A stretch of 37,899 nt of DNA, taken from the IMG/VR virus record IMGVR_UViG_3300035183_000627, positions 1 to 37,899 of that record. One strand, 5' to 3'. The position numbers and the translations under genes are program-made. A model generated the notes under the pieces. It was not told the DNA's origin. It saw nothing but the letters and a program-made list of their open reading frames with translations, and searched no databases. Source of the DNA: a virus. Numbering within the stretch: the first letter of the stretch is position 1; each line of letters begins with the position of its first letter. Of this stretch, positions 1 through 37,899 are shown piece by piece.

Positions 1-3000
1 TTCATGCACATGCACGCGCATATCCACGCCGGGCAGCTTCGCCAGCATCGCATCGACAGCACGCTGTACTGCCGCCACCGGCATGCCGGCCCCCGGCTTG
101 CCTTCGCGCACAGAAGACAACGCGACACCCCGCGCCGTTTCCTCTTCAGCGTTGCTCTTCGGCGGGGCGTGTCCTCGGGTTAACTCCGACGGGGCATCCA
201 GCGCGCCACTGCCGGAAGTGCTGGCATCGACAGCCGCGCCTTTAGCAGCCTTCGCGGCGCCCACGCCCTGCCCGTTTTCTGATCCGGCCAAGCGATCCGG
301 TCGCCCACGCGCCGCCTCCGCATCTGCGGCCGATGCTTCCGCCATCGGCGCCTGTGTGGGATCCGGCAAATCGTTCCGCGGCGAAGTCGCCGCCTCATGC
401 GCTCCCTGCTCCAGGACGGCAGGATGGGCCGCCGGCTGCGGCACGTTGATCGCGCCCCGCGTCGCCGACGCGATCGGCGCAGCATGATCGTCCGCATAGA
501 TCACCCCATCCGCATCGCGCCATACGTTCGGCGCGCCGGCTGGCACAACACGCGTACCCTCGGGTAGCGCATCCGCCGGCCCAACCGGCGGATTTTCAGC
601 CGCCCATGCAGCGGCACGCTTCTTCGCTGCCGCATTGATCCGCGTCACCCCCGCCAGGCTGCGTTCCGGGTCCGCATCGTTCTCCGCCTTGATGGCCGCC
701 ACTTCTTCCGGCCCTTGGGCCGCCTCGATCCGCGCCAGCCGCGCCTTCGCGCGATCCTCATAGCTGCTTACGGCGGACTGTACCGGCGAATCCGGCGCGG
801 TGGGCGAGCCAGCAAACAACACCCCGCCCAGCTTCGTCTTGATTTCCGGCTTGATCTCCGCCCAAGGCTGGGCCGCCAGCTTCCGCGCAAACGCGTTCGG
901 ACCGTTTTTCTTCGAGCCCCATCCCGCCTGCGCTGCCACCTGCGCGCGCGCCTCCGGCGGCATCGCATCCCAGGGATCGCCGCCGTGTGTTACTGCGCCC
1001 GCAGAGTCAGTCGGCGCGGCAGAATCTTCCTGGCTGGGCCCGCCTGCACGCTCTCCGGATGGCTGCGCAGATACAGCGACATCATCTCCGCCAGCGGCTC
1101 GATGGAGTGCAGCATGGATACCGGTGCCGGTCTCGCGGGCGGATTCACCGGCTCCGGGGGCGGGTCCGGCGAATCCTCGCCGGTCTGATCCGGCAACAGC
1201 AGACTCAGGTAATACGTCTGCTCCTCCAGTAATGCCAAAATCTGGTTCAGCCTCTCTAACAGCGCGTCCATCCGTTCTTCCCCTTTCAGACTCTTCGCCA
1301 GGCCGCCCCTGCCACTGCGCCAGCTGCCCCGCCTGCTGTGGCTTTGCCGGCTCGGCAAGCCTCGCTGCGTAAGCGCTTTCCTGCTGCGCATCGAGCGGCT
1401 GCACCGCTTGATCGAATTCCGCCGGATTCGCTTGAAGCCGCGCCGGCGTATCGCCAGGACGATTGGTCTCACGTAATACCCAACCGATGCCGGTTTCGAC
1501 GGGCAGCCAATTCCCCTGCCCCGTCCGCCGGTCCAGGCGGTCAGCCGCTTTGATCGCGGCCTCGCGCGACTCGAATCCACCCCAAATGCTTGGGCGAATA
1601 TCATTTTCTTCAACGCCGGCACGGTCCAGCGCCTCGGCCATTGCCTGATGGGCGGCTGTATTCTCCGGTTGCGCATCGGCACGGTCGACGGCCCCGCCGG
1701 ATTCAGGCATCAGCCGCTGCCGCGCCAGCGCATCCGCCTCCAGTCCGGGCCGCGCCTGATCCACCGCCGCCTGCAACAGCCGTCCCAGCGTCTGCCCACG
1801 GCCCTCCGGGGTCTGCTGGGCGGCCTCTCGAGCCGCGCCCCAGTTCCCCGGCACCTCCACCGCGGCGGTTGGCATCTCCGCAATGCCCTCCATCAGCACA
1901 TCCTTCGGATCCCAAGGCTGCCCGGAAGCGGCCTGAGCCGCCGCCTCGCCCGCCATGCCACCGCCCGCCTGTAAGCCCAGCTCGCCCGCCACGCGCCCAG
2001 CCACCGAGCCCGCCGAAGGCGTCGCGCCGGCCAGCAGCCGGCCTGCCAGCCCGGCCGTCAACGCATCGAAGGCCGCGACCGGCACCGCGCGTTTCGCCGC
2101 GAACGCGCGCGCCTTCGTCATCGCCTCCGGATCGGTCAGCAGCGCCTGCCACGACCGTGCATCGTTCGGATCGAGCCCCTTCTCGTTCAGCGCGTCCACC
2201 AGACTGTTCGCGTACTCCACCGCGAACGACCCCGCACCGGCCCCTGTCGCCGTTCCGCCCGGCCCCAGCGCAGAACCCGCCGCAGCGGCGGCCAGCGCGG
2301 GCGCAGACTGGCCCAGCGAACCCAAAATCGTCCGGCCCACCACATCCGGATTCGCCAACAGCGCCTTCAGCCACGCACCGGTCGGCAAGGCATTGATCTC
2401 GTCCAGACGTTTCTGTGTATTCGGGTCCGGCGTATACCGCTCCACCTCCCGCTGGGACTGTGCCAACTCCGTCGCAAACTGCGGCGAAGCCGGGTCTGCC
2501 AACCCCATCTCCGCCTCCAGCACCCGCAAACCCTGCTTCCCGCGCGCCCAGCCCGCCCGCGCCGCGTCGTACCACGGCTCCTCCAGCCCGGTGGCAGCGC
2601 CGCCCAACGGCTGCCCGGCCTGCATCGCATGCGCCGTCTCCAGCAAGGCCGGATCGTGCGCCAGCACGCTATCGGCCTGCCGATATTGCGCATCGATCAC
2701 CCGCGCGATCCGACCCTTCCAGTCGTCCCGCGCCACCAGCTTAGCCTTCCCTGCCGGACCGAGCTGATCGTATTCGGCTTTCACCGCATCGACAGCCCCC
2801 GGTTGCACCGGCAGCCCGCGCAACGCCTGCGGCATGTTCTCGCGCGAGTCGCCGAGAATCTTCCGCACATAGTTCTGAGTTTCCGCAAACGGCGGAATAC
2901 CGTCCGCCGTTGTCAGTAGCTTCGGATTTTTGCCCGTCTTATTGGTGCCGTGGAGAAAATCGTCGACCGTTCCCTCGCCCGCGTTATAGGCGGCGACCGC

Positions 3001-3564
3001 ACTGCGCAAATTGCCGTCATAGCGCTTCAGCAACAGCCCCATATACCGCCCCGCGCCATCTATTGCCGACGCAGGATTCTTCGGGTCGACACCTAACCGC
3101 GCCGCCGTCGCTGGCATAAACTGCATCAGGCCGATAGCGCCCTTCGGGCTGACGGCATTCGGATCGCCGCCGCTCTCCTGGTCCGCCATCTTTTTCAACA
3201 GCCCCGGCGGCACGCCATGGCGGGTTTCCGCCCGCGTAAACGCATCCTCGCTCAGCCGCGGCTGGGGCGCGTAAGCGGCCGATTCGAGACCCAGCGATTC
3301 GAGCTTTCGCCCCACATCATGCCCCACCCGGCTGATCACGCCGGGTCGGGTCAGCTCGTCCCACTGCTCGCGGGCCAGCGCGTAATCATCCTTGGGGATC
3401 GTTGGCGCCACGTACTCATCGAAATAGGCCGACCGCAGCCCCTCGATATCTTCCGAAGGCAGCGCTTGAATCTCCGGCTTGGCCCGCAACTCGTTCCACG
3501 TCGGCGGGCGCGGCGGCGCGGCCTGGGGGCTGATCGCCCCGGCGGAGACGGAAGTATCGTTCAT
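1..3564 (-). CDS. Large polyvalent ejection protein with N-terminal lytic transglycosylase (partial, runs off left edge)
   Basis: Open without a stop for 1188 codons from the ATG at 3564 to the window edge; the C-terminus lies outside. Residues about 110-225 are an SLT-type lytic transglycosylase: catalytic Glu130 in QESGG, GLMQ at 145-148 and AYNAG at 192-196. This fold cuts peptidoglycan during genome entry. A Gly/Ala-rich hydrophobic stretch follows at about residues 400-440 and could insert in membrane. The rest is low-complexity Ala/Pro/Glu-rich sequence, and the last residues before the edge (AVDAMLAKLPGVDMRV) look like the start of another domain of the large polyvalent proteins seen in phages. 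It is the last gene of the late block and follows the internal virion genes, which fits an injected ejection protein. Transglycosylase domain certain; the multi-domain tail is inferred. Confidence 0.9.
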   Translation of the reverse strand, partial: MNDTSVSAGAISPQAAPPRPPTWNELRAKPEIQALPSEDIEGLRSAYFDEYVAPTIPKDDYALAREQWDELTRPGVISRVGHDVGRKLESLGLESAAYAPQPRLSEDAFTRAETRHGVPPGLLKKMADQESGGDPNAVSPKGAIGLMQFMPATAARLGVDPKNPASAIDGAGRYMGLLLKRYDGNLRSAVAAYNAGEGTVDDFLHGTNKTGKNPKLLTTADGIPPFAETQNYVRKILGDSRENMPQALRGLPVQPGAVDAVKAEYDQLGPAGKAKLVARDDWKGRIARVIDAQYRQADSVLAHDPALLETAHAMQAGQPLGGAATGLEEPWYDAARAGWARGKQGLRVLEAEMGLADPASPQFATELAQSQREVERYTPDPNTQKRLDEINALPTGAWLKALLANPDVVGRTILGSLGQSAPALAAAAAGSALGPGGTATGAGAGSFAVEYANSLVDALNEKGLDPNDARSWQALLTDPEAMTKARAFAAKRAVPVAAFDALTAGLAGRLLAGATPSAGSVAGRVAGELGLQAGGGMAGEAAAQAASGQPWDPKDVLMEGIAEMPTAAVEVPGNWGAAREAAQQTPEGRGQTLGRLLQAAVDQARPGLEADALARQRLMPESGGAVDRADAQPENTAAHQAMAEALDRAGVEENDIRPSIWGGFESREAAIKAADRLDRRTGQGNWLPVETGIGWVLRETNRPGDTPARLQANPAEFDQAVQPLDAQQESAYAARLAEPAKPQQAGQLAQWQGRPGEESERGRTDGRAVREAEPDFGITGGADVLPESAVAGSDRRGFAGPAPGAGESARETGTGIHAALHRAAGGDDVAVSAQPSGERAGGPSQEDSAAPTDSAGAVTHGGDPWDAMPPEARAQVAAQAGWGSKKNGPNAFARKLAAQPWAEIKPEIKTKLGGVLFAGSPTAPDSPVQSAVSSYEDRAKARLARIEAAQGPEEVAAIKAENDADPERSLAGVTRINAAAKKRAAAWAAENPPVGPADALPEGTRVVPAGAPNVWRDADGVIYADDHAAPIASATRGAINVPQPAAHPAVLEQGAHEAATSPRNDLPDPTQAPMAEASAADAEAARGRPDRLAGSENGQGVGAAKAAKGAAVDASTSGSGALDAPSELTRGHAPPKSNAEEETARGVALSSVREGKPGAGMPVAAVQRAVDAMLAKLPGVDMRVHVHE

Positions 3565-3574
3565 GATCAATCCT

Positions 3575-3612
3575 CAAAAAAAAGCCTTCCCCGCCCTAAA
3601 CGGCGGGGCTTG
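3575..3612 (-). terminator. Terminator-like hairpin before the ejection protein gene
   Basis: On the minus strand CCGCC and GGCGG pair around a GTTTAG loop, extended by AAGCC/GGCTT, and are followed by a run of T. It lies between the stop at 3642 and the start at 3564, so it would trim transcription into the giant ejection gene. Confidence 0.6.
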
Positions 3613-3641
3613 CCGCGCACCGGGTCACGAAGGAAGGCGCA

Positions 3642-5171
3642 TCAATCCGCCGCCCCGCCCCCCACATACTGCCGCAACATCCCGCGATAATCCTTCTTCC
3701 CGTTGGCATCCGCCGGTACCGTTACCTGGGGCGTGCCAGCGCCCATGCGCTGCCTGACTTGCGCCCAGATCGTAGGCCAATCGGCCTCCGGATTGGCCTT
3801 CAGCATCTCTGCCGCCAAGGCTTTCGCCCTGGACGCCCGTTCCGCATCATAAGACTTGACACCCATGTCATCAGCCGTCGTAAACTCCATGTCGGCTTGA
3901 TCGCTCAGCGCCTTCAGCTTGCTCTCCTTCATGGCACGCGCATCCTTGTCCGCTTGTCGGCGCTCCTCGCGCGCCTTCCGCGCACTCTCTTCGATCTGAA
4001 TCTGCGTCCGGGTGTTGTCGTTCAACAGCCGCGCCTGCTGATAGGCGTCCGGACCGGTCTTCCCGCTTTCCGCATAAGCTTTCATTCCGCGCAGAAATGC
4101 CGGATCGCGCTGTAATGCCGTGTACATCATCTTCATGGCCGCCGGTCCTTTGGCGATCTGGTTCGAGCTGGCAAACACCACCGGATCGTTCGGATCAGTG
4201 GAACCCGACATAGTCAGCGGTGCCCGATAACTATAAGTTCGACCGTCGCGTCCCTGCACATCCACCTGCAACTCCGCCCCGTAATAGTGCCGGGCCTGGG
4301 CCAGCGCCTGTTCCGGCGTCAAGCCGGGTTGCGCCTGCACGAGACGCTGCGCCACCTTCTGCGCTTCCTCCTCCGGAATCTGCGTAATACGGGTGATCCG
4401 CTTGCCTGTAATGGTGCCCTCGACCGCCCCCGGCGTACCGGCCGGCACGGCGCTCAACTGTCCGCCCGGCCCTGGCGCCAACGCGATCGGCTCGCCCTTG
4501 CCGCGGTCCAGGTAGGACCGATAGGTCGTTTCCAGGGCGCGATGAACGAGCGGATCGTTCATATCGATCTCGCCAGCAAACAGCCGGTCGAACGTCTTCA
4601 CCGCATTGGCCGCCTCCCCGTTCAGCCAGCTTTTCGCCGGAATGCCGGACACCGTCTCCATGTCGGCAAAGGCTTCTGGCGGCAGCTCTTTGTTCTCCTG
4701 GGCCATCGGCAGCCACTGCCCCATCAGCCGCTGCTGTGCTGCCTGCTTCTGTTCCGCTCTTTGCCTGGCTGCCTGCTCCGCCTGAAACTTGCTGTAATCC
4801 AGCTCCGTCTGGCGCGCCTGGTTTCCCAGAACGCCATATCGATAGGCCACTTCAGCCGCCGCCTGCGGCTTCGTGACGGACTGCAACTCGTCTTCCTTCA
4901 AGCCATAGAGTTTGCCCTGCAACGCGTCCTGCGTTTGCTGATGGGCAATGTCCGCCGCGGTACGCTGCTCCTGCATGCCTAGCTGCCGCTCCTCCAGGTC
5001 AGCCAGCCGGCGCTTGATGTCGGCCTCCATCTGCAAGCGCTGCTGCTCCCGCTCGTCCTGCCGCGCCTCGCGCTGGATCGTGCCCTGTCGTGCCAGCTCC
5101 TGCCCCATCGACTGGAAGCCCTGTAAAAATCCGCTGGCGAGCCCGCCCGCCATAATCCCGTTGATCGCCAT
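3642..5171 (-). CDS. Internal virion protein, coiled-coil rich (509 aa)
   Basis: The N-terminus is Gly-rich and mildly hydrophobic (MAINGIMAGGLASGFLQGF). It is followed by a long charged helical segment (about residues 30-180) rich in Gln, Glu, Arg and Ala, typical of coiled coil. A second Lys/Arg/Glu-rich helix lies around residues 390-430. No enzyme motif is visible. It sits between a Gly/Ala-rich protein and the transglycosylase-bearing ejection protein. In podoviruses this slot holds the internal core or ejection proteins that leave the capsid with the DNA. Function is inferred from position and composition; the exact family is not recognised. Confidence 0.8.
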   Translation of the reverse strand: MAINGIMAGGLASGFLQGFQSMGQELARQGTIQREARQDEREQQRLQMEADIKRRLADLEERQLGMQEQRTAADIAHQQTQDALQGKLYGLKEDELQSVTKPQAAAEVAYRYGVLGNQARQTELDYSKFQAEQAARQRAEQKQAAQQRLMGQWLPMAQENKELPPEAFADMETVSGIPAKSWLNGEAANAVKTFDRLFAGEIDMNDPLVHRALETTYRSYLDRGKGEPIALAPGPGGQLSAVPAGTPGAVEGTITGKRITRITQIPEEEAQKVAQRLVQAQPGLTPEQALAQARHYYGAELQVDVQGRDGRTYSYRAPLTMSGSTDPNDPVVFASSNQIAKGPAAMKMMYTALQRDPAFLRGMKAYAESGKTGPDAYQQARLLNDNTRTQIQIEESARKAREERRQADKDARAMKESKLKALSDQADMEFTTADDMGVKSYDAERASRAKALAAEMLKANPEADWPTIWAQVRQRMGAGTPQVTVPADANGKKDYRGMLRQYVGGGAAD

Positions 5172-5184
5172 GTTCGCCTTCCGA

Positions 5185-5817
5185 TCAGCTCATGAATGCC
5201 GAAGCCAACGCCCCGATGGCCGCCCCAATCACCGTGCCGAGCACCGGCACCACGCTGCCGGCGGCCGCCCCGAGGGCAGCCCCGCCGGCGGCCCCGCCGG
5301 CGGCCGTACCCGCTCCAGCGGCGGCGGCACCCGTCGCCGCACCCGTCGCCGCACCCGTTGCGGCGGTCGTTGCCGCCGTGGTAGCCCCCACGCCGGCGGC
5401 TTCGCCGGCCAAAGACGACAGCGCCGGTGTCAGCGCCGCGCTGCCCGCCTCGGTTGCTGCCGCGCCCAAGCCCTGCCCCGCCACGGTGCCAGCCCCTTGC
5501 CCGCCCAAGGAGGACAGCGCCGGTGTCAGCGCCGCGCTGCCGGCCTGCATGCCTGTCAGCGACGCCCCGCCGCCGCCCAGGCTGGACGTCGCCATGGCGT
5601 TGCCTGCCGCGGAGCCGGCGCCGCTCAGCAGCTTGCTTGCGCCATACTGCGCCGCCATTCCCGCCGCCATGCCGGCCAGATTCGCCCGACCCTGCTGACT
5701 GGCCTTGTCGATCTGCCGGTTCGCATTCGCGCGCTCGGCCTCCATTCGCGCCGCCGTACCCAAACCCGCCATCGCCTGCCGGCGATAGCCCATACCCGCA
5801 TCGATCAACCCGCCCAT
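5185..5817 (-). CDS. Gly/Ala-rich internal virion protein (210 aa)
   Basis: The start is taken at the ATG at 5817, whose bases overlap the upstream stop (TGATG); a GTG one codon earlier is possible. After a short charged helix (residues about 20-50) the protein is almost entirely Ala, Gly, Ser and Thr. Two copies of the phrase GSAALTPALSSL occur near residues 90 and 125. The C-terminus is glycine-zipper-like (AAGSVVPVLGTVIGAAIGAL), compatible with membrane insertion. Translational coupling to the internal virion genes on both sides suggests a pore-forming or channel-lining ejection protein. That role is inference; no named family is recognised. Confidence 0.75.
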   Translation of the reverse strand: MGGLIDAGMGYRRQAMAGLGTAARMEAERANANRQIDKASQQGRANLAGMAAGMAAQYGASKLLSGAGSAAGNAMATSSLGGGGASLTGMQAGSAALTPALSSLGGQGAGTVAGQGLGAAATEAGSAALTPALSSLAGEAAGVGATTAATTAATGAATGAATGAAAAGAGTAAGGAAGGAALGAAAGSVVPVLGTVIGAAIGALASAFMS

Positions 5818-6245
5818 CACTGCCCTCCCGTATTGATGTTCCCGGCACCGCGCACGGCGCGGTTCATCGTCGTCATCCCGCCGGACATCACCGCCAGATT
5901 GCGGTCCAGCGCATGCTGGCGCGCCGTATTCTCGGCGTTGACCAACGCGGAGCTTTGCTGTGCCGCCAGGCTTCGGTCCATCGCCACCTGCTGATCTGCG
6001 GTCGGCTTCACCCCCATGCGCGCCATGTCCATCGCCAAGCCCTGGCGCTGGGCATCGAATGCCTTACCGATCGAATCGCGAGCGAAATCCACCCCCTGCA
6101 ACACCGACCGGTTGCCCAGGCTATCGATCAGCTTCTGCTCCTGGGGAATGAATCGCGCCTGGTAATCCGCCCACTGCTTGCGGGCCAGTTGCGCCAACTG
6201 ATAGTTGGCCGTCATGTCTTTCTCGGGCACGCCACCGCCGCTCAT
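5817..6245 (-). CDS. Small internal virion protein, paralogue of the next gene upstream (142 aa)
   Basis: Starts MSGGG and has an early helical segment (YQLAQLARKQWADYQARFIP) resembling one in the protein at 6249-6830 (VNAQIANEQWNHYQNAIVP). Both continue with an Ala/Gln/Met-rich helical region, so the two look like diverged duplicates. There is no signal peptide and no catalytic motif. The gene is three bases downstream of its paralogue and overlaps the next gene by TGATG. The likely role is an ejection or core protein; this is from context and composition only. Confidence 0.75.
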   Translation of the reverse strand: MSGGGVPEKDMTANYQLAQLARKQWADYQARFIPQEQKLIDSLGNRSVLQGVDFARDSIGKAFDAQRQGLAMDMARMGVKPTADQQVAMDRSLAAQQSSALVNAENTARQHALDRNLAVMSGGMTTMNRAVRGAGNINTGGQ

Positions 6246-6248
6246 CGC

Positions 6249-6830
6249 TTACCCCTTCATGTAATCGGTATAGGCTTTGTCAACAAAGGGCCGCACACCC
6301 ATGCCCGCCGCCATGCCGGCCGCCGTACCCAGCGCGTTCTGCGCGTCCCATTGGGCGAACGCATTCTGCCGCGCCCGTTCCACCTGCTGTGCGGCGACGT
6401 CCGCCATCCCTTCCTGCGCCATCGTCGCCTGGCCGTTGCCGATGCTCAAAATGTTCTCCAGTCCGGACACATACCGGTCCTTCTGAGCCTGCTTAGCGCC
6501 GAATCCCGCCGTGCCTACCGCCTCGGCGCCGGCCCCGCGCAAAGCCGCCTGCTGCATCAGATAGCGTCCGCTGTTGGGCCCCGCGCCGGCTGCCAGCGTA
6601 TTCTTGCTGGTGTCCCGCAACATGGGCGCGTACTGGCGCATCACCTCGCTCTGCGCCATGTCCGCCGCCTTGGCAAACTGGCCTGGGGTATTCATCCGCG
6701 CCACCTCCTTCATGTAGCGGTTTTCCACCGGCACGATCGCGTTTTGGTAATGGTTCCACTGCTCATTGGCGATTTGCGCATTCACCAGCTCGTATGGTGA
6801 CACGTCGATCTTCCCACCCCCGCCGCTCAT
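6249..6830 (-). CDS. Internal virion protein (193 aa)
   Basis: Start chosen at the ATG at 6830 (MSGGGGKIDVSPYELVNAQI), which overlaps the stop of the upstream gene by ATGA; the reading frame stays open 13 codons further upstream but those would overlap the neighbour. The protein is helical and rich in Ala, Gln, Met and Gly, with NQ-rich stretches around residues 95-160. It shares its N-terminal signature and spacing with the downstream 142-aa protein. Position next to other ejection proteins makes an internal virion role likely. No enzymatic motif is seen. Confidence 0.75.
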   Translation of the reverse strand: MSGGGGKIDVSPYELVNAQIANEQWNHYQNAIVPVENRYMKEVARMNTPGQFAKAADMAQSEVMRQYAPMLRDTSKNTLAAGAGPNSGRYLMQQAALRGAGAEAVGTAGFGAKQAQKDRYVSGLENILSIGNGQATMAQEGMADVAAQQVERARQNAFAQWDAQNALGTAAGMAAGMGVRPFVDKAYTDYMKG

Positions 6831-7225
6831 GTCAATCTCCTCTGAAAGATCACCGTCTGCTTTTCCCACCCTGGCAGCCGCTGCGGCACGCGCTCCAGCC
6901 CGCGCCGGGGCGACCAGAACGTAATCAGGTCGAAGCCGTGGAACCGGGCCAGCGCCTCAACATCGTCATTGTACTTCTCCAGCAAGCGCACCCCCTCCCC
7001 CCACACGATCCACACCAGCAGCACCCGGTCGCCGCTGTAGGGCTCCCGCTGTGGCTGGAATATGATGAACCCCTCCGGGGCCGTATAAAGCCACGCATTG
7101 CCGTTCACCACCTCGGCATAAACATCCTCCGGCCGCCATGTCACCGGCACCTTCGCCGCCACGGCTTCCAGCCCTTTTCTCACCTGCGGCCAGCAGGTAC
7201 GGATATCCGCGCTCTGCAACTTCAT
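6827..7225 (-). CDS. Small phage protein, GNAT-like fold possible (132 aa)
   Basis: A compact protein beginning MKLQSADIRTCWPQVRKGLE, with central beta-rich segments (AWLYTAPEGFIIFQPQ and RVLLVWIVWGEG) and a C-terminal helix-strand. Small proteins of this layout next to podovirus ejection genes are often annotated as GNAT-superfamily acetyltransferases. Here the acyl-CoA loop is not obvious, so the enzymatic assignment is tentative. It overlaps both neighbours by ATGA, so it is co-translated with the glycosyltransferase fusion upstream and the internal virion gene downstream. Confidence 0.65.
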   Translation of the reverse strand: MKLQSADIRTCWPQVRKGLEAVAAKVPVTWRPEDVYAEVVNGNAWLYTAPEGFIIFQPQREPYSGDRVLLVWIVWGEGVRLLEKYNDDVEALARFHGFDLITFWSPRRGLERVPQRLPGWEKQTVIFQRRLT

Positions 7226-8439
7226 TTCATTGCGCTCAGGTCAGCGTACACGTAAGGGATGTTGTTCGCCTCATGCCAGGGCGTTGGAAACGACTGTACC
7301 ACCATCTCAGCCCGGAAGCGCCCCGAAAAGGCCGGCACATACTTCATGTAGTTCGGGTCCGTATAGTACCAAAAGCTGTTTGGATTCCAGAAACTCACAT
7401 GCGTCGGATCCTGGAACGCCCCGCGACCGTCGGTCGACGGCGTTGCCGACCGCAGCCAGCCGCCGGGCGCCAATACCCGGTGAATCTCGTTCATCACGAA
7501 CGGCACGGACGCCGGCGGAATATGTTCGAGAAAATCGTAAGCGCGCACCCAGCCTACTGAGCCCCCCCGGAACGGCAGCCCCTGCGTGATGTCGCAGCAG
7601 ATATCGGCGTCTCGCAGGTCCACTGTCTCGAAGCCAGCCGGCGCGTTGTGCGCCCCGCCCAGATCGATCTTGCGCAGCTGCCTCCGCGCGCAATCCTGCT
7701 CGAGGATCGCATCCAGGTACTTCGCCCGCAGCGCCGCGTTACGCGCTTGAATCTCCGCGTTACGCTGAAGATAGGTGTTGCCGCCGTCTGCCCGCAGCCG
7801 GTAGAAATACAGCGGTTCATGGATGCAAGTGAACGGCACCCCGGCGAGGTAAGTCCGCACCACCAAATCGTAGTCGTCGCACACCGGCAACGCCGGATCG
7901 TGCCCACCGACCGCCCAATAGACCTTCCGGCCCCAGGCCCGCACATGGTTCGGCGCGTAGTGGATGGACGCCAGCGTCGCGGCGGACGGCTCAAAAGCCC
8001 GCATCGCCACATAATCTTCGCCATTCCACCGCACCGGATAGCTGCTCCAGCCGAAGGCCGGGTCATAGACATGGCTGCTCCCGTCCTCCCGAAACTCTAC
8101 GAAGTCCGAATACACGAACCCCGCGCCGCCCTCGAACGCCTCGACAATCCGCGCCAGCGCGTCTTCGCGCAGCATATCGTCATGGTCCAGTTCCACGAGG
8201 ATATCGCCCCGGCACTGCGCTGCCGCATACCGTTTCAGCGCCCCCACCGCGCCCATCGCATCCGGCGCCGGTACCACCCTCGCCCGGTGATCGCCCCAAA
8301 TCCTGGACGGAAGGCGGACGCCGCCGTTCGGCACAACCACCCATTCCCAATCCTGGAAACTCTGCTTCCCGAGCGATTGGTAGGCGGCGTCCAGATACTG
8401 GCTGTCGTTCGTCGGCGTGAAAACGGAAACCTTTGGCAT
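7222..8439 (-). CDS. Glycosyltransferase family 2 / SAM methyltransferase fusion (405 aa)
   Basis: Residues 1 to about 240 are a GT-A fold family-2 glycosyltransferase. It opens MPKVSVFTPTND, has the metal/nucleotide motif ELDHDD at 83-88, and ends with VCDDYDLVVRTYLAG (186-200), where GT2 enzymes place the catalytic acidic residues. Residues about 257-405 form a class I SAM-dependent methyltransferase: motif I-like KIDLGGAHNAPAGFETVDL (257-275), then YDFLEHI (301-307) and EIHRVLAPGGWL (318-329). The two activities suggest transfer of a sugar followed by methylation, on a fibre, on host surface glycan or on another glycan. It is encoded among fibre genes. Fold calls are confident; the substrate is unknown. 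Confidence 0.85.
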   Translation of the reverse strand: MPKVSVFTPTNDSQYLDAAYQSLGKQSFQDWEWVVVPNGGVRLPSRIWGDHRARVVPAPDAMGAVGALKRYAAAQCRGDILVELDHDDMLREDALARIVEAFEGGAGFVYSDFVEFREDGSSHVYDPAFGWSSYPVRWNGEDYVAMRAFEPSAATLASIHYAPNHVRAWGRKVYWAVGGHDPALPVCDDYDLVVRTYLAGVPFTCIHEPLYFYRLRADGGNTYLQRNAEIQARNAALRAKYLDAILEQDCARRQLRKIDLGGAHNAPAGFETVDLRDADICCDITQGLPFRGGSVGWVRAYDFLEHIPPASVPFVMNEIHRVLAPGGWLRSATPSTDGRGAFQDPTHVSFWNPNSFWYYTDPNYMKYVPAFSGRFRAEMVVQSFPTPWHEANNIPYVYADLSAMK

Positions 8440-8452
8440 GCGCGTCCCTCCG

Positions 8453-8998
8453 TCAGGTCAGCAGAATCGCCTGATACGGCAAAGCATAGTTATAGCCGAT
8501 GTAAACCCTCAACGCATCGCTCCACACCGTATCCACAAACCCGGTGTTCACATGAAGGTCCGCCACCGCCAGACAAAGCCCGTTACTCACGAGGGCATCG
8601 CGCGTCGTGTTCAGTCCAAACAGATCGCTCGTCTCATCGCCCCACGCCATCCAGGTGACGGATCCCGGAAAATTGGCTGGGTTGGTGCTCGCGCGATTGG
8701 TGGTCCCGATGGCCGAGCCCAGCCCCAACAGCACGCGATCCGCGCTGAATGCAGAGGAATCACTGGCGTAAACCCGCCACTCGACACGAAACCCCGTGAT
8801 GATGACGCCGGACGGCAAACTACTCAGATTGAACCCGGTCGCCTTCAGCAGGTTGGATGCGGCGGTGTAGTTAACCGTGTGCGAGGAATACACGCCGTCC
8901 GCGACGCCGGCTGAATTCCCCGGCGAGTTCCACGCGATGCTGCCGTAGCTGGTGTCGTTGACGACCGTCGTCGGATAAACAGGACCAAACGTAGGCAT
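8453..8998 (-). CDS. Putative tail fibre tip or accessory protein (181 aa)
   Basis: A beta-rich protein of Ser, Thr, Gly and Asn with few charged residues, beginning MPTFGPVYPTTVVNDTSYG, containing ITGFRVEWRVYASDSSAF and ending in YIGYNYALPYQAILLT. The composition is that of a beta-sandwich or trimeric fibre domain. It is one base away from the stop-proximal end of the collagen-like fibre gene and precedes the glycosyltransferase fusion. A receptor-binding tip or fibre-decorating role is inferred from position. No named domain is recognised. Confidence 0.7.
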   Translation of the reverse strand: MPTFGPVYPTTVVNDTSYGSIAWNSPGNSAGVADGVYSSHTVNYTAASNLLKATGFNLSSLPSGVIITGFRVEWRVYASDSSAFSADRVLLGLGSAIGTTNRASTNPANFPGSVTWMAWGDETSDLFGLNTTRDALVSNGLCLAVADLHVNTGFVDTVWSDALRVYIGYNYALPYQAILLT

Positions 8999-8999
8999 A

Positions 9000-10730
9000 T
9001 CAAGCGAACAGCAGAGAAGCGTGCAACGAATTCACTGTGCCGGACTTCGCCGTCGTCACCACCCAGACCCAACTGTTGGCCGGAATCGCGCCGTTGTTGA
9101 AACTGGTCGTCGCCAAGCCCGTCGTCGTATTGGTGCAGGTAATGCCGCCCGTCACCACCTCGGTGCCGGACGCCAGGCTCGATCCGTACTTGATGGAAAA
9201 GGTCACCGAAGGCGTGGTGCCCTGCACGACGGACTCGATCTTTGACAGCGTCAGCGCCATCGGCGTGAAGAACAGCGGGATCGGCCCATCCGTGCCTGTC
9301 GGGCTAATGATCGCAAAAGCCTTCGGCCCGATCGCACCCTGGCTGCCTTGCGGCCCCTGTGCGCCCTGTGCACCTTGTGGCCCCTGGCCCCCGGTTGCGC
9401 CTTGCGCGCCCGTCGCGCCCTGAACCCCTTGCGGACCGGTCGCCCCCTGCGGCCCTTGGCTGCCTTGCGCGCCGGTGGGCCCTGTCGGCCCGGCAGCCCC
9501 CTGTGGCCCCTGGGGGCCTGTCGATCCCGTCGCCCCGGTCGCGCCCTGCGGCCCCTGGGGCCCCGCGCTCCCTTGTGGGCCGGCCGCGCCTTGTGGCCCT
9601 TGCGGACCGGCAGCCCCCTGCGCTCCGGATTGCGCCATCAGGCTCCAGTAAGTCGCATTCGGCGGTACCTGATTGGTATTCCCCGCGATGCAGACATAGG
9701 CCGAACCGCCCGACTGGACCGCATCGTTCACCGCATAGGTCGTTGCCGCACTCCACGCGCCACGCCACGTCAGCGCCACGCCTTGAAGACCCTGCGGCCC
9801 GGCGCTCCCTTGAGGCCCCTGGCTCCCTTGCGGTCCTTGTGACCCGGTGGGCCCCTGCGGCCCGGCTGCCCCCTGGGGCCCCGTCGAGCCTTGCGGCCCC
9901 TGCGGCCCTTGTGGACCCTGGCTCCCCGCCTGGGCGAACATATCCCAGTAAGTTGAATTGGTGGGTGCCTGGTTCGTATGGGCTATTTTGCAGATATAGG
10001 CCGCGCCGTTATACGAGACGGCGTCGTTGGCGACATAGGCCGTCGCAGCGCTCCAGGCCCCCTTCCAAGCCATGGCGCCGCCGGCATTTCCCTGCGGCCC
10101 CTGTGGCCCGGTTGAACCTTGCGGCCCCGTGCTGCCCGTCGCACCCTGAACCCCTTGCGGACCCGCCATCCCTTGGGGCCCCGCCGATCCCTGTGGACCG
10201 GTCGCGCCTTGCGCCCCAGCGCTGCCCTGCGGCCCCTGCGGCCCCGTGCTGCCCGTCGCGCCCTGAACCCCTTGCGGACCCGCCATCCCTTGGGGGCCCG
10301 CCGATCCCTGTGGACCGGTCGCGCCTTGCGCCCCAGCGCTGCCCTGCGGCCCTTGCGGACCGGTCGCCCCCTGGGGCCCCGCCGGGCCTTGCGGCCCTTG
10401 TGGACCCTGGCTCCCAGCCTGGGCGAACATATCCCAGTAAGTTGAATTGGTGGGTGCCTGGTTCGTGTTGGCTATTTTGCAGATATAGGCAGCGCCGTTA
10501 TACGAGACGGCGTCGTTGGCGACATAGGCCGTCGTGGTGCTCCAGGCGCCCTTCCAAGCCATGGTGCCCCCGGCATTGCCCTGCGGCCCTTGCGGCCCCA
10601 TGGGCCCCTGGGGGCCCGCACTCCCGCCCGGCCCCGGCGGGCCGGGAATGCCGACCTCCAGAATCTCCAGCGTCCGCTCATCGATCTCCAGCACCAGCAA
10701 ATCGTCGTTGAGCACAAGCTCGGTGTTCAT
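9000..10730 (-). CDS. Collagen-like tail fibre with three carbohydrate-binding modules (576 aa)
   Basis: Start set at the ATG at 10730, overlapping the upstream stop by ATGA. After a short N-terminal domain ([20 protein letters not shown]) come long runs of Gly-X-Y triplets (GPQGPQG, GATGPQG) that would form a trimeric collagen helix. They are broken by three modules of about 50 residues of the form W-x-GAW-x5-Y-x3-DAV-x-Y/S-x-G-x-AY-x-C: two nearly identical (MAWKGAWS...) and one diverged (LTWRGAWS...). These match the pattern of CBM5/12-type chitin-binding modules. The C-terminal 110 residues are a beta-rich, probably trimerising, tip. A host-adhesion fibre is the natural reading. The internal DNA is highly repetitive. 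Confidence 0.85.
9902..10589. repeat. Two near-identical ~199-bp copies encoding carbohydrate-binding modules
   Basis: The segment 9902-10100 recurs at 10391-10589, offset exactly 489 bp (163 codons), with only scattered substitutions. Each copy encodes one MAWKGAWS module and flanking Gly-X-Y triplets, so the duplication is in frame and recent. Confidence 0.85.
10121..10354. repeat. 117-bp in-frame tandem duplication in the collagen-like region
   Basis: 10121-10237 and 10238-10354 are almost base-for-base identical, 39 codons each, and encode Gly-X-Y triplets. Tandem changes of this kind vary fibre length. Confidence 0.85.
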
Positions 10731-11074
10731 ACCCGCGATCTCACGCTGAACGTCCCCGCCGCTTTCGTCGCGATCGTGCCGTTGGTGATCCGGAAATACC
10801 AAAGCCCGGCCGCGGGCAGCGCCGCCGTTTCAGAAACCGACAGCTTCGCCGTGATCGTCCCGGCGGCGCCCCCCAACACCAGCCGATGATTGACGGTATC
10901 CAAGCGCAGCACCTCGGTCTTGCTGGCATCCAGCAGCACGATTTCTGCGGTAAATCCGCTCAAATCCACGGGCAAGCCGGTATCGTGGTACCGCCAGACC
11001 CAGTTGATGGGAAACTCATCCCCGGCAATGATGCGCAAATCCGCCCGCGCCGGCACCTGCCCGATAGTTGTCAT
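10727..11074 (-). CDS. BppU-like N-terminal domain protein (115 aa)
   Basis: A small beta-rich protein: RIIAGDEFPINWVWRYHDTG, then GFTAEIVLLDASKTEVLRLD, then ALPAAGLWYFRITNGTIATK. This succession (a 'structured polynomial' start, LSGFTAEI-type strand, then a W/Y-F-x-x strand near the end) is typical of the N-terminal domain of baseplate upper protein BppU and related fibre-anchoring proteins. It overlaps the collagen-like fibre gene by ATGA and follows a tiny hydrophobic protein. It probably attaches the fibre to the tail. The family call is by pattern recognition. Confidence 0.65.
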   Translation of the reverse strand: MTTIGQVPARADLRIIAGDEFPINWVWRYHDTGLPVDLSGFTAEIVLLDASKTEVLRLDTVNHRLVLGGAAGTITAKLSVSETAALPAAGLWYFRITNGTIATKAAGTFSVRSRV

Positions 11075-11089
11075 GGCAAATCGCCTGGA

Positions 11090-11257
11090 TTACTTTCCGG
11101 CTGCTTTGTGTTCCTTGATCGCCGCTTCCATGGCATCCACGTAGAGGATGGCGTGATACGCATCGGACGCCGCCTGCGCGGGCGGATTTATCGAATAATC
11201 GGTGGGCGTTTTGATGATCATGGCGAGCAGAACCAGGTAGTACTTCAGCGTTAGCAT
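11090..11257 (-). CDS. Small hydrophobic protein (55 aa)
   Basis: Start chosen at the ATG at 11257 because AAGGAG lies six bases before it; an in-frame ATG at 11272 has no such site and overlaps the J-like gene. The N-terminus (MLTLKYYLVLLAMIIKTP) is a short hydrophobic helix, followed by a polar, Ala-rich helical tail. Function is unknown. It lies between the J-like protein and the BppU-like protein. Confidence 0.65.
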   Translation of the reverse strand: MLTLKYYLVLLAMIIKTPTDYSINPPAQAASDAYHAILYVDAMEAAIKEHKAAGK

Positions 11258-11268
11258 GGTGTTCTCCT

Positions 11269-14200
11269 TCATCGCTTGGTTTCTCTACAAAGAAGCCGTC
11301 CTGTTTGCAGGGCGATATTTGACCCCGCGTTCACGGTTTTTACGGAAAGCCGGTACCGTATGTAGTAATTCCAGTAGGTCTCGTGCAGCGGTTCTACAAA
11401 AAAGAATGTTCGGGTGGCGATATAGCTGCCCTGGCCGGATGTGAGCGCAAACAGCTTGTCCTGCCAGAGGGGCGATGACGCAAGGAGCGTCCAGGACGAT
11501 CCGTTCGACGAGTAATCGGCAATCACCTGAACCTGAACGCGGTAGTTGTCAGCCTCGGGCACGTGTACTTCTATGGACGCGTCCACCCGCATTTTTCCCC
11601 GGTCGGTCGCTGTAGCGGCGGGCGGAAAAACCAGGCTGCACACATCGACGAAAGACGAATTGTTCAGCGTCGCGCTGCCGGAAGCCACCTGCTCGAAGGT
11701 CACCGCCTGCCCCGCCAGTTTCAACGTACTGATCTCCGCGTCCTTGATGTAGGCGGACGTGATCGCCGCCGCTTCAAAAAACGTCGAGATATTCCCTGCG
11801 CTGATCCAAGACGGCGCCGTGTCGCGTGTCCACGGCGTAGGCTCGGTCTGCGTCGAAGAGATCGCTAGCGCTAATTTCGCGCGGGCGAAGAAGGCGTAAG
11901 AGTCCGCGCCGGACGTCGTGCCGCTCTTGTAGCCGGAAAATTTGCAATAGGCCGCGCCGGCGGGCGCCTGGGCCAACACGAACAGCCGCTTGAAACCGGA
12001 AAGCACCGTGCCGCCCGCTTTTTCGGACGCGTTCAGGTCCGAGTAGGCGACGCCGATTTGCGTCTTGGCGCTGTTGTACCAGACGATCTGCGCCCCCACC
12101 GTGCACCGGTGCGCCCCGGTATAAACCGATCCCTCGTACCACTTCCCTTCCTCCACCGGCATGTACTCGACGGTTTCAAGAAAGTCGTATCCCGTTGCAA
12201 CGGCGTTCGGTTGGTAGATAAAGGCCGTGCCATCGCCTAACAACCAGGACGACCCCACCCCGTTCCGCGCATCCTGCACGCATCCCGCCGTCGAGGCGTG
12301 GGATGCCCCTTGGACGAGCTGCCAGTACGCTGGCTGATACGGCGCGGGCGGCCCGGCATTGTCCCGGTATGACTCGAACCCGGCATTCTTCAGCATGTTC
12401 GGATTGCCGAAGATCCGATTCAGGCTCCCCGCGACAAGCACCGGATTGCCCAAGGCATCCCAGACGTCGATCGTCCCGCCCTTCACCGTAATGTTCCCGG
12501 CCTTGTCGATACGCCATCCGGTCGTGCCGCCCGAGGCATCCCAGGTCGTTGAATTGATGACATTGCCGATTTGGGCATTGGTCACGACCACATTGCGGAT
12601 CGCCGCCCATTCGATGGAAGCCTCCATCACCGACAGGCCATTGATGAACACCCCGGCCGGAATCGTCACCGACCCGATCGTCGTCGGCGTCGTCAGAATC
12701 ACCAGCGGCACATTCGCCTTGTTCAGCATCAGGGCCTCGCCGGCGGCGGGCGCCGCGGACGTCGGCAGGGTCGTCGGCGCGATGAACTGAATCTGAGTCG
12801 TGTTCGGCACGGCCGTCACTTTGAACGAGCCGTTCCATAACGCGTCCGAGGCATTCAGGAAACTCACCCAGCGCCCGACGTCAGCCGATGTCAATCCGTG
12901 CGGCACCGCCGTTGTCGCCGTCCCCGTCGTTCCCGACCGGGTCAGCGAAGACAGCGGCAGTTCATCCGCCCGCCGGAAAGCATACCGGGCCGGCTGCCCG
13001 GACTTCACCGTCGTCGTGGCGGAAATCGTATCGGGCACGGTAAACGTGAAGCTCGATGGCGTGGGGACCGACGTCACCTTCACGATCCCGTTCCAGCCGT
13101 TCTCCGCCACGTTCTGGATCACTGCCCACTCGTTCACCACCAACGTGTGGTTGGACGTGGTCACGCACGTCGCCACCGTCCCGGACCGGGTGAGGCTCGA
13201 TATCGTCTTCTTGTCCGCGGGCGCGCTCGGATTACCGAAGGCAATCCGGTTGGCCCGGATCAACACATCGCTGTACGGCACCCCATTCACGTGCTGGGAC
13301 GCCAGACCGATGCCGGAATACCACCCGTCATCATCGATCTTCCAGACCTGCTGATTGGCCACGTTATCGATGATCCCGCCCAAGCCATCCCAAAGCTGAG
13401 ACCGCGTGATCGCATTGGTCAGCAAGGTCAGATACTTGGACGGCGAATTCGACACCGTCGCCGCGACGCCCGTCGTGGTCGCGGGATAATAGGTACTGAA
13501 CTGCTCCGGCTCCTCCGTATCCTTGTTGCGCACCCAGAAATACCAGGTCGTCCCGCCCACCAGCGGCGCGCCGCCTAACTCGCTGAATACCCACGCGTTG
13601 CCGGCGATCTCGCCCAGCTTCACCGCCGTGGACCGGTCGTTGGTCGTGCTGCCCCAGACCTCTGTTGCCGCGTAATCCCCGATGTACGGATTAACCCAGT
13701 GCAGCACGATCTGGAAATTGTCGCCGAAGGCGTTGAGGCTGGTCGGCGCGGGCGGCGGCCCGCTCCAGTCCGACCCCACCTCCAACAGCACCGTATTGCT
13801 GGTGGCGGCCCGGTTGTTGTCGTCCCCGCCATAATCCGCCGTCAGCGGATGCACGCCGCGACCCAGACCCGTCGTAGCGTATGAAGCCGCACCGTTGACC
13901 AAGGCCACCGTCTGCAAAGGACTGCCGGCATCCTTGAACACCACCGACCCGGTCGGCGAAGACCCGGCCACGGTCGCCGTCATCGTCACCGTTGCCCCCA
14001 CCTTGGGCGCCGAAGGCGACACCGACAGCACCACGGCGGACGTCCCCGGTTCCGTCGGCGTCGGCGTCGGATCGGTCCCGCCGACGGTATCACCGCCGCC
14101 ACCGCCGCCTCCGCCGACCCCGCCCGTACTCGGCGCCCCCAGCCGGTTCGCCGCGTCGATGGTCGCCACCCCGCTCTTCACCAGCTCCCGGCGGGTCACC

Positions 14201-14340
14201 GCCACATCCAGCGGGTCACCCCGGACGCCGCCCAGCCGGACCTCGACCACCTCCTTGATGGCGGACAGGAACTTCTCCAGCGCGGGCGGCAGCCCCTTGG
14301 GGACATTGCCGATGCCCGGCAGTTTCGTCTCCCGGCTCAT
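11269..14340 (-). CDS. J-like tail tip / host-specificity protein with Ig-like domain (1023 aa)
   Basis: The N-terminus (residues 1-70) has a charged helical region (LEKFLSAIKEVVEVRLG), then a Gly-rich and Thr-Pro-rich linker (about 75-98). Residues about 100-190 are a bacterial Ig-like domain (SVSPSAPKVGATVTMTATV ... TADYGGDDNN). Next comes a fibronectin-III-like segment (PPAPTSLNAFGDNF). The middle carries the phrases found in J-type tip proteins: AANQQVWKIDDDGW-like repeats, WDASGGTTGWRIDKAGNITV, then a C-terminal carbohydrate-binding-like beta sandwich. It overlaps the preceding tail gene by ATGA. Likely role: receptor contact and tail-fibre platform. The exact homologue is not known. Confidence 0.8.
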   Translation of the reverse strand: MSRETKLPGIGNVPKGLPPALEKFLSAIKEVVEVRLGGVRGDPLDVAVTRRELVKSGVATIDAANRLGAPSTGGVGGGGGGGGDTVGGTDPTPTPTEPGTSAVVLSVSPSAPKVGATVTMTATVAGSSPTGSVVFKDAGSPLQTVALVNGAASYATTGLGRGVHPLTADYGGDDNNRAATSNTVLLEVGSDWSGPPPAPTSLNAFGDNFQIVLHWVNPYIGDYAATEVWGSTTNDRSTAVKLGEIAGNAWVFSELGGAPLVGGTTWYFWVRNKDTEEPEQFSTYYPATTTGVAATVSNSPSKYLTLLTNAITRSQLWDGLGGIIDNVANQQVWKIDDDGWYSGIGLASQHVNGVPYSDVLIRANRIAFGNPSAPADKKTISSLTRSGTVATCVTTSNHTLVVNEWAVIQNVAENGWNGIVKVTSVPTPSSFTFTVPDTISATTTVKSGQPARYAFRRADELPLSSLTRSGTTGTATTAVPHGLTSADVGRWVSFLNASDALWNGSFKVTAVPNTTQIQFIAPTTLPTSAAPAAGEALMLNKANVPLVILTTPTTIGSVTIPAGVFINGLSVMEASIEWAAIRNVVVTNAQIGNVINSTTWDASGGTTGWRIDKAGNITVKGGTIDVWDALGNPVLVAGSLNRIFGNPNMLKNAGFESYRDNAGPPAPYQPAYWQLVQGASHASTAGCVQDARNGVGSSWLLGDGTAFIYQPNAVATGYDFLETVEYMPVEEGKWYEGSVYTGAHRCTVGAQIVWYNSAKTQIGVAYSDLNASEKAGGTVLSGFKRLFVLAQAPAGAAYCKFSGYKSGTTSGADSYAFFARAKLALAISSTQTEPTPWTRDTAPSWISAGNISTFFEAAAITSAYIKDAEISTLKLAGQAVTFEQVASGSATLNNSSFVDVCSLVFPPAATATDRGKMRVDASIEVHVPEADNYRVQVQVIADYSSNGSSWTLLASSPLWQDKLFALTSGQGSYIATRTFFFVEPLHETYWNYYIRYRLSVKTVNAGSNIALQTGRLLCRETKR

Positions 14341-16730
14341 AGCGCGATCAACTCCGGCATGGATGTCGCGATCGCAACCCGCCGCACTTCGGACGTGCCG
14401 GACAGCTCCACCTCGAAGGCTTTCGCCAGATAGCCGGACGGCAGCCGGAACGGCCGGTTATCCGTCACCGTCTGCGTATGCTTCAGCGCCCCGTCGGCAT
14501 ATAGACGGAAGGTCACCGGATAGGCCAGCGCATCCACCTGCGCCGCCGCCGGGCACATCTCCGTGATCGACACCACATAGCGCGAACGCCAAGTATAGGT
14601 CAGCGGCGGCAGCCCGGTATCCCACTGGCAAATCGAGCCGCCCACCTGGAGATACAGCGCGTCTTTGATCAAATCGTTGCACCCCGCCGTCGCATAGAAA
14701 TCGAAATTCACGAATCCCGGATCGGCCGGGTCGAACATAAACCCGCCCTGCGCGCTCCCGGTGTCATAGAACCCGAAGTATCGTCCCTCGTACAGATACG
14801 CCCGGATGCTGGCCGGATTGAGCGCCTGCCACTGGTCGCGGGTCATCACGGCGTCGGAAATCACCTTCACATCCGGGCCGGCCGCCGCCACCAGACCGTC
14901 CGGCGAGGCATAGATCACATAGTCGCCCATATCCACCACGGACGTCGCCGCGGCGCAGGACTGCATCTCCTCGATGCGCTGCATCACCATCGACGCCGGG
15001 TCGGATCCCTGCACCAGGTAGGGCACCCCCTGGGTTCCCACCAGAATGCCGTTGGCCGTCACCGCCAGCCCCACCCCCGGATAATCCATCGTCAGCCGAT
15101 ACTTGATCGGCCACGCGTACGGATGCCCCGGCTCGGAAAAGCACACCTCATTACCGGAAATCCCGACCAGCCCGCCGCCCGGAATCGCGCAAATGCACTT
15201 CAGGCCAGAGGGCGGCGGATCGTAGTCCTCCGTCGCCAGCGGCACGCCCAGGTCCTCATCGAGCACGTTGTCCACGAACTGCGCATCCGTGATTGGCAAA
15301 TTGTCCGCCAGCAGCCGGAACACCCCCTGGCCATCCGTCCGGTAAAGCCGTTTCTTCGTGATGTTCGTATAGCCCGCCGGCTGCCCGCCCGTAATCACCG
15401 TCACCGTCTGATACGGCAACCGCTCCATCTTAGCAGAAGGCAGCGACGGCGCGGACTCCTCCCCCAGCTCTGACACATAGGTCCACCGATAATAGGCCGT
15501 CTCGACCTGCGTCGTCTCCTTGCCGTCGTCGATCTGCAAATCCGTCGCTGCCGCCACGACACCGATCGTCCCGGACTGCGAATAGGCTGTATGCTTCACC
15601 CCCAGCGGGCCCTTGCCCTTGGCGTCCAGCAGCTCCGTCTGATCGCGCGGACCGGTCGCACAGCGCCGGTAATCGCTCGTACTCACCTTGCGCCACAGCA
15701 CCCGCTTCACATTCACCGCCCACGACGGGATGCCGGACGTTGGGGTGGACACCTGCCCCCGCACCCAGACCCGGTCGGTCTGCGTCGCGGAGATCGTCGC
15801 ATCCGCGCTCAGCTCGCTCCGGTAGGTCTTGCCGGACGCGTCCTGCCACACCCAGCCGTAAGCATAGGTGCGCGTTACCCTGGGCTCCTCGGAGGGTGCC
15901 ATCGCCTCGATCGTCGCGCCCGCCGCCGGGGCCGTGCTGGCGCTGGCGTGAAAATTCACCGCGCGGAAATGCAAGCCCGTCGATTCCCCCTTGTTCTCGT
16001 AGCCGGGCTTGTCCCACGGCAAATCATCCTTCAGCAGCAGGTACTTCGTGCTATCCGTCGGGTCGATCATGTACACCCGCTTGGTGAACTTCGAACACCA
16101 AGCGTACCAATCTTCGTCGGTCGACCCGGTATAGGTCACCGTCCCGCCGTTAGGCTTTGGGAACGACGTGGGCGGATTCACGCTCAGCCCGGTGATTGCC
16201 ACCGAATAGCCGTCCGGCACGGTCACCGTCAGCGTCGCGCTCGCGTGCCCCAGCACCCCGCGCCGCACCCAGGCATACACAAAGCTCTTGGACACGCCCG
16301 CCTGGGCCGGCGCCGTCCCGCCCAGCGCAACCGCCGGCGGCGGGTCGGGATACGGCAGCCCCAGCGGATAGAAATTCGCCGGGTCCACCACGAACGACCC
16401 CGCCATGGCCAGCTTCGTCTTCGTGCTGAACCGCGGCGGCGCCGAACCATCGTTCGTCGTCCAGAACACCCGCTGATCCGTATCACCCGGCACCACCGAT
16501 CGCGCCACGCTCACATCCTTTGTCCAACACAAAAACTTGGTCGTGTCGTAGCGGACGATTGTCTTGATGCCCGCCTGGGTCGCCAACACCGGCGCCGCAG
16601 ACTTCCACGGCGCCAGATGCCCGCGGATCAGCTTGCAGTTCATCGCCACCTGCGCGCCGTTGTCAGGCAGCAGATGGGGGAACACCCGCGGCGTCGTCGC
16701 CTTGAACTGCTCAACCCTGAAGCCGGGCAT
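14337..16730 (-). CDS. Large tail structural protein (nozzle/stopper-like, 797 aa)
   Basis: Start at the ATG at 16730, overlapping the upstream stop (TAATG). The open frame reaches further upstream, but that part lies over the neighbouring gene. The N-terminus MPGFRVEQFKATTPRVFPHL and the following LPDNGAQVAMNCKLIRG are highly characteristic of a conserved podovirus tail protein family. The body is beta-rich with many aromatic and Asp/Gly turns and no catalytic motif. It follows two short adaptor-type genes and precedes the J-like fibre, so a tail tube or nozzle component linking the portal vertex with fibres is likely. The position-based role is inferred. Confidence 0.8.
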   Translation of the reverse strand: MPGFRVEQFKATTPRVFPHLLPDNGAQVAMNCKLIRGHLAPWKSAAPVLATQAGIKTIVRYDTTKFLCWTKDVSVARSVVPGDTDQRVFWTTNDGSAPPRFSTKTKLAMAGSFVVDPANFYPLGLPYPDPPPAVALGGTAPAQAGVSKSFVYAWVRRGVLGHASATLTVTVPDGYSVAITGLSVNPPTSFPKPNGGTVTYTGSTDEDWYAWCSKFTKRVYMIDPTDSTKYLLLKDDLPWDKPGYENKGESTGLHFRAVNFHASASTAPAAGATIEAMAPSEEPRVTRTYAYGWVWQDASGKTYRSELSADATISATQTDRVWVRGQVSTPTSGIPSWAVNVKRVLWRKVSTSDYRRCATGPRDQTELLDAKGKGPLGVKHTAYSQSGTIGVVAAATDLQIDDGKETTQVETAYYRWTYVSELGEESAPSLPSAKMERLPYQTVTVITGGQPAGYTNITKKRLYRTDGQGVFRLLADNLPITDAQFVDNVLDEDLGVPLATEDYDPPPSGLKCICAIPGGGLVGISGNEVCFSEPGHPYAWPIKYRLTMDYPGVGLAVTANGILVGTQGVPYLVQGSDPASMVMQRIEEMQSCAAATSVVDMGDYVIYASPDGLVAAAGPDVKVISDAVMTRDQWQALNPASIRAYLYEGRYFGFYDTGSAQGGFMFDPADPGFVNFDFYATAGCNDLIKDALYLQVGGSICQWDTGLPPLTYTWRSRYVVSITEMCPAAAQVDALAYPVTFRLYADGALKHTQTVTDNRPFRLPSGYLAKAFEVELSGTSEVRRVAIATSMPELIAL

Positions 16731-17362
16731 TACAGAAACCGCGGCCGGGTCCGTAGCGGAGCACGGGTAAATCCGCGTGCCGCCTTCGTCGCCGCGCGAT
16801 TCACCCCCTCCTCGAACTGTTGATAGTAGAACATCGACTTTTGCGGGTTGGTATACGGCTCCCCTGGCGTCTGTAGGACGCGCGCGGCCGCGCCCCGGCC
16901 AATCACCTCCGCGTACTGGTTCAACAGGAAGTCCGGCAGCGTGTCCGCGTCGCGCGTCGGCTGGTAACACGCCCGGATCGTCAACCCCTGCACCCGCGCC
17001 GCGACCGGTCGCGGCACCAGGATCAGCACGTCGGGTTCCAGTTGCGTGTAGCACAGCGGCGTGCCCGTGGCCGTGATCCAATTCGTCCAACGCGCCCTCA
17101 GCCCATCCAACGTTTCCGGCTGCAATGGCTGGCCGTCGCAAAACACCGCCTCGACGACCACCACATTCGCCTTCGGCGGCGCCGGAATCGGATACTCGGC
17201 CACGCCCGCGGCCACGGAATCCGTATCCATCGACTTCCACGCCCGCGACCGCGCGCAAAACGCGATCGCCGCATTGCGGATTTCGAACAGCATGCCAGGC
17301 ACCGGCGCGCCCGGCACATGAGGCTCGACGTAGGGCAAAAAAGCGTCCAGCGGCACTGGCAT
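16730..17362 (-). CDS. Head-tail connector / tail protein (210 aa)
   Basis: Begins MPVPLDAFLPYVEPHVPGAP. It has an N-terminal helical part that may bind the portal ring (IRNAAIAFCARSRAWKSM), a beta-rich middle (VVVVEAVFCDGQPLQ ... GTPLCYTQLEPDVLILVP) and a helical C-terminus with LPDFLLNQYAEVIGRGAA. This architecture is seen in podovirus connector proteins. It overlaps the large tail protein by TAATG and is three bases from the upstream gene. The connector role is inferred from order and architecture. Confidence 0.7.
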   Translation of the reverse strand: MPVPLDAFLPYVEPHVPGAPVPGMLFEIRNAAIAFCARSRAWKSMDTDSVAAGVAEYPIPAPPKANVVVVEAVFCDGQPLQPETLDGLRARWTNWITATGTPLCYTQLEPDVLILVPRPVAARVQGLTIRACYQPTRDADTLPDFLLNQYAEVIGRGAAARVLQTPGEPYTNPQKSMFYYQQFEEGVNRAATKAARGFTRAPLRTRPRFL

Positions 17363-17365
17363 CGC

Positions 17366-18040
17366 TTACCCCGCCCCGCCCGGACGTATCATCCGCGGCA
17401 CCGCCCCGCCCTCATTCTGGACATTCGGGCTGATCACCGCATCCACCTGCGTCTTGTCGCTGAAATACGAATTGAACGCCTGTAGGTACAAACTCGCCCG
17501 CGAAGACAGCGATCCCGCCTCTGCATCCTTGCTCATCGCCCGGAACAGCACGTAATCCAGCACCGGGTTGAAGAAAGTCTCCGGCACACCCAGCGTATCG
17601 CTGGTGGTGGTAATGGCGGCCGGCATCGCCAGATAGCTCACCTCCACCTGCGCCCCGGCCGTTGCCGGCGGATACACCCAGAACACCGTCGGCGTCCGCT
17701 CGTCGAACATATAGTTCTTGATGGTGCTGGAGGCGGTATCGTTGGCCCAGGCGGGATTATAAGCCGTCAGGTTCTCCATCTGGGTGATGCGGATGCCTGG
17801 CCCGTTCACGTTGCGCGTCACATCCAACAACCGGATGCCGTCGGCCGGCAAGGTCTGCTTCACGCCCGCCACCAGCGTAACCGCCGCCACCTTGGCGCCC
17901 AGATCGGGCCGCAGCCCGACGATCTCCCGCTGTGCATCGTTGATCCAGCGCAACAGCTCCGCCACCGGCCACCGTACATTGGCCTGGTCGAACAGCAGGT
18001 CCGCCGCCCGCGTGATGATGTCCTGCGCCGTGGCGGCCAT
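17366..18040 (-). CDS. Head completion / adaptor protein, DUF6682-like (224 aa)
   Basis: MAATAQDIITRAADLLFDQA, then RWPVAELLRWINDAQREIVG and a beta-rich section with LVAGVKQTLPADGIRLLDV is a pattern common to the phage adaptor annotated DUF6682. The ...ILRWINDAQREI... helix is the most telling part. The C-terminus is a helical segment with a catalytically uninformative, Ser/Arg-rich face. It overlaps the stop of the gene before by TAATG. Probable function: ring protein between portal and tail. The family name is from recall; the adaptor role is probable. Confidence 0.75.
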   Translation of the reverse strand: MAATAQDIITRAADLLFDQANVRWPVAELLRWINDAQREIVGLRPDLGAKVAAVTLVAGVKQTLPADGIRLLDVTRNVNGPGIRITQMENLTAYNPAWANDTASSTIKNYMFDERTPTVFWVYPPATAGAQVEVSYLAMPAAITTTSDTLGVPETFFNPVLDYVLFRAMSKDAEAGSLSSRASLYLQAFNSYFSDKTQVDAVISPNVQNEGGAVPRMIRPGGAG

Positions 18041-18348
18041 TACTCAGCCCCCTCCGGCGGCGGCTCAGCCGGCGCGCTGGCCGCCGTCCCCAAAGCCCCC
18101 TCCGGCGCCGTTTCCAACGTATCCGCGAGCGACGCTTGCATCCGCTGCCGTCTCGGCCTCGGCGTCTCGATCTGCACAAACAGCGGCTCATCCTTCAGAT
18201 TCGTCTGCTCCAAAAACCACGCCGCATCGAATGCGTCTTCCACGTCGCACACCCGCCGGCCCTGTTCGTCGTCGGCAAACACGTAAGTCGCACCGCTCGG
18301 CGCCGACAGCGCATTGCCGCCGATCCGGTGCCTGTATTCCAGCTTCAT
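18040..18348 (-). CDS. Small structural-region protein (102 aa)
   Basis: The start is at the ATG at 18348, with GGGGAG about 7 bases upstream; an in-frame TTG at 18363 is less likely. A beta-rich N-terminal domain (MKLEYRHRIGGNALSAPSGA, YVFADDEQGRRVCDVEDAFD) is followed by an Ala/Pro/Glu tail. Similar small proteins with the AFDAAWFLEQTN-type motif sit between capsid and adaptor in such phages. The role is unknown, possibly head completion. Confidence 0.65.
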   Translation of the reverse strand: MKLEYRHRIGGNALSAPSGATYVFADDEQGRRVCDVEDAFDAAWFLEQTNLKDEPLFVQIETPRPRRQRMQASLADTLETAPEGALGTAASAPAEPPPEGAE

Positions 18349-18361
18349 GGCCTGTCTCCCC

Positions 18362-18388
18362 AAAAAAGGGCGGTCCGAAGACCGCCCA
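18362..18388 (-). terminator. Intrinsic terminator behind the 225-aa structural gene
   Basis: A perfect eight-base stem GGGCGGTC / GACCGCCC with a TTCG tetraloop, followed by six T on the minus strand. Confidence 0.9.
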
Positions 18389-18404
18389 TCCGCGTGCTGT
18401 CGAC

Positions 18405-19082
18405 TTACAGCCCGTTATGCGCCGCCCGGTAGACGAGCGTCAGTGCGATATAGGGGTCGGCCATCGTCCAGGTCACCCCGCCGTCCGTCACGGTCGCCCC
18501 GAACAGCGTGGTATCGAACGCCTCCGGATACACCACGCCGGACGTGCCCGCCGTCGTCACCCGCACCCGCAGCCCATTCGGCAGCGTCACGTAATCGTTC
18601 ACCGCGTAGATCGTGCTCGGCTGCCAGACGCCGCGGTTGTTATTGGCCGCCGTGGACGAAATCACCGCCGTCGCCGCTGCCGTTGTGACCTTCAGGCCCA
18701 CCGACCGGTCAACACCGCGAGGCATCAAGCACAACGCCGAGCGCAGGCCCGTCCGCGCCATGCCGGCCGTCTGGCCCACGGTCGCTGCGCTGAAAAACTG
18801 CGCACCCACCGATCGGTTCACATCCATCAGGCCCACAGCCCCGGACATGATGCCGACATCATAGGCCAACGCCGGCGTGGCGCCGGAATCCAGATCGTCT
18901 GCATCGACTAGACAATCCACCGGCACGTGGTCCGCCGGCAGGGTCAGAAACTCGATGATGTCGCCCACGGCCAGTGCCGTCTTGACCGGAAAAACAGCGC
19001 GCACGGAAATAGTTTCCGACCCGCAAGCCGCCGGCGCCGGGCGCCGCTTGAGGATCACATCGGTTTGATAAAGCGTAGCCAT
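18405..19082 (-). CDS. Head decoration or stabilising protein candidate (225 aa)
   Basis: Starts with a perfect AGGAGG-like site (tctacaggaggccgat) six bases before the ATG. The protein is beta-rich (VILKRRPAPAACGSETISVR ... GLMDVNRSVGAQFFSAATV) and its C-terminal half has a W-x-P-S-T-x-Y-A-V-x-D-Y module (RGVWQPSTIYAVNDYVTLPN). This looks like a fibre- or CBM-like module also used in virion decoration proteins. It is directly downstream of the major capsid gene and flanked by terminators on both sides. A capsid-decorating or head-completion role is inferred. Confidence 0.7.
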   Translation of the reverse strand: MATLYQTDVILKRRPAPAACGSETISVRAVFPVKTALAVGDIIEFLTLPADHVPVDCLVDADDLDSGATPALAYDVGIMSGAVGLMDVNRSVGAQFFSAATVGQTAGMARTGLRSALCLMPRGVDRSVGLKVTTAAATAVISSTAANNNRGVWQPSTIYAVNDYVTLPNGLRVRVTTAGTSGVVYPEAFDTTLFGATVTDGGVTWTMADPYIALTLVYRAAHNGL

Positions 19083-19107
19083 ATCGGCCTCCTGTAGAAT
19101 TCAAACG

Positions 19108-19139
19108 AAAAACCCCGCCCCTTTGAGGCGTGGCCGGGG
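19108..19139 (-). terminator. Terminator-like hairpin behind the major capsid gene
   Basis: On the minus strand CCCCG/CGGGG enclose a GC-rich loop and are followed by TTTTT. It starts 11 bases after the capsid stop codon. Confidence 0.75.
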
Positions 19140-19149
19140 TGAAAGAGCT

Positions 19150-20295
19150 TTACAAGCCCGCGTTCGACGGATCGCCGATGGCCGTATCAATCGCGATCAC
19201 ACCGAAGTCCAGCGAACCGAAGTTATCGGTTTTGAAGCTGGTCTTCTTCACGCCGAAGATCGAGCTGGTGGTAATCACCGCCTGATTGCCGTTGTCGCGA
19301 CTCTCCTCGTGCCAGTCGAACCGCAGGTCCGTCCCCGGCGACCCGAACGCCACCACGCCCGCCTGCCGGCCCAAGAACAACGCGCGGGCCGCCTCGACCG
19401 TACCGGCACCGTAGTCGTTGAAGCGGATCACGGCCTTGTGCTTGTGCAGCACCACGTTATTGTACATCCCGAGCGACCCCTTGAAGATCGGATTGTTACG
19501 GCCCTCCGCAGCGGCGGCCGCCTTCTGGATGTCCAACCACTGGCCCGTGCCGGCGGTCGTGCGCATGCAGAACTCCTGGAACGGATGCATCACGCACACA
19601 TAGTGTTCCTCGCCGTCGATCATGCACGGCTCGATCGCCGGAATGCCGGTCGAGCCGCCGCCCATCACCCCAGCCCGCGCCTGGGCCAGATCAATGGATT
19701 GCACCGTCATGCCGTCGCCGCCCACGCCGTTGGTCACCGCCGCGATCGTGGCCTTGGTCTTGCCGTTCTGGAACAACTGATGATACTTGTCCGGCGGCAC
19801 CAGCGGATTGTTGGCAAACCCGGTATAGCTGGTCGGAAAGTTGTAATCGGCGTTGATGCCGCGCGCTCCCGACAGGTACATGAAGAACAGCGCGTCGAAC
19901 GTGCGCGCCCACCATTCCGCCTGCCGATCACGGGCCACCTTGCGCAGATCGTGGATCGTGCGCTTTCGCGTCATGCGGCCGCCGGTATTCACGCCGCCGC
20001 GGGCCTGGTCGATGTAGAGCGTATCCGTATAGAACTTCAGGTCTTCCTCGGATCCTTCCAGGATGTTATCGCCCTCAACCGGCTGCATCCGCAGCTGCAT
20101 CACCAGATCGTAGCTGATCGAATCGCCCGCATCGTTTTCCAGATGCGGCAGTGTCTGAATCGGCGTCTGCGCCTGCACGCCCACGCCCATGAATTTCTTG
20201 TTGAAGTAACTGGTCCGACCCACGTCCACGGCCAGAAAGGCCGAGTACTTACGAACGGCCTTCGGATCGTTCAGGCCGATAATCGTTCTTGCCAT
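19150..20295 (-). CDS. Major capsid protein, N4-gp56/DUF4043-like (381 aa)
   Basis: Begins MARTIIGLNDPKAVRKYSAF. Characteristic stretches include GDSISYDLVMQLRMQPVEGD, the SGARGINADYNFP loop, and the ending DNFGSLDFGVIAIDTAIGDP. This is the HK97-fold capsid family named N4-gp56 or DUF4043 in annotations. The length (about 380-400 aa) is normal. A terminator follows directly and a 91-base gap without another gene precedes it, so it is well placed for independent high expression. It follows scaffold and small head genes. Confidence 0.85.
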   Translation of the reverse strand: MARTIIGLNDPKAVRKYSAFLAVDVGRTSYFNKKFMGVGVQAQTPIQTLPHLENDAGDSISYDLVMQLRMQPVEGDNILEGSEEDLKFYTDTLYIDQARGGVNTGGRMTRKRTIHDLRKVARDRQAEWWARTFDALFFMYLSGARGINADYNFPTSYTGFANNPLVPPDKYHQLFQNGKTKATIAAVTNGVGGDGMTVQSIDLAQARAGVMGGGSTGIPAIEPCMIDGEEHYVCVMHPFQEFCMRTTAGTGQWLDIQKAAAAAEGRNNPIFKGSLGMYNNVVLHKHKAVIRFNDYGAGTVEAARALFLGRQAGVVAFGSPGTDLRFDWHEESRDNGNQAVITTSSIFGVKKTSFKTDNFGSLDFGVIAIDTAIGDPSNAGL

Positions 20296-20386
20296 GCGTG
20301 CAAATCCTCAATGGTTGGCTTCGGCGCTCATGCGCCTGTGGAATGAAACGCCGCGACGCGCTCCTGCGCGCCTGCCGACATCGAAA

Positions 20387-20578
20387 TCAATCGTCTTCGT
20401 CGTTGTCGTCGCTGGCACTTGTCAACGACGCGTAATCCTTCAGCCGCTCGTTCGCCAGGTCCCGCACCGCCTTCAGCCGCTTGGGGTCCTTCTTGATTTC
20501 ACGCCAGCGGAGCCACGTATCCAGATCGGATTCCGCTCGCCACTTCTCATCGACCTTTAGAACCACATTTTTCGCCAT
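20387..20578 (-). CDS. Small charged head protein (63 aa)
   Basis: Start at the ATG at 20578, overlapping the upstream stop by TGATG; an earlier GTG at 20581 is possible. Lys/Arg/Asp-rich: MAKNVVLKVDEKWRAESDLD, then SLTSASDDNDEDD at the end. It lies between the scaffold region and the capsid gene. No motif or family is recognised. Confidence 0.65.
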   Translation of the reverse strand: MAKNVVLKVDEKWRAESDLDTWLRWREIKKDPKRLKAVRDLANERLKDYASLTSASDDNDEDD

Positions 20579-20778
20579 CACTCGCGACCTCGCTTGATAC
20601 CCTGTTGCGCCTGCTGCGCCGCCACCGATGCCGGCCGGGTGATCTTCACCGACTCGTCCGCCATCACCGCCAGCCGGGTACTGTTCCCCGACTTGCTCTC
20701 CACCTTGAACGATGCCGGCCCGGACACCGACACCGTCTCACCGACCCGCACATCGAGGATCAACGTCTTCAGCGCCAT
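20578..20778 (-). CDS. Small beta-rich head protein (66 aa)
   Basis: MALKTLILDVRVGETVSVSG, then PASFKVESKSGNSTRLAVMA and a basic C-terminus ending IKRGRE. A beta-rich, conserved-looking small protein between scaffold and capsid genes. It may be a fold accessory to capsid assembly; function unknown. Confidence 0.65.
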   Translation of the reverse strand: MALKTLILDVRVGETVSVSGPASFKVESKSGNSTRLAVMADESVKITRPASVAAQQAQQGIKRGRE

Positions 20779-20788
20779 GAATTATGCC

Positions 20789-21715
20789 TTACGACACCGC
20801 GTAACGCTCCTGCTGTTCCGGCGTGAGCTTCGCCAAGGCACGCTCCAGGGCCAGACCGGACAAACGATCCAGATAGCTGAACTCGCCTTCGCTCTCGGTT
20901 TCGGCGCCGGCTTCCGGCAGCCGCGCCAGCGTCTTCCCCGGCTCGCCCGCCCGCCGGCGGCGGGCTTCCAGCGCCTGATCCACGCGCGATTGCGCCAGCG
21001 CCTTGTCCGCCGCTGGCGGCCGCTCGGCCTTGCCCAGCTTGAAACGCGCCTTCACCATCTCGTGGGCCTCTGACAAAAACCACTGCGCATCCTTGTCCGC
21101 GTTTTCCGGGTCGGATCCCAGGAACCGGACCGCCTTGTCCCACTCGGACATCAGCTTCGTATCCTTAGCGTAATCGACCCCATCCTTCTTAAGCGCCTCC
21201 CGCATGAACTGGCGCGTCTCGCGCTTCCACCATTCCGCCTGATAAGCCGCGTTCAGCTTCTGCGCCGTCCGCGCCTCCGCGCGCGCCTCGCTCAGCGCCA
21301 TCAGCTGCGATTCGATGGCGCGCAACCTGGCGCGGTGATCCGCATAACTCAGTTCCGATTCGCCCGACTCGTAACTCGCCTCAAGCTGATCCCGCTCGCT
21401 CTGCAACTGCTCGATCTTCTGGTCCAGCGCCGCGATATTCGACGTCGGAATCGAGAACGACTGCACAGACGCCGCCAGCCGTTCCTCGTGCGCCTCCTCA
21501 CCCGCCTCTGGATCATCATCGTCGTCGTCCACGTCGCCGCCGTCGATCACTGCGCTGGCGCCGGCCTCATCGGGGCCGGCTGAACCGTCATCATCATCGT
21601 AATCGTCGTCGTCCGCGCCCGCGACCAGCTCTTTCAGGCCCGCCTCGATGCTGTCCTCATCATCCTCCAGCGCCGCGCGCTCAGCGTCCGACAGCCCGTC
21701 CCATTGATTTGCCAT
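20789..21715 (-). CDS. Scaffold protein (308 aa)
   Basis: Start at the ATG at 21715, with AGAGG seven bases upstream; an in-frame GTG at 21718 is disfavoured. The N-terminus is extremely acidic (Asp/Glu clusters at residues about 34-75), followed by helical, Gln/Glu/Ala/Arg-rich sequence, coiled coil at about 95-160 (LDQKIEQLQSERDQLEASYE), then a basic C-terminus (RRRRAG). This composition is normal for capsid scaffold proteins of short-tailed phages. It lies between the portal region and the capsid protein. No protease signature is seen. Confidence 0.8.
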   Translation of the reverse strand: MANQWDGLSDAERAALEDDEDSIEAGLKELVAGADDDDYDDDDGSAGPDEAGASAVIDGGDVDDDDDDPEAGEEAHEERLAASVQSFSIPTSNIAALDQKIEQLQSERDQLEASYESGESELSYADHRARLRAIESQLMALSEARAEARTAQKLNAAYQAEWWKRETRQFMREALKKDGVDYAKDTKLMSEWDKAVRFLGSDPENADKDAQWFLSEAHEMVKARFKLGKAERPPAADKALAQSRVDQALEARRRRAGEPGKTLARLPEAGAETESEGEFSYLDRLSGLALERALAKLTPEQQERYAVS

Positions 21716-21759
21716 CACATCACCTCTCGTTGTTCACAAAAACCCGTGCCGAAGGGCGC

Positions 21760-22203
21760 TCACAGCCCCAACGCCGCCCGCTGCTGCCGCCCCCATTCAC
21801 GGGCGGCTTCGATGTCGGCCTGATACGCCGCGATCCGCTCCGCCTCGCCGGGCAGCAGAACATAGGAGCCCTGCAACGCGCCCACCGCGATCCGCGCGAT
21901 GTACAGCTCATCATCCACCGTGTATTTGGCCCGAATCCGCTCGATGACCCGATCGGCGATGAGTTGGCAATGCGGCGAGGCAGCCTTGATGGCCGCCCGC
22001 AGCGGGTCGGTCAGCGTCACCGTCTCCAGCGTCGCAGCAATCGCCGGCAGCTGCTCCGGCAGCGTCACGCCGTCCGGCACAGAAACGTAAGTGTATCCGT
22101 CGTCGAGCGTGCACAGCTCCTGGCAGCCCGCCTCCACGGGCGCATCCAGCGCGTGTGTCGTCCAGGCGTCTGTAAACTTCTGGTAGCGCACAATCGAGGT
22201 CAT
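21760..22203 (-). CDS. Tail-assembly-chaperone-like protein (147 aa)
   Basis: The start is at the ATG at 22203, because the open frame before it begins with TTG and AGGATC lies about nine bases upstream. The protein has a beta-rich N-terminus (TSIVRYQKFTDAWTTHALDA) and a helical C-terminus ending GRQQRAALGL. Its ending (AAYQADIEAAREWGRQQR) is the kind seen in fibre-assembly chaperones and XkdW-like phage proteins. It lies directly downstream of the lectin-like gene, so it may assist that protein. The role is inferred. Confidence 0.6.
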   Translation of the reverse strand: MTSIVRYQKFTDAWTTHALDAPVEAGCQELCTLDDGYTYVSVPDGVTLPEQLPAIAATLETVTLTDPLRAAIKAASPHCQLIADRVIERIRAKYTVDDELYIARIAVGALQGSYVLLPGEAERIAAYQADIEAAREWGRQQRAALGL

Positions 22204-22224
22204 GGTGTCTGATCCTGGCAAGGG

Positions 22225-23793
22225 TCACAAGAGATAAAGCCCGGCGCGCCCACCGGTACTGTAGAACGAGACCGCCCGATTGTCGGTCAGGGACAGCGCC
22301 CACACGCCGGAAAGCGTGCCGTAGCTCCAGCCGGAGCAGGTGAGCGGGCACAGCGTGTTGGAGATCGATTGACAGTAATAGTCACTGCCGAAGACGGACG
22401 TACCCGCACCGATGGATGCCGGCGTACTGAGCCCCAGCCCATCCAGCACCCAATCCGCCCCCGACACCGCCCCGCGAAACACGCTCGCAGCGCCATTTCC
22501 GCGCTGACGGGAGTAGACATTGTTAGCGCCATACGCCGTCTGTAGGAAACGCGATCCATCAATCGCATCCATCATGGCCGCGACGCCCGTCGCGCCCCAG
22601 TGGTCTGTCGCCAGCGTCGTGCCGCCGGTGAAATCCCGCATCCGCACCGACGGTTTCGCCGCATAGAAATATCCACTCGTCGCGGTTCCCCCCGAAGTAT
22701 AGGCGCTGAACGCCGTCGCATCGACGCCGTCGAGCGATACATGATCGGCATCCACCACCGTGATCGTATACATCCGCCCATTGAGCTGCGTCATGCCGCC
22801 TACGGCGTCGATACGCATGACGTCACCCGTGGAGAATCCATGCCCCACGATCGTAAGCACACAAGGATTCGCTTGGGTGGCCCCCGTGATGGCTTTCGCG
22901 GTCGCGATGCACGTCATGCCGATAGAAACCTCCCACATCAACCCCGCCACATCCGCGATACCGCAGTTTTGGCCGTTGTGCGTGGATTTCGCGAAGACGT
23001 TGCCCGCGCCGCCCCCGTAGCCGGCCGATCCGGTTTTGCCGCAGTTGCTATAGCCGTCCGATTGCCAGATCACCGATGGATCGTCGATCGACCGCAGCGC
23101 GTTGTTGTCGCACCCGCGCGGGGCGGATACCCCCGAGGCGGCGTACCAGGCGCAATAGGTCGTGCTGGTGCTGGCGTTTGCATGCGCCAGGCTCAATAGC
23201 GCAATGGCGGACTGCATCATCAGGCTTTTCGGGAAATAGGCCGCCCCGCGCGTCTTCGCGGCCTTGAATGCCCCGGCATGAATGTTGTCTGCGGTCGTCA
23301 ATCCGGTCAGCAGCGAGCCCCAACCGTTGTGCGCCGCGCTCGAAGACAGCGGATTGCCGTTTTTCACCGATACGGCGACGCCCGCACCATTGGACCATTT
23401 GTACTTGTCGACGAAAAAGCCCGGCTGCACCAACCCGCCATCGTAAAACGCCCGGTGCAGTGCAAACCCCTCCGCATTGGCCGCCGCCACGCTCGGAAAT
23501 TCCGAATAGGGAACGACCACGGGATTATTGCTCCCGCTTTCAATCCGATAAAAAAAGGCCGGTACCCAGCACATGACCGACCCGCTCGCGTCCAGGTAGT
23601 TGCCGTAGGTATCCGAGAGCGGGTTATCATGCCCCGGCAGCGGTTTGATGGTAGACGGAAGATACGACGGCGGACAGATGCCGACGCCGAAACCGGGGCC
23701 GCCGGGTGTGCCGATGTCGTTTGTCATGGCCTGATAACCCGATACAGACCCAAGCCGCGGAGAAAACATTCCATCCGTACCAAACATCGGCAT
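22225..23793 (-). CDS. C-type-lectin/FGE-like display or receptor protein (522 aa)
   Basis: Starts MPMFGTDGMFSPRLGSVSGY at an ATG overlapping the upstream stop (TAATG). The middle has the phrases of formylglycine-generating-enzyme/CLec-fold proteins (VMCWVPAFFYRIESGSNNPV; NCGIADVAGLMWEVSIGM). The C-terminal 85 residues run CSGWSYGTLSGVWALSLTD then ...SFYSTGGRAGLYLL, the usual C-terminal lectin-fold ending in phage receptor-binding and DGR target proteins. It is 4-fold beta-rich and Gly/Ala/Ser/Thr-rich. It sits between a small protein behind the portal and the scaffold, not with the fibres, so capsid or vertex display is possible. No template repeat or reverse transcriptase is visible. The fold call is good; variation is not shown. 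Confidence 0.75.
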   Translation of the reverse strand: MPMFGTDGMFSPRLGSVSGYQAMTNDIGTPGGPGFGVGICPPSYLPSTIKPLPGHDNPLSDTYGNYLDASGSVMCWVPAFFYRIESGSNNPVVVPYSEFPSVAAANAEGFALHRAFYDGGLVQPGFFVDKYKWSNGAGVAVSVKNGNPLSSSAAHNGWGSLLTGLTTADNIHAGAFKAAKTRGAAYFPKSLMMQSAIALLSLAHANASTSTTYCAWYAASGVSAPRGCDNNALRSIDDPSVIWQSDGYSNCGKTGSAGYGGGAGNVFAKSTHNGQNCGIADVAGLMWEVSIGMTCIATAKAITGATQANPCVLTIVGHGFSTGDVMRIDAVGGMTQLNGRMYTITVVDADHVSLDGVDATAFSAYTSGGTATSGYFYAAKPSVRMRDFTGGTTLATDHWGATGVAAMMDAIDGSRFLQTAYGANNVYSRQRGNGAASVFRGAVSGADWVLDGLGLSTPASIGAGTSVFGSDYYCQSISNTLCPLTCSGWSYGTLSGVWALSLTDNRAVSFYSTGGRAGLYLL

Positions 23794-24056
23794 TACCCGT
23801 AATAGGCCACGTTGAGAATCGAACCGGGCGCGGTTTCCAGCAACGCCAGCGCTTTCAGGTTTCCCGTGTACGGCCAGGGTGAGTCGAGCAACATGCCCAC
23901 CGTGGAGGACGGCGCTTGGCCGTCATCGCGATACCGCCACCCCCCCACTTCGACCTGCAAAATAGCTCGCTTCGCGCCATCTGGCACCGTAAGGTATCGC
24001 ACCAATCCATTGGCGACAATCTGTTCGTATCCGACGGGAGAATTGATATCGATCAT
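23793..24056 (-). CDS. Small head protein (87 aa)
   Basis: Starts with an ATG overlapping the portal stop codon (ATGA) and ends with a TAATG overlap onto the lectin-like gene, so it is translationally coupled on both sides. Beta-rich (MIDINSPVGYEQIVANGLVR, then ILQVEVGGWRYRDDGQ). Proteins of this sort follow portals in similar phages. Function unknown. Confidence 0.65.
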   Translation of the reverse strand: MIDINSPVGYEQIVANGLVRYLTVPDGAKRAILQVEVGGWRYRDDGQAPSSTVGMLLDSPWPYTGNLKALALLETAPGSILNVAYYG

Positions 24057-26245
24057 GCGGGCATCTCTGAAGTCTTTAGGTTTGTAGGGGCGGTATCGGT
24101 CTGTCGCTGCTGCAACAGCTTCGCCAAATGCGCCACCTGCTCAGCCAGCATCCGCAGCGTCTCCTCGCTGCCGTCCTTTACCGCGTCGGCCTCGTTGCGC
24201 ACCTTCTCCGCCTGGGCTTCCTTCAGCGCCACCTGGGCTTTCATATCAGCCACTTGGAGTGCTGCCATCTGGCCCTGAATCGCCTGCTGCTGTTGGTTTG
24301 CCACGTGAGCCTGCTGCGCCGCCTGCGCGGCCTGCGCCTGCTCTTCCTCGGAAAGCTGCGCCTGCGGTTTCGGTACGCCCAGCACTTGCCGCAGCTCACT
24401 GATGAACTCCTCCTTGTTCGGAATATCGCTCAGCTCCAGCACCTGCGGCAGCAGCTTCAGCGATATTTCCGGCGGCAGCTTCTGGAGCATCTCCATCAAC
24501 TGCTCGAACATCGCGGCGCGCACGGTCGCGTGGAAATCCTGCTCGGATACCACGAAATCGGCCTGCTCCTCGGTAATGTCGTTCAGGAACCGCACCGACC
24601 CATCCGGCTGAACCTCCGGCTGATTGACGTGCAGCCACTCGATCTTGCCCTTGGCGCCGGTCAGCCGGATCACCCGCGGCTCCGCCATAAACTGCTCGCA
24701 CAAGCTCAACAGCTTCTGCCCGTGCAACTGCTTCGCGAATCTCAGATTATCGAAAATTTCCGCCGTCGTCACCGACCCCTGCATCTGTCGGGCCTCGATC
24801 GCCTTGCCCGACACCGCATTGGTCCTGCGTCCCATCAGCTCATCCGTCACCCCGCTGGATGACTGGATGTGCATGTGGTCCCGCTCCATCAGCCTCACCT
24901 GGCCTTCGGCCAGTTGCGCGTCGCTTCGGATCTCCAGCTCCGCGCCGCGCCGTTTCACGATGACGGAATCCGGCCGCGCCACCTCCTGCCGCAGCTCATC
25001 GACGTCGTCGACCGCGCCGTCCTCCATCACCACACGGTTGGTAGATAGCATCCACAGCGCCTTGGACGCCCGCTTGTTGTAATCCTCCTGCGGATCGCGC
25101 AACTGCCGAATCACCCCATACGGCGCATTGTCCCGCCCGCGGCGATAACACCAGATCGGCGTCAGCGGAAACCGGTTATGCCGGTAGGGGCTCTTCCCGG
25201 CCCACAATAGCGCCCGCTCCGTGAACACCGCGCAGCGCATCTCGAATGTGATGCAGTCGAACAACGACACCGCGCCGCCCTCGACCGCCGCCGCATGGCC
25301 AGGATCGTCGGGATTGAACACCTGCCCATGCAGCCCGGACAGGCCGCGCATCTTCTGCACCCGCACCGGTACCGTGTACCAGCCCTCGATGAGCCGCACC
25401 CGCTTACGGCGGTAATTGATGTAAGTCGTGTCGGAAACGTAGGTCCGCCGGTCGAACGTCAGCGCCTTCGCCGGATCGCCCTGGCCGATCACCTGGCCCA
25501 GATACCAGAACTCCTCGCCCTGCTCATCCATCCCGCCCGTCATCAAATCGGAATTTCGGATCACCGCCTGTTCGATGATCGCCTTCCGATCGGGGAACAA
25601 TGCCAGTGCGATATCCTCATCCACCCATTTCCAGCGGAACAGGTAGCGCCAGTCCTGCTGGTCCCGATCCTTGCCGGACGAATCGTACAGCACATTGCGC
25701 CACGACTCGCACGATGAATAGATCGGCTCATCGGCCTCATCGCCCCGGATACCGCATTCCAGCCAGCCCAGCCCCACGATCACCGCGCTCCGGAACGCCT
25801 CGCTGATCGCCCACGGCTCATTGTTCACGTCCGACAAGTACTTCATCAGACCCGTCTTCACCTCCGCCAGCGTTCCGCCTTCGTCCCGCCGCGGCAGAAT
25901 CTTCCAGTCCAGCGGCGTCCGCTTCTGCGTCCCCGTGATCCAGTCGCAGACCGGCTTCACCAGGTTGAACACCAGCGGCCACTGGCCGCGCTCCTTCAGC
26001 TCATCCACGTCGTCCGGGTCCCACTGCAACCCGTCGTAGAAATCCTGATCCAACGCCATCTGATAGCGATTGATCGACTGCTTCGTCCGCTCCGCCGTGT
26101 ACCAGCTCATCAGATCGCGGTGAAGCTGCTGCATCTCGCCCGAATCGAGCGGATGCGCCGCAGAATCCGCTATGCCATCGTCGAACGGGTCCGGCAACCC
26201 GAACGGATCGGGCCGCGACTGTGCGCGGACGTTTTCGATGCCCAT
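24053..26245 (-). CDS. Portal protein, P22-type (730 aa)
   Basis: Start taken at the ATG at 26245 (MGIENVRAQSRPDPFGLPD), overlapping the upstream small gene's stop by TGATG; 11 extra in-frame codons upstream would overlap that gene. Conserved portal features: QDFYDGLQWDPDDVDELKE, WPLVFNLVKPVCDWITGTQK, DQQDWRYLFRWKWVDEDIAL, PICVWCYRRGRDNAPYG-like and MGRRTNAVSGKAIEARQMQG. The C-terminal about 150 residues form a Gln/Glu/Ala-rich coiled coil, the 'barrel' helices of P22 portals. It forms the ring at the packaging vertex through which DNA is pumped. Length is usual for the P22 portal family. Confidence 0.9.
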   Translation of the reverse strand: MGIENVRAQSRPDPFGLPDPFDDGIADSAAHPLDSGEMQQLHRDLMSWYTAERTKQSINRYQMALDQDFYDGLQWDPDDVDELKERGQWPLVFNLVKPVCDWITGTQKRTPLDWKILPRRDEGGTLAEVKTGLMKYLSDVNNEPWAISEAFRSAVIVGLGWLECGIRGDEADEPIYSSCESWRNVLYDSSGKDRDQQDWRYLFRWKWVDEDIALALFPDRKAIIEQAVIRNSDLMTGGMDEQGEEFWYLGQVIGQGDPAKALTFDRRTYVSDTTYINYRRKRVRLIEGWYTVPVRVQKMRGLSGLHGQVFNPDDPGHAAAVEGGAVSLFDCITFEMRCAVFTERALLWAGKSPYRHNRFPLTPIWCYRRGRDNAPYGVIRQLRDPQEDYNKRASKALWMLSTNRVVMEDGAVDDVDELRQEVARPDSVIVKRRGAELEIRSDAQLAEGQVRLMERDHMHIQSSSGVTDELMGRRTNAVSGKAIEARQMQGSVTTAEIFDNLRFAKQLHGQKLLSLCEQFMAEPRVIRLTGAKGKIEWLHVNQPEVQPDGSVRFLNDITEEQADFVVSEQDFHATVRAAMFEQLMEMLQKLPPEISLKLLPQVLELSDIPNKEEFISELRQVLGVPKPQAQLSEEEQAQAAQAAQQAHVANQQQQAIQGQMAALQVADMKAQVALKEAQAEKVRNEADAVKDGSEETLRMLAEQVAHLAKLLQQRQTDTAPTNLKTSEMPA

Positions 26246-26364
26246 CAGCGCCCCGGCGGATCTGCGAATCGCGCGCAATCATCAAGCCCAATACCCACGA
26301 TATGAGCCTGATGAAATTTCCGTATTTTTGCGACCAACGGCAGGTCGGCGTGGCTCGTTTTCAT
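26245..26364 (-). CDS. Small protein overlapping both neighbours (39 aa)
   Basis: ATG at 26364 overlaps the stop of the 146-aa gene (ATGA) and the TGA at 26247-26245 shares its final A with the portal ATG. Sequence: MKTSHADLPLVAKIRKFHQA, then HIVGIGLDDCARFADPPGR. The double coupling argues that it is translated. No family or function is recognised. Confidence 0.5.
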   Translation of the reverse strand: MKTSHADLPLVAKIRKFHQAHIVGIGLDDCARFADPPGR

Positions 26365-26801
26365 GCGCACACCTCCGTTTCCATCACCGTCTGGCCGTCG
26401 ATCTTGATCTCCAGTTCAGCCGTCCGGCGGGCTGCCTGCTGAATCTCGATCTCATACGCGCTCGGCGGATCGCCCGGCATGTGAAACAAATCGTCCGTGT
26501 ATTCCAGAATCGCGTCAGCCACATCCTTCGCCGCCATCCGATCCATGCGCGCAAACCCGATCTGCGCCGCTATCTCAGCGCCCAGCGAAACGATCGACAG
26601 CAGCCCGTACCCGGACGATGCCATGACGTTGTGCATGTAGCTCATCGGCAGAACGTACAGCGCGCGCCCCCGGTTTGCCTGGCGGAACACCAGGGCCGGC
26701 TCCGTCTGCCCATCCTGCCGCGTATGCCAGTTCAGGAACACCTGCACCGCCCCCTTGACCACCTTCTTCGGTGAAATATCCAGATTCAGCGTGTAAGCCA
26801 T
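26361..26801 (-). CDS. Hypothetical packaging-region protein (146 aa)
   Basis: MAYTLNLDISPKKVVKGAVQ; the rest mixes helices and strands with VLPMSYMHNVMASSGYGLLS and ends KIDGQTVMETEVCA. It lies between the large terminase and the portal and overlaps the 39-aa gene by ATGA. A terminator hairpin separates it from the terminase. No motif is recognised; a role in packaging or head assembly is only a positional guess. Confidence 0.7.
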   Translation of the reverse strand: MAYTLNLDISPKKVVKGAVQVFLNWHTRQDGQTEPALVFRQANRGRALYVLPMSYMHNVMASSGYGLLSIVSLGAEIAAQIGFARMDRMAAKDVADAILEYTDDLFHMPGDPPSAYEIEIQQAARRTAELEIKIDGQTVMETEVCA

Positions 26802-26817
26802 TGGAGATTCCAGGCAT

Positions 26818-26838
26818 AAAAACCCGCCGCAGCGGGGG
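26818..26838 (-). terminator. Terminator-like hairpin behind the large terminase
   Basis: On the minus strand CCCGC TGCG GCGGG is followed by TTTTT; it starts three bases after the terminase stop. Confidence 0.8.
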
Positions 26839-26840
26839 AT

Positions 26841-28385
26841 TCAAACCACCTTATGACTTCGCGGCCTCGACCGCCGCACAGACTGCATCTGCGAGAGCGA
26901 AGCCACCCGATACCCTTGCGCGAACTGCCGGAACGCATCCGCACCGTTCGACGCATGATTGTGCAGCGGCTGGTTGCGGAACACCCCGTTCCGGTCGTCC
27001 CATGATTTCTGATACTCCTCCAGCGCAATCAACCCCTTATCGCAACGTTCCGCATCAATCCAGCACGACGGCAGCACCTTGCGCACCAGCTCGATACCGT
27101 CATTCACATCCGGGATACGCGGCACCACATGAATCGCATTATACGGCACGCCCAGCTCCACCAGGCGCTCCACCCGGCTCTGATCGTGCTCCAGATTCCG
27201 GTGCTCGGCATCGTGCGGCAGGTAGTAGTCGCCAAAAACATAGCCCTCCTTGACCCGTAGCCCCTCCAGCACGTTCACATAGTGCGCCAGTCCGACCCCT
27301 GAATCCTCGAAATACCGGATGAACCGATGCTCGCCGGCCACAAACTGGTGAAACCAAATCGCCGTCACATCGTTGCGTCCCAGGTCCCAGAACGTATTCA
27401 CTGGCATGCTCGGCACATGCGGCACCCGGGTGATCCGCCCCTGCTGCCGCATGCGCGCCAGAATCGCCCCGTAGTAACTCCCCACCAGCGCCTGCTCGAA
27501 GGCCTCATCCGGCGTACTCGGGAACTCCTGCTTCATCTTCTCACCCAGCGTCTCTGCCTTTTTGGCGTACCAGGCGCGTTGACTCGCATCCAGCACTATC
27601 CCGTGCTCCGTCTCCAACCCCAGAAAATACTGCTGCAACTCCGCCGTAATCAGCACATTCTCCGGCGCGATCCGGTACTCGGCCTTCTCAAACCACGGAT
27701 AAAAATGGAACTTGAAGTCCAGCGGCGTCAACACCGCCCCCGTCCGTTTCTTATCCTGCGCCTTCTTGCACATCTCGTAAAAGTGTCCCGACCGCCCCTC
27801 GGCGGTCGATTCCACGTAAATGCGCTGGCCCGCGTGCACGGCATTAAAGGCACCGGTCACAATCTCCTCCGCCTTGTCTGGATACTTCCGGCAAATCTTC
27901 CCGAACTCCGACACATGCAGAAACTGCACCGTCCCGGACCGCATCGACGTCCCCACCGATATTTCCGAACCGTTCGAGAACACCAACTGCGTCGCCGAAT
28001 CGTTCACGCACTGCACCGCCGTCTGCAGCTGCTCCGGCAGATTGTCGTAGGCGTACTTCACCTTCTTCCGGAAAATCTTGCCCGCATCTTCCAGATTGTG
28101 CGCGATGATTCCCGCCGCGATATTCGCGTTGAACACACACGTATCCAGCGCTAGCAGGTCGATCAACGTCGTGAACCCCAGCTGTCTCGCCTTCAAAATG
28201 ACGTTCAAATACCACTGCGCGTGATAAAACTGAAGCTGCTCCGTATTCGGCCGGAACGCCACGCGCCGCCCCTGCTCATCCTGAATCCAGTACAGGTTGT
28301 GCAGCCGCCACAGCGGGTCCTCCCACTGCGCCAGATTCAGCTCAAGCCGCGGCGTTCGCCGGGAGGTTGTTCGCGCCTTTGCCAT
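26841..28385 (-). CDS. terL: Terminase large subunit (514 aa)
   Basis: The ATPase domain has KARQLGFTT at 65-73 (Walker A, non-canonical as in many terminases) and the hydrophobic-rich Walker B strand ending with Glu160 (LHVSE at 156-160). The nuclease domain starts with FWDLGRND around 332-339, Asp334 being the likely metal ligand, then HD- and acidic positions further along. Together with the small subunit it cuts and pumps DNA into proheads. It overlaps the small-subunit gene by 44 bases. Length and motifs agree with podovirus terminases. Confidence 0.92.
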   Translation of the reverse strand: MAKARTTSRRTPRLELNLAQWEDPLWRLHNLYWIQDEQGRRVAFRPNTEQLQFYHAQWYLNVILKARQLGFTTLIDLLALDTCVFNANIAAGIIAHNLEDAGKIFRKKVKYAYDNLPEQLQTAVQCVNDSATQLVFSNGSEISVGTSMRSGTVQFLHVSEFGKICRKYPDKAEEIVTGAFNAVHAGQRIYVESTAEGRSGHFYEMCKKAQDKKRTGAVLTPLDFKFHFYPWFEKAEYRIAPENVLITAELQQYFLGLETEHGIVLDASQRAWYAKKAETLGEKMKQEFPSTPDEAFEQALVGSYYGAILARMRQQGRITRVPHVPSMPVNTFWDLGRNDVTAIWFHQFVAGEHRFIRYFEDSGVGLAHYVNVLEGLRVKEGYVFGDYYLPHDAEHRNLEHDQSRVERLVELGVPYNAIHVVPRIPDVNDGIELVRKVLPSCWIDAERCDKGLIALEEYQKSWDDRNGVFRNQPLHNHASNGADAFRQFAQGYRVASLSQMQSVRRSRPRSHKVV

Positions 28386-28887
28386 GCAACTCGCTCAACA
28401 GCTTCGCCACCGGATTATTCTCCCCGAACAGATCGAGCTGGGCCTCTACGCGGATACGCGTCCTGGCTGCCGGCGTCATCCCGAATTCCGTCGCACCCTT
28501 GGCCGCCCGTTCTGCCGCCCGGTTACGCAAGACCACGGCGGGATGGTAGTTGAATCCGCCTTTCTCGCTCATCAAAATCGGCATCTGGCCCGCAGCCAGC
28601 AGGTCTGAAACAACTTGTTGTGTCCGCCAGCACTCCGCCTCCGCCTCGCACCAGCGCACGAACGCCATCACGTCGATTTCCGTAATCAGCTGGGCCGCTC
28701 TCAGCGCCGGATAATGAAAATCCCAGATCGCCTTGGCCTCCGCCGATGTCAGGAACTTATCGCGCGCCTCAACGGCGCGCTTCGCGTCCAGCAAATCCGG
28801 CTGCGGCTCATTCGGATTTTTCTTCACATAGCCCGTGGTTCCCTGAATCACACGGATTGCCGTCGGCGTCGCCTTCCGGCCCGCCAT
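28342..28887 (-). CDS. terS: Terminase small subunit, P27 family (181 aa)
   Basis: MAGRKATPTAIRVIQGTTGY, NEPQPDL, TEIDVMAFVRWCEAEAECWR, and the ending EFGMTPAARTRIRVEAQL are the family hallmarks of phage P27-type small terminases (Terminase_4). The protein recognises packaging sites and feeds the large subunit. It starts at an ATG overlapping the previous stop by one base (TAATG) and its end overlaps the large subunit by 44 bp, so the two are co-translated. Confidence 0.88.
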   Translation of the reverse strand: MAGRKATPTAIRVIQGTTGYVKKNPNEPQPDLLDAKRAVEARDKFLTSAEAKAIWDFHYPALRAAQLITEIDVMAFVRWCEAEAECWRTQQVVSDLLAAGQMPILMSEKGGFNYHPAVVLRNRAAERAAKGATEFGMTPAARTRIRVEAQLDLFGENNPVAKLLSELHGKGANNLPANAAA

Positions 28888-29192
28888 TACCGCCCCTCCC
28901 GATCTATCCGCGCCTTGTAGGCGCCCACCAACTCACCCAAATCGCGCTGAATCGAACTCAACGCCGACTGCACCTCGCGCTGAAACTCAGACATCGACGC
29001 ATTGATCGCCGCAAACTGGCTCTCGTGATTGCTCAAATGCTTCTCCAGCTTGGTCTCCAGCGCCTGTAGTTTCAGCTCATGCTCACGCACCTGATCCAAG
29101 GTCGAAATCGCCCCGGCGGCCAGCGAACCCACCACCGAAACCACCACCGTCACTATCGGCACTGCAAAATACTTGAACCACGAGGCGTTCAC
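28887..29192 (-). CDS. Membrane-anchored coiled-coil protein (101 aa)
   Basis: Start: GTG at 29192, overlapping the upstream stop (GTGA); the open frame reaches upstream but runs over other genes. A single hydrophobic segment at residues about 8-30 (YFAVPIVTVVVSVVGSLAAG) is followed by a long coiled coil (EHELKLQALETKLEKHLSNH) to the end. This layout suits an i-spanin-like or XhlA/haemolysin-like phage membrane protein. Lysis location supports that, but no partner o-spanin is proven (see the lipoprotein at 29383). Coupled to the small terminase by TAATG. Confidence 0.7.
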   Translation of the reverse strand: MNASWFKYFAVPIVTVVVSVVGSLAAGAISTLDQVREHELKLQALETKLEKHLSNHESQFAAINASMSEFQREVQSALSSIQRDLGELVGAYKARIDREGR

Positions 29193-29386
29193 TGGCACGA
29201 CACGCTCATACCAGGCTCTAAATGCGACACCACATCGTTGAGATGCGCCGGCCACGGACCTTTCCATCCCACCACCGGCTTCACCTCGCACAGCCCAACC
29301 GCGCATCCGCCGATAACCAGGCCAGCCAAGAAACAAGCCGCCACCCAGATTGCCAGCGCTGCGAGCCGCAAATCTGCTCTTTTCAT
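29189..29386 (-). CDS. Small one-helix membrane protein of the lysis cassette (65 aa)
   Basis: ATG at 29386 overlaps the lipoprotein stop (ATGA) and the stop overlaps the next start (GTGA). MKRADLRLAALAIWVAACFL, then a Gly/Cys-rich segment (GLVIGGCAVGLCEV): one transmembrane helix and a short periplasmic, Pro/Trp-rich tail. It could be a lipoprotein if IGGC were a lipobox, but no downstream processing site is clear. Its place between lipoprotein and coiled-coil protein suggests a lysis accessory (holin- or spanin-related). The role is inferred. Confidence 0.65.
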   Translation of the reverse strand: MKRADLRLAALAIWVAACFLAGLVIGGCAVGLCEVKPVVGWKGPWPAHLNDVVSHLEPGMSVSCQ

Positions 29387-29616
29387 CGCATCGACTCCTG
29401 CCTGGCCGCATCGTAAGCCCGCAACAGCACCTCGCCGCCCTTGTCGTAAGCCACCAGTTCTCCCTGTTGGATATGGATCAATACGGTTTCCGGGATCGGC
29501 GGCAACGCCCGCCTCGGCTTCTCCTGGCACAGCGTAATAGCAGGTAACGCCTTCGGCCCCACCTGCACCGGCGCACATCCCGCCAACAATATCGCCAGCC
29601 ACGTCGAACGAATCAC
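29383..29616 (-). CDS. Small lipoprotein, spanin-like (77 aa)
   Basis: GTG start at 29616 overlaps the endolysin stop by GTGA. Read as fMet: IRSTWLAILLAGCAPVQ, a signal peptide with lipobox LAGC and modified Cys14. A mixed 60-residue remainder follows, with helix-prone YDKGGEVLLRAYDAARQESM at the end. The size, lipobox and position downstream of the endolysin suit an outer-membrane spanin (Rz1-like) or a similar lysis lipoprotein. No Pro-rich Rz1 core is seen, so the assignment is tentative. The overlapping gene downstream carries a membrane helix. Confidence 0.65.
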   Translation of the reverse strand: MIRSTWLAILLAGCAPVQVGPKALPAITLCQEKPRRALPPIPETVLIHIQQGELVAYDKGGEVLLRAYDAARQESMR

Positions 29617-30098
29617 GATATCCCCAGGCACATCCGGTACTCCGCCTCGCGCCGCTTCACCAGCCCCGGCAGCACCCGGCCCCCGGCGCGCACCCAGCGC
29701 TTGATTTCCTCGCACGCGCCCGCGTAATCCGGCGGGTTCTGCTTCAACCGCTTAACCAGCGTCGACGCGCAAAACGCCGACGTCCCGATGTTGTAGGCCA
29801 GAGACACGAACGCATCGAACTCATGCTGGAACAGCGGCACCTCCCCGATGCAACGCGAAACCGCCCGCCCCGATTCGTCTGCCTTGATAACCAGCCGCTG
29901 AACTGCCGTCACCGGATCGGTGGTATCGCCTGGCCGCACAGCCTCCGTAGACCCGAACCCGATCGTCTGCACGCCCACGCCATCATCGTAGGCTTTCCCC
30001 CGGTACCCCTCAAACCCAGCGATACCGCCCACCACGAGGGCCGACGCCGACAACAGCGCCGCAGCGATACGTCGGTTCGAAGGCCGCACCGGTTTCAC
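29613..30098 (-). CDS. SAR endolysin, GH24 lysozyme (161 aa)
   Basis: Signal-anchor-release layout: residues 11-28 (IAAALLSASALVVGGIAG) are a weakly hydrophobic, Gly/Ala-rich transmembrane segment, directly followed by the catalytic site. Catalysis: Glu30, Asp39 and Thr45 in the classical E-x8-D-x5-T spacing of T4-type lysozymes, followed by GFGST. This enzyme hydrolyses the peptidoglycan glycan backbone and is held inactive in the membrane until it is released. It overlaps the upstream holin-like gene by ATGA and the lipoprotein by GTGA. Length is typical of R21/P1 Lyz-type SAR lysozymes. Confidence 0.92.
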   Translation of the reverse strand: MKPVRPSNRRIAAALLSASALVVGGIAGFEGYRGKAYDDGVGVQTIGFGSTEAVRPGDTTDPVTAVQRLVIKADESGRAVSRCIGEVPLFQHEFDAFVSLAYNIGTSAFCASTLVKRLKQNPPDYAGACEEIKRWVRAGGRVLPGLVKRREAEYRMCLGIS

Positions 30099-30454
30099 CG
30101 CTGATTTCTCCGGACCACCGCATCCAGCGGTTCACGCTTCTTCGGCTCGATGTAGATGTAATCGTCCTCGTCCGGCTCGACCGACTCCTGCTCTGTCGCC
30201 ACCGGCTTATCCTTCACCAACAAATTCTTCGCCCCGAACAGCGCCAACACCCCAAGCGCGCCAAAAATGAACGCCGTGAACACCCAACCCTCCGGCAAAC
30301 GCTTGATCCCCGCATCCACCACCAGGTACAGCACACCGCTCGCGCTCGCCAACTGCGCCGCGCCGACCTTCGTCGACCGCTCAGACCAGTCAACCCCGAT
30401 GCGCTGCCTCACCTCTGCCGCCTTCGCGCGGACAGCGACAATCCGCTGACGCAT
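30095..30454 (-). CDS. Holin-like or lysis-associated membrane protein (119 aa)
   Basis: MRQRIVAVRAKAAEVRQRIG, followed by one clear and one weaker hydrophobic segment (SGVLYLVVDAGIK; WVFTAFIFGALGVLALFGAK) and a highly charged C-terminus (EPDEDDYIYIEPKKREPLDA). Basic N-terminus, short loop and charged tail are holin-like. It is directly upstream of the SAR endolysin and overlaps it by ATGA, so it probably triggers or times lysis. Holin identity is by layout, not by sequence family. Confidence 0.65.
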   Translation of the reverse strand: MRQRIVAVRAKAAEVRQRIGVDWSERSTKVGAAQLASASGVLYLVVDAGIKRLPEGWVFTAFIFGALGVLALFGAKNLLVKDKPVATEQESVEPDEDDYIYIEPKKREPLDAVVRRNQR

Positions 30455-30457
30455 CGC

Positions 30458-30802
30458 TCAGCCCGTCCCCAGCAGCGTACCCTTGGCACGGTTCGCCACG
30501 TACAGGCCCAGCTCCACCACGATGTGCAGGATGTTCTTTTTCGGATCGGCGACGAACTGACGCACGACGTTGGCCGCAAGCTGCTGCTTGATCAGATTGT
30601 TCAGCGTCAGGTTTTTCAGCGTCGGATGCCGCTCGACGATAAACTCCCACGCCTCCAGGCTCTCCGGATCGTCTGCGCGGATCTCCGTATTCAGGTCGGC
30701 GCACTTGTCCACCACCTGATCGAACTCACCGCTCGTCAGGCCGGACACCGTCTTCGCCACGAAGACCAGGGCCGGTTTCAATACCATCCAAACGTTCAAC
30801 AT
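30458..30802 (-). CDS. First gene of the lysis/packaging block, membrane-anchored protein (114 aa)
   Basis: Two consecutive ATGs at 30805 and 30802; GGAGG lies five bases before the second, so 30802 is preferred. The N-terminus is hydrophobic (MLNVWMVLKPALVFVAKTVS) and the body is amphipathic and helical (VDKCADLNTEIRADDPESLE ... NLTLNNLIKQQLAANV). It lies three bases before the holin-like gene. It may be an antiholin or membrane accessory, but no family is recognised. It is the most upstream gene of the late block. Confidence 0.65.
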   Translation of the reverse strand: MLNVWMVLKPALVFVAKTVSGLTSGEFDQVVDKCADLNTEIRADDPESLEAWEFIVERHPTLKNLTLNNLIKQQLAANVVRQFVADPKKNILHIVVELGLYVANRAKGTLLGTG

Positions 30803-30904
30803 CATTTCCTCCGCGTAACAAAAATCCCGTCGGCCAGCGAATGATGCGCTTTCGCAAAAGCTATAGTCGGTTCCCCAGCCGCGCCTAGTCTGAACGATGT
30901 CCAG

Positions 30905-31100
30905 TCTAGAAAAAATCTAGCTCAAATGGGTGACGTTGCGCAACCCCATCTTTTAACATCATCCCCAGCCTGAAGACAGGGGATTAATACGGCGCTCAGG
31001 CGCGGCATTGAGCCGCCCTGAGTCGCTTCGGTGGGTTCCTGCTGCTGACGGCATTACCGCACCGTTCACTTCACAGGCTAACCGGGTGTGTCCCGCCCTT
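30905..31100 (+). ncRNA. Structured RNA resembling HEARO/omega-RNA (IscB guide RNA); no IscB gene
   Basis: No coding frame is supported here and several perfect stems run along the plus strand. CTAGA/TCTAG lies at 30906-30920. Next is GGGT/ACCC at 30928-30946, with the alternative palindrome GTTGCGCAAC at 30935. Then come ATCCCC (30961-30966) with GGGGAT (30979-30984), CTCAGG-c-GCGGC with GCCGC-CCTGAG (30995-31022), CGGTGGGT with ACCGCACCG (31029-31064), CGGG/CCCG at 31083-31095, and a possible long-range GGTTCCTG with CAGG..AACC (31034-31083). TACGGCGCTCAG and CCGTTCACTTCACAGG resemble, from recall, conserved blocks of HEARO RNAs, with the guide at the 5' end (about 30905-30927). That family call needs a covariance search. 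The next gene (31108) is on the other strand and there is no IscB. Orientation is inferred. Confidence 0.5.
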
Positions 31101-31107
31101 AAAATAG

Positions 31108-31434
31108 TCAATCATCCGGGTCCAGTCCCATATCACGCTTCATCTGGTTGAGCCCGGCCGGGTCGCTCATGTCGAAGTCGTTGCGGCGGATGGTATAGCT
31201 CGGCGCGGTGACATCCCGCAGGTTAGCGGATCCTGGCATCGTTCGGTAAATCGTTATGATGCCGCCGAGTTCCTGGATGGCGTAGCCGGGCTGGGTGGCG
31301 TCCTGAACAGAGCCGCCCGGGAGATTGGGTGTGATGTAGATCGTGTCGGCAATGGCCGGCGATGCCAGCGTCATCGCAAGAATTGCGACGGTATTCAGGA
31401 CGCAGCACGGGGTCATGGCGTAACTCATCTCCAT
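31108..31434 (-). CDS. Secreted small protein with signal peptide (108 aa)
   Basis: The ATG at 31434 has AGGAG seven bases upstream; a later in-frame ATG at 31416 starts MTPCCVLNTVAILAMTLASP and has no such site. Signal peptide: hydrophobic CVLNTVAILAMTLAS then cleavage-like PAIADT. The mature part is beta-rich (IYITPNLPGGSV) with a Tyr/Thr-rich middle and a charged, helical C-terminus ending DLGLDPDD-like. It overlaps the upstream 79-aa gene by 10 bp. Export to the periplasm or envelope suggests a host-surface or superinfection-exclusion role; that is inference. The structured RNA begins right behind its stop, convergent. Confidence 0.7.
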   Translation of the reverse strand: MEMSYAMTPCCVLNTVAILAMTLASPAIADTIYITPNLPGGSVQDATQPGYAIQELGGIITIYRTMPGSANLRDVTAPSYTIRRNDFDMSDPAGLNQMKRDMGLDPDD

Positions 31435-31664
31435 ACGTAGTCTCCTTTGTCTTCAATGAGGGCTGGCTCGCGGTCTTTGCAGAGGCATGCGTAGCCGGAA
31501 AGGCGATCGGCGACGGGGCGCCAGACGTGCCTGACTTTGCCGTGAGGGACGTGGTTATCTTCTTCGGCGTCCTCGAGTCCGAATTGGGCGAGTGCCCAAC
31601 GGGCGTCCGCGCTACTGCACCGGCCTGGTGTGCCGTTGGGTTGGATGATCGAGAGGATGTTCAT
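31425..31664 (-). CDS. Small early protein (79 aa)
   Basis: MNILSIIQPNGTPGRCSSAD; rich in Cys, Asp, Glu and His, with a C-x-C (YACLCKDREPALIEDKGDYV) in the C-terminal half, so a metal-site is conceivable but not shown. It lies between the DHH phosphoesterase and the secreted protein, overlapping the latter by 10 bp. Function not recognised. Confidence 0.6.
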   Translation of the reverse strand: MNILSIIQPNGTPGRCSSADARWALAQFGLEDAEEDNHVPHGKVRHVWRPVADRLSGYACLCKDREPALIEDKGDYVWR

Positions 31665-31676
31665 CGCTCTACTCCG

Positions 31677-32525
31677 TCAATCGGATGCGCATGCGGCAAA
31701 CAGCCCGTTGTCGCCCTTCTCCCGGCGAAACCAGGCCGCGTGTTTGTGTCCGCCACCGCCGAATTGTTCGGCGATCTTTGCGACATCGAGGCCGTCCTGG
31801 GCGGAGCGCAGGGAGAAGTGGCGATAGGTGGGGCCGTCGTACCAGGTGACCGAGAAGGGCTCGCCCTGGCTCATGCGGTGTCCGGCTTCGCTGGCGTAGA
31901 TCGGGGGCAGATTGGCGCAGGGAACGTCGTAGCCGGCGATGCATGCGCGGGTCTGGGTAGCTTCGAGGAGCAGGGCGAGGTCGCGGTCGAACTCGCGATT
32001 GAGGACGCACCCTTCGGCTTCGAGTTCTTCGATGGGCATGCGCATGAGGTTGTCCCAGATGTAGAAATCGTAGGGATAGCTGAAGACGGCAGCCATGACG
32101 TTGCGGGTTTCTGGCAGGGCGAATGTACAGGTATCGCGGTCGCTGATGTAGTTGATCAGCGGCCAAGCAACCGTGTACACCGGGAAGTAATGCATCTTTG
32201 CCAGCAAAGCGCTGGATTTGTCTTCAGCTAGCAGGACCGATACCGGGCAGCCCTGACTTTCAAAGCCTTCAACCCATTCGAATGCGGTTTTGTGGTGGTC
32301 GATGATGAGGAGGGATTGTGCGACCTGGGTGATTTCGGACAGGGTTTCCGGAGGATAGCAGATGTCGACAAGGATGACGTGGCGGCCGGTGCAATCCGGC
32401 GGCGGTTCGTTATAGACGCCGGGGAAGAATTTGACGCGGTCGGCGCCAATGGCCCTGCGGACGACCCAGGCGGCGCCGAAGCCATCAGGACAGTTTTTGT
32501 GGTAAATGCAAAGAGTTGTTTTCAT
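31677..32525 (-). CDS. DHH/DHHA1-family phosphoesterase (282 aa)
   Basis: The start has an AAGGA-type site a few bases upstream (aaggaaacgca). DHH domain: His9, Asp14 (CIYHKNCPDGFGAAW), Asp54 (ILVDI) and the family DHH at 76-78 followed by K. DHHA1 substrate-binding end: GGGGHKH at 256-262. These are the metal ligands and substrate loop of Mn-dependent phosphodiesterases (nanoRNases, c-di-AMP or pNpN hydrolases). In the early operon the enzyme could recycle oligonucleotides or degrade cyclic-nucleotide alarm signals. Enzyme class confident; substrate not. Confidence 0.88.
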   Translation of the reverse strand: MKTTLCIYHKNCPDGFGAAWVVRRAIGADRVKFFPGVYNEPPPDCTGRHVILVDICYPPETLSEITQVAQSLLIIDHHKTAFEWVEGFESQGCPVSVLLAEDKSSALLAKMHYFPVYTVAWPLINYISDRDTCTFALPETRNVMAAVFSYPYDFYIWDNLMRMPIEELEAEGCVLNREFDRDLALLLEATQTRACIAGYDVPCANLPPIYASEAGHRMSQGEPFSVTWYDGPTYRHFSLRSAQDGLDVAKIAEQFGGGGHKHAAWFRREKGDNGLFAACASD

Positions 32526-32539
32526 TGCGTTTCCTTGGC

Positions 32540-33088
32540 TTATGCTATGTGGTTGGGGTTGAGGATGCCGGCGTGATCGAGCCAGGTGTCTATCTGCTGG
32601 AACAACTCAGCCAGGCTGCCGGTGTTGTGGAAAACCGGTTCGTTCTCGAGGGGAGGCACCCCCAGTTCGGAAACGTGGGGGCGGACGCCGTTGTCGGCGT
32701 GGCGGTCGAGGTGGATGAGATGGCCGCGGCGGCGTACCCAGTCCGCCTCGTTGCCGAATCGTACGTCGCTGATAACGATACGCTCTTCGGGGTCGGCATG
32801 GACGAGGGCGCGCTCCAGACGGTGGATCCAGATGTCCGGATGGATGAGCACGCGGCCCCATTCGGTACCGAGGGTTTGCATCAGCTCTCGGTAGGATGCG
32901 CCGATGCCGGGAATGACGGCTTCTTTTTCGTCGGTGCAGTAGCGAGTTTCGATGCCGAGCCCGGCTTGCAGCATGTCGCGGATCGGATCGGCGAAGGCGA
33001 GCTGATGAAAGCCGTGGACGTCGTAGAGGTATTTGGCGACGGTGTCTTTGCCGCTGCGGGCGCGGGCGGCGATGCCGAGAATAATCAT
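32540..33088 (-). CDS. Deoxynucleoside monophosphate kinase (182 aa)
   Basis: P-loop GIAARARSGKDTVAKYL at 5-21 with the phage dNMP-kinase style (G-x4-GKDT). Further conserved parts: FADPIRDMLQAGLG, MQTLGTEWGRVLIHPDIWI (substrate pocket), RIVISDVRFGNEADWVRRR, and a helical C-terminus. It phosphorylates dNMPs to dNDPs for phage DNA synthesis. AAGGAGA stands upstream of the ATG, and the start overlaps the preceding small gene by ATGA. This belongs to the T4 gp1-like/phage dNMP kinase family. Confidence 0.9.
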   Translation of the reverse strand: MIILGIAARARSGKDTVAKYLYDVHGFHQLAFADPIRDMLQAGLGIETRYCTDEKEAVIPGIGASYRELMQTLGTEWGRVLIHPDIWIHRLERALVHADPEERIVISDVRFGNEADWVRRRGHLIHLDRHADNGVRPHVSELGVPPLENEPVFHNTGSLAELFQQIDTWLDHAGILNPNHIA

Positions 33089-33222
33089 GTCTGGCTCTCC
33101 TTGCGTTGTTGATGCGGGGCCTGGCAGTACGGATGATGCGCGCCGAACAGCCGCAGGCCGGTGGTGGATCGTGGCTCGCTCACTTCGCGGCGCACGAGAC
33201 GGTTTATACCTGCCGACTTCAT
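33085..33222 (-). CDS. Small basic protein (45 aa)
   Basis: ATG at 33222 overlaps the stop of the 20-aa gene (ATGA) and its own stop overlaps the dNMP kinase start (ATGA). Sequence MKSAGINRLVRREVSEPRST, then TGLRLFGAHHPYCQAP and a basic end. The coupling suggests translation. It contains a GAHHPYC cluster that could hold a metal, but function is unknown. Confidence 0.5.
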   Translation of the reverse strand: MKSAGINRLVRREVSEPRSTTGLRLFGAHHPYCQAPHQQRKESQT

Positions 33223-33281
33223 GAGATTCTTTTCGGCGTCGAAGATTCTTCGAGGAGCTGTGCGATGTATTCGTAGTTCAT
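33219..33281 (-). CDS. Micro-ORF with good ribosome site (20 aa)
   Basis: MNYEYIAQLLEESSTPKRIS, ATG at 33281 overlapping the upstream stop (ATGA), with AGGAG six bases before it. It ends in an ATGA overlap with the 45-aa gene. Either a micro-protein or a leader that couples translation. Confidence 0.45.
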   Translation of the reverse strand: MNYEYIAQLLEESSTPKRIS

Positions 33282-33517
33282 ACGCCGCTCCTGGGCTGTC
33301 TGCTGGCGCTACGGGCGCGGCGCGAGCGGCCTTTGCCGAGACATGGATCGACTTTAGCGGCGCCGTATCTGCGGCGGTTTAGGCCGGCCTTCTCGAGCTT
33401 CTTTTCGGCGTCGAGGATGGCTTCGCGCTCGTTGTAGGCGATGACTTTGCAGCGGTATTCGTCGCCGCCGGGCAGGATGTTGGCGAAGCGGACAGTGTAG
33501 GCGATGGCGGTGGTCAT
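33278..33517 (-). CDS. Small phage early protein (79 aa)
   Basis: Start set at the ATG at 33517 because GGAGG is eight bases upstream; the earlier ATG at 33532 is itself part of that ribosome site region. MTTAIAYTVRFANILPGGDE, then YRCKVIAYNEREAILDAEKK and a basic, Arg/Ser-rich C-terminus. A small alpha/beta protein with a possible strand-strand-helix fold. Function not recognised; it ends in an ATGA overlap. Confidence 0.65.
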   Translation of the reverse strand: MTTAIAYTVRFANILPGGDEYRCKVIAYNEREAILDAEKKLEKAGLNRRRYGAAKVDPCLGKGRSRRARSASRQPRSGV

Positions 33518-33564
33518 GGTTTCATCCTCCATAGTAATCTGCGGGGTTCATCATAGGGTTAAGT

Positions 33565-33717
33565 CTATCGGCGTCTACATGCACGGGCCTCCCGGAGCAT
33601 GGCGGCGTCGACGTTGCGTGTGATGCCCTGGAAGGGAGCTGGGCGTGCGGCGGCGACGGCGCCGAGGGCGAGCAGGATGGCGCTTACGCCGCCGATGATT
33701 TCGAGTAGTCCGATCAT
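33565..33717 (-). CDS. Small membrane protein, first gene of the early minus operon (50 aa)
   Basis: ATG at 33717. N-terminal hydrophobic helix IGLLEIIGGVSAILLALGAV with one Glu, then a basic tail (REARACRRR). It starts about 25 bases after the predicted transcription start of the minus-strand promoter. Function unknown; single-pass inner-membrane protein likely. Confidence 0.55.
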   Translation of the reverse strand: MIGLLEIIGGVSAILLALGAVAAARPAPFQGITRNVDAAMLREARACRRR

Positions 33718-33748
33718 GGGGTTTCTCTCGTTTTTTGCTGACCGGTAA

Positions 33749-33778
33749 ATACTAAACGCCCTGTTTATTTTGTGTCAA
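33749..33778 (-). promoter_or_regulatory. Sigma-70 promoter for the early minus operon, with internal operator-like palindrome
   Basis: -35 TTGACA (33778-33773) and -10 TAGTAT (33754-33749), 18-base spacer. TAAAC-GCCCT-GTTTA (33753-33767) is a perfect inverted repeat spanning the spacer and the edge of the -10, a plausible repressor operator. About 200 bases without a convincing gene separate it from the facing promoter. Confidence 0.75.
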
Positions 33779-33985
33779 CATCACGCTTATGCTCGCCCAT
33801 AAAAAATCCCGCTCATGGCTGGAGTGCAGGCCTGCCGTAGCCGATCTCCGACTGACGATCTCGCCGCTAGCTGTGCCGTCTCGCAGCTTTTCCCGGACCA
33901 TGTCTTGCGTCGGCATTCTTCATGGCCCCAGACATCGTTGAAGCAAGCGTATCGCCAACCGTTTGCACGGCCGCGCGCTTGCAAT

Positions 33986-34030
33986 CAACATAGTGTTGAC
34001 ATACGCCAAACTCTATGTTTATCTATAGCC
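33986..34030 (+). promoter_or_regulatory. Plus-strand promoter of the early region with overlapping inverted repeats
   Basis: -35 TTGACA at 33996-34001. The best -10 is TATCTA at 34020-34025 (18-base spacer) or TTATCT at 34019-34024 (17-base spacer), which would start RNA at about the ATG at 34031. CAACA-TAG-TGTTG (33986-33998) is a palindrome overlapping the -35, and AACATAG (33987-33993) is repeated inverted as CTATGTT (34013-34019). Confidence 0.6.
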
Positions 34031-34255
34031 ATGAATCTGACCGTGTTCGATGAAATCATCGCTCATTATGGATCGCAGGCGGCCTTGGCCCGCGCCATGA
34101 GGGTAAGCCCGATGGCCGTGACCCACTGGCGGAAGCGTGGCATCCCGGTGCGCAAAGCGCATTTGATAGCCTCCCAGACCAACGGCCGCTTTCCCGTCGA
34201 GCGAATATGCCCCGAGCTTGCAATGCAACCTCCGGAGCAGGAAGATGCCGCATGA
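34031..34255 (+). CDS. YdaS/Cro-like helix-turn-helix regulator (74 aa)
   Basis: MNLTVFDEIIAHYGSQAALA begins a helix-turn-helix (residues about 14-38, QAALARAMRVSPMAVTHWRK), then IPVRKAHLIASQTNGRFPVE. This is the YdaS/Cro-type fold often encoded opposite the phage repressor. Start: ATG at 34031; a longer upstream frame is disfavoured since it runs through the promoter. No Shine-Dalgarno precedes the ATG, and the promoter would place the RNA start at it. Likely a regulator of the divergent early operons; no CI-type partner is seen in the window. Confidence 0.85.
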   Translation: MNLTVFDEIIAHYGSQAALARAMRVSPMAVTHWRKRGIPVRKAHLIASQTNGRFPVERICPELAMQPPEQEDAA

Positions 34256-34288
34256 CCTTCCACGCCGTACGGCATTGGCGCGGACGGC

Positions 34289-34414
34289 ATGAACACCGTA
34301 TGCGGATGGCTTGGTGGGTCTGGGGCTGTGGCTGCGGGCGCATTTGAGCGGCGGGTCTGCGCGGCCGTGATCGGGATAGCGATGCTGGTGGCGCTGGTTT
34401 GGTGGCTGGGGTGA
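34289..34414 (+). CDS. Small membrane protein (41 aa)
   Basis: MNTVCGWLGGSGAVAAGAFE, then a hydrophobic helix (VCAAVIGIAMLVALVWWLG). One transmembrane segment at the C-terminal end. The ribosome site is weak. Shorter than normal annotation limits, but followed directly by another membrane micro-protein. Function unknown. Confidence 0.4.
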   Translation: MNTVCGWLGGSGAVAAGAFERRVCAAVIGIAMLVALVWWLG

Positions 34415-34426
34415 GGAGGCTGGCAG

Positions 34427-34513
34427 ATGCTTGCTGTGCTGGGGTGGATCGCCGTCCTATGGCTGGTCGGGTCTTGTTGGTGGTTTTTCTGGGCTCTTGC
34501 CAGGGATTTGTAG
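34427..34513 (+). CDS. Membrane micro-protein with strong ribosome site (28 aa)
   Basis: MLAVLGWIAVLWLVGSCWWF, then FWALARDL: one tryptophan-rich transmembrane helix. GGAGG lies seven bases before the ATG. It ends just before the tRNA-like sequence. Possibly a toxin-like or superinfection-exclusion micro-protein, but that is a guess. Confidence 0.5.
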   Translation: MLAVLGWIAVLWLVGSCWWFFWALARDL

Positions 34514-34518
34514 GTTTT

Positions 34519-34590
34519 TTCGGAGTGGCGCCGTGGTAGCACGGCAGTGTCACAAGCTGCATGTCGCGGGTTCGATTCCCGCCTCCGCTT
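34519..34590 (+). tRNA. tRNA-like sequence, perhaps tRNA-Val(CAC), acceptor incomplete
   Basis: Cloverleaf of 72 bases: T-arm GCGGG-TTCGATT-CCCGC perfect, anticodon stem GCAGT/GCTGC with loop GTCACAA (anticodon CAC), variable loop ATGTC, D-arm region with GGTAG. The acceptor pairs in five of seven positions (CGGAG with CTCCG); the first two pairs do not match. No CCA is encoded. Either a degenerate tRNA or a tRNA-like element such as an attachment-site remnant. Confidence 0.5.
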
Positions 34591-34599
34591 TCAGGTTTC

Positions 34600-34651
34600 G
34601 CGCGCCTTGCCCGGAGTTCTCCTCCTCGGCTCCGGGCTCTAGCCGGCGCGC
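34600..34651 (+). other. Long two-part hairpin after the tRNA-like sequence
   Basis: GCGCGCC/GGCGCGC (34600-34606 with 34645-34651) encloses CCCGGAG/CTCCGGG (34610-34616 with 34630-34636). Both stems are perfect. No gene is seen in 34591-34989 on the plus strand, so this is RNA structure or DNA cruciform rather than coding. Confidence 0.65.
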
Positions 34652-34695
34652 ATCCTTTTCGTTGCTCCTCCTCGTGGGCCTGGGGCTCACTTTGT

Positions 34696-34723
34696 CCGGG
34701 CGTGTGATGCGCCCGGTTTTTTT
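34696..34723 (+). terminator. Intrinsic terminator behind the tRNA-like/hairpin unit
   Basis: Perfect CCGGGCG/CGCCCGG stem (34696-34702 with 34710-34716), loop TGTGATG, then seven T. Confidence 0.85.
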
Positions 34724-34806
34724 CAATGATTCCGTCGATGCGCGCGAACGCGCTAGGCAGACCCTTCTATCGTGGCGGTTAGCAGCCCGAAGCTACAAGG
34801 CGCGAC

Positions 34807-34838
34807 AGCGCCAATCGTTTCCATGTGGCGCTTTTTTT
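34807..34838 (+). terminator. Second intrinsic-terminator-like hairpin
   Basis: AGCGCCA (34807-34813) pairs with TGGCGCT (34826-34832) and T continues to 34838. Confidence 0.75.
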
Positions 34839-34875
34839 GTGCCCGCATCCCCGTGTTATGGCGGATCGCGTGGGG

Positions 34876-34962
34876 AGACCATCGGGTCTGCCGGTTGCCT
34901 TGTGGCCGGTCTGCTAACCTCGCGCGGCCCGTCTCCAGTTCGCTTAGCGGTGAACGAGACGG
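34876..34962 (+). other. Structured leader candidate upstream of the antirepressor-like ORF
   Basis: Three hairpins in a row: AGACC/GGTCT (34876-34889), CCGG/CCGG with inner CC/GG (34891-34909), and CCGTCTC/GAGACGG (34929-34935 with 34956-34962) with inner GTTC/GAAC. It ends 27 bases before the ATG at 34990. Could be a regulatory leader or small RNA; family not recognised. Confidence 0.45.
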
Positions 34963-34989
34963 CTCCTCTACCCACACAAGGCATCCGTT

Positions 34990-35151
34990 ATGGCTAACCA
35001 CGCCACCGTTGCGCCAAGCGCGCTTATCTCCGTTTTTTTCGGCGAAATCGCCGGCTTTCCCGTTCAGCTTTGCAACACCCGCGATATTCATACGCTCAAG
35101 AGCGTTCAATCGAGCTTCATAGACAGCGTGGTGGCGCGTCGTGCGACGTGA
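34990..35151 (+). CDS. Antirepressor-like (AntA/KilA-type) N-terminal fragment, 53 aa
   Basis: MANHATVAPSALISVFFGEI, then AGFPVQLCNTRDIHTL. The pattern F-x-G-E-I-x-G-x5-L-C-N-x-R-D-I/L-H is that of the N-terminus of AntA-type antirepressors, which are normally 150-250 aa. This one stops after 53 residues (ARRAT then TGA). Either a truncated remnant or a small stand-alone gene. AAGG lies upstream of the ATG. Its stop overlaps the next gene, read from a GTG, by 11 bases. Confidence 0.5.
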   Translation: MANHATVAPSALISVFFGEIAGFPVQLCNTRDIHTLKSVQSSFIDSVVARRAT

Positions 35152-35335
35152 GAAGGGTGCAAATGGCCGATGCCGGACGTTCGACGAGCTGGTCGCGCTG
35201 GGCGAGGCGCGCGGCTATGCGCACCCGGAGAAGTGGGCGAAGTTTGTACTGGCGGGCCGGGCGCGGCGCGCGGCACGGTTCATGTTGTTGCGTAATCGAT
35301 TGAGGGGGAGCCCGATGACGTACCGTTCCGATTAG
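35141..35335 (+). CDS. Small conserved-type phage protein (64 aa)
   Basis: GTG start at 35141 inside the end of the antirepressor-like ORF. Core TFDELVALGEARGYAHPEKW, then AKFVLAGRARRAARF. This ELV-x-L/I-G-x-x-R-GY-x-x-P-x-x-W motif recurs in small basic proteins of many phages of this kind and resembles a DNA-binding or nucleic-acid-associated helical domain. Function unknown. Overlap start suggests translational coupling with the upstream fragment. Confidence 0.6.
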   Translation: MRREKGANGRCRTFDELVALGEARGYAHPEKWAKFVLAGRARRAARFMLLRNRLRGSPMTYRSD

Positions 35336-35502
35336 CCGCTGATGGCGGTTTACATTGCCGTTTGGCCGGGGGCCGGCGGCGGCCCAGGCGGGGTCTTGGG
35401 CGAGATTCCTGAAGTTTTCCATGGGCTGGGATTGCTTTGCCGTGAGTAAGGCGGATCGCCATGGGAACAGCGGGATGGTGGATACCTTACGAGGAAAAAA
35501 CG

Positions 35503-35577
35503 ATGAGCGACGAGACGAGCCGGGCGGCTGATGGCGGCCGGGCTTATCCAGATCAATCGGTGAGGGCATTGTCATGA
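35503..35577 (+). CDS. Small ORF before the replication gene (24 aa)
   Basis: MSDETSRAADGGRAYPDQSV, then RALS, ATG at 35503 with GAGG-AAAAAACG upstream, overlapping the next start by ATGA. Probably a coupling leader. The stretch 35336-35502 upstream of it shows no other supported gene (a 35-codon frame at 35342-35449 lacks a ribosome site). Confidence 0.4.
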   Translation: MSDETSRAADGGRAYPDQSVRALS

Positions 35578-36419
35578 TCATTCGAACCGCCCGGACACGT
35601 GGCTTTACTGTGGTGGACAACAGTCTGATCGAGGACGCTTCGTTGGGCTGGGATGCGCTGGGGCTGCTGGTGTATCTGCTGAGCAAGCCGGATCACTGGC
35701 AGATCAAGCCGGCGACACTGGCGAAACAGCGCAACGCTGGGAAGGACAAGATTTATTCGATGCTGAAGCAGTTGCGCGAAGCTGGCTATGTGACGTTTCG
35801 CAAGTATGCGTCGGGGCATACCGATTGGCTGGTGTTCGACACGAAGCAGGACTGGGCTGATGGCGCTGGGAATCCTCCCGATTTGGCGGATGAGAGCAGC
35901 ACGCCTGATCCGGAAAATCCAGATCTTGAAAGCCCAGACCGGGCTTTTCCGGACGACAAAGAAGTAAATACTGAAACAGCAGTAAGAACTGAAAGAGCAA
36001 CAAAGACTGAACAGATAACACCCCCTTCCCCCTCACGAAAAACCGCTGCCGACGACGTGGTAGCAGTGTTCGACTACTGGCGAGCCAAAACGGGCCACAC
36101 GAAAGCGCATTTGTGCGCCAAGCGGCGGCGCTTGATCGCGGCGAGGTTACGTGAGGGATATTCGGTGGACGATCTGCGACAGGCGGTCGATGGCAATCAG
36201 GCCAGCCCGTTCCACCAAGGAGAAAACGAGCACGGGCGTGTGTTTGATGCGATCGAGCTGATCTTCCGCAGCGCCGAGAAGGTGGACGGGTTCATCAGGT
36301 GTTTGTCAGCCCCAAAACGGGCAAGGAGTTCGAACAATGGCGGGTTACGAGGCAACGCAGGATTGGACGGAAATTGGCGGGACCGGGTGTTTTCCGACGA
36401 CCCATACCCCGAGTTCTGA
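35574..36419 (+). CDS. Replication-initiator-like winged-helix protein (281 aa)
   Basis: Residues about 1-85 form a winged-helix domain (SLGWDALGLLVYLLSKPDHW, then AGKDKIYSMLKQLREAGYVT). A disordered acidic linker (about 105-160) follows. A second conserved domain (about 165-240) has VFDYWRAKTGHTKAHLCAKR then EGYSVDDLRQAVDGNQASPF and HQGENEHGRVFDAIELIFR, seen in phage O-like/DnaD-like replication proteins. It likely binds the phage origin and recruits the helicase. The downstream gene overlaps it by 83 bases. Confidence 0.85.
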   Translation: MIIRTARTRGFTVVDNSLIEDASLGWDALGLLVYLLSKPDHWQIKPATLAKQRNAGKDKIYSMLKQLREAGYVTFRKYASGHTDWLVFDTKQDWADGAGNPPDLADESSTPDPENPDLESPDRAFPDDKEVNTETAVRTERATKTEQITPPSPSRKTAADDVVAVFDYWRAKTGHTKAHLCAKRRRLIAARLREGYSVDDLRQAVDGNQASPFHQGENEHGRVFDAIELIFRSAEKVDGFIRCLSAPKRARSSNNGGLRGNAGLDGNWRDRVFSDDPYPEF

Positions 36420-37020
36420 GCCGGCGGAAGACCCGCTGAAGCCGGTGATCCGGGCGATGTTCGATGCGCTGTCGGCTGATTACGGGGATCGGTTTCTTTC
36501 GCAGTTCCGCGGGCCGGGGGCGTCGAAGCCGAATGCCTGGAAGTACCGGATGCTCGCGTTGCTCAAGGGGATTCCGCCGGCGGCGGCGGTGGATGGTTTC
36601 GATCAATGCTGCGCGGAGCATCCGGAGTTTCCGCCGACCGCACGGTCGATTGCGGATGCGGCGAAGCGCAGGGCGGCGGAGGCAGCGAGCCTGGCGCGGC
36701 AGCAGGCTGAGGCTAACCGGCGGGCGATGTTGGCAGCGCCAGCGGAGTTGGATTGCGAAGCTGGCCAAGCTCGGATTTTGCAGATGCGTCGCGAGGCGTT
36801 CGCTCGGGCGGCGGAGGGCGGGGAAGAAGGCCGGGAACAGCGACTGAAGGCGGCGCTGGCGCAGCATGAAGCGACTCTTCGGGCGTCTGGTGTGTTGCGG
36901 CGGACTGAGCCGGCGGCAATGAAGCCGTGTGCGGTGGCGGGGTGCCATCGGCCGGGGACGGTGTCGCATTCGACGCGGGCGGAGTTGTGGTTGTGTTCCG
37001 AACATGGGCGGAGGCGGTGA
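36337..37020 (+). CDS. Replication-associated protein with C-terminal zinc-site candidate (227 aa)
   Basis: Start at 36337: AAGGAG stands eight bases upstream, so the 83-base overlap with the initiator gene seems real. Central ALSADYGDRFLSQFRGPGAS, then KPNAWKYRMLALLKGIPPAA. This pattern resembles the helicase-loader-like or P-like region that follows the O-like gene in many phages. A long Ala/Arg/Glu helix follows (about 115-195). The end has CAVAGCHRPGTVSHSTRAEL, then WLCSEHGRRR, a Cys-x4-Cys ... Cys-x2-His set that could bind zinc. Helicase loading is inferred from context. Confidence 0.75.
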   Translation: MAGYEATQDWTEIGGTGCFPTTHTPSSEPAEDPLKPVIRAMFDALSADYGDRFLSQFRGPGASKPNAWKYRMLALLKGIPPAAAVDGFDQCCAEHPEFPPTARSIADAAKRRAAEAASLARQQAEANRRAMLAAPAELDCEAGQARILQMRREAFARAAEGGEEGREQRLKAALAQHEATLRASGVLRRTEPAAMKPCAVAGCHRPGTVSHSTRAELWLCSEHGRRR

Positions 37021-37088
37021 TGTGCGTGTTCGAGGCAGTATCTCGGCGGCTCAATTTACAGAGTCCGAGCCTGATCGAACAACATTAA
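37020..37088 (+). CDS. Possible micro-ORF (22 aa)
   Basis: MCVFEAVSRRLNLQSPSLIE then QH, starting at the TGATG overlap with the previous stop and ending just before the methyltransferase. No ribosome site of its own; a coupling remnant is as likely as a gene. Confidence 0.25.
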   Translation: MCVFEAVSRRLNLQSPSLIEQH

Positions 37089-37103
37089 CGCGAGGGGTAA
37101 GGA

Positions 37104-37748
37104 ATGGCTCGACCAACTGTGTCAGAACCCAGAGAAACGACCACATCGATACGTATGAGCGCTGCAGAGAAGGCGGCGCTAGAAAAACGTGTGAAGACCC
37201 TGGGATACAAGACCATCAGTGACTACCTGCTGGCACTTGCACGTGCAGACATCCAGTCTGCAACTACAAAGGCGCAAGTGAAGCGTATTCCCAGTCCACT
37301 GACCGAATACCACCGCACAGCATTGGGAAGCATGTGGAACGGTGACTCGCTGGATTGGATGGAGCAAAGGGAACCCAATAGCGTCAATCTGATCATGACA
37401 TCGCCTCCATTCGGCTTGGTCCGTAAAAAGTCGTACGGGAATGAGGACGCTCACGCCTATTGCGACTGGGTTCGACCTTTCGCGGAGGGCTTCAGGAAGA
37501 TTCTTCGGGATGATGGGAGTCTAGTCATCGACATCGGTGGGGCTTGGAAGCCCGGAACGCCGACACGCTCTCTGTACCACTTCGAACTCTTGATCATGCT
37601 CTGCGAGGAATACGGCTTTCACCTTGCCCTGGAACACTATTGGTGGAACCCGGCCAAACTTCCAACGCCCGCCGACCGGGCTAGCTCGATGCCCGCCGAC
37701 CGGGCGCGATGTGGAGGTGATCGATGGCCTGCGCCCGCCCCATCATGA
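37104..37748 (+). CDS. DNA methyltransferase, interrupted by tandem repeats
   Basis: GAGGGG stands six bases before the ATG. Residues about 15-50 are a ribbon-helix-helix-like DNA-binding start ([20 protein letters not shown]). Then comes the methyltransferase domain: catalytic TSPPF (residue about 99; DPPY-type motif for N6-adenine or N4-cytosine), [20 protein letters not shown] and [20 protein letters not shown]. After [12 protein letters not shown] (up to base 37666) the normal C-terminal half with the SAM-binding motif I is missing: the frame enters the 113-bp repeat, adding an unrelated tail ([18 protein letters not shown]...) and a stop. As read it is a truncated, probably inactive, enzyme. 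Confidence 0.8.
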
Positions 37749-37899
37749 TATCTCGGCCCGCCGACCGGGCTAGCTCGATGCCCGCCGACCGGGCTAGCTC
37801 GATGCCCGCCGACCGGGCGCGATGTGGAGGTGATCGATGGCCTGCGCCCGCCCCATCATGATATCTCGGCCCGCCGACCGGGCTAGCTCGATGCCCGCC
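37667..37899. repeat. 113-bp tandem repeat at the window's right end
   Basis: Two exact copies (37667-37779 and 37780-37892) and the first 7 bases of a third. Each copy reads A-B-A, where A is a 24-bp unit starting GCCCGCCGACCGGGC and B is a 65-bp unit. GCCCG-CCGAC-CGGGC is a perfect small hairpin. No unique spacers, so it is not CRISPR-like. It begins exactly where the methyltransferase sequence stops making sense, and may be an assembly loop. Confidence 0.9.

Follow-up and report, generated by a model that had tools for sequence, protein, structure and literature searches.

The gene-free block and its surroundings

The window, a stretch of 37,899 nucleotides covering the virus record IMGVR_UViG_3300035183_000627, contains a gap at positions 30806-31107 without a credible gene, flanked by the ORFs 30458-30805 and 31108-31434, both on the minus strand. 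The initial annotation had described here a structured block devoid of genes, and both points hold, the gap folding better than shuffled sequences on the plus strand (z = -2.66, 3 of 200 shuffles as good) and on the minus strand (z = -3.32, 0 of 200). The features located in and around the gap are the following:

30953-31106, minus strand: solo TnpB omega/reRNA scaffold and transposon right end (RE), identified by blastn, by aligning it with solo copies and complete tnpB elements, and by the consensus fold
31019-31117, minus strand: tblastn match (E = 6e-11) to the final ~30 TnpB codons (residues 367-399), without an open gene
30937-30952, minus strand: putative 16-nt guide AAGATGGGGTTGCGCA, phage DNA flanking the RE, positioned by homology with other copies, whose flanks are all different; the length is borrowed from ISDra2 (PMC10097598)
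31107-31111, minus strand: TTGAC left flank, target/TAM motif of the tnpB-element family, from the sequence and from TGAC/TTGAC found at left ends in both full elements and MITEs
30953-30956, minus strand: degenerate right cleavage motif TTAA, which is TCAA in a sister phage and in relatives

The scaffold has its 5' end at 31106 and its 3' end at 30953, where it terminates in ..GGGGATGATGTTAA, and it is co-directional with both neighbouring genes; the initial annotation had it opposed by the next gene. Upstream in the same minus-strand block lie a DHH phosphoesterase gene (31677-32525) and a deoxynucleoside monophosphate kinase gene (32540-33088). On the plus strand, the window also carries a tRNA-Val with anticodon CAC (34519-34590) and a C4 antisense RNA (RF01695, 34854-34939, 70.9 bits for a gathering threshold of 45), the kind of RNA that controls phage antirepressor genes. 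Just past the scaffold, a palindromic stretch (GTTGCGCAAC, CTAGAAAAAATCTAG) occupies positions 30890-30945; ~44 of its bases are identical in the sister phage, DNA farther out diverges, and the stretch is possibly a phage control site older than the insertion.

Family, strand and guide end of the RNA

We searched for homologs of the block. Positions ~30952-31104 matched 1407 plasmid records by blastn, the best matches sharing nearly the same start and end. In the annotated full elements (L004-L008), the match spanned the 3' end of an opposite-strand tnpB together with the right end, and this orientation places the window RNA on the minus strand and not on the strand first assumed. Positions 30953-31106 showed 78-93% identity to the tnpB 3' end and RE of elements with an intact tnpB from many Proteobacteria. 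The aligned scaffold comprised ~153 nt ending in GGGGAGGATGTCAA, and the sequence beyond was unrelated between copies, as expected if this flank is the guide. The consensus fold had 39 pairs, 11 of them with two-sided changes preserving the pairing, some pairs being broken in the window copy. The TnpB of the closest full element, L075, matched the ISDra2 TnpB structures with E = 7e-56. This homology identifies the feature as the omega/reRNA scaffold from a TnpB element of the IS200/IS605 type, with a putative role in binding and guiding. The guide of a TnpB omegaRNA is located at its 3' end (PMC10097598), and by homology to tnpB elements with such guides that of the window would lie 3' of the RE, from 30952 downwards, instead of at a 5' end at 30905-30927.

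The block had initially been assigned to the HEARO (IscB-type omegaRNA) family by resemblance. The HEARO covariance model RF02033, run against the whole record on both strands, gave no match at E<=10, and an Rfam scan of the gap gave no match at gathering level and, at E<=10, three matches in its vicinity that stayed below threshold and did not include HEARO. With this result and the clear homology to tnpB 3' ends, HEARO identity was rejected and retains practically no probability. The sequence blocks named in its support are present, and CCGTTCACTTCACAGGCTAACC, read as its reverse complement, corresponds to a part of the TnpB omegaRNA that is strongly conserved. What stood of the initial reading is an orphan OMEGA-type guide scaffold in a phage without its cognate nuclease; family, strand and guide end had to be changed.

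The phage copy lacks the left end and almost the whole of tnpB, the remnant of TnpB being limited to ~30 C-terminal codons. The phage encodes no TnpB, and no PF07282 domain was found in its record; no IscB/IsrB gene was noted among the part of its ORFs scanned against Pfam/PHROGs. The locus thus holds the tnpB 3' end and right end of such an element with no tnpB in cis. Among annotated phages, a 601-base query found no match, and the scaffold alone gave weak matches to insQ/IS605 features only.

One related phage, IMGVR_UViG_3300036768_001154, was 94% identical to the window over 5.3 kb around the feature and 96% over another 5.7 kb. The solo scaffold is present there too, at the identical position. 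The RE motifs that we examined, GAAT at the foot of the hairpin and the terminal TCAA, are canonical in this sister phage, whereas both are mutated in the window, to TAAT and TTAA. Further relatives and an insertion-free site were sought, also through the neighbouring genes, and the sister phage alone was found.

The left joint and a proposed cryptic right end within tnpB

In both phages the scaffold begins directly after TTGAC, the joint (^) being TTGAC^TGTGTAAGGG for the sister phage and TTGAC^TATTTTAAGGG for the window. TGAC/TTGAC is likewise found in front of the left ends in full elements and mini-elements. No left-end hairpin stands beside the phage scaffold, TTGAC adjoining it directly, so that it has only one of the two transposon ends of a MITE. 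At the corresponding position L075 reads CGCCGATGTGGTCGGCGCGATCAA^TGTGCTAAGGG, the breakpoint falling immediately after TCAA. Intact tnpB has there an internal mimic of the true RE: a hairpin, CGCCGA-N5-TCGGCG, followed by CGATCAA^, with GATCAA^TGT across the breakpoint. The true right end also terminates in TCAA, after a hairpin with a GAAT foot, and the right cleavage and guide motifs of IS608 are exactly TCAA and GAAT (PMC5934647). Of the 10 TCAA sites in L075, only 2 are closely preceded by a hairpin of 5 bp or more, namely the true RE and the internal breakpoint site. We did not retain a further possibility, that the copy is a mobile MITE of 153 bp bearing a left end of its own, because in intact tnpB TCAA stands exactly at the breakpoint.

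The exact TGAC joint recurs in two unrelated genomes. BMS3Bbin13 (L094) has the same breakpoint with the joint ATGAC^TGTTCTAAGGG, and it alone was returned by a class-wide sample of 369 genomes. The second, G473, from a sample of Massilia's order, has the joint GTTTTGAC^TGTTTTAAGGG in two contigs with identical flanks, counted as one event; it came from a search that named TTGAC and is a confirmed prediction rather than an unbiased sample. G473 also carries copies reading GATCAA^TGTTTTAAGG. We then inventoried the breakpoint in 11 genomes without naming the left partner, which serves in place of a scrambled-motif control. Among the copies whose flanks were read, the left partners were of the coding ATCAA/ATGAA type, were TTGAC/TGAC, or were the TGAG belonging to one MITE family, and the latter two were the sole non-coding ones. 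The exact pattern TGACTGTTNTAAGGG.. had no match in viral contigs.

BMS3Bbin13 contains 29 scaffold matches. In ~10 copies a common left end lies behind TGAC/TTGAC-like motifs and is followed by a short leader ending in TGAG and then by TGTTYTAAGGG.., each mini-element having its own, different guide. Of the two leader types, one still includes the start of tnpB. The loci L126, L128, L130-L132, L135, L136, L138-L140 and L148 had both a left and a right end together with a complete scaffold, but no nuclease. Many orphan guides and tnpB-containing copies can therefore coexist in one genome.

From the TTGAC^TGT joint lying exactly after the TCAA of intact tnpB, we infer that a TnpA-type excision ran from the left cleavage site to the cryptic right end. 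In the ancestor of both phages, an IS200/IS605-family tnpB element would have inserted 3' of TTGAC, at the stop of the gene at 31108; TnpA-type excision would then have joined the left flank TTGAC^ to the cryptic right end within tnpB, removing the left end and tnpB so that the guide RNA alone remained. In the window phage this copy would now be mostly unconstrained and decaying. Taken as a whole, we regard it as probable that the feature is such a 3' remnant of a tnpB element. The joint is supported by three events, of which that of BMS3Bbin13 was possibly derived from the MITEs of that genome, and the phage left motif overlaps a stop codon, the TGA of gene 31108-31434, and could have been present by chance.

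An ordinary random deletion, in which illegitimate recombination lost the left end and tnpB and the meeting of TTGAC with the TCAA breakpoint is coincidental, would be in line with other solo copies that show other breakpoints, namely L002, L088 and the second copy of L071. L071 itself, a viral contig of small size, carries this second solo scaffold (L071:3056-3208, minus strand) in addition to a complete tnpA/tnpB element; a TnpA of the IS200/IS605 type is encoded next to the L006 copy as well. Against random deletion stand the breakpoint exactly after TCAA, joined to TGAC on its left in three genomes, and its position at the only other RE-like site of the L075 element, and we consider it unlikely. 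Our literature search found no paper on excision at a cryptic RE yielding solo omegaRNAs; most subscription journals lay outside this search and absence is not implied. If the excision reading of the joint is true, it offers a concrete route by which TnpB guide RNAs are separated from their nuclease, a step towards guides acting in trans.

Probable decay of the window copy and possible use in trans

The scaffolds of the two phages were compared with the consensus of 26 non-phage copies. The window scaffold had 13 differences, 4 of them at invariant columns (alignment columns 19, 120, 148 and 154), and the sister scaffold had 7, with 1 at an invariant column. The ratio was 4:3 on the window lineage and 25:210 in the relatives (Fisher p = 0.005, to be taken as a rough guide, the columns having been counted after the alignment was seen and the relatives not being independent). 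In ISDra2, base -3 pairs in the pseudoknot (PMC10097598), and the corresponding base of the window is changed from C to U. Since the mutations affect invariant sites, both RE motifs included, we take the window copy to be, most likely, a relic in decay; that of the sister phage may still be able to serve a host TnpB.

Between the two phages the scaffold differs by 6.6%, compared with 15% at the fourfold sites of six neighbouring genes pooled and 23% in the downstream intergenic DNA. This low divergence leaves room for constraint. It may also be explained by local history, because the adjacent gene at 31108 is equally similar between the phages (95%).

Use of the window copy in trans by a host TnpB is putative. 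If it were active, read-through from gene 31108 would produce an RNA that a host TnpB would trim and bind, TnpB being known to process the 5' end of its RNA (PMC10278001) and the ISDra2 RNA being undetected without TnpB (PMC10097598). The guide would direct cutting of TTGAC followed by the guide sequence, the presumed insertion-free allele, in sibling phages, phage DNA lacking the insertion being its only target, and the carrier would be spared, its own guide-matching DNA being preceded by the right end and not by a TAM. Retention of the scaffold in both phages, co-directional with the operon, the canonical RE of the sister phage, a scaffold divergence below that of the pooled fourfold sites and the frequency of intact cognate tnpB elements in Proteobacteria are consistent with such a role. 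Against it, the guide start differs between the phages by run-length changes (AAAAAAGAGGGGGGGT in the sister phage, AAGATGGGGTTGCGCA in the window), the window copy is mutated at otherwise invariant sites, neither phage contains a TTGAC plus guide target and our search found no insertion-free phage. We give a functional trans guide little credence. The initial proposals of a borrowed host nuclease or of a decoy found no direct support, and the window copy looks decayed. Similarly doubtful is a generalisation by which TnpA excision at the cryptic RE, in the conserved zinc-finger-coding region of tnpB, would create stand-alone guides, and RNA-only loci, fixed in chromosomes, plasmids and phages, would act in trans with a resident TnpB against insertion-free siblings. 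Apart from these possibilities, the assignment accounts for a non-coding block that was puzzling, and it sets right the family, strand and guide end first given for it.

Among known systems, the feature resembles the TnpB omegaRNA/reRNA of IS200/IS605 elements (ISDra2-like; PMC10097598, PMC8612924), sharing a homologous scaffold that overlaps the tnpB 3' end and the RE, with the guide 3' of the RE; it differs in having neither tnpB nor a left end in cis and, in the window, in its mutated RE motifs. The MITE-like mini-elements of the BMS3Bbin13 family also combine scaffold and RE without a nuclease gene, and their scaffold begins at the tnpB position seen in the phage, but they have retained a left end, which is missing from the phage copy; the latter should be immobile. 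HEARO RNA (RF02033) also counts among the OMEGA guide RNAs associated with IS200/IS605-type elements, but it belongs to a different RNA family, whose covariance model did not match, and has its guide at the opposite end. The TldR-gRNA loci of prophages (PMC13418256) are, like this feature, phage-borne derivatives of a TnpB system, and the paper on them mentions that guides in trans may still come from a locus whose tldR is broken (PMC13418256); the phage feature differs from them in having no tldR or tnpB gene and no known target.
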